From assembly GCA_947589125.1 (NCBI GenBank), contig CANPZZ010000010.1, forward strand, positions 1-33,798: a DNA stretch of 33,798 bases. The letters are read 5' to 3'. Made by a program: the position numbers and the translations under genes. Positions 1 to 33,798 of this stretch are shown here, in pieces. The DNA comes from an uncultured Lachnospiraceae bacterium. GTDB taxonomy: Bacteria > Bacillota > Clostridia > Lachnospirales > Lachnospiraceae. The notes below the pieces were generated by a model, which searched no databases, was not told the DNA's origin, and worked only from the letters and a program-made list of their open reading frames with translations. Position 1 is the stretch's first letter. The number at the start of each line of letters is the position of its first letter.

Positions 1-1581
1 ACCCAGGTAATGGCGTCTGCCCTGGCTGCAGGTATGGTAGTCAGCATGGCCGGATGCGGCGGTAACGGCGGAGGCGCAGCGGAGACTACGGCGGCGCCCG
101 GCACCACGGCGGCTCCCGAGACCACAGCGGCTGCAGGCGGCTCCGAGGAGACCACAACGGCGGCTGAGACCACAGAGGCGGAACCGGAGGATCTGGGTTC
201 CTACACGGTGCGGACTGACGAGAACGGCAATGTCTATGATCTGGACGGCATGGAGGTCATTATCCGCGACTGGTACTGGACGGATTCCGAGCCGCAGAAT
301 GCGATGGACGAGGCGAGAGAGGAATATCTGGACTGGATCCAGGAGACCTATAACTTTACCGTGAAGAGACAGGCGATCAGCACCTGGGCTGACGTTCCCA
401 CGGATTTCGTAAACTATGCGACGGCCGGCGACGACACCAACTACATTTTCGTGCTTCGCGCGGGCGCCGAGTTTGTGGCGGCTATGGACGCAGATCTGAT
501 GTATGATCTGTCCACCCTGGACTGCCTGGACTTCTCCGAACCCAAGTGGGGGAGCAAGGTCCACGAGCTGTATACCAAGAACGGAAAGATCTACGGCATG
601 AGAGGCGAGGAGCCTGAGCCCCGCGGCGGTATGTTCTTTAATAAGAGACTCTTAAAGGAGGCCGGCATCGATCCGGAAGAGATCTATAACCTGCAGGAGA
701 ATATGGAGTGGACCTGGGATAAGTTCGAAGAGATCTGCGAGCAGATCTATGCCGATACCGATAACGACGGCGAGATCGACCGCTGGCCGATCATCACGGA
801 CAACACCCAGTTCAAGAACGAAGCGACCTGGTCCAACAACGCCAACTATGTCGGCATGAAGGACGGCAAGTATGTGAACGAACTGGAGAGCCAGCCGACT
901 CTGGACGCTCAGAACTGGGCTGAGAGAATTCTTAAGAAATACCGCAAGCCCGATCCGGCGGATGCTGCCTGGGATTACAGCTACACAGGCTTCATCAACG
1001 GCGAGGCGGTGTTCCTGGCAGACCAGGCTTACAACGCCGGCGCTTACGATCCGGAGAACAGCAGCCATAAGTTCTGCGCCATGGAAGACGACTTCGGCTT
1101 CGTCTGCTTCCCGATGGGACCGAACGCAACCGACTACACCAACATTTACGAGGACAACATCTACTCGATTCCCGGATGCTATGACGCGGACAGAGCCTGG
1201 AAGATCGCTTTCGTTTACGATCTGTATACGGAGCCGACGCCCGGATTCGAGGATGAGTCCAGCATGGTCAGCAGCTATTACAGCAACTTCCGTGATATGG
1301 AATCCGTGGATCTGACCATTGCCCGTATGGTAAAGAACGGCCGCGTGACCTATCACAGTCTGATCGGCGGCCTGGATCTGGGCAGCCAGTTCCTGTGGTC
1401 GATCAACGACAACAATACGCCGGCACAGCAGGCTGAGGCGATCCGCAATACCTGGAACGCTTACATTGCGAAGGCCAACGGCGATATCAGCCAGGAAGAG
1501 CTGGATGCGATGCTCGCTGCTGAGGCGGAAGAGACCGCCGCGGAAGGCGAAGCCGCAGAGGGCGAAGCTTCGGAGGGCTGA
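1..1581 (+). CDS. Extracellular solute-binding lipoprotein of a sugar ABC transporter (family 1-like), 5' end outside the window
   Basis: ORF 10..1581; hydrophobic signal followed by lipobox-like SMAGC, Thr/Ala-rich linker, SBP-like body. The signal peptide looks N-terminally incomplete at the window edge, so the true start is probably upstream. Confidence 0.8.
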   Translation, partial: TQVMASALAAGMVVSMAGCGGNGGGAAETTAAPGTTAAPETTAAAGGSEETTTAAETTEAEPEDLGSYTVRTDENGNVYDLDGMEVIIRDWYWTDSEPQNAMDEAREEYLDWIQETYNFTVKRQAISTWADVPTDFVNYATAGDDTNYIFVLRAGAEFVAAMDADLMYDLSTLDCLDFSEPKWGSKVHELYTKNGKIYGMRGEEPEPRGGMFFNKRLLKEAGIDPEEIYNLQENMEWTWDKFEEICEQIYADTDNDGEIDRWPIITDNTQFKNEATWSNNANYVGMKDGKYVNELESQPTLDAQNWAERILKKYRKPDPADAAWDYSYTGFINGEAVFLADQAYNAGAYDPENSSHKFCAMEDDFGFVCFPMGPNATDYTNIYEDNIYSIPGCYDADRAWKIAFVYDLYTEPTPGFEDESSMVSSYYSNFRDMESVDLTIARMVKNGRVTYHSLIGGLDLGSQFLWSINDNNTPAQQAEAIRNTWNAYIAKANGDISQEELDAMLAAEAEETAAEGEAAEGEASEG

Positions 1582-1698
1582 GTTTCGGGAAATCAAGCTT
1601 CGGAAGGCTGGGTTTCGGAAGATCAAGCTTCGGAAGCCAAGTTTTCGGCAGGCTGAGTTTCAGAAGCTCAGGTTTCGGAAGACCAAGCGGCAAATTAA
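1582..1698 (+). repeat. 15-bp degenerate tandem repeat (consensus approx. GTTTCGGAAGATCAA/GCTTCGGAAGGCTGR) directly after and in frame with the SBP stop codon
   Basis: Successive 15-mers: gtttcgggaaatcaa / gcttcggaaggctgg / gtttcggaagatcaa / gcttcggaagccaag / ttttcggcaggctga / gtttcagaagctcag / gtttcggaagaccaa. Confidence 0.8.
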
Positions 1699-1787
1699 GA
1701 CTCAGCTGCAGGAAACCGTATTTTCTGAAGCTGACCGTATGAACAGGATAAGCAGTCTGGCATGACAGAATAAGCTTATAGCGGAGA

Positions 1788-1813
1788 AAGGGCGGTGCTA
1801 TCTGACCGCCCTT
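1788..1813 (+). terminator. Candidate terminator hairpin (9-bp perfect stem AAGGGCGGT/ACCGCCCTT, weak T tract)
   Basis: AAGGGCGGT-gctatctg-ACCGCCCTT read directly; followed only by 'cctctg'. Confidence 0.5.
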
Positions 1814-1997
1814 CCTCTGCAATTACCGCAAAATCCCGGGCGCCGTGAAACGCGGCCGCGGTTTTCCGGGCATGCAGCCGCGCCTGCCGATGTAAAGATA
1901 CATAGACAGGTGCCGGAAATACTGATATGATGAAGAAGGACAGTGAGATTGCCGGATGTGCGGACCGCGCGGAAGGCATGACAGGAGGAGGCAGTTT

Positions 1998-2957
1998 ATG
2001 GAAAATACAGCCAGATTTCATCTTCCGGGGCTGCGGTATAATTTTCCGCTGAATATGATGACCCTGGATATGATGAAGAAGTTCCCGGAGTATTTCCGGG
2101 AAGGCGTGGAGATCGCGTCCTTTTTCGGGGAATTTCCCACGTCCCTGTGGGGAGGCGGGCGCTTCTGCTATGACGACCAGTGCGACGGGAATTTCATTCG
2201 AAGCGTGGTGAAGACCATTAATTCCCACGGGATCCCGATTCGCTATACTTTTACCAATCCGTCGCTGACGGAGCGGGATATGTCGGATCCGTACTGCAAT
2301 TTCTGCATGCGGGTGGCCGACAATGACAAAAACCAGGTGCTGGTAGTATCCCCGCTCCTGGAGGACTACATCCGGAAGAGATATCCGGGCTTTAAGATCA
2401 ACAGTTCTACCTGTAAGGAGATAAGGGACATTGACGCCCTGAATGAAGAACTTTCAAAGGATTACTATCTGGTAGTCCTGGACTACAATTTGAACAACCA
2501 TTTTGAACTTCTTGAAAAGATCACCCGCAAGGACAAATGCGAGCTTCTGGTGAATTCCTGCTGTATCCCCAACTGTCCCAGGCGGGGGATGCATTACAGC
2601 ACGATCGGCCGGGAGAACCGCATTACCCTCTTAAACCGAAAGAATCCCCCGGACAGGCAGATGCCGGTTCCTGGCTGGAGCTGCGAATACGGGGAGAAAA
2701 ATAATATCTATACGATTCAGAAATACAGTACCTTCATCTCTCCGGAGGCCATCTGGGAGAAATACATTCCCATGGGCTTCCATGAGTTCAAGATCGAGGG
2801 GCGGACGGCAAACCTGTTCCAGCTTATTGACACCTACTGTCTCTATCTGATGAAGCCGGAACGGCGGGACGAGGGGCGGCTGGAACTGATCAGCAACCTG
2901 CAGAGCAGCAAGGTGATCACGGTGGGGCGGCCCAGAAAGGCGATGTGGAACGGATGA
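1998..2957 (+). CDS. U32-peptidase-like TIM-barrel protein with a conserved Cys motif (paralog 1)
   Basis: ATG at 1998 preceded by aggaggaggc; motifs GIPIRYTFTNP, YPGFKINSST, NSCCIPNCPRRGMHY, GFHEFKIEGR resemble U32-type proteins. Exact family uncertain. Confidence 0.6.
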   Translation: MENTARFHLPGLRYNFPLNMMTLDMMKKFPEYFREGVEIASFFGEFPTSLWGGGRFCYDDQCDGNFIRSVVKTINSHGIPIRYTFTNPSLTERDMSDPYCNFCMRVADNDKNQVLVVSPLLEDYIRKRYPGFKINSSTCKEIRDIDALNEELSKDYYLVVLDYNLNNHFELLEKITRKDKCELLVNSCCIPNCPRRGMHYSTIGRENRITLLNRKNPPDRQMPVPGWSCEYGEKNNIYTIQKYSTFISPEAIWEKYIPMGFHEFKIEGRTANLFQLIDTYCLYLMKPERRDEGRLELISNLQSSKVITVGRPRKAMWNG

Positions 2958-3973
2958 TGACGAGAGAAATATACTGGCACCTGCCGGGATTCTGCTATTT
3001 CCGGCTGCTGAATCAGGTGCTTTTGAATCTGATGAAAGACTATCCGGAGCGGTTCCGCAGCGGCTATAAGATCGGTTCCGTCTACGGCACATTTCCGGGC
3101 GCCATCTGGAACGGCGGCCGGGCTGTGTTCGGTACGGCCACGAAGACCGATATAAAGAAAATCCTGCAGATCTATAACAGCAGGGGCGTTCCGGTGCGCT
3201 TCACCTGGACCAATTCCCTGCTGACGGAAAAGCATGTGAACGATACCTACTGCAATCTGATCATGCAGCTGGCGGACAACGGAATGAACCAGGTGCTGGC
3301 CAACACCCAGGTCCTGGAGGCCTATGTCCGCCGGGAGTATCCCGGATTTAAGATCATTTCTTCCACCACCAAGCGGATGCTGGATCCGGAGACACTGAAA
3401 AATGAACTTTCGAAGGACTATTTTCTGGTGGTGCTGGATTACGATCTGAACCACAATGAGGAAGTGCTGAACATGATCGAGCCTTACGCTGGCAAGGTGG
3501 AGATCCTGGTGGATGAGATCTGCCAGCCGGGATGCAGGATGCGGGCCGACCATTACCGGGAGGAATCCCGGATGCAGCTGGAATTTGATAAGGAATCGGC
3601 GTTTCGGTGTCCGAACCGCATCCAGGAGAGCCGGTCATTCGCGGAATGCCAGAAGCGGGCCGGGTTTATCGGGAAGGATGAGATCGAATCCTACGCGGAG
3701 AGAGGCTTTGTGAATTTCAAGCTGGTGGGCAGGGGCCTGCCGGAGGAACTGGTGAAGGAATCCTATCTGTATTATCTGGTGAAGGATGAGGAGAGGGATT
3801 TTATCCGCGGGAAGATAGAAAGGACCCTGGCGGATCTGCGGGGAGCGGCCGCCGGAGGAGTTCCGGGAGGAGCTGTCCCTATGGGCCGGCCTGTCGGCGG
3901 AAGACCGGCGGGCGGACCGATGGGAGGAAGGCCGTTTCCGGGACATATGCCGAAGGGCGGGAAGAAGAGATAG
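2954..3973 (+). CDS. U32-peptidase-like TIM-barrel protein (paralog 2) with Gly/Pro/Arg-rich C-terminal tail
   Basis: Clear paralog of 1998..2957 (YPGFKIISST, ELSKDYFLVVLDYDLN, EICQPGCRMRADHY, GFVNFKLVGRG); ATGA overlap with upstream stop at 2954-2957. Confidence 0.6.
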   Translation: MMTREIYWHLPGFCYFRLLNQVLLNLMKDYPERFRSGYKIGSVYGTFPGAIWNGGRAVFGTATKTDIKKILQIYNSRGVPVRFTWTNSLLTEKHVNDTYCNLIMQLADNGMNQVLANTQVLEAYVRREYPGFKIISSTTKRMLDPETLKNELSKDYFLVVLDYDLNHNEEVLNMIEPYAGKVEILVDEICQPGCRMRADHYREESRMQLEFDKESAFRCPNRIQESRSFAECQKRAGFIGKDEIESYAERGFVNFKLVGRGLPEELVKESYLYYLVKDEERDFIRGKIERTLADLRGAAAGGVPGGAVPMGRPVGGRPAGGPMGGRPFPGHMPKGGKKR

Positions 3974-4166
3974 CTGTGCCAAGCCGGAAACAGCGGCTTG
4001 AATGATAGCTATGGTATGGAAGAAAAACTGATAGTCAGGCATAGGCAGGAGAAAGTGGCGGATAGCTGCGGACAGAAGAAAACCGGCTGGTGGATGTGAA
4101 TAGAAATAGAGCTTGCGGATCGAATCGGTGCAGAAGACGAATATAAGGAGTCAGGCAGGAGTGGAC

Positions 4167-5345
4167 ATGATAAAGCAGCTGAAAAGCAAAAGAGACTTTG
4201 CGGAGAGTCGTCATAAGACGGCTCTGCGAGTGCTTCAGCGGCACACATCCGCCTTCCTGGCTGCTTTATTTCTGGCCGTATTGACCGTCCAGGCGGCGCT
4301 TCTGTCCGGCTGCGCGTCGGAGCAGGAGCCGGAAGAACTGATCGTGGTAGACCAGACGGAGGCGGAAAGCGTCTATACGCTGGCAATTGCGGAGCGGGGA
4401 GATGTGATCAAGACCCGCGACGTCTCCTGTTCCTATAAGCAGCTTGAGGAGCAGGATGTCAGCTTCGCGGTCAGCGGGAAACGGGTCTCGGAGGTCTGCG
4501 TATCCCTGGACGATGTGGTCGAGAAGGGCCAGGTTCTGGCCCGGCTGGGTGATAACGGCGCCAGCGACCGGATCGAAGAGTTGGAATATCAGATCGCCAG
4601 AAACCGTCTGCTTCTTGCCCACAGCCGTGAAAATGAGCAGGGTGAGATCGAAGCGATCCGGCTGCAGTACGAGTACCGCTCCGGTCGCACGGAGGCAGAA
4701 GCGCAGGCGGCGAACGAGTCGATGGAAGCTGTCCGGCAAAGGTACGGCTATGAGCAGGAAGATCTGGCGGACGCGATCTCGCTGGACAGTCTGGAACTGG
4801 AGAGTCTGAAGAAAGAGACGGCGGACAGCCAGATCTATGCCGAAATTGACGGCACGGTGTCGTGGATCGCCCCGAATCTGGAAGGCTCGACTTCCGTGAA
4901 AGATACGCCGGTCATACGGATCGTGGACGGCTCCGAATGCCTGTTCACAGTGTCGGACATGGCGCAGGCGGACATTTTCCATGAAGGCGAGCCGGTGGAT
5001 CTGCGGATCAGCGTCGGCCCGGCCAGAGGCGATTACAAGCTCCTGCCGTGGCAGATGGACACCTGGGAGAGCGAAGGACGGCTTGTGTTCACCTTTGCTG
5101 AGGAATACGGGGTTACGGTAGAAATGGGCACGTCGGGAACCATTACCGCAGTCACGGATAAACGGGAGGACGTGCTGCATGTGCCGCCGCGGGCAGTGCA
5201 TACGGCAGACGGGAAGTCCTTTGTGTATTGTCTGGGCGAGGACGGAATGCGGGAGATTCGCTGGGTGGAGACAGGTCTGCACGGCGACGACAGTATTGAG
5301 ATTATATCCGGGCTTGCGGAGGGAGAGACAGTCATTTTGCGATGA
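4167..5345 (+). CDS. HlyD/MacA-type periplasmic-adaptor-like lipoprotein (membrane fusion protein)
   Basis: TM followed by lipobox LLSGC; biotinyl-lipoyl-like and coiled-coil segments; C-terminal LHVPPRAVHTADGKSFVYCL...GLAEGETVILR typical of adaptors. Start could also be GTG 4161. Confidence 0.75.
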   Translation: MIKQLKSKRDFAESRHKTALRVLQRHTSAFLAALFLAVLTVQAALLSGCASEQEPEELIVVDQTEAESVYTLAIAERGDVIKTRDVSCSYKQLEEQDVSFAVSGKRVSEVCVSLDDVVEKGQVLARLGDNGASDRIEELEYQIARNRLLLAHSRENEQGEIEAIRLQYEYRSGRTEAEAQAANESMEAVRQRYGYEQEDLADAISLDSLELESLKKETADSQIYAEIDGTVSWIAPNLEGSTSVKDTPVIRIVDGSECLFTVSDMAQADIFHEGEPVDLRISVGPARGDYKLLPWQMDTWESEGRLVFTFAEEYGVTVEMGTSGTITAVTDKREDVLHVPPRAVHTADGKSFVYCLGEDGMREIRWVETGLHGDDSIEIISGLAEGETVILR

Positions 5346-5387
5346 CAGAACCGGAAAGAGTTTTGGGGTAAGGAAGGTTATAGATCG

Positions 5388-7523
5388 ATGACGGAGAGAC
5401 GGAACGGAAGAGAAAAGTTCACAGGGAAATATCCGCGCCGCCCGGCATCGGCGATGCTGGCGCTGTGCGTATTTCTGTGCGCGTGTCTGGAACTTGCGGG
5501 CTGCGGCGCGGCGTCGCCTGACAGCGCGGAAGTTTTCGGACATTCCGATCTGTACTCCGGGCAGAAGACGGAGGATCAGGCGGGAATCGAACTGATCGAG
5601 CCGGTACAGCTGACACAGACCTGGGAGGCGGCAGCATATCGGAACCTCTACGATTCGCAGATCTTTGCGGCGGCCGTGGTTCCGGAGGTGACGGAATATG
5701 CGTTTCCGATTGGCGGTACGCTGGAGGAGTTCGGCGCTTATCCGGGGGATACGGTGGAGGAAGGAAGTCTGCTTGCGGAACTGAACCGGGAGCAGATCGA
5801 CCAGTCTGTCGAGGATCGGGAAGAGAAGATCCGGGCGATGGAAGAGGAATTTGCGGACTACCGGGAAGATATGCTGGAGAAGATCGCGGAGGCGGACGCG
5901 GAAGCCGCGAGACCTCAAGAAACTGCCGACGGCGACTACCAGATCCGCATCCAGCAGAACGACACTCTTCGCCGCCAGCTGACCCAGCGGACGCAGCTCT
6001 ATGAGCTGGACCACGCCTATCAGCTGGATCAGCTGGAGAAGCGAAAAGACCAGCAGGAACAGTATGTGCTTAAGTCTTCCATGGCCGGAGACGTGGTGGC
6101 GTACGGAATGATGACAGGCGGCGACTGGATCGGCGCGGAGCGCAATGTCATTGCCGTAGGCGACCTGTCCCGGAAATATCTGAAATGCGAATACATTTCC
6201 CAGACCGTCCTGAATGGGGCGGATGAGGTCTACGCGGTGATCCGCGGCAAACGCCGTGAGATCCGCAATATCCCGCTGGGCGCGGGGGAGTACACACGCC
6301 TGACCAATCTGGGCGAGACGGTTTACTCCACGTTTGAGATCGAGGACGACGGCGATGTGGCCGTGGGCGATTTCGCGGTCGTCGTAGTCATCGAAGACTG
6401 CCGCCGCGAGGTCCTTGCGGTTCCGGCAAATGCGGTCAGCCGCAGCGGGCTGCAGCAGTATGTCTATGTGAAGGACGGGGAGAACTCGGTGAAAACCCCT
6501 GTGACCATCGGCATGAGCGACGACGTCTATACGGAGATCCGTTCGGGGCTTGCGGAAGGGGATCAGGTACTCGTAAAGAATGCGGGCCTTATCACGTCCG
6601 GCAACGAGCAGACGACGGTAATGCGGGGGGATTTCGCCGCGGATTTCACCGGCAGCGGAGTATTTTATTATCCGTGTACCTACCGCGTGACGGATCCGGT
6701 CAGCCACGGGACGGTCTATTTCCAGAGCTACGAGGTGACTAAGTATCAGCCGGTAAAGAAAGGCGACGTGATCGCCACGGTGCGGGTCGAGAAGGATGAG
6801 GTGGCCTTAAAGCGCAGCGAGACGAAGCTGAAGCGCCTGGAAGAGCGCTTAGACGACCTGATCCGCAGCGGAGAGAAGGACGAGGATATTCTCGCGGCCC
6901 GGCGGGAGGAGATCGCCGGTGTGAAGGATGAGATCGCCTCGATGAATGAGGATTTTGATACGGAAGCGATCGTGGCGACTCACGACGGGATCGTGACGGA
7001 ACTGGCGGAACATCAGAAGGAAGATCTGCTGCGGACAGATGAACTGATGGCGGTCATCGCCCGGCAGGACAACTGCTATGTGATCGTGGAGAATAAGGGC
7101 CAGTTTCTGAACTATGGCAATAAACTGACGGTCACCTATGAAAGCCGCAATGGCGGGGAGTTAAGCGCCGAGGGCGTTGTGGCAAATGTGTCCGCGTCTG
7201 CATTAAGCGGCGCGCTTGCCTCGGACTATGCGCTTCTGCGTGTGCCGGAGGAGGCGGTCAGCGAGATGGCGGCCGCCGCCGAAAACGATTCGGAGTGGAA
7301 TATCCAGATGCGGTTCACGGTGGAGGGATCCGCCAGGCAGATGGAAGATGTGCTTCTTGTTCCCAAGTCTGCGGTCACGAGCCAGCGTGGACAGAACTAT
7401 GTGACGGTGATCGATGAAAACGGACAGAAAAAGGCAGTCAGCTTCGTAGCGGGCGGCAGCGATTCCCGGTATTACTGGGTGGCGGAAGGCCTGACGGAAG
7501 GGATGGTGCTATGCTTAAAGTAA
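5388..7523 (+). CDS. Large HlyD/MacA-type adaptor lipoprotein, apparently two adaptor modules in tandem
   Basis: Lipobox LAGC; two adaptor C-terminal signatures (VLAVPANAVSRSGLQQYVYVKDG...SGLAEGDQVLV and VLLVPKSAVTSQRGQNYVTVIDENG...EGLTEGMVLC) and two charged coiled-coil stretches. Confidence 0.7.
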   Translation: MTERRNGREKFTGKYPRRPASAMLALCVFLCACLELAGCGAASPDSAEVFGHSDLYSGQKTEDQAGIELIEPVQLTQTWEAAAYRNLYDSQIFAAAVVPEVTEYAFPIGGTLEEFGAYPGDTVEEGSLLAELNREQIDQSVEDREEKIRAMEEEFADYREDMLEKIAEADAEAARPQETADGDYQIRIQQNDTLRRQLTQRTQLYELDHAYQLDQLEKRKDQQEQYVLKSSMAGDVVAYGMMTGGDWIGAERNVIAVGDLSRKYLKCEYISQTVLNGADEVYAVIRGKRREIRNIPLGAGEYTRLTNLGETVYSTFEIEDDGDVAVGDFAVVVVIEDCRREVLAVPANAVSRSGLQQYVYVKDGENSVKTPVTIGMSDDVYTEIRSGLAEGDQVLVKNAGLITSGNEQTTVMRGDFAADFTGSGVFYYPCTYRVTDPVSHGTVYFQSYEVTKYQPVKKGDVIATVRVEKDEVALKRSETKLKRLEERLDDLIRSGEKDEDILAARREEIAGVKDEIASMNEDFDTEAIVATHDGIVTELAEHQKEDLLRTDELMAVIARQDNCYVIVENKGQFLNYGNKLTVTYESRNGGELSAEGVVANVSASALSGALASDYALLRVPEEAVSEMAAAAENDSEWNIQMRFTVEGSARQMEDVLLVPKSAVTSQRGQNYVTVIDENGQKKAVSFVAGGSDSRYYWVAEGLTEGMVLCLK

Positions 7524-10426
7524 TGCTTCAGAAGCTGCGGCACAAGCATTGGATGGGTCTGGCTCTTTTCGTCGGCATCGCGCTTTTGATCGCGACGACG
7601 GTAAGTTTCCCGATGTACCGCCAGGCGGCCTATGACCGTATGCTTCAGGATGAATTTGATCAGTATCTGGCGGAGAACGGCAGCTGGCCGGCCAGAAACC
7701 GGCTTTCCCTGACGTCCAAGAAGGAGCGGGGCGGCACCAGTATCGGCCGTATGGAAGGGCTGATGGAGGAGATCCATGAGCGTCTGGGCGTGACGGAGCG
7801 GGCGGTGATCCAATATTACGCCGTGGGCGAGCAGGAAGCCGTGTCGGAGATGAACCGGGACGACGTGGACAGTTTCAAACTTCGTATTTCCTATATGACA
7901 GAACTGGATCGGCATATCCGTCTGAAATCCGGAGAAATGTATTCGGATTCCGGGATTTCTCCGGATGGCTGTCTGGAGGCGGTCATCAGCGAGTCCTGTA
8001 TGGTGGAGACCGGGCTGCTGCTGGGAGAGACGGTAGATTTCGTCTATCTGAAGGATCCGGCTGGCGAGCCTGTCCGTCTGCGGGTCGTGGGCGTGTTCGA
8101 GGCGTCGGATGAAGCAGCCGGCAGCGGCACTGATGCTCTTGGCCGGGATTACTGGCAGTTCAGTCCGGAAAGCCTGCATAATAACTGCATGATCCGCGAG
8201 GATCTGTTCCGGGAATATTTCACCGGCGAACAGGCCGCGCGGGTGACGCTGCAGTGCATTTATTATCCTTTATGGGATTATCGCGAATTGAAGGCCAGGG
8301 ATGTGGATCGGGTGATCCGCGAGACCCGTTACTATATCGAGGAAAGTCCTTATCGGAATACATTTTCCGACCCTCCGTATCTGCCGGTCCTGGAAAGTTT
8401 CCAGAGAAAGCAGCTGCGGATCGACGCGGCGCTCTTTCTGCTGCAGACTCCGGTATGGATCCTGCTGGCCGCGTTCCTGTTCATGATCTCGTCTCAGATG
8501 TATGATCTGGAGCGGAACGAGATCTCGGTCATGAAGAGCCGCGGAAGCTCCGGCCTTCAGATTTTCCTGCTTTACCTCTACCAGAGCGTATTTCTGGTGA
8601 TTCTGGGAGCGGCGGCCGGACTGCCTCTGGGACGGCTGTTCGCAAAAGCGCTGGGCGCGGCGGGGAGTTTCCTGGAATTCCGTTCGGGACGAATGCTTTC
8701 CGTGTCTTATACGAGAGAGGCGTTTGTCTACGGCCTGGCCGCGATGGCCGGGTGTGTGCTGGTGATCACGATACCGGCGTTAAAGCACAGCCGCCTGACC
8801 ATTGTCGGTCTCAAGCAGCAGAAGGCTGCCCGAAGGCGGTCCTGGTGGGAGATGTGCTGCCTGGACCTGATCCTGCTGGGAATTTCTCTGTATGAATACT
8901 ATATTTTCTCCGGGAAAATGCCGGAGATCGAGGCAAACGCGTTCCTGGGCGAGCCGATGGAGCCGCTGCTTTATATCAGTTCGTCGCTGTTCATCGTCGG
9001 GCTGGGGCTTCTGCTGATCCGGCTGCAGCCGCTTTTCGTGGGGCTCATTTACCGGATCGGAAAGCGGTTCTGGGGACCGGCGTCCTACATTTCCTTCATG
9101 GAAAATGCGAAGAATGGGCGGAAGCAGCAGTTCATCATGCTGTTTCTGATCATTTCCATCTCTTTGGGAATCTTTCATTCGGTGACGGCCCGGACGATCC
9201 TGCAGAACGCGCGGGAGAATACGGCATACCTTGACGGCGCGGACCGGATTGTGAAGGAGATCTGGCGGGACAATTCCGGCATGAATTTTGACGGAGAAGT
9301 GACCCAGCTGCAGTACTTTGAGCCGGATTATGAGAAATACGCCCGTCTGCCGGGAGCGGCGTCCTGGACGAAGGTGCTCTATGATGAAAATGGTGCGCTT
9401 TCCGGCGGGGAGCATAACGGGCAGAAGCTGACGATCTGCGGGATCCATACGAAGGAGTTCGGCGAGAATACGGTCATGCCCCAGGGGCTTATGGAGAAGC
9501 ATTACTACGAGTATCTGAACGAGCTGGCGGCGGACCCGGAGGGAGCGCTTCTGTCGGCGAATTTCCGGGATCTTCTCGGGTATCAGGTCGGGGATAAGGT
9601 CTCCTTCTCGAACGGGGATCGGATGCGGATGGAATGCACGGTACTGGATTTCGTGGATTACTGGCCGGGCTACGCGCCGTCCGTTATGACGCAGAATCCG
9701 GACGGGACGGTGGCGGTCACGGCGCAGTATCTGATTATTGCAAATATTGACAGTATGAATAAAGAGTGGGGCGTTGTGCCGTATGAGGTGTGGGTGACGG
9801 ATGCAGCGGAAGGCGGAGAAGGTTCTGCCGGAAAGGCAGCAGCGGCAGCCAGCAGCGGAGACAAGGCTGTGGGTGATGCGGAGAACGCAGGCGGTGCGGC
9901 CACATTTTCTGAATGGATGGACGCGGAGAATGTGCGTCTGGCGAAATATGTGAACCGCCGGGATGACATCGAGGCCGCGGCTGAGGACCCGCTTCTGCAG
10001 GGCACCAACGGGATCCTGACCATGGGATTTCTGATGACGATGATCCTCTGCGCGGCGGGCTATCTGATCTACTGGATCCTGTCGATCCGCTCGCGGGAAC
10101 TGGTCTTCGGAATCCTCAGGGCGAACGGCATGCACCGGGGCGAGATCTTCCATATCCTGATCAATGAGCAGATCTTCTGCGGCGGATTCGCGGTGCTGGC
10201 CGGGACATTTACGGGCTTGCTTGCTTCGAAAATGTTCGTGCCGATCCTGCAGACCGCCTATGCGGCGTCCGATCAGGTGCTGCCGCTAAGGCTGATCACC
10301 CAGCGGCAGGATATGGTGCGGCTCTACGGCGTGATCGGCGTGATGCTTCTCATCTGCCTGATCGTGCTGGTGGTGCTGGTGCGGAAACTGGATGTGGCGA
10401 AGGCGCTGAAGCTGGGCGAGGAATAA
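7511..10426 (+). CDS. ABC transporter permease, MacB/FtsX-type, 971 aa
   Basis: N-terminal TM followed by large extracytoplasmic region, central TM set (FLFMISSQMYDLERNEISVMKSRGSSGLQIFLLYLYQS), C-terminal FtsX-like TM set (RSRELVFGILRANGMHRGEIFHILINEQ). Overlaps the upstream CDS by 13 bp. Confidence 0.85.
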   Translation: MLKVMLQKLRHKHWMGLALFVGIALLIATTVSFPMYRQAAYDRMLQDEFDQYLAENGSWPARNRLSLTSKKERGGTSIGRMEGLMEEIHERLGVTERAVIQYYAVGEQEAVSEMNRDDVDSFKLRISYMTELDRHIRLKSGEMYSDSGISPDGCLEAVISESCMVETGLLLGETVDFVYLKDPAGEPVRLRVVGVFEASDEAAGSGTDALGRDYWQFSPESLHNNCMIREDLFREYFTGEQAARVTLQCIYYPLWDYRELKARDVDRVIRETRYYIEESPYRNTFSDPPYLPVLESFQRKQLRIDAALFLLQTPVWILLAAFLFMISSQMYDLERNEISVMKSRGSSGLQIFLLYLYQSVFLVILGAAAGLPLGRLFAKALGAAGSFLEFRSGRMLSVSYTREAFVYGLAAMAGCVLVITIPALKHSRLTIVGLKQQKAARRRSWWEMCCLDLILLGISLYEYYIFSGKMPEIEANAFLGEPMEPLLYISSSLFIVGLGLLLIRLQPLFVGLIYRIGKRFWGPASYISFMENAKNGRKQQFIMLFLIISISLGIFHSVTARTILQNARENTAYLDGADRIVKEIWRDNSGMNFDGEVTQLQYFEPDYEKYARLPGAASWTKVLYDENGALSGGEHNGQKLTICGIHTKEFGENTVMPQGLMEKHYYEYLNELAADPEGALLSANFRDLLGYQVGDKVSFSNGDRMRMECTVLDFVDYWPGYAPSVMTQNPDGTVAVTAQYLIIANIDSMNKEWGVVPYEVWVTDAAEGGEGSAGKAAAAASSGDKAVGDAENAGGAATFSEWMDAENVRLAKYVNRRDDIEAAAEDPLLQGTNGILTMGFLMTMILCAAGYLIYWILSIRSRELVFGILRANGMHRGEIFHILINEQIFCGGFAVLAGTFTGLLASKMFVPILQTAYAASDQVLPLRLITQRQDMVRLYGVIGVMLLICLIVLVVLVRKLDVAKALKLGEE

Positions 10427-10589
10427 TAGCTGGTGTTTATGACCGGGAAATGAATAGCAATTGAAGCAGCAAGACTGTCGCAGAACGCTGGTTAGTGATT
10501 ATGGCAAGGCATAGAGACCGGGCAGGCATTAGAATACGTGCGTTGCCGAAGAGTGACGATATGAGGGAAGGAGACCGAGCGAGAAGAAA

Positions 10590-11402
10590 ATGGGTTCCGA
10601 TATCGAGATCTGCCACGTAGGCAGGAAATTTCCGGCCGCGGGAGGCTTTTTCGAGGCCTTGAAGGATGTGAACGCGGTCATACCGGAAGGCAAATTTACG
10701 ATCCTCAAAGGGCGTTCCGGCTCGGGCAAGACCACGCTTTTAAATATCATCGGGGCGCTGGACACGCCGACCTCCGGCAATGTGCTGATCGGCGGCCAGG
10801 ATCTGGGAGCCTTAAGCGAGCGGGAGCGGGACAATCTGCGCCGCGTGCAGATGGGCTTCGTGTTCCAGGCGGTATCGCTGATCCCGTCTCTGACGGCCTA
10901 TCAGAATGTGGAATTTTCCCTGCGCCTGGCCGGCGTCCGCAAGGGGCGCAAAGAGCGGGTGGAGGAATGCTTAAGCCTTGTGGGGCTTGCGAACCGGGCG
11001 AAGCATATGCCGGCGGAAATGTCCGGCGGTGAGCAGCAGAGAGTGGCTATTGCCAGAGCCATCGCCCACCGGCCGCGGATCCTTCTGGCGGATGAGCCGA
11101 CGGCGGAGCTGGACAGCGCGATGGCGGCGCATATCACGCAGCTTTTGCAGGAACTGACCAGGAAGGAAGGCATTACCATTCTCATGACGACCCACGATAC
11201 GGGCCTGATGGACGCCGGGGATATGATCATTGAACTGGAGAACGGACGGCAGGTTGGAGTGACCTTGAAGGAAACTGCAGGGGAAGCCCAGGCCGCGGAG
11301 AAAGGAACTGAGGAGAGCGGGAAACCGCGGGCAGATGAAACCACGGCAGACGGAGCAGCGGAACGTTCAGAACCGTCGGAGGGAGGTGCATCCCATGTCT
11401 GA
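10590..11402 (+). CDS. ABC transporter ATP-binding protein (MacB/LolD-type)
   Basis: Walker A GRSGSGKTT, signature [14 protein letters not shown], Walker B ILLADEPTAELD. Confidence 0.93.
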   Translation: MGSDIEICHVGRKFPAAGGFFEALKDVNAVIPEGKFTILKGRSGSGKTTLLNIIGALDTPTSGNVLIGGQDLGALSERERDNLRRVQMGFVFQAVSLIPSLTAYQNVEFSLRLAGVRKGRKERVEECLSLVGLANRAKHMPAEMSGGEQQRVAIARAIAHRPRILLADEPTAELDSAMAAHITQLLQELTRKEGITILMTTHDTGLMDAGDMIIELENGRQVGVTLKETAGEAQAAEKGTEESGKPRADETTADGAAERSEPSEGGASHV

Positions 11403-12282
11403 GGCAATGGTACAGGCGGACGGTCTCGTGAAGATCTATAAGACCAGGGAGACCGAGGTGCTTGCCCTGCAGGGGCTGGATCTTGCGGTGGAGACCGGCG
11501 AGCTGACGGCCATCATCGGCAACAGCGGCAGCGGCAAATCCACATTCCTGAACATGATCGGCGGGCTGGACCGGCCCAGCGCCGGGAAACTGGCGGTGGA
11601 CGGCAAAAATCTGTTTACGATGACCACGAAAGAACTGACCCGCTACAAGCGTGACACTGTTGGCTTCGTGTGGCAGAACAACGGCCGGAACCTGGTGCCG
11701 TATCTGTCCGTCCTGGAAAATATCATGCTGCCCATGCAGTTCGCCCACGCCGGGAAGCGGAAAGCCCGGGCATTGGAACTGCTGGAACTGGTGGGTCTGC
11801 CGGACAAGAAGCACAGCCGCATGAACACCTTATCCGGCGGCGAACAGCAGCGGGTGGCCATCGCGATCGCCCTGGCTAATTCGCCGAAGCTGCTGCTGGC
11901 GGATGAACCGACGGGAAGCGTGGATGCGCGGACGGCGGATTACATTTTCGATATTTTCCGGGAATTGAACAGTCAGGGACAGACGGTGCTCATCGTGACC
12001 CACGACGTGGCGCTGTCCAAGAAGGTGAAGCGGGTGGTCGCGATCCGCGACGGCAAGATCAGCAGTGAGCGCATCCTGCGGGAGAGTTACGCGGAGCGCT
12101 TAAAAGAAAGCGATATCGACTGGCGAGGGGAGGACACCCAGGAGGAATACGCGATCCTGGATAAGGCCGGGCGGGTGCAGATCCCGCGGGAAATGCTGGA
12201 CGAACTGAAACTGAACGATTCCAAAGTGCGCGTTCAGGTCCGTGACGGTGAGGTAGTACTGTCCGCGCCGGAGAAGGAGTAA
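11395..12282 (+). CDS. ABC transporter ATP-binding protein with AbrB/SpoVT-like C-terminal tail
   Basis: SD gggaggtg then ATG 11395; Walker [36 protein letters not shown]; tail [38 protein letters not shown]. Confidence 0.92.
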
Positions 12283-12284
12283 TT

Positions 12285-13457
12285 ATGGAATTAAAGAAAG
12301 AATACCGCAACGTATTTGCCGAGATCGGCAAAAGCGAGGCAGAGATCGCAAAGAGACTCAGGGAGATCGTACATACATTTTTCTATGACGAAGAAGACAG
12401 GGTCTATTTCCCGGTGGGGGACGATATGGCTTATATCGAGGATACCGGAAATGTGGACGCCCGGACCGAGGGCATGTCCTACGGAATGATGATGAGCGTC
12501 CAGCTGGACATGAAGGAAGAGTTCGACCGCATCTGGAAATGGGCCAAGACTTATATGTGGATGGACGAAGGCTCGAATGAGGGGTATTTTGCCTGGTCCT
12601 GCGCGCCGGACGGGAAGAAGAACGCCTATGGCCCGGCGCCGGACGGAGAGGAGTTTTTCGCGATGGCGCTCTTCTTCGCAGCCCACCGCTGGGGGAACGG
12701 CGAAGGTATTTTCAATTATGAAAGAGAAGCGAAGGAGATCCTGCGGGCGTGCCTGCATAAAGGGGAGAACGGCAGGCCGGGACACGCGATGTGGAACCGG
12801 GACAACCATCTGATCCTGTTCGTGCCGGGAAGTCCGTTTACGGATCCGTCCTACCATCTGCCGCATTTCTACGAGCTGTTCGCCCTGTGGGCGTATGAAG
12901 AGGACCGGCCCTTCTGGAAGGAAGCGGCGCAGGCCAGCCGGAAATATCTGTCGATCGCCTGTCATCCGGTGACCGGAATGTCGGCGGAGTACGCGGAGTT
13001 CGACGGAAGCCCGGTGAAGCGGCTCCCCTGGACGAAAGCCCGTCATGACTGGTTCTTCAGCGATTCCTACCGAACCGTTGCCAATATCGGGCTGGACTGT
13101 GAATGGTGGGGCGTCGACGAGGGACAGTGGATCGCGGCGGAGCGGCTGCAGCATTATCTCGGAGTCGAGCGGGCGGCGGAGCCGTTCTGCATCTACGAGG
13201 TGGACGGAACGCCGATCCCGAACGCGGCCCTGCATCCAATCGCGATCACGGCCACGGCCGCCCAGGGAGCGCTGGCGGTGCCGGAGAGACTGGATGGGAG
13301 AGGCATTGAAGGTCTTTCCGAACGCGCCCGGATCGCCCGCATGTGGGTGGAACATTTCTGGGAGCTGCCGATGCGGAAGGGAAAACGGCGGTATTACGAT
13401 AACTGCCTGTATTTCTTCGCGTTCCTGGCGCTGAGCGGAAGGTATCGGATTTGGTGA
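12285..13457 (+). CDS. Glycoside hydrolase family 8, reducing-end xylose-releasing exo-oligoxylanase (Rex)-like
   Basis: VGDDMAYIEDTGNVDARTEGMSYGMMMSVQLDMKEEFDRIWKWAKTYM closely resembles Rex-type GH8; no signal peptide. Confidence 0.9.
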   Translation: MELKKEYRNVFAEIGKSEAEIAKRLREIVHTFFYDEEDRVYFPVGDDMAYIEDTGNVDARTEGMSYGMMMSVQLDMKEEFDRIWKWAKTYMWMDEGSNEGYFAWSCAPDGKKNAYGPAPDGEEFFAMALFFAAHRWGNGEGIFNYEREAKEILRACLHKGENGRPGHAMWNRDNHLILFVPGSPFTDPSYHLPHFYELFALWAYEEDRPFWKEAAQASRKYLSIACHPVTGMSAEYAEFDGSPVKRLPWTKARHDWFFSDSYRTVANIGLDCEWWGVDEGQWIAAERLQHYLGVERAAEPFCIYEVDGTPIPNAALHPIAITATAAQGALAVPERLDGRGIEGLSERARIARMWVEHFWELPMRKGKRRYYDNCLYFFAFLALSGRYRIW

Positions 13458-13627
13458 GACAAAAGAATTGTGGGCGCGCGGTCCGATGCGGTTTTGAATA
13501 ACTCGCATAAGCAGACATGCAGGAAAGAAGCTGCAACGGCAGCGCGGTTTCCGCATACAGGGCCGCACAGTTTGGTTATACGGAAGAATGATATTTTAGA
13601 TAAAAAAGTGTATGGAGGTAGGAAGGC

Positions 13628-15160
13628 ATGATCAGAATCGCGAGAACGGAAAACGGACTGGTAAGAGGAATCGAGGCCGCGGACCCGCGGATCACAGCGT
13701 TTAAGGGTGTACCATTTGCCGCGCCGCCTGTCGGTGAGAACCGCTGGAGAGCACCCCAGCCCTGCGCCGACTGGGAGGGAATCCGCGACGCTTATCGTTT
13801 CGCGCCCATTTCCGTGCAGGACAGGCCCGGAGTGGGAACCGATATCTACTGCCGCGAGTGGCATGTGGATCCGGATATCGCCATGGGCGAGGACTGCCTG
13901 TACTTAAATATCTGGACAGGCGCGAAGAGCGCGGATGAGAAGCAGCCGGTTCTGGTCTGGTTCTTCGGCGGAGGCCTGCAGTGGGGCTATCCCGCGGAGA
14001 TGGAATTTGACGGCGAGCGCCTGGCAAGGCGCGGCGTGGTTGTAGTGACGGTGAATTACCGAATCAATGTATTCGGCTTCCTGGCTCATCCCCAGATCAC
14101 CGCCGAACAGCCGGACGCGCCGGCAAATTTCGGCAATCTGGACCAGCAGGCGGGCCTTAAGTGGGTGGTCCGCAATATCGCGGCCTTCGGCGGCGATCCG
14201 GGCAATATCACGATCGCGGGCCAGTCGGCCGGAGGCGGCAGCGTCCTAAGCCAGATTGCGTGCCCCGCCAACAAGGGGCTGTTCCAGAAGGCGGTGGTCA
14301 TGAGCGGAATGATCCGCAGCCCCTACGGCGGAGGCGGGATCGGAACGCCGGAGCCGCTTGCGTCGGCGGAGAAGAACGGAGAGGATTTCTTTGAATTCCT
14401 CGGCGTCTCGTCGCTTGCGGAAGCCCGGAAGCTGGACGCCTTCGAGATCTTACATAAATACAGCGAGTATGCCCGTGATCACCGCCGTATGTTCACGGTA
14501 GAGGACGGCCGGTTCTGTGTCGGCGAGCCGCTCGCGCTGATCCTTGCGGGAAAATGTGTGGATGTGCCGATCATGGCCGGCAACACCAGCGATGAATTCC
14601 CCAATTTTCTTCGGGCGGATTCGGAGGAGGAGCTGAAGCAGAAGGCGGAGGAGGCCTTCGGGGAGCGGGCGCAGGAATTCCTCGCGTTTGAAGAGGCGCG
14701 CAGGGCAGAGCGGCCGGGACTTTACGCGAAGGCGGCAGGCATCGAGTGTACGGCCAAGAGCCTGTTCCTGGAGAAGAAACGGCTCGGAAGCTCTAATGAT
14801 TATTACTATTACCGGTTCGACGGAGAGATCCCGGGCTGGGATCATCCGGGAACCTTCCATTCGGTGGACCTGTGGTTCTTCTTTGAAACGCTGGCCAAAT
14901 GCTGGCGGCCCTTCGTGGGAAAGCATTACGACCTGGCCAGGCAGATGTGCAATTATTGGACCAATTTTATCAAGACCGGCGATCCCAACGGTCCGGACGC
15001 GGACGGCGCCCCGATGCCGGAGTGGCTGCCCTATACGGAGGAAACGCCCTGCGATATGGTGTTCGGCCGCGACGGCGCGGCGCCGGTGACGGAGCCGGAG
15101 AACCCGTTTATGAAGTTTCTGATCGATATGACCGGGAAACGCATGAAAGGAGAGGCATAA
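13628..15160 (+). CDS. Type-B carboxylesterase family protein
   Basis: FKGVPFAAPPVGENRW, GEDCLYLNIWTG, nucleophile elbow GQSAGGGSV; no signal peptide. Confidence 0.9.
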   Translation: MIRIARTENGLVRGIEAADPRITAFKGVPFAAPPVGENRWRAPQPCADWEGIRDAYRFAPISVQDRPGVGTDIYCREWHVDPDIAMGEDCLYLNIWTGAKSADEKQPVLVWFFGGGLQWGYPAEMEFDGERLARRGVVVVTVNYRINVFGFLAHPQITAEQPDAPANFGNLDQQAGLKWVVRNIAAFGGDPGNITIAGQSAGGGSVLSQIACPANKGLFQKAVVMSGMIRSPYGGGGIGTPEPLASAEKNGEDFFEFLGVSSLAEARKLDAFEILHKYSEYARDHRRMFTVEDGRFCVGEPLALILAGKCVDVPIMAGNTSDEFPNFLRADSEEELKQKAEEAFGERAQEFLAFEEARRAERPGLYAKAAGIECTAKSLFLEKKRLGSSNDYYYYRFDGEIPGWDHPGTFHSVDLWFFFETLAKCWRPFVGKHYDLARQMCNYWTNFIKTGDPNGPDADGAPMPEWLPYTEETPCDMVFGRDGAAPVTEPENPFMKFLIDMTGKRMKGEA

Positions 15161-15163
15161 AGC

Positions 15164-16906
15164 ATGAGTCGGGAGAATACCGGATTTTCGGTCATGGTCT
15201 ATACACGCACGCCGGTTCCGGGAGAATATCCCGCGGGCCTGGCGCAGAGCGTCCATCTGGCCGTAAGCGGGGACGGCGTTCATTTCCGGCCGCTGAACCA
15301 GAATTACGGCGTCGTGTTTGCGCAGGGCACGATCCGGGCGGACGATACGATCCATCCGAAAGGCGTGAAGGAGCCGCGGGTGTTTTATATCGGGGAAGGA
15401 AGGTACGGGATCGCGGCTGTTTCCGTGAATGAGGATGGCAGTGCGGATGAAGAGATGGCCGGGAAATTGTTCTTTTGGACGACGAAGGATTTTATTAACT
15501 TCCGGGAGGAGACGCCGCTGGATTTGGGGAAGAGTGTGGCTGAGGCCGGACAGGAGAGCTCAGGTAGCGGGGCGGAAACCGAAGTCGGCGGATTCGGGAG
15601 AGTTGTGTCACAGACTGTTGCTTCCAGCCTCTCTTTGGAATCTGGCGAGACCGTTACCGGCAGTGTCGTGAACATTGATGAGCAGTTGTACGACCACATG
15701 AAACAGTACTGGAACCGGGTTTACAACTGCGGCGTATCCGTGCCGGAAACGGTGGAGACAGATTCGCCGGAGGCGCTTGCGGACGTGAAGGCAACTCTGA
15801 CCTATTCCGACGGCTCCCGGACGCTGCGGCGGGTGGAGTGGGACATTTCCACCGTCAATTTCGGACGGAGCGGGATCTATGAGATATCAGGTACGGTACA
15901 GGAGATCCGCTACCCATTTCCTCTGGCGGAGGGTTATGGCGATCCGGTGATTCTGTCCTGGGAAGGCAGAAAATATTACATTGCGACCAATGATAATAAG
16001 AACGACATCGGCCTGTACATAAGAGAGGCGCCGACCGTGGACGGTCTGTTCGCGAAAGGGATCACGGAACATCTGATCCTCGGAGAGGACGAGAAGCGCA
16101 ATTTGCATCAGACCTTCTGGGCCCCGGAATTCCATCTGATCGGCGGCGAGCTTTACATTCTGTTCGCGGTCAGCGGCCGCGTATGGGGGCCTCAGTGCCA
16201 TATGATGCGGCTGAAAAAGGGCGGAAGCATCACAGATCCCGACAGCTGGACGGATCCGGTGCGGGTGCGGCGAAAGGACGGAAGCGGGCTTTCGGAGGAC
16301 GGCATTACGCTGGATATGACTTATCTGAAAGCGGGCGGACGATCCTATCTGGTCTGGTCGTACAGGCGGCATATCGGCAGTCCGATGGACACCGGTTCCA
16401 TGCTTTATATCGCGGAAACCGATGAGAGGACGCCGTGGCAGCTGACCAGTGAGCCGGTGCTTCTTACCAGACCTCTTTACGGCTGGGAAAATGTAGACGG
16501 CACCATCAATAACGAAGGCCCCTATGCGTTCCAGGCGGACGGAAAAGTCTATCTGACCTATTCCGGCGGTTCCGCGAACGCCTATACATATGTGCTGGGG
16601 CTTCTGACCGCGAACGCGGACGACGACCTTTTAGATATGGCCAACTGGACAAAGAGCGGTTATCCGGTGCTTTCGTATTACTCTGTGGAAGGGGTATACG
16701 GGCCCGGGCATAACTCCTTCTACACCGATGAGGACGGGAATCTGATGATCGCTTACCACGGCGAGACCAGTATCGACGGCCATTTGCGGTGCGTGGGGAT
16801 CCGGCGTGTGCATTTTGACGCGGAGGGAAGGCCGAGGTTCGACCTGTCCGCCGACCGGGACCTGGATCCGACGCTTAAACGGGTGCATATGAAAGTTATC
16901 GTATAG
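15164..16906 (+). CDS. GH43-type protein: N-terminal partial propeller-like region, Ig-like linker domain, C-terminal GH43 propeller
   Basis: Catalytic-type motifs GDPVILSWEGRKYYIATND, ITLDMTYLK, NNEGPYAF; Big-4-like YSDGSRTLRRVEWDISTVNFGRSGIYEISGTV. Confidence 0.8.
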   Translation: MSRENTGFSVMVYTRTPVPGEYPAGLAQSVHLAVSGDGVHFRPLNQNYGVVFAQGTIRADDTIHPKGVKEPRVFYIGEGRYGIAAVSVNEDGSADEEMAGKLFFWTTKDFINFREETPLDLGKSVAEAGQESSGSGAETEVGGFGRVVSQTVASSLSLESGETVTGSVVNIDEQLYDHMKQYWNRVYNCGVSVPETVETDSPEALADVKATLTYSDGSRTLRRVEWDISTVNFGRSGIYEISGTVQEIRYPFPLAEGYGDPVILSWEGRKYYIATNDNKNDIGLYIREAPTVDGLFAKGITEHLILGEDEKRNLHQTFWAPEFHLIGGELYILFAVSGRVWGPQCHMMRLKKGGSITDPDSWTDPVRVRRKDGSGLSEDGITLDMTYLKAGGRSYLVWSYRRHIGSPMDTGSMLYIAETDERTPWQLTSEPVLLTRPLYGWENVDGTINNEGPYAFQADGKVYLTYSGGSANAYTYVLGLLTANADDDLLDMANWTKSGYPVLSYYSVEGVYGPGHNSFYTDEDGNLMIAYHGETSIDGHLRCVGIRRVHFDAEGRPRFDLSADRDLDPTLKRVHMKVIV

Positions 16907-16922
16907 CGTGGCGCCATTTCGT

Positions 16923-17014
16923 CAGAGAATATACCGCATCGATATGGTGTCAGAATGGGGAGAGGGCAAAGCCACCGGATCGAACCGTGCGCATCCGTCG
17001 GAGGAAGGGTGTCC
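16923..17014 (+). ncRNA. Copy 1 of a structured intergenic repeat element (candidate)
   Basis: cagagaatataccgcatcgatatggtgtc...ccaccggatcgaaccgtgcgcatccgtcggagg...gtgtcc aligns almost end to end with 25117-25207, with a conserved stem and the identical 16-mer cgaaccgtgcgcatcc. Confidence 0.5.
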
Positions 17015-17114
17015 TGCCGCCTGCTGCAGATACGATTACAAAGCCTGTGGAGAGTGGTTCAGCTGATGGTATGGAAGAATGATTATAAAGAACGATATGG
17101 AAGGAATTTCAGGG

Positions 17115-19007
17115 ATGGCATATTTATTGAATTATACGCGAGCGCCGGTCAATGAGGTACTGTACGATCCGAAACTGGCCTACAGTATGCATCTGGCGCT
17201 CAGTGAAGATGGAAGCAAATACAGGGCGCTGAACCATAACAGCGGCGTGCTGTTCGCGAAAGCGACAGAGAACGCGGACGGTTCTTTAAATCCGAAGAGT
17301 ATGAAGAATCCGTGGCTTTTCCGGCTGCCGGACGGCAGCTTCGGAGTCGCCGCCGTCCGCACAGGCGGAGACGGGGAGGACGATACGGAGAGCAGAGGAT
17401 GCGTGCTCTGTTTCCGGTCCGACGACCTGTTATGTTATGAGGAGCTGGGGCTTCTGAAGCTGGGAACGGATTATGTGGAGAAGGTGCAGTGCAGCTGCAG
17501 TGCGGATACCGGTGATATTACCGTTATCTGGCAGGAACGGGACGGCGTATGCTGTGTCTCGTCAGTGACGGGAAATGCCTGGCGGCCGTCTGCGGACGGC
17601 GGACTGGTGCTTGGCAGCGTGCCGGAGGTGTGCGAAAACTTCGAGAGCAGTGTTCTTACAGGAGCGTGTGAAAACTCCGCAAACGGTAATAGCGCGGAGA
17701 CGTGCGGAAACCATACACTTGACGGAATCCCGGACATATCCGGGATCGAGGGCGCCATTCCCCACAATGTCCTCGAAATCCCGGAGAATATAGCCGGCCG
17801 CCTGCGGAACAAGCTTCTGACTCCGTATAATACCGGGATCAGATTCCCGGAGACAGTGGAAGTTTCTTCCCCGGAAGCCCTGGAATCGTACCGTTCCACT
17901 GCGCTTTACAGCGACGGTACCTCCGCGTCCAAGCGGATAGACTGGGATCTTACGCAGGTGGATTTCGGGAAAGAAGGCGTCTATTCCATAACAGGCCGGA
18001 TACATCAGGATCATTTCGCGTTCCCGGTGGCGGAGAACCGGGCCGACCCCTGCGTCTGCCGCTGGAAAGGCAAGTACTATTTCATCGCCACCAATGACGC
18101 CGACGGCAACCACACCCTCTACATCCGGGCGGCGGATACGCTTACCGGACTGGTGACGGCGGGGGAGCATCTGCTTCTGGACAGCACGACCTGCCCGGGC
18201 ATCGGCGGCCTTCTGTGGGCGCCGGAGTTCCACGAGATCGGCGGGAGGCTTGCGATCTTCCATGCGGCTACGCCGGGACCATTTTTCTGCGAGGAGAGCC
18301 ATGTGATGATGCTGCGGGAGGGCGGAGACCCTGTCCGCCGCGAAGACTGGTCGGCTCCCAGGCGGGTAGTGAAGGCGGACGGCAGAGATATCTGCGAGGC
18401 CGGCAAAGAGATCACGCTGGACATGACCTGTTTTGAGTGGCAGGGGAAATGGTACGCCGTCTGGTCCCAGAGACAGTTCCTGCCGAAGGACTTGGGCGCG
18501 TGGCTCTATATTGCCGGACTGGATCCGGATGAACCATGGCGGCTCCTGACCGAGCCGGTGATCCTGTCCAAGCCGGAGTATGGCTGGGCCAATAACCACA
18601 CCTTCGTGGACGAGGGACCATTTGCTCTGATAAGGGACGGCAGGCTGTACCTGACATTTTCCAGCGCGGCGGTGGATACTTCCTATGTGGTCGGCCTGCT
18701 GACGCTTAAGGACGGCGGCGATCCCCTGCAGCCGGATAACTGGAGGAAAACCAATTATCCGATCCTGACTTCCAGAAGCGTGGAAGGCGAATTCGGCACC
18801 GGGCATAACGCCTATGTGACTGATGAGGACGGAAATGTATGGAATACCTATCACGCCAGGCCCGGCGTCGACGGAGCACGCAGCAGCGGGATCCGGCGGG
18901 TGCATTTCGGAATCGACGGAGAGCCGGTTCTGGATATGACGGAAGATATGGATGTGGCGGAAGAATTCCGCATGGTACGGACACAGATGATTGTGAAGCG
19001 TATGTAA
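17115..19007 (+). CDS. GH43-type protein, paralog with the same architecture as 15164..16906
   Basis: ADPCVCRWKGKYYFIATND, EITLDMTCFEW, VDEGPFALIRDGRLYLTFSSA; Ig-like YSDGTSASKRIDWDLTQVDFGKEGVYSITGRI. SD aaggaa before ATG 17115; longer start 17079 possible. Confidence 0.8.
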   Translation: MAYLLNYTRAPVNEVLYDPKLAYSMHLALSEDGSKYRALNHNSGVLFAKATENADGSLNPKSMKNPWLFRLPDGSFGVAAVRTGGDGEDDTESRGCVLCFRSDDLLCYEELGLLKLGTDYVEKVQCSCSADTGDITVIWQERDGVCCVSSVTGNAWRPSADGGLVLGSVPEVCENFESSVLTGACENSANGNSAETCGNHTLDGIPDISGIEGAIPHNVLEIPENIAGRLRNKLLTPYNTGIRFPETVEVSSPEALESYRSTALYSDGTSASKRIDWDLTQVDFGKEGVYSITGRIHQDHFAFPVAENRADPCVCRWKGKYYFIATNDADGNHTLYIRAADTLTGLVTAGEHLLLDSTTCPGIGGLLWAPEFHEIGGRLAIFHAATPGPFFCEESHVMMLREGGDPVRREDWSAPRRVVKADGRDICEAGKEITLDMTCFEWQGKWYAVWSQRQFLPKDLGAWLYIAGLDPDEPWRLLTEPVILSKPEYGWANNHTFVDEGPFALIRDGRLYLTFSSAAVDTSYVVGLLTLKDGGDPLQPDNWRKTNYPILTSRSVEGEFGTGHNAYVTDEDGNVWNTYHARPGVDGARSSGIRRVHFGIDGEPVLDMTEDMDVAEEFRMVRTQMIVKRM

Positions 19008-19197
19008 ACGTCGGCAGGGTGCAGTTTGTCTGTTGGGACGGATGAGTATTTATTGTTGAGTGTCCACGTTTCCGTGCGAAAATAAGCCGCAGAAAGAACC
19101 GCCGCAGAACGAATGGCATCGTAATGAGATGCAGAAAGAGCAGCACTGGACGGAAATCATATGGAGTATAAAGTTAAATCTGTAAGGAGACCGAATA

Positions 19198-21533
19198 TGA
19201 GAGACAGAGAAAAAGCAAAACAGAGAGCGCACGAGCTGGTGAGTCAGATGACCCTGGAGGAGAAGGCGTCTCAGCTCAAATTCGACGCGCCGGCGATCCC
19301 GAGGCTTAACGTACCGGCGTACAACTGGTGGAACGAGGCGCTCCACGGCGTGGCGAGGGCCGGCGTGGCCACCAGCTTCCCGCAGGCGGTTGGCATGGCG
19401 GCGTCCTTCGACACGGAACTTCTCAGCGAGGCCGGAAAGGTGGTCGCTGAGGAAGGCAGGGCCAAATATAACGCGGCCAGCAAAAAGGGCGACCGCGATA
19501 TCTATAAGGGGCTGACCTTCTGGTCGCCCAACGTCAACATTTTCCGCGATCCCAGATGGGGACGCGGCCAGGAGACCTACGGGGAGGACCCGTACCTGTC
19601 CGGCGAGCTGGGCAAGGCGTTCGTAAACGGCCTGCAGGGCGACGGGGAGTATCTGTCGGCGGCTGCCTGCGCCAAGCATTTCGCGGTGCATTCCGGGCCG
19701 GAGGCGCTGCGGCATGAATTTGACGCGGAGGTATCCGATAAGGACCTGTATGAGACGTATCTTCCGGCGTTTGAGAAGCTTGTGACCGAGGCCGGGGTAG
19801 AGGCGGTCATGGGCGCTTACAACCGGACCAACGGGGAGCCGTGCTGCGGCAGCAGGACGCTGATTAAGGAGATTCTGCGCGGGAAATGGAATTTCCAGGG
19901 GCATTTTGTCTCGGACTGCTGGGCGATCCGGGATTTCCACACGAGGCATATGGTGACGGCCACGGCGGAGGAATCCGCGGCGCTGGCGCTGAAAAACGGC
20001 TGCGACGTAAACTGCGGAAGTACTTACCTTCATGTCTTAAAGGCATATCAGGATGGACTTGTGACGGAAGAAGAGATCACCGCGGCGGCGGAGAGGCTGT
20101 TTACTACCAGATTCCTGCTGGGGCTTTTCGACGAGACGGAGTATGATAAGATCGGCTATGACCGGATCGAATGCGAAGAGCACCTTGAGATGGCGGATCG
20201 GGCCACGGCGGAGAGCGTGGTGCTTCTGAAGAACGACGGCATCCTTCCGCTTAAGAAGGACCAGTTAAAGGCAATCGCCGTGGTCGGCCCCAATGCCAAC
20301 AGCAGGGCCGCCCTGATCGGGAACTACCATGGAACGTCTTCCAGATATATCACCGTGCTGGAAGGCATCCAGGACGAGGCGGAAGCCGCCGGGATCCGGG
20401 TGTATTATTCCGAGGGCTGCCATCTGTACAAAGATAAGGTGGAGAGCCTGGCGCATCCGCAGGACCGGATCAGCGAGGCGGTCAGCGTGGCGGAACAGAG
20501 CGATGTGGTCATTCTCTGCGTGGGACTTGACGAAACGCTGGAGGGAGAGGAAGGCGATACCGGCAACAGCTACGCTTCCGGCGACAAGAACGACCTTCTG
20601 CTTCCAAAGTCCCAGCGAGAGCTGATCCGGGCGGTGCTTGAGACCGGAAAACCGGCGGTGGTGTTAAATATGACCGGAAGCGCCATGGATCTGCGCTATG
20701 AGCAGGAGCATGCCGGCGCGGTGATGCAGGTCTGGTATCCGGGCGCCCGGGGCGGCAGGACCGTCGCCAGGATTCTGTTTGGGGAACTGTCTCCGTCCGG
20801 AAAGCTGCCGGTCACGTTCTATAACAGCGTGGACGATCTGCCGGCGTTTGAGGATTACTCCATGAAGGGGAGAACTTACCGGTATTTTGAGGGGACGCCC
20901 CTGTATCCCTTCGGGTACGGCCTGACTTACGGCGATGTGTGTGTGGAATCCGTAAGCTGCGGCGGGAAGACATTTTCCGCGGATGCGGAACAGGCCGGCG
21001 ATGTGGCGGAAGCGCGTGCGGACGGCGTATCGGATAAACCGGGGGCCGAGAAAATCGTTGCTGATGTGTCGGGTATGCAGGCAGAAGAAGGCGCAGTGCG
21101 TGCGGACGGCGTATCGGATAAACCGGCGGCTGGGAAAACCGCTGCTGATGTGTCGGGTATGCAGGCAGCGGAAGACGCAGGGAAGGCGGCTGCCGTTCGG
21201 CCGGATGAGGGGGTCTCACTGACCGTTCGGCTAACCAACCGGAGCGCCGTCGCCACACAAGAAGTGGTCCAGGTCTACATAAAGGACACGGAATCCGCGT
21301 TCGCCCCGACAAACGGCAGGCTCTGCGCATTTGCGCGCGTATTCCTGGAAGGCGGCGAGAGCAGGGATGTGGAGATTCAGCTGGATAAAGACGCATTTAC
21401 CATTGTGGACGAAAGCGGCACGCGCAGGCAGGACGGGCATAGCTTCCTGGTAAGCGCGGGTCTTGGCCAGCCGGACGGCCGCACAAAGGAACTGACCGGG
21501 AAGCCGCCGGTCGTGTTCCGGCTGCAAAGGTAA
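19198..21533 (+). CDS. Glycoside hydrolase family 3 (beta-xylosidase/beta-glucosidase type)
   Basis: NWWNEALHGVARAG, GRGQETYGEDPYLSGEL, CAKHFAVHSGPE, nucleophile region VSDCWAIRDFH, GH3-C and FnIII-like ends. aaggag before ATG 19198 (ORF also open from 19161). Confidence 0.92.
21015..21182 (+). repeat. 84-bp (28-aa) in-frame tandem repeat, about 2 copies, inside the GH3 gene
   Basis: cgtgcggacggcgtatcggataaacc at 21015 and 21099; translated ADGVSDKPGAEKIVADVSGMQAEEGAVR / ADGVSDKPAAGKTAADVSGMQAAEDAGK. Confidence 0.9.
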
Positions 21534-21545
21534 AAGTATTTTTCA

Positions 21546-21598
21546 TAAGGGACGCGCAGGACGTCCGGTTCGCAGCCGGCGTGTGCGCGCCCTTTTTC
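21546..21598 (+). terminator. Rho-independent terminator after the GH3 gene
   Basis: AAGGGaCGCGCA...CCGGttcgcagCCGG...TGCGCGcCCTTTTT. Confidence 0.7.
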
Positions 21599-21738
21599 TG
21601 CTCTGCCGGCGCGTAAGAATGCACGGTCACCCATTTTCCTGCGGCCGGAAAAAAATTTGTAATTCTTCTTGTGGCGGCACAGGCAGATGTGATAGTATAG
21701 AGAAAGAATACGAGTTATCATCAGGAGGGTGAACGGTT

Positions 21739-22983
21739 ATGGGAAATACACAGAAGTATCAGATCGGCACGGATGAGAACCGCGCGTTTCTGAAAGAGGT
21801 CGGGGAGGGGATCCTTCGGTTCGGGAAGAGATTTCCTTCGCCCGGAGGCTCATCCTATTATCTTGGAGACGACGGAACGCCCTGGACGGACAGGCCCAGG
21901 GAGACCTGGATCACGTCCCGCATGGTCCATGTGTACAGCATCGGCCATATGATGGGCTATGAGGGCTGCGGGGAGCTGGCGGACCAGGGACTTAAGGGTC
22001 TTATGGGAGAACTGCACGACGACGCGAACGGCGGCTGGTACGCGGGACTTAAGGCGGACGGCGGCCATCTTCCGACCAAACAGTGCTACGCCCACGCGTT
22101 CGTGATCCTGGCGGCCACTTCTGCGCTGCTGGCCGGACGGGAAGGAGCGGAAGAGCTTCTGGAGAACGCGTGTAAGCTGTATGACGAGAAGTTCTGGAAC
22201 GAGGACGAGGGCTTGTCCTGCGATACCTGGAACACGGAATTCACGGAGCTTGACAGTTACCGCGGGCTCAATGCCAATATGCATACGGTAGAGGCGTTCC
22301 TGGCGGCGGCCGACGCGGCGGGAGATGAGAAGTACCGAGTCCGCGCGGGCAGGATTATCGATCATGTGCTTGTCTGGGCGAAGCAGAACGACTGGCGGCT
22401 GCCGGAGCATTTCTCCAGCAGCTGGGTCGCGGATCTGGAATGCAATAAGGAGAAGCCGGACGATCCGTTCAAGCCCTACGGCGCGACGCCGGGACACGGC
22501 ATCGAGTGGGCGAGACTGATCACCCAGTGGGCGGTATCCACCTACGGAGCGGATTCGGAGAAGAGCGTCTCCTATCTGGAGGCGGCGAAGAAGCTGTACC
22601 GCAGGGCTGTCTCCGACGCCTGGAACTGCGACGGTGCGCCGGGCATCGTCTATACGACGGACTGGAACGGCAACGCGGTGGTTCACGACCGGATGCACTG
22701 GACGCTGGCGGAAGCCATCAATACCTCCGCGGCCCTTTACCGGGTCACCAGCGGAGAAGAATACGCTGAGGATTACGCGGCGTTTATGGAATATCTGGAC
22801 ACGACGGTTCTGGATCATGTCAATGGTTCCTGGTTCCATCAGCTGGATGAGAAGAACCATCTCATGGGAACCGTGTGGCCCGGCAAATCGGACCTGTACC
22901 ACGCGTTCCAGGCTACGCTGATCCCCTACAACGGGCAGATCGGCGTGTCGATCGCGGCGGCGGTGAAGAACGCCGGCAGATAA
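21739..22983 (+). CDS. N-acylglucosamine 2-epimerase superfamily, YihS-type aldose-ketose isomerase (mannose/sulfoquinovose isomerase-like)
   Basis: TWITSRMVHVYSIGHMMG, GGWYAGL, LNANMHTVEAFLAAAD, ATPGHGIEWARLI, KSDLYHAFQ resemble YihS-type motifs; SD aggaggg. Confidence 0.8.
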   Translation: MGNTQKYQIGTDENRAFLKEVGEGILRFGKRFPSPGGSSYYLGDDGTPWTDRPRETWITSRMVHVYSIGHMMGYEGCGELADQGLKGLMGELHDDANGGWYAGLKADGGHLPTKQCYAHAFVILAATSALLAGREGAEELLENACKLYDEKFWNEDEGLSCDTWNTEFTELDSYRGLNANMHTVEAFLAAADAAGDEKYRVRAGRIIDHVLVWAKQNDWRLPEHFSSSWVADLECNKEKPDDPFKPYGATPGHGIEWARLITQWAVSTYGADSEKSVSYLEAAKKLYRRAVSDAWNCDGAPGIVYTTDWNGNAVVHDRMHWTLAEAINTSAALYRVTSGEEYAEDYAAFMEYLDTTVLDHVNGSWFHQLDEKNHLMGTVWPGKSDLYHAFQATLIPYNGQIGVSIAAAVKNAGR

Positions 22984-23243
22984 ATTTGCCGCGGCTTACT
23001 TCTAAGGAGGTACGGTTCCGGCAGAGCAGCCGGGAACCAGATATGCGGTGGGAAAAGGATGGACGAAACCGGCAGCGACGATGAAGCCATCAAAAATCGA
23101 AATCAGAAAGCAGACACAGAGCGGGTGGTTCCGCGGCCTGAGAGGGCTGCGGCATCACCTGCGGTTTTTATGTCGGCTCTTTTTGCATTATTTTCCATGA
23201 CGGCCTCATAGGATTGGTATGAAAATGTTTTTGCGAGGGATCC

Positions 23244-24980
23244 ATGCAGGATCAGAAACTGGAAAATCTGCTGAACCTGGCTCTTGAAGCCACCGAAGAG
23301 GAACGGGCACGTTCGGAGGACCTGGGAGTAGGCTACGACCGCGCGGAACGAACCTGGGAGCTGATCGTGAAGCACAGCGGGCCTCTTGACGGGATGCTCT
23401 CGGAACTTCGCGGGGCCGGTGTTAAGATAGAGGCGGTGACGCTTCTCAACAATTATTCGATCCTGACGGTGCCGGAAAATATGGTGGAGAGAATTTCGGA
23501 ATATCCCCAGGTCGAATATGTGGAGAAACCGAAACGGCTGTATTTTGCCGTTGACCGGGCCAGGTCCGCGTCCTGCATTTCTCCGGTGCAGATTGCGGGC
23601 AGCAGTTACGTGCCGGATCTGACGGGGCGGGGCGTGCTGGTGGCTGTTCTTGATTCCGGCATCGATTATTTCCACGAGGATTTCCGAAATGAGGACGGAA
23701 GCACCAGGATCGCGTTTTTGTGGGACCAGGCGCTTGGGAAGGTATTTACGCGGGAGGAGATCAACGAGGCGCTGAGGACAGAGAACCGTCAGGAGGCGAA
23801 ACATCTGGTGCCGTCGGCGGATGAAAGCGGCCACGGGACGGCGGTGGCCGGAATCGCGGCGGGAAACGGCCGGGAGAGCGGCGGGAAATACCGCGGCGTG
23901 GCCTATGAGAGCGAGCTTCTGGTGGTAAAGCTTGGCGTGCCGTCCCCGCTGGGGTTCCCGTGGACTACGGAACTGATGCGGGGACTGGACTATGTGGTCC
24001 GGTACGCGGCGGCCGCGGCAAAGCCTCTGGCTGTAAATCTCAGCTTCGGCAATACCTACGGTTCCCACGACGGGACCAGCCTTCTGGAAACGTATATTGA
24101 CGGAATCGCGTCCTACGGCCGGTCGTCCATCGTGATCGGCACCGGCAATGAAGGTGCGGGAGGCGGTCATATTTCCGGAATGCTGACGGAACGAAATCCC
24201 ATGGATGTGGAGCTGTCGGTGTCGGATTATGAGACGGGTCTGAACGTCCAGCTCTGGAAGGAGTATGTGGATGAACTGCGCATTACCCTGGTCATGCCGG
24301 ACGGCGTGGAGCTGGGACCGCTGCCGGCGGTGACGGGGACGCAGACGCTGGATCATGGGAATACCCGGATCCTGGTCTATTACGGAGAGCCGGGGCCGTA
24401 CAGCGCCGCGCAGGAGATCTATTTCGACATCATGCCGCTGCGGGGAGAATATCTGACCGGCGGCATCTGGAAATTCCGCCTGACGCCGGTGCGTATCATA
24501 AGGGGAAGATATGATCTCTGGCTGCCTTCCTCCGCGGTTCTGAACAGGGCCACCGGATTTTTGGGGGCGACGCCGGATACGACGCTGACGATTCCGTCCA
24601 CAGCGCGGGCGGCGGTCTCCGTGGGGGCTTATAACGGTTTTTATCAGACTTACGCGGATTTCTCGGGGCGTGGATTTACAAGGATTACCGACCAGGTAAA
24701 GCCGGAGCTGGCGGCGCCGGGCGTGGGTATTATGGCGCCGAAGGCCGGCGGCGGTTATGAGTCGGTGACGGGAACCTCTTTCGCGGCGCCCATGGTGAGC
24801 GGAAGCGCGGCGCTTCTGATGCAGTGGGGGATCGTGGACGGGAACGACGCCTTTCTCTACGGCGAGAAGCTGAAGGCGTACCTGATCCGGGGAGCCAGAC
24901 AGCTCCCGGGCTATCCTTCCTGGCCGAATCCCCAGCTGGGGTGGGGAGTATTATGCGTGCGTGACAGCCTGCCGGTGTAA
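23244..24980 (+). CDS. S8 family (subtilisin-like, Csp-type) serine peptidase
   Basis: Intact Asp/His/Ser motifs: VLDSGIDYFHEDF, DESGHGTAVAGIAAG, GTSFAAPMVSGSAAL. Confidence 0.9.
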   Translation: MQDQKLENLLNLALEATEEERARSEDLGVGYDRAERTWELIVKHSGPLDGMLSELRGAGVKIEAVTLLNNYSILTVPENMVERISEYPQVEYVEKPKRLYFAVDRARSASCISPVQIAGSSYVPDLTGRGVLVAVLDSGIDYFHEDFRNEDGSTRIAFLWDQALGKVFTREEINEALRTENRQEAKHLVPSADESGHGTAVAGIAAGNGRESGGKYRGVAYESELLVVKLGVPSPLGFPWTTELMRGLDYVVRYAAAAAKPLAVNLSFGNTYGSHDGTSLLETYIDGIASYGRSSIVIGTGNEGAGGGHISGMLTERNPMDVELSVSDYETGLNVQLWKEYVDELRITLVMPDGVELGPLPAVTGTQTLDHGNTRILVYYGEPGPYSAAQEIYFDIMPLRGEYLTGGIWKFRLTPVRIIRGRYDLWLPSSAVLNRATGFLGATPDTTLTIPSTARAAVSVGAYNGFYQTYADFSGRGFTRITDQVKPELAAPGVGIMAPKAGGGYESVTGTSFAAPMVSGSAALLMQWGIVDGNDAFLYGEKLKAYLIRGARQLPGYPSWPNPQLGWGVLCVRDSLPV

Positions 24981-25059
24981 ATGCCTGCCGGGCTGTCCGG
25001 ACAGCTTTGAGGCATCGCGGCCGGAGAGATTTCTGCAGGGACGGCACACATTTAAGAAT

Positions 25060-25073
25060 CGAACAAATGTTCG
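25060..25073 (+). promoter_or_regulatory. LexA/DinR-like SOS box CGAACAAATGTTCG
   Basis: Matches Gram-positive DinR consensus CGAACRNRYGTTYC except at the last base(s); 9 bp upstream of a predicted -35. Confidence 0.7.
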
Positions 25074-25082
25074 AAAACCGGA

Positions 25083-25111
25083 TTGCTATTTTGGGGGAAA
25101 TATGGTATAAT
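25083..25111 (+). promoter_or_regulatory. Sigma-A-type promoter TTGCTA-17 bp-TATAAT
   Basis: -35 TTGCTA at 25083-25088, -10 TATAAT at 25106-25111, spacer 17 bp. Confidence 0.7.
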
Positions 25112-25116
25112 CTCGA

Positions 25117-25207
25117 CAGAGATTATACCGCGCCGGTTCGGTGTCCGAACGAAGTGAGGACAAAACACCGAAGCGAACCGTGCGCATCCCCCGGAGGGAG
25201 CATGTCC
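25117..25207 (+). ncRNA. Copy 2 of the structured intergenic repeat element (candidate), in the leader of the glycosylase gene
   Basis: cagagattataccgcgccggttcggtgtccgaacgaagtgaggacaaaacaccgaagcgaaccgtgcgcatcccccggagg...atgtcc; stem GGTTCGGTGT/ACACC..GAACC. Confidence 0.5.
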
Positions 25208-25258
25208 GGAGGACATGGTATAATAATAGTATCGAGATTGCGGAAGGAGGCGGCAGTT

Positions 25259-25777
25259 ATGGCGGAGCGCACCCACCAGATACATTTGTATGAACCGGTG
25301 TACGATGAGCGGTCAAGGATCCTGATCCTGGGAACATTCCCGTCGGTAAAGTCCCGGGAGAACGGATTTTTCTACGGCCACCCGCAGAACCGGTTCTGGA
25401 AAGTACTGGCGGCGGTGACCGGAAAGGCGGTTCCTCAGACAATCAGTGAGAAGAAGACGCTTCTTCTGGACAGCCGCATCGCTTTGTGGGATGTGATCGC
25501 TTCCTGCGATATTGCCGGCTCCAGCGACGCCAGCATTACGAATGTGGTGCCTTCAGATATCGGAAGGATCCTGTCCGAAAGCGCTGTTGAGAGGATCTAT
25601 GCGAACGGATCGACGGCAAAGCGGCTTTACGATATGTACCAGAAGAAGCAGTGCGGAAGGGATATCATTCTCCTGCCGTCCACCAGCCCGGCCAACGCGT
25701 CCTGGACCTTTGAGCGGCTTGCCGGCCGGTGGGCACAACTGCTGGATCTCGGCAGTCTGCCCATGGAGGGGGAATGA
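25259..25777 (+). CDS. DNA-deoxyinosine glycosylase / uracil-DNA glycosylase superfamily
   Basis: ILILGTFPSVKSRENGFFYGHPQNRFWKVL, LPSTSPANASWT; SD ggaagga before ATG 25259. Confidence 0.85.
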   Translation: MAERTHQIHLYEPVYDERSRILILGTFPSVKSRENGFFYGHPQNRFWKVLAAVTGKAVPQTISEKKTLLLDSRIALWDVIASCDIAGSSDASITNVVPSDIGRILSESAVERIYANGSTAKRLYDMYQKKQCGRDIILLPSTSPANASWTFERLAGRWAQLLDLGSLPMEGE

Positions 25778-25858
25778 TTATGGTGCGGAAAAGATTCGGA
25801 TTCTTCAGCAAATTTTAATATATTTTGTGTGGAAATAGATGCGTTATAGAGAAAATTA

Positions 25859-25867
25859 TGTTATAAT
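25859..25867 (+). promoter_or_regulatory. Extended -10 promoter element TGTTATAAT upstream of dgt
   Basis: TG-N-TATAAT in an AT-rich stretch upstream of the dgt-dnaG-rpoD cluster; no strong -35. Confidence 0.5.
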
Positions 25868-25938
25868 ATCTATGTATGCGTTTTTGTCAGTCGTAAAATA
25901 CAGGAATGGAAAATATACATAGAACAGGGGGTGCCGGC

Positions 25939-26946
25939 ATGTCAGCCAGAGAGATGCTTGAGAAGATGGAAGCGGAGTATCTGAGTCCCTATGCGGCCCT
26001 GAGTCAGAATACCCAGGGGAGGGACCGGCAGGAGCCGCTGTGCGATATGCGGCCGGAGTACCAGAGGGACCGGGACAGGATCCTGCACTGCAAGTCCTTT
26101 CGCAGACTGAAGCATAAGACACAGGTGTTTCTGGCGCCGGAGGGAGACCATTACCGTACGCGCCTGACCCATACGCTGGAGGTGTCGCAGATCGCCAGAA
26201 CGATCGCCAAGACCCTGCGGCTGAACGAGAGCCTGACGGAAGCCATCGCCCTGGGCCATGACCTTGGGCATACGCCCTTCGGACATTCCGGGGAGTATGT
26301 TCTGAATCAGATCTGTGAGGACGGGTTCGTCCATGCGGTTCAGAGCGTCCGTGTGGTGGAAGTGCTGGAGAAGGACGGCATGGGACTGAACCTGACGAAG
26401 GAAGTGCGGGACGGGATACTGAATCACCGCACATCGGGAAGGCCTTCTACGCTGGAAGGCTGTATCGTGCGGCTTTCCGACAAGATCGCCTATATTAACC
26501 ATGACATCGACGACGCCATCCGGGCGAAGATCTTCCGGGAGACGGATCTTCCGCGGGAGTATACGGAGATCCTGGGTTCCAGCGTACGGGACCGTCTGAA
26601 TAACATGATCCACGATGTGATCGCCCAGAGCATGGACAAGCCGGCGATCCTTATGTCGCGGGATGTGGAGAAGGCGATGAAGGGTCTGCGCGTCTGGATG
26701 TTTGCCAATGTCTACAGCGGAAGCGTGGCCAAGAGCGAGGAGAAGAAGGCCCAGCAGCTGATCGAGACGCTTTACAAATATTACATCGAACACACAGACG
26801 AACTGCCGGAGGAATACCAGCGTCTGATGAGTGAGCGCGGGGAGAAGAAATCCCGGGTGGTCTGTGATTATATCGCGGGTATGAGCGACAGTTATGCCAT
26901 TGACCGTTTTGAGGAGCTGTTTGTTCCGAAGGCCTGGAAGGCCTAG
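25939..26946 (+). CDS. dgt: Deoxyguanosinetriphosphate triphosphohydrolase-like HD protein
   Basis: HCKSFRRLKHKTQVF, RTRLTHTLEVSQIARTIA, ALGHDLGHTPFGHSGE; location upstream of dnaG. Confidence 0.93.
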   Translation: MSAREMLEKMEAEYLSPYAALSQNTQGRDRQEPLCDMRPEYQRDRDRILHCKSFRRLKHKTQVFLAPEGDHYRTRLTHTLEVSQIARTIAKTLRLNESLTEAIALGHDLGHTPFGHSGEYVLNQICEDGFVHAVQSVRVVEVLEKDGMGLNLTKEVRDGILNHRTSGRPSTLEGCIVRLSDKIAYINHDIDDAIRAKIFRETDLPREYTEILGSSVRDRLNNMIHDVIAQSMDKPAILMSRDVEKAMKGLRVWMFANVYSGSVAKSEEKKAQQLIETLYKYYIEHTDELPEEYQRLMSERGEKKSRVVCDYIAGMSDSYAIDRFEELFVPKAWKA

Positions 26947-27007
26947 GAATCAGCCGGTACTGTACAGTGGGATAACAGTCTGAGAGATACAGAAAGGGGG
27001 TGTTCTC

Positions 27008-28873
27008 ATGTTCTACCCGGATGATGTGGTGGAGGAGGTCCGTTCCAGAAGCGATATCGTGGATATTGTTTCCGGGTATGTGAAGCTCCAGAAGAAAGGC
27101 AGCAGCTATTTCGGGCTGTGTCCTTTCCATCATGAGAAATCCCCGTCCTTTTCTGTCTCCCCGAACAAGCAGATGTATTACTGCTTTGGCTGCGGGGCAG
27201 GCGGCAATGTGATCACGTTTTTAATGGAATATGAGAATTATACGTTCCCGGAGGCGCTGAAAGTCCTGGCCGACCGTGCGGGGATCGAGCTTCCGAAGCA
27301 GGAGATGTCGAAGGAGGCCAAAGCCCAGGCGGATCTTAAGATGACGCTTCTCGAGATCAATAAGCTGGCGGCGAATTATTTTCATTATCAGCTCAGGCAG
27401 CCTCACGGACGGATCGGATACGAATATCTGACGAAGCGTGCCTTAAGCGACGATACGATCCGCCATTTCGGTCTCGGCTATTCGAATAAGACCAGCGACG
27501 ATCTGTACCGTTATCTGAAGGGGAAGGGCTACAGTGATAATATTCTGAAGGAATCGGGACTTTTCACGATTTCGGAGCGGGGGACGTGGGACAAGTTCTG
27601 GAACCGTGTTATGTTCCCGATCATGGATACGAACAACCGGGTCATCGGCTTCGGCGGGCGCGTTATGGGGGAAGGAGAACCCAAGTACTTAAACTCTCCG
27701 GAGACGAAGCTTTTCGATAAAAGCCGGAATCTCTACGGCCTTAATTTCGCAAAGTCGTCCAGAGAGAAGTATTTTCTGATCTGCGAGGGCTATATGGATG
27801 TGATCGCCATGCACCAGGCGGGCTTTACCAACGCGGTGGCGTCCCTGGGAACGGCGTTTACCACGCAGCACGCTTCGCTGCTGAAGCGTTATACCAGCCA
27901 GGTAGTCCTGACCTATGATAGCGACGACGCGGGTGTGAAGGCGGCGCTGAGGGCGATCCCGATCCTTAAGGAAGTGGGAATCTCCTGTAAGGTGCTGAAT
28001 ATGAAGCCTTATAAGGACCCGGATGAATTCATCAAGAATCTGGGCGCCGACGCATTCCGGAAGAGGATTCAGGAGGCAAAGAACAGTTTCCTGTTTGAGA
28101 TCGATGTATTAAAACGGGGGTATGATCTGGAAGATCCGGAGCAGAAGACGAACTTTTATACGGAAGTGGCAAAGAAGCTTCTGGAGTTTCCCGATGCCCT
28201 GGAGAGGGACAATTATATACAGGCGGTTTCCAGGGAGCAGTTTATCAATTATCAGGATCTGAAACAGTTAGTGAACCGGACGGCGGCAAGGCTTGGACCG
28301 GCCTGGGCGGAATCCAGACAGTCAGCCGGATACGGGAGTTACGCGGATTCCGCGCGGCAGATTCCGCTGCCTGGGGGAACAGAAAGCGGCGTGACGCGGA
28401 ACGAGCCGGCTGGCGGGGGAGGAACGCACAGGGCCGGGCCGAAGAAAAGGGAGAAGGAGGACGGCGCGAAGCAGTCCCAGAGGCTGCTGCTCACATGGCT
28501 GATCGAGGATCCGCGGCTGTTTGATAAGATCCGCGGCATCATTACGCCGGATGATTTTAAGGAGGAGCTGTACCACACGGTGGCGCAGATGGTATTTGAA
28601 GGACATGAAGCCGGCAGTCTTTCGCCGGCCGGGATACTGAATCATTTCATCAATGACGAGGCACAGTACAAGGAGGTAGCGGCGCTTTTCAATGCCAGTC
28701 TAAAGGATTCTCTCGGAAGTGAAGAGCAGAAGAAAGCGTTTTCGGAGACGGTGATAAAAGTGCGCAAAAACAGTCTGGATGAAGCCAGCAGGACGGCCGC
28801 GGACATCGGTCAGCTGCAGGAGATCATTAAGGCTCAGAGCGCGCTTAAGACCCTGCATATTTCCCTTGATTAG
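27008..28873 (+). CDS. dnaG: DNA primase
   Basis: Zinc-finger region CPFHHEKSPSFSVSPNKQMYYCFGCGAGG; TOPRIM FLICEGYMDVIAMHQAG. Confidence 0.98.
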   Translation: MFYPDDVVEEVRSRSDIVDIVSGYVKLQKKGSSYFGLCPFHHEKSPSFSVSPNKQMYYCFGCGAGGNVITFLMEYENYTFPEALKVLADRAGIELPKQEMSKEAKAQADLKMTLLEINKLAANYFHYQLRQPHGRIGYEYLTKRALSDDTIRHFGLGYSNKTSDDLYRYLKGKGYSDNILKESGLFTISERGTWDKFWNRVMFPIMDTNNRVIGFGGRVMGEGEPKYLNSPETKLFDKSRNLYGLNFAKSSREKYFLICEGYMDVIAMHQAGFTNAVASLGTAFTTQHASLLKRYTSQVVLTYDSDDAGVKAALRAIPILKEVGISCKVLNMKPYKDPDEFIKNLGADAFRKRIQEAKNSFLFEIDVLKRGYDLEDPEQKTNFYTEVAKKLLEFPDALERDNYIQAVSREQFINYQDLKQLVNRTAARLGPAWAESRQSAGYGSYADSARQIPLPGGTESGVTRNEPAGGGGTHRAGPKKREKEDGAKQSQRLLLTWLIEDPRLFDKIRGIITPDDFKEELYHTVAQMVFEGHEAGSLSPAGILNHFINDEAQYKEVAALFNASLKDSLGSEEQKKAFSETVIKVRKNSLDEASRTAADIGQLQEIIKAQSALKTLHISLD

Positions 28874-28911
28874 GGCCAAACTATATGCAGACTGCGGAAA
28901 GGTAGGATTAT

Positions 28912-30045
28912 ATGGACGAGAAGGTATTGGGATTTGAGGAAAAACTGCAGCGGCTGCTGGCAGAGGCCAGAAAGAAGAAAAATACTCTGGACAGCCAGGA
29001 GATTCAAAGCTTTTTTGCCGGCGACGACCTGGATTCTGATAAATGGGACGCAGTCTATGATTTCCTGGATTCGAACCAGGTAGATGTGATCCGTATGGGA
29101 GGGGAAGACGATCTTGATCTGGACATGGATCTGTTTCTGGATGAAGAGATGGACCTGGACAGCGAGGAAGAGATCGACCTGGAGAAGATCGATCTGTCCG
29201 TGCCGGAAGGGGTGGGGATCGAGGATCCTGTCCGCATGTATCTGAAAGACATCGGTAAGATCCCGCTGCTGACCATGGATGAGGAGATCGAGGTAGCCAA
29301 GCGGATCGAGATGGGGGACAAGGAAGCCAAGAAGCGTCTGACAGAAGCGAATCTGCGCCTTGTAGTAAGCATTGCCAAGCGGTACGTGGGGCGCGGCATG
29401 CAGTTTCTGGATCTGATCCAGGAGGGGAATCTGGGCCTGATTAAGGCTGTGGAGAAGTTTGATTATACGAAGGGCTATAAATTCAGCACCTATGCCACCT
29501 GGTGGATCCGGCAGGCCATTACCCGCGCTATCGCGGACCAGGCCAGGACGATCCGTATCCCGGTTCATATGAATGAGACTATCAACCGGCTGAAACGGAC
29601 TTCCAGACAGCTTCTGCAGGAGCTGGGAAGGGAGCCGCAGCCGGAAGAGATCGCGGAGAGGATGGAGATGCCGGTGGACCGCGTGAGGGAGATCATAAAG
29701 ATCTCTCAGGAACCGGTATCCTTAGAGACGCCTATCGGCGAGGAGGAGGACAGCCATCTGGGAGACTTCCTTCCGGATGACCATGTGGCGGATCCTGAGG
29801 ATGCGGCTACGTCTACGTTGCTTCGTGAGCAGCTTCTGGAGGTGCTGGATACCCTGACTGACAGGGAGCAGAAGGTATTGAAACTCCGGCTTGGACTGGA
29901 CGACGGCAGTTCCAGGACGCTGGAGGAGGTCGGCAAGACGTTTAATGTGACCAGAGAGCGTATCCGACAGATCGAGGCGAAGGCGCTTCGGAAGCTCCGC
30001 CATCCCAGCCGCAGCAAGAAACTGAAGGATTATCTGGATGAGTAA
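28912..30045 (+). CDS. rpoD: Housekeeping RNA polymerase sigma factor
   Basis: [87 protein letters not shown]. Confidence 0.98.
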
Positions 30046-30080
30046 GCGGTCTGAGTACCGGCAGGAAGGACAGATGACAG

Positions 30081-30782
30081 ATGGATATTAAACTGTCTGA
30101 CAGGCTGGAGATGGTGGTTTCCTTTGTACTTCCCGGAAGTCGTGTGGCTGATATAGGAACGGATCATGGGTATGTGCCGATCACGCTTGTGGAGCGGGGG
30201 ATTGCTGTACATGCGCTGGCCATGGATATAAGGGAAGGGCCTCTGGCTCGCGCGAAAGAGCATATTGTCCGGCATGGCCTGGATGGTCTGATCGAAGCGC
30301 GGCTCAGCGACGGCGTCAGCGGTCTGGAGCCGGGGGAGGCGGACACGGTGATCGCTTCCGGTATGGGAGGCGAGCTGATCATACATATTCTTCGGGAGGG
30401 GCGTGCGCTTTGGGATACGGTCCGGCACTGGATCCTGTCGCCGCAGTCGGAACCGGAGAAGGTCCGGGTGTATCTGCAGGAGAATGGTTTCCTGATCGCG
30501 AAAGAGCGGATGCTCTGCGAGGACGGAAAGTTTTATGTGGTTATGGACGCGGTGCGCGGGGAGATGGAGCCGCTTGATATGGCCCAGGCCGTCTACGGAC
30601 CGTGCCTGATCCGGGAGAAAGACCCGGTGCTTTCTGATTTCCTGAAACGGGAGGAGGGCGTACTGTCGCGGATCCTGGCCGGGCTGGAAGGCCAGGCCGG
30701 AGAGAAAGCGGCGGCGCGGAGAGAAGAGCTGGGGCAGCGTCTCGCATGCAACCGGCGCGCTATGGACGCGTACCGCGCGTGA
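30081..30782 (+). CDS. trmK: tRNA (adenine-N1)-methyltransferase, TrmK family
   Basis: VADIGTDHGYVPITLV, ASGMGGELI, LSPQSEPEKVRVYLQENGF; location rpoD-trmK-nif3. Confidence 0.9.
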   Translation: MDIKLSDRLEMVVSFVLPGSRVADIGTDHGYVPITLVERGIAVHALAMDIREGPLARAKEHIVRHGLDGLIEARLSDGVSGLEPGEADTVIASGMGGELIIHILREGRALWDTVRHWILSPQSEPEKVRVYLQENGFLIAKERMLCEDGKFYVVMDAVRGEMEPLDMAQAVYGPCLIREKDPVLSDFLKREEGVLSRILAGLEGQAGEKAAARREELGQRLACNRRAMDAYRA

Positions 30783-30940
30783 GCGTGCGGCCTATGTGCC
30801 GCATGACGGAACTGATTACGGAGCGGGCTATGGACGCGTACCGTGCGTGAGCGTGCGGCCTATGTGCCGTGTGACGGAACTGATTACGGAGCAGGATATG
30901 GACTACGGACCATGCGTGAACGTGCACGGCGCCCGTATGG
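30761..30940 (+). repeat. 68-bp tandem repeat, about 2.6 copies, beginning within the trmK 3' end
   Basis: tatggacgcgtaccgYgcgtgagcgtgcggcctatgtgccg... starts at 30761, 30829 and (divergent) 30897. Confidence 0.9.
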
Positions 30941-30976
30941 AGGAGAAGATACCGGCTGAGAAGGAGGCTGATTTTA

Positions 30977-31774
30977 TTGAAATGCGGAGAATGGATCGAG
31001 AAGCTGAATGAACTGGCGCCGGAGAGCTATGCCTGCAGCTGGGATAATCCCGGCCTTTTGACCGGCCGGTCAGACAAGGAGATACGGAGAATTCTGGTGG
31101 CTTTAGATGCTACGGATGAAGTGGTGGAACTGGCGGTCAGAGAGAAGGCGGATCTTCTGCTGACCCATCATCCGCTGATCTTTTCGCCGGTTAAGCATGT
31201 AAATGACGGAGATTTTATCGGCAGACGGCTTATGAAGCTGATCCGGAATGATATCTGCTGTTATGCGATGCATACGAATTTTGACGCTGCACCGGGATGT
31301 ATGGCGGATCTGGCGGCGGCAAGGCTTCATCTTCTGGAGGGGCAGCCTCTGGAACTTATGGGGGAAGCAAACGGCGTGCCTTACGGTATCGGTAAGGCGG
31401 GGATCCTTCTGGAGGCGGTATCTCTGAAGGAACTGGCGGAACAGGTAAAGGAAGCGTTTGGACTGCCGTATGTGACTGTATACGGCGCGGAAGCCGCCTC
31501 AGAGATGATCCGGCGGGCAGCCGTCTGTCCCGGTTCCGGAAAGGGTATGGCTCCGGAAGCGAAGAAAGCGGGCGCCCAGGTACTGATCACCGGAGATATC
31601 GGACATCATGACGGTATCGACGCGGTGGCCGACGGCGTGGCGGTGATCGATGGAGGACATTACGGTCTGGAACATATATTCATCGATTTTATGGCGGACT
31701 ATTGCAGGGAGAAGATAGACGGTAGGGCGGCCGTGCTGACAGCGCCGGTGTCGTTCCCGGCTGTGGCCTGGTAG
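30977..31774 (+). CDS. Nif3-like dinuclear metal center protein (TTG start)
   Basis: YACSWDNPGLLTG, LLLTHHPLIFSPVK, YAMHTNFDAAPGCM, GDIGHHDGIDA; SD aaggagg 9 bp before TTG 30977. Confidence 0.92.
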   Translation: MKCGEWIEKLNELAPESYACSWDNPGLLTGRSDKEIRRILVALDATDEVVELAVREKADLLLTHHPLIFSPVKHVNDGDFIGRRLMKLIRNDICCYAMHTNFDAAPGCMADLAAARLHLLEGQPLELMGEANGVPYGIGKAGILLEAVSLKELAEQVKEAFGLPYVTVYGAEAASEMIRRAAVCPGSGKGMAPEAKKAGAQVLITGDIGHHDGIDAVADGVAVIDGGHYGLEHIFIDFMADYCREKIDGRAAVLTAPVSFPAVAW

Positions 31775-31793
31775 AAAGGGAAGGGTTTGACAG

Positions 31794-33449
31794 GTGGTAA
31801 AGGTATTTATAGAAGGGGAAGAACGGGAATACGAGACAGGAACAAGACTGTTTGAGATCACAGAGGAGTTTCAGCCGAAGTATCCCTATGACATTATTCT
31901 GGCGTCTGTGGACGGGAAACTGGCGGAACTGCATAAGAAGATCAGAAGCGGAAGCCATGTGAAGTTTATCACGACAGCCGAGAAGCCGGGAATGCAGACA
32001 TACCAGAGAAGCGCGACGCTGATCATGCTGAAAGCATTCTATGAAGTAGTGGGAGCTGACAGGATCAGGAAGGTATCCGTGGATTTCTCTGTGGGAAAGG
32101 GCTTTTTCGTGGATGCCCGCGGTGACTTTACGATCGATGAGGAGCTTCTTGCGCGGGTCAGGGATAAGATGCGGGACTATGTTGATCAGAAGCTTCCGAT
32201 CATAAAGCGGAGCGTGGGAACCCAGGACGCCGTGGAACTTTTTGAGAAATACAGGATGTACGATAAGGCGCGGCTGTTTTCCTACCGGCGGGTATCGCGG
32301 GTGAATCTGTACAGCCTGGACGGATTTGAGGATTATTTCTATGGGTATATGGCCCAGAATACCGGATACATACGATATTTCGATCTGATTCCTTACGAGT
32401 ATGGCTTCGTGCTGATGCTGCCGGCGATCTCGGATCCTACGACGGTGCCGGAATTCGTGCCCAGCAGGAAACTGTTCGATGTCTTAAGGGAATCGTCGGA
32501 GTGGGGCGAGAAGATGGAGATCGCCGATGTAGGCGCCCTGAATGAGAAGATCTGCATGGGCGGCGGGGGCGACCTGATCCTGATCCAGGAAGCTCTTCAG
32601 GAGAAGCGGATCGGTCAGATCGCGGAGATGATCGCCGGGCAGCCGGATAAGAAATTTGTGATGATCGCGGGACCGTCGTCCTCGGGCAAGACTACATTTT
32701 CCCACAGGCTTTCGATTCAGCTGCGCGCGCTGGGGCTGAAGCCGCATCCGATCGCGGTGGATAATTATTTCGTGAACCGTGTGAACACGCCCCGGGACGA
32801 GAATGGCAACTATAACTTCGAGTGTCTGGAGAGTCTGGATGTCGAGCAGTTTAATAAAGATATGCTGCGGCTCCTGGCCGGCGAGACCGTGGAGATGCCC
32901 AGGTATAACTTTATTACCGGCGAGAGGGAGTATAAAGGAGATTTCCTGACGCTGGGAGCGGATGATATCCTGGTTATCGAAGGGATCCACTGCCTGAACG
33001 ACCGGCTTTCCTACAGCCTGCCGAAAGAGAGCAAGTTCAAGATCTATATCAGCGCTCTGACGCAGCTGAATATTGACGAGCACAACCGGATCCCCACGAC
33101 GGACGGCAGACTGCTGCGGCGCATGGTGCGGGACGCCAGGACCCGGGGGATCACAGCGCGGGAAACGATCAAACGCTGGCCGTCGGTGCGGCGGGGCGAG
33201 GAGGAGAATATCTTCCCTTACCAGGAGGAAGCGGACGTGATGTTCAATTCGGCGCTGGTCTATGAACTGGCGGTGCTGAAACAGTACGCGGAGCCGCTGC
33301 TGTTCCAGATCCCGAAGGACTGCGAGGAATACGCGGAAGCCAAACGGCTGCTTAAGTTCCTGGATTATTTCCTGGGAGTGGACAGCGAGAGGATCCCGCA
33401 CAATTCCATTACAAGGGAGTTTATCGGGGGAAGCTATTTCCCGGTCTGA
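31794..33449 (+). CDS. Nucleoside kinase: TGS/ThrRS-like N-terminal region plus uridine kinase/phosphoribulokinase domain (GTG start)
   Basis: Walker A IAGPSSSGKTTFSHRL; YNFITGEREYKGDFLTLGADDILVIEGIHCLND; N-terminal TGS-like VKVFIEGEEREYETGTRL. Confidence 0.9.
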   Translation: MVKVFIEGEEREYETGTRLFEITEEFQPKYPYDIILASVDGKLAELHKKIRSGSHVKFITTAEKPGMQTYQRSATLIMLKAFYEVVGADRIRKVSVDFSVGKGFFVDARGDFTIDEELLARVRDKMRDYVDQKLPIIKRSVGTQDAVELFEKYRMYDKARLFSYRRVSRVNLYSLDGFEDYFYGYMAQNTGYIRYFDLIPYEYGFVLMLPAISDPTTVPEFVPSRKLFDVLRESSEWGEKMEIADVGALNEKICMGGGGDLILIQEALQEKRIGQIAEMIAGQPDKKFVMIAGPSSSGKTTFSHRLSIQLRALGLKPHPIAVDNYFVNRVNTPRDENGNYNFECLESLDVEQFNKDMLRLLAGETVEMPRYNFITGEREYKGDFLTLGADDILVIEGIHCLNDRLSYSLPKESKFKIYISALTQLNIDEHNRIPTTDGRLLRRMVRDARTRGITARETIKRWPSVRRGEEENIFPYQEEADVMFNSALVYELAVLKQYAEPLLFQIPKDCEEYAEAKRLLKFLDYFLGVDSERIPHNSITREFIGGSYFPV

Positions 33450-33519
33450 GGAAGATCGCGAAATTCCATCCGGACGGGTATAAAAGGGTGGATGTTTTGA
33501 AAATTATATGATAAGATAG

Positions 33520-33798
33520 CAGATGAGCAAGACAGGTGATCGCTGCCGCGGAACCGAAAGGCCGCGGGGGAGGAAAGTCCGGGCTTCACAGGGCAGGATA
33601 CCAGATAACGTCTGGCGGAGGCGACTCCAGAGACAGTGCAACAGAAATGTACCGCCGGTTTCGGCCGGTAAGGGTGGAAGGGCAGTGTAAGAGACTACCG
33701 CCCGGGTGGTAACATCCGGGGCACATGTAAACCTTATCCGAAGCAAGACCGAACAGAAAGCATAAGGCGGCCCGTCTGCTTTCGGGTAGGTCGCTTGA
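33520..33798 (+). ncRNA. rnpB: RNase P RNA, bacterial type A, 3' end cut by the window
   Basis: gaggaaagtccgggcttcacagggcagg, gacagtgcaacagaaa, taagggtggaagggcagtgtaagag, ccgaacagaaagcataaggcgg..gggtaggtcgcttga are canonical rnpB segments. 5' boundary approximate. Confidence 0.95.

What the first reader, a model, noticed from the sequence alone, without database searches (positions are those of the whole stretch)
16923..17014. Two-copy structured intergenic element with compensatory stem changes (copy 1; partner at 25117-25207)
Seen: two intergenic stretches 8 kb apart, upstream of unrelated genes (GH43 and a DNA glycosylase), align over about 91 nt with one apparent indel. Both start CAGAGAnTATACCGC and share the identical 16-mer CGAACCGTGCGCATCC followed by nnCGGAGG. 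The stem pairs CGAT..GGTG with CACC..ATCG here, and GGTTC.GGTGT with ACACC..GAACC in copy 2: the bases change but pairing is kept. The inner GTC/GGC (here) versus GTCC/GGAC (copy 2) also pairs. Inference: a dispersed structured RNA or palindromic non-autonomous element, same orientation relative to the downstream gene in both cases.
Basis: partly seen in the sequence, partly recalled or inferred. Interest (0 to 1): 0.7.

Follow-up and report, generated by a model that had tools for sequence, protein, structure and literature searches.

The report
Small mobile repeat inside gene promoters
The two similar stretches are copies of an undescribed 113-letter mobile DNA repeat of gut bacteria that inserts at one exact point inside working gene promoters and leaves a promoter signal on both of its sides, so that it can spread and stack up without obviously switching genes off.

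Summary
The repeat is real and larger than reported. It is a ~113-nt, three-hairpin element: the intact copy is window 25105-25217, and the finding's copy (16911-17021) is a decayed fossil that no longer folds. The genome holds about 21 copies, and 19 of 26 genomes of the genus carry it, often in 2-3-fold tandem arrays. It also occurs in a few other Lachnospiraceae, including a complete isolate genome. Rfam has no match. Orthologous promoters in close relatives show filled and empty sites at six loci. Where the sequences resolve it, the insertion lies between the TG and the nTATAAT of a host extended -10 promoter. The element supplies its own TATAAT on the left and a CATG on the right, so host -35/TG + element TATAAT and element TG + host -10 are both intact. 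Host flanks carry a -35 box at a 17-bp spacer (p=1e-19). A second, different unit ("B") uses the same kind of site. Structure is supported by covariation across the family (not by copy 1 versus copy 2). No transposase was found: Y1 and IS110 are missing from most copy-rich genomes. Best reading: a non-autonomous mobile element targeting promoters, mobilizer unknown; a host-serving regulatory RNA is unlikely.

The parts
25105..25217 (+). intact element (unit A), 113 nt, inserted between TG and nTATAAT of the host promoter of the UDG-family gene
   Evidence: CM match 116 bits; empty orthologous sites; fold z -5.67
16911..17021 (+). decayed copy (the finding's copy 1) between two GH43 genes
   Evidence: CM match 25.8 bits with many broken pairs; no fold, z +1.62; relatives keep only its left part
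25105..25128 (+). HP1: GTATAATCTC-GACA-GAGATTATAC; the left arm carries the element's own -10 TATAAT (25106-25111)
   Evidence: covariation in helix 1
25130..25185 (+). HP2: GCGCCGGTTCG ... CGAACCGTGCGC, nearly invariant outer stem
25188..25198 (+). conserved CCCCCGGAGGG, possible mini-hairpin
   Evidence: alignment A2; pairing seen in some single folds only
25201..25217 (+). HP3: terminal hairpin CATGTCC-GGA-GGACATG; its last TG serves the downstream promoter
   Evidence: covariation in helix 3
25060..25073 (+). LexA-box-like palindrome CGAACAAATGTTCG of the host promoter (name from general knowledge, not tested)
   Evidence: conserved upstream of orthologs
25083..25088 (+). host -35 box TTGCTA, 17 bp from the left -10
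   Evidence: genome-wide -35 signal at spacer 17
25103..25104 (+). host TG of the extended -10, directly left of the insertion
   Evidence: junctions at other loci; here
25218..25224 (+). host nTATAAT displaced to the right end of the element
25259..25777 (+). downstream gene, uracil-DNA glycosylase superfamily
   Evidence: Pfam UDG

Best explanation
The element is a short (about 113 nt), non-coding, non-autonomous mobile element that integrates in one orientation between the TG and the nTATAAT of host extended -10 promoters. It starts with its own nTATAAT (left arm of HP1) and ends with CATG (right arm of HP3). After insertion the host -35 and TG are joined to the element's TATAAT, and the element's TG plus the host -10 form a second extended -10 promoter downstream. 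Because the rebuilt right-hand site is again a target, copies stack head to tail and next to another unit (B). Shown: copy number, site, empty sites, duplicated -10, fixed direction, structure kept by covariation, decay of old copies. Inferred: that both promoters are active, that the hairpins and the invariant HP2 stem are substrates for an unidentified mobilizer acting in trans, and that insertion is tolerated because the promoter survives while the mRNA gains a structured leader. How copies move is not known.
For: About 21 copies here and matches in 19 of 26 genomes of the genus; copies in isolate genomes, one complete. Filled and empty orthologous promoters at six loci; at ompR, lytTR and mutS2 the host TATACT stays on the right and the element's TATAAT is on the left. 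A -35-like box at spacer 17 in 28 of 81 non-redundant left flanks against 71 of 2187 at other spacers, p 1e-19. Right-end -10 TATACT 10 of 83, left 0 of 110. Downstream gene codirectional 70 to 20, upstream unbiased. Covariation 45 two-sided cells against 8.9 shuffled. Tandem arrays with a unit-length period. A different unit B at the same kind of site. Copies decay.
Against: No transposase or longer autonomous relative was found. No terminal inverted repeats and no clear target duplication (0 or 2 bp). Movement was inferred from comparison, never observed; at some loci gain and loss cannot be told apart. MAG assemblies often lose multicopy transposases, so absence is weak.
Confidence: 0.85

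Rival explanations
1. A cis-regulatory structured RNA leader (riboswitch- or attenuator-like) kept for the benefit of the host genes.
For: Strong fold, covariation, position in 5' leaders, codirectional with the downstream gene, tandem copies as in some riboswitches.
Against: Downstream genes are unrelated (mutL, mutS2, lepA, rnhB, response regulators by reading, UDG by Pfam). Orthologous promoters in close relatives lack it. Copies decay freely. No Rfam match.
Confidence: 0.07
2. A small element mobilized by a Y1 (IS200/IS605) transposase acting on single-stranded DNA: hairpin ends, one orientation, insertion 3' of a fixed short motif.
For: Hairpins at both ends, no clear target duplication, oriented target; the fold is kept on one strand.
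Against: No Y1 gene found in this genome, in copy-rich G008, G012, G018, or in the 11-copy and the complete C. asparagiforme genomes. Y1 loci that were found do not carry element-like ends.
Confidence: 0.15
3. A site-specific recombinase or RNA-guided (IS110-like) system with TG as the crossover core inserts a circular form whose junction (CATG/GTATAAT) resembles the target.
For: TG present at both junctions, fixed orientation, a circle junction would itself be an extended -10 site, tandem arrays follow naturally.
Against: IS110 transposase found in only 1 of 10 element-bearing genomes. Serine and tyrosine recombinases were not surveyed. No excised circle was seen.
Confidence: 0.25
4. No dedicated mobilizer: copies spread by recombination or template switching at the short homology TGGTATAAT shared by promoters.
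For: The junctions share a short homology, no transposase was found, and copy number varies between species at one locus (lytTR: one copy in G000, two in G011).
Against: About 9 nt is very short for homologous recombination. The crossover lies at the same base at the well-preserved sites. Elements keep covarying structure and defined ends, which slippage would not maintain.
Confidence: 0.1

Closest known systems
Correia elements (Neisseria) and other promoter-bearing prokaryotic MITEs (review PMC10969869)
   Same: Short, non-coding, multicopy, intergenic upstream of genes, carry sigma70-like promoter sequence
   Different: Correia has terminal inverted repeats and TA target duplication (general knowledge); here there are no terminal inverted repeats, and the target is the core of an existing promoter, whose -10 is duplicated
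IS200/IS605-derived small elements and REP/RAYT repeats (general knowledge)
   Same: Hairpins near the ends, fixed orientation relative to a short target, no clear duplication
   Different: No Y1 transposase in most copy-rich genomes; the hairpins lie at the very ends, and the left arm is a -10 box
BOX and RUP repeats of pneumococcus (general knowledge)
   Same: Small structured intergenic repeats, modular or tandem, upstream of genes
   Different: No sequence relation tested; the exact extended -10 target is not a feature known to me for them
Rfam structured RNA families
   Same: Conserved fold with covariation, leader position
   Different: No family matches the element; copies are mobile and decay

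Membership tests
Classical MITE | Short, non-coding, multicopy, dispersed | tested here: met
   about 113 nt, 21 matches in this genome
Classical MITE | Terminal inverted repeats | tested here: not met
   Left GTATAATCTC and right ...GGACATG are not inverted copies; each end is its own hairpin
Classical MITE | Target-site duplication | tested here: inconclusive
   TG occurs at both junctions but belongs to the HP3 stem as well; 0 or 2 bp
Classical MITE | Parent insertion sequence sharing its ends | tested here: inconclusive
   None found in ten genomes, but MAGs are incomplete
IS200/IS605-type derivative | Hairpin ends and insertion 3' of a fixed short motif in one orientation | tested here: met
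IS200/IS605-type derivative | Y1 transposase in the host | tested here: not met
   None detected in G000, G008, G012, G018, G190, G193
IS110-type (bridge RNA) | DEDD/Transposase_20 transposase in the host | tested here: not met
   1 of 10 element-bearing genomes
Riboswitch or other cis-regulatory RNA | Consistent association with functionally related genes and conservation at orthologous genes | tested here: not met
   Unrelated genes, empty orthologous sites
Structured nucleic-acid family | Compensatory base changes beyond shuffled and slid controls | tested here: met
   (HP1 and HP3; the HP2 outer stem is nearly invariant and says nothing)
Known Rfam family | Match to a curated covariance model | tested here: not met

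The most novel reading that the evidence does not exclude
A distinct class of promoter-parasitic mini-elements (at least two different families, A and B) dispersed by an undescribed system that recognises the bacterial extended -10 itself, possibly in the open promoter complex, and that rebuilds a promoter at each end.
Probability: 0.35. Interest if true: 0.85.

Novelty: new variant of a known kind. Interest (0 to 1): 0.66.

Why it matters
Mobile elements usually break or override promoters. This one inserts at a single point inside the core promoter, hands its own -10 to the host gene and hands the host -10 a new TG, so both promoters look intact. That is a simple route by which a parasite can sit in front of housekeeping genes (mutL, lepA, mutS2) and by which tandem promoters and structured leaders arise. 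If the mobilizer reads the extended -10, it would be a natural promoter-targeting integration system and a marker of extended -10 promoters in these Lachnospiraceae.

Tried and rejected
First placed the boundary 3' of TATAAT; rejected once the ompR, lytTR and mutS2 empty sites showed that the host's TATACT lies at the right end and the element's TATAAT at the left. Copy 1 versus copy 2 compensatory pairing: rejected. Y1 and IS110 transposases as obvious mobilizers: not supported. Autonomous long version: none found; left-end-only matches were truncated or partial copies. A conserved small ORF from the GGAGG...CATG of HP3: rejected by reading, because hairpin length variants change the frame. 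Phage and plasmid collections: no match; viral contigs: one contig with a copy at its end. A guide-like reading of HP1 (the internal ATTATACC reads the target): not supported at the ompR site, where the host -10 does not match it. mutL was not counted among the clear empty sites because its upstream region differs or is rearranged in relatives. Literature searches found no description, but the library is open-access only and ISfinder was not available.

Full report
What is there. The two stretches share a 16-mer that occurs 10 times exactly and 19 times within two mismatches in the 2.5-Mb genome, and never with the reversed control pattern. Aligning these copies shows a defined unit with tandem spacing of about 112-114 nt. 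A covariance model built from 31 diverse copies finds the intact copy at window 25105-25217 (116 bits) and the reported copy at 16911-17021 (25.8 bits, many pairs broken). The model finds 21 matches in this genome and matches in 19 of 26 genomes of the genus, up to 29 per genome. A strict pattern hits 111 stretches in one-genome-per-species data, in records titled Lachnospiraceae, Hungatella, [Clostridium] asparagiforme and other gut MAGs. A sample of 148 other genera of the family gave none. Four further genomes reached through named records, one of them a complete chromosome, also hold copies, so this is not an assembly artefact.

Anatomy. The unit is nTATAATNTC-loop-GANATTATAn (HP1), then GCGCCGGTTCG...CGAACCGTGYGC (HP2), a conserved CCCCCGGAGGG, and a terminal hairpin CATG...CATG (HP3). 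HP1 and HP3 covary: 45 cells with two-sided compensatory change against 8.9 in shuffles, 99% of cells paired, and all slid controls fail. The HP2 outer stem is nearly invariant, so it points to sequence recognition and is no evidence for structure. Single-sided changes keep G-U pairs more often than A-C (16 to 2 without the HP2 column; related sequences, so not independent). The sense strand therefore seems to be the one that folds. This does not tell RNA from single-stranded DNA.

Copy 1 is a fossil. It does not fold (z +1.62), and three relatives keep only its left part between the same two GH43 genes.

Where it inserts. The UDG-family gene behind copy 2 has a conserved promoter in congeners: a LexA-box-like palindrome, a -35, and TG nTATAAT. 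It is empty in G008 and G002, filled by element A here, decayed in G014 and G021, and filled by a different unit B in G011. Five further orthologous promoters (STAS-domain, lytTR-type, ompR-type, mutS2, lepA; names by reading) give empty sites. The ompR, lytTR and mutS2 sites show the exact point. The host's own -10 variant (TATACT) stays on the right, while the element's TATAAT is on the left. The crossover is between the TG and the n of the extended -10. Either there is no duplication or the TG is duplicated; the data cannot decide.

Genome-wide support. In 81 non-redundant left flanks, which are host DNA, a TTGACA-like box (at least 4 of 6) lies at a 17-bp spacer in 28, against 71 of 2187 at other spacers (p 1e-19). 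Right-end -10s vary as host promoters do (TATACT in 10 of 83), left ones do not (0 of 110). The downstream gene is codirectional 70 to 20, while the upstream gene is unbiased (crude ORF calls).

A second unit. Unit B (GTATAATAACGAGG...GTCGAGATG, about 83 nt) starts and ends in the same way, sits at the same kind of site, and occurs in both A-B and B-A order. This suggests a shared way of getting in rather than a peculiarity of one sequence (inference).

How it probably works. The insertion leaves two complete extended -10 promoters: host -35 and TG with the element's TATAAT, and the element's TG with the host -10. Neither promoter's activity was measured. Any rebuilt site is a new target, which explains the arrays. 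Old copies lose their 3' part; in the truncated copies read here the element's -10 is mostly kept, as expected if it has become the gene's promoter, but this was not counted formally. The mobilizer is unknown. Y1 transposases were not detected in this genome, several copy-rich congeners, the complete C. asparagiforme genome and an 11-copy genome. IS110 is present in 1 of 10 element-bearing genomes. No longer relative with the same left end was found. Serine and tyrosine recombinases were not surveyed.

Comparison with the known. It works like promoter-bearing MITEs such as Correia (PMC10969869) but fails the terminal-repeat test. It resembles IS200/IS605 derivatives at the ends but fails the transposase test. 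It matches no Rfam family. I found no description in the open-access literature, which does not exclude one elsewhere.

Verdict. A real non-autonomous mobile element, undescribed as far as I could check, with an unusually exact and informative target: the core of extended -10 promoters. New variant of a known kind; the mechanism of movement is the open question.

Noticed in passing
L163:1325-1420 (+); also L043, L086, L143, L005, L026, L029, L030, L084: Unit B, a second structured unit of about 83 nt that starts GTATAATAACGAGG and ends GTCGAGATG, inserted at the same kind of promoter site and found in tandem with unit A in either order.
   Followed up: partly
window 25060-25073: LexA-box-like palindrome CGAACAAATGTTCG upstream of the UDG-family gene, conserved in relatives: the gene may belong to the SOS response.
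   Followed up: partly
window 33524-33798: Bacterial RNase P RNA class A, cut off by the end of the contig.
   Followed up: no
L220:1-100: A copy of the element lies at the end of a contig of the viral collection, just after a small holin-like gene (by reading), so the element may also travel in prophages.
   Followed up: partly
L067:3160-3225: Nearly perfect palindrome of about 60 nt (CATTTCATGTTATAATATTGTTAC...GTAACAATATTATAACATGAAATG) with an extended -10-like motif in both arms.
   Followed up: no
L045:1576-1714 (+): Sub-threshold match to Clostridiales-1 RNA (25.1 bits, gathering 48, E 0.059) directly downstream of an element copy; it did not recur in the larger search.
   Followed up: partly
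L290, L291, L292, L293, L295, L296, L297: Left-end-only copies: HP1 and part of HP2 remain directly upstream of a gene, the 3' part is lost.
   Followed up: partly
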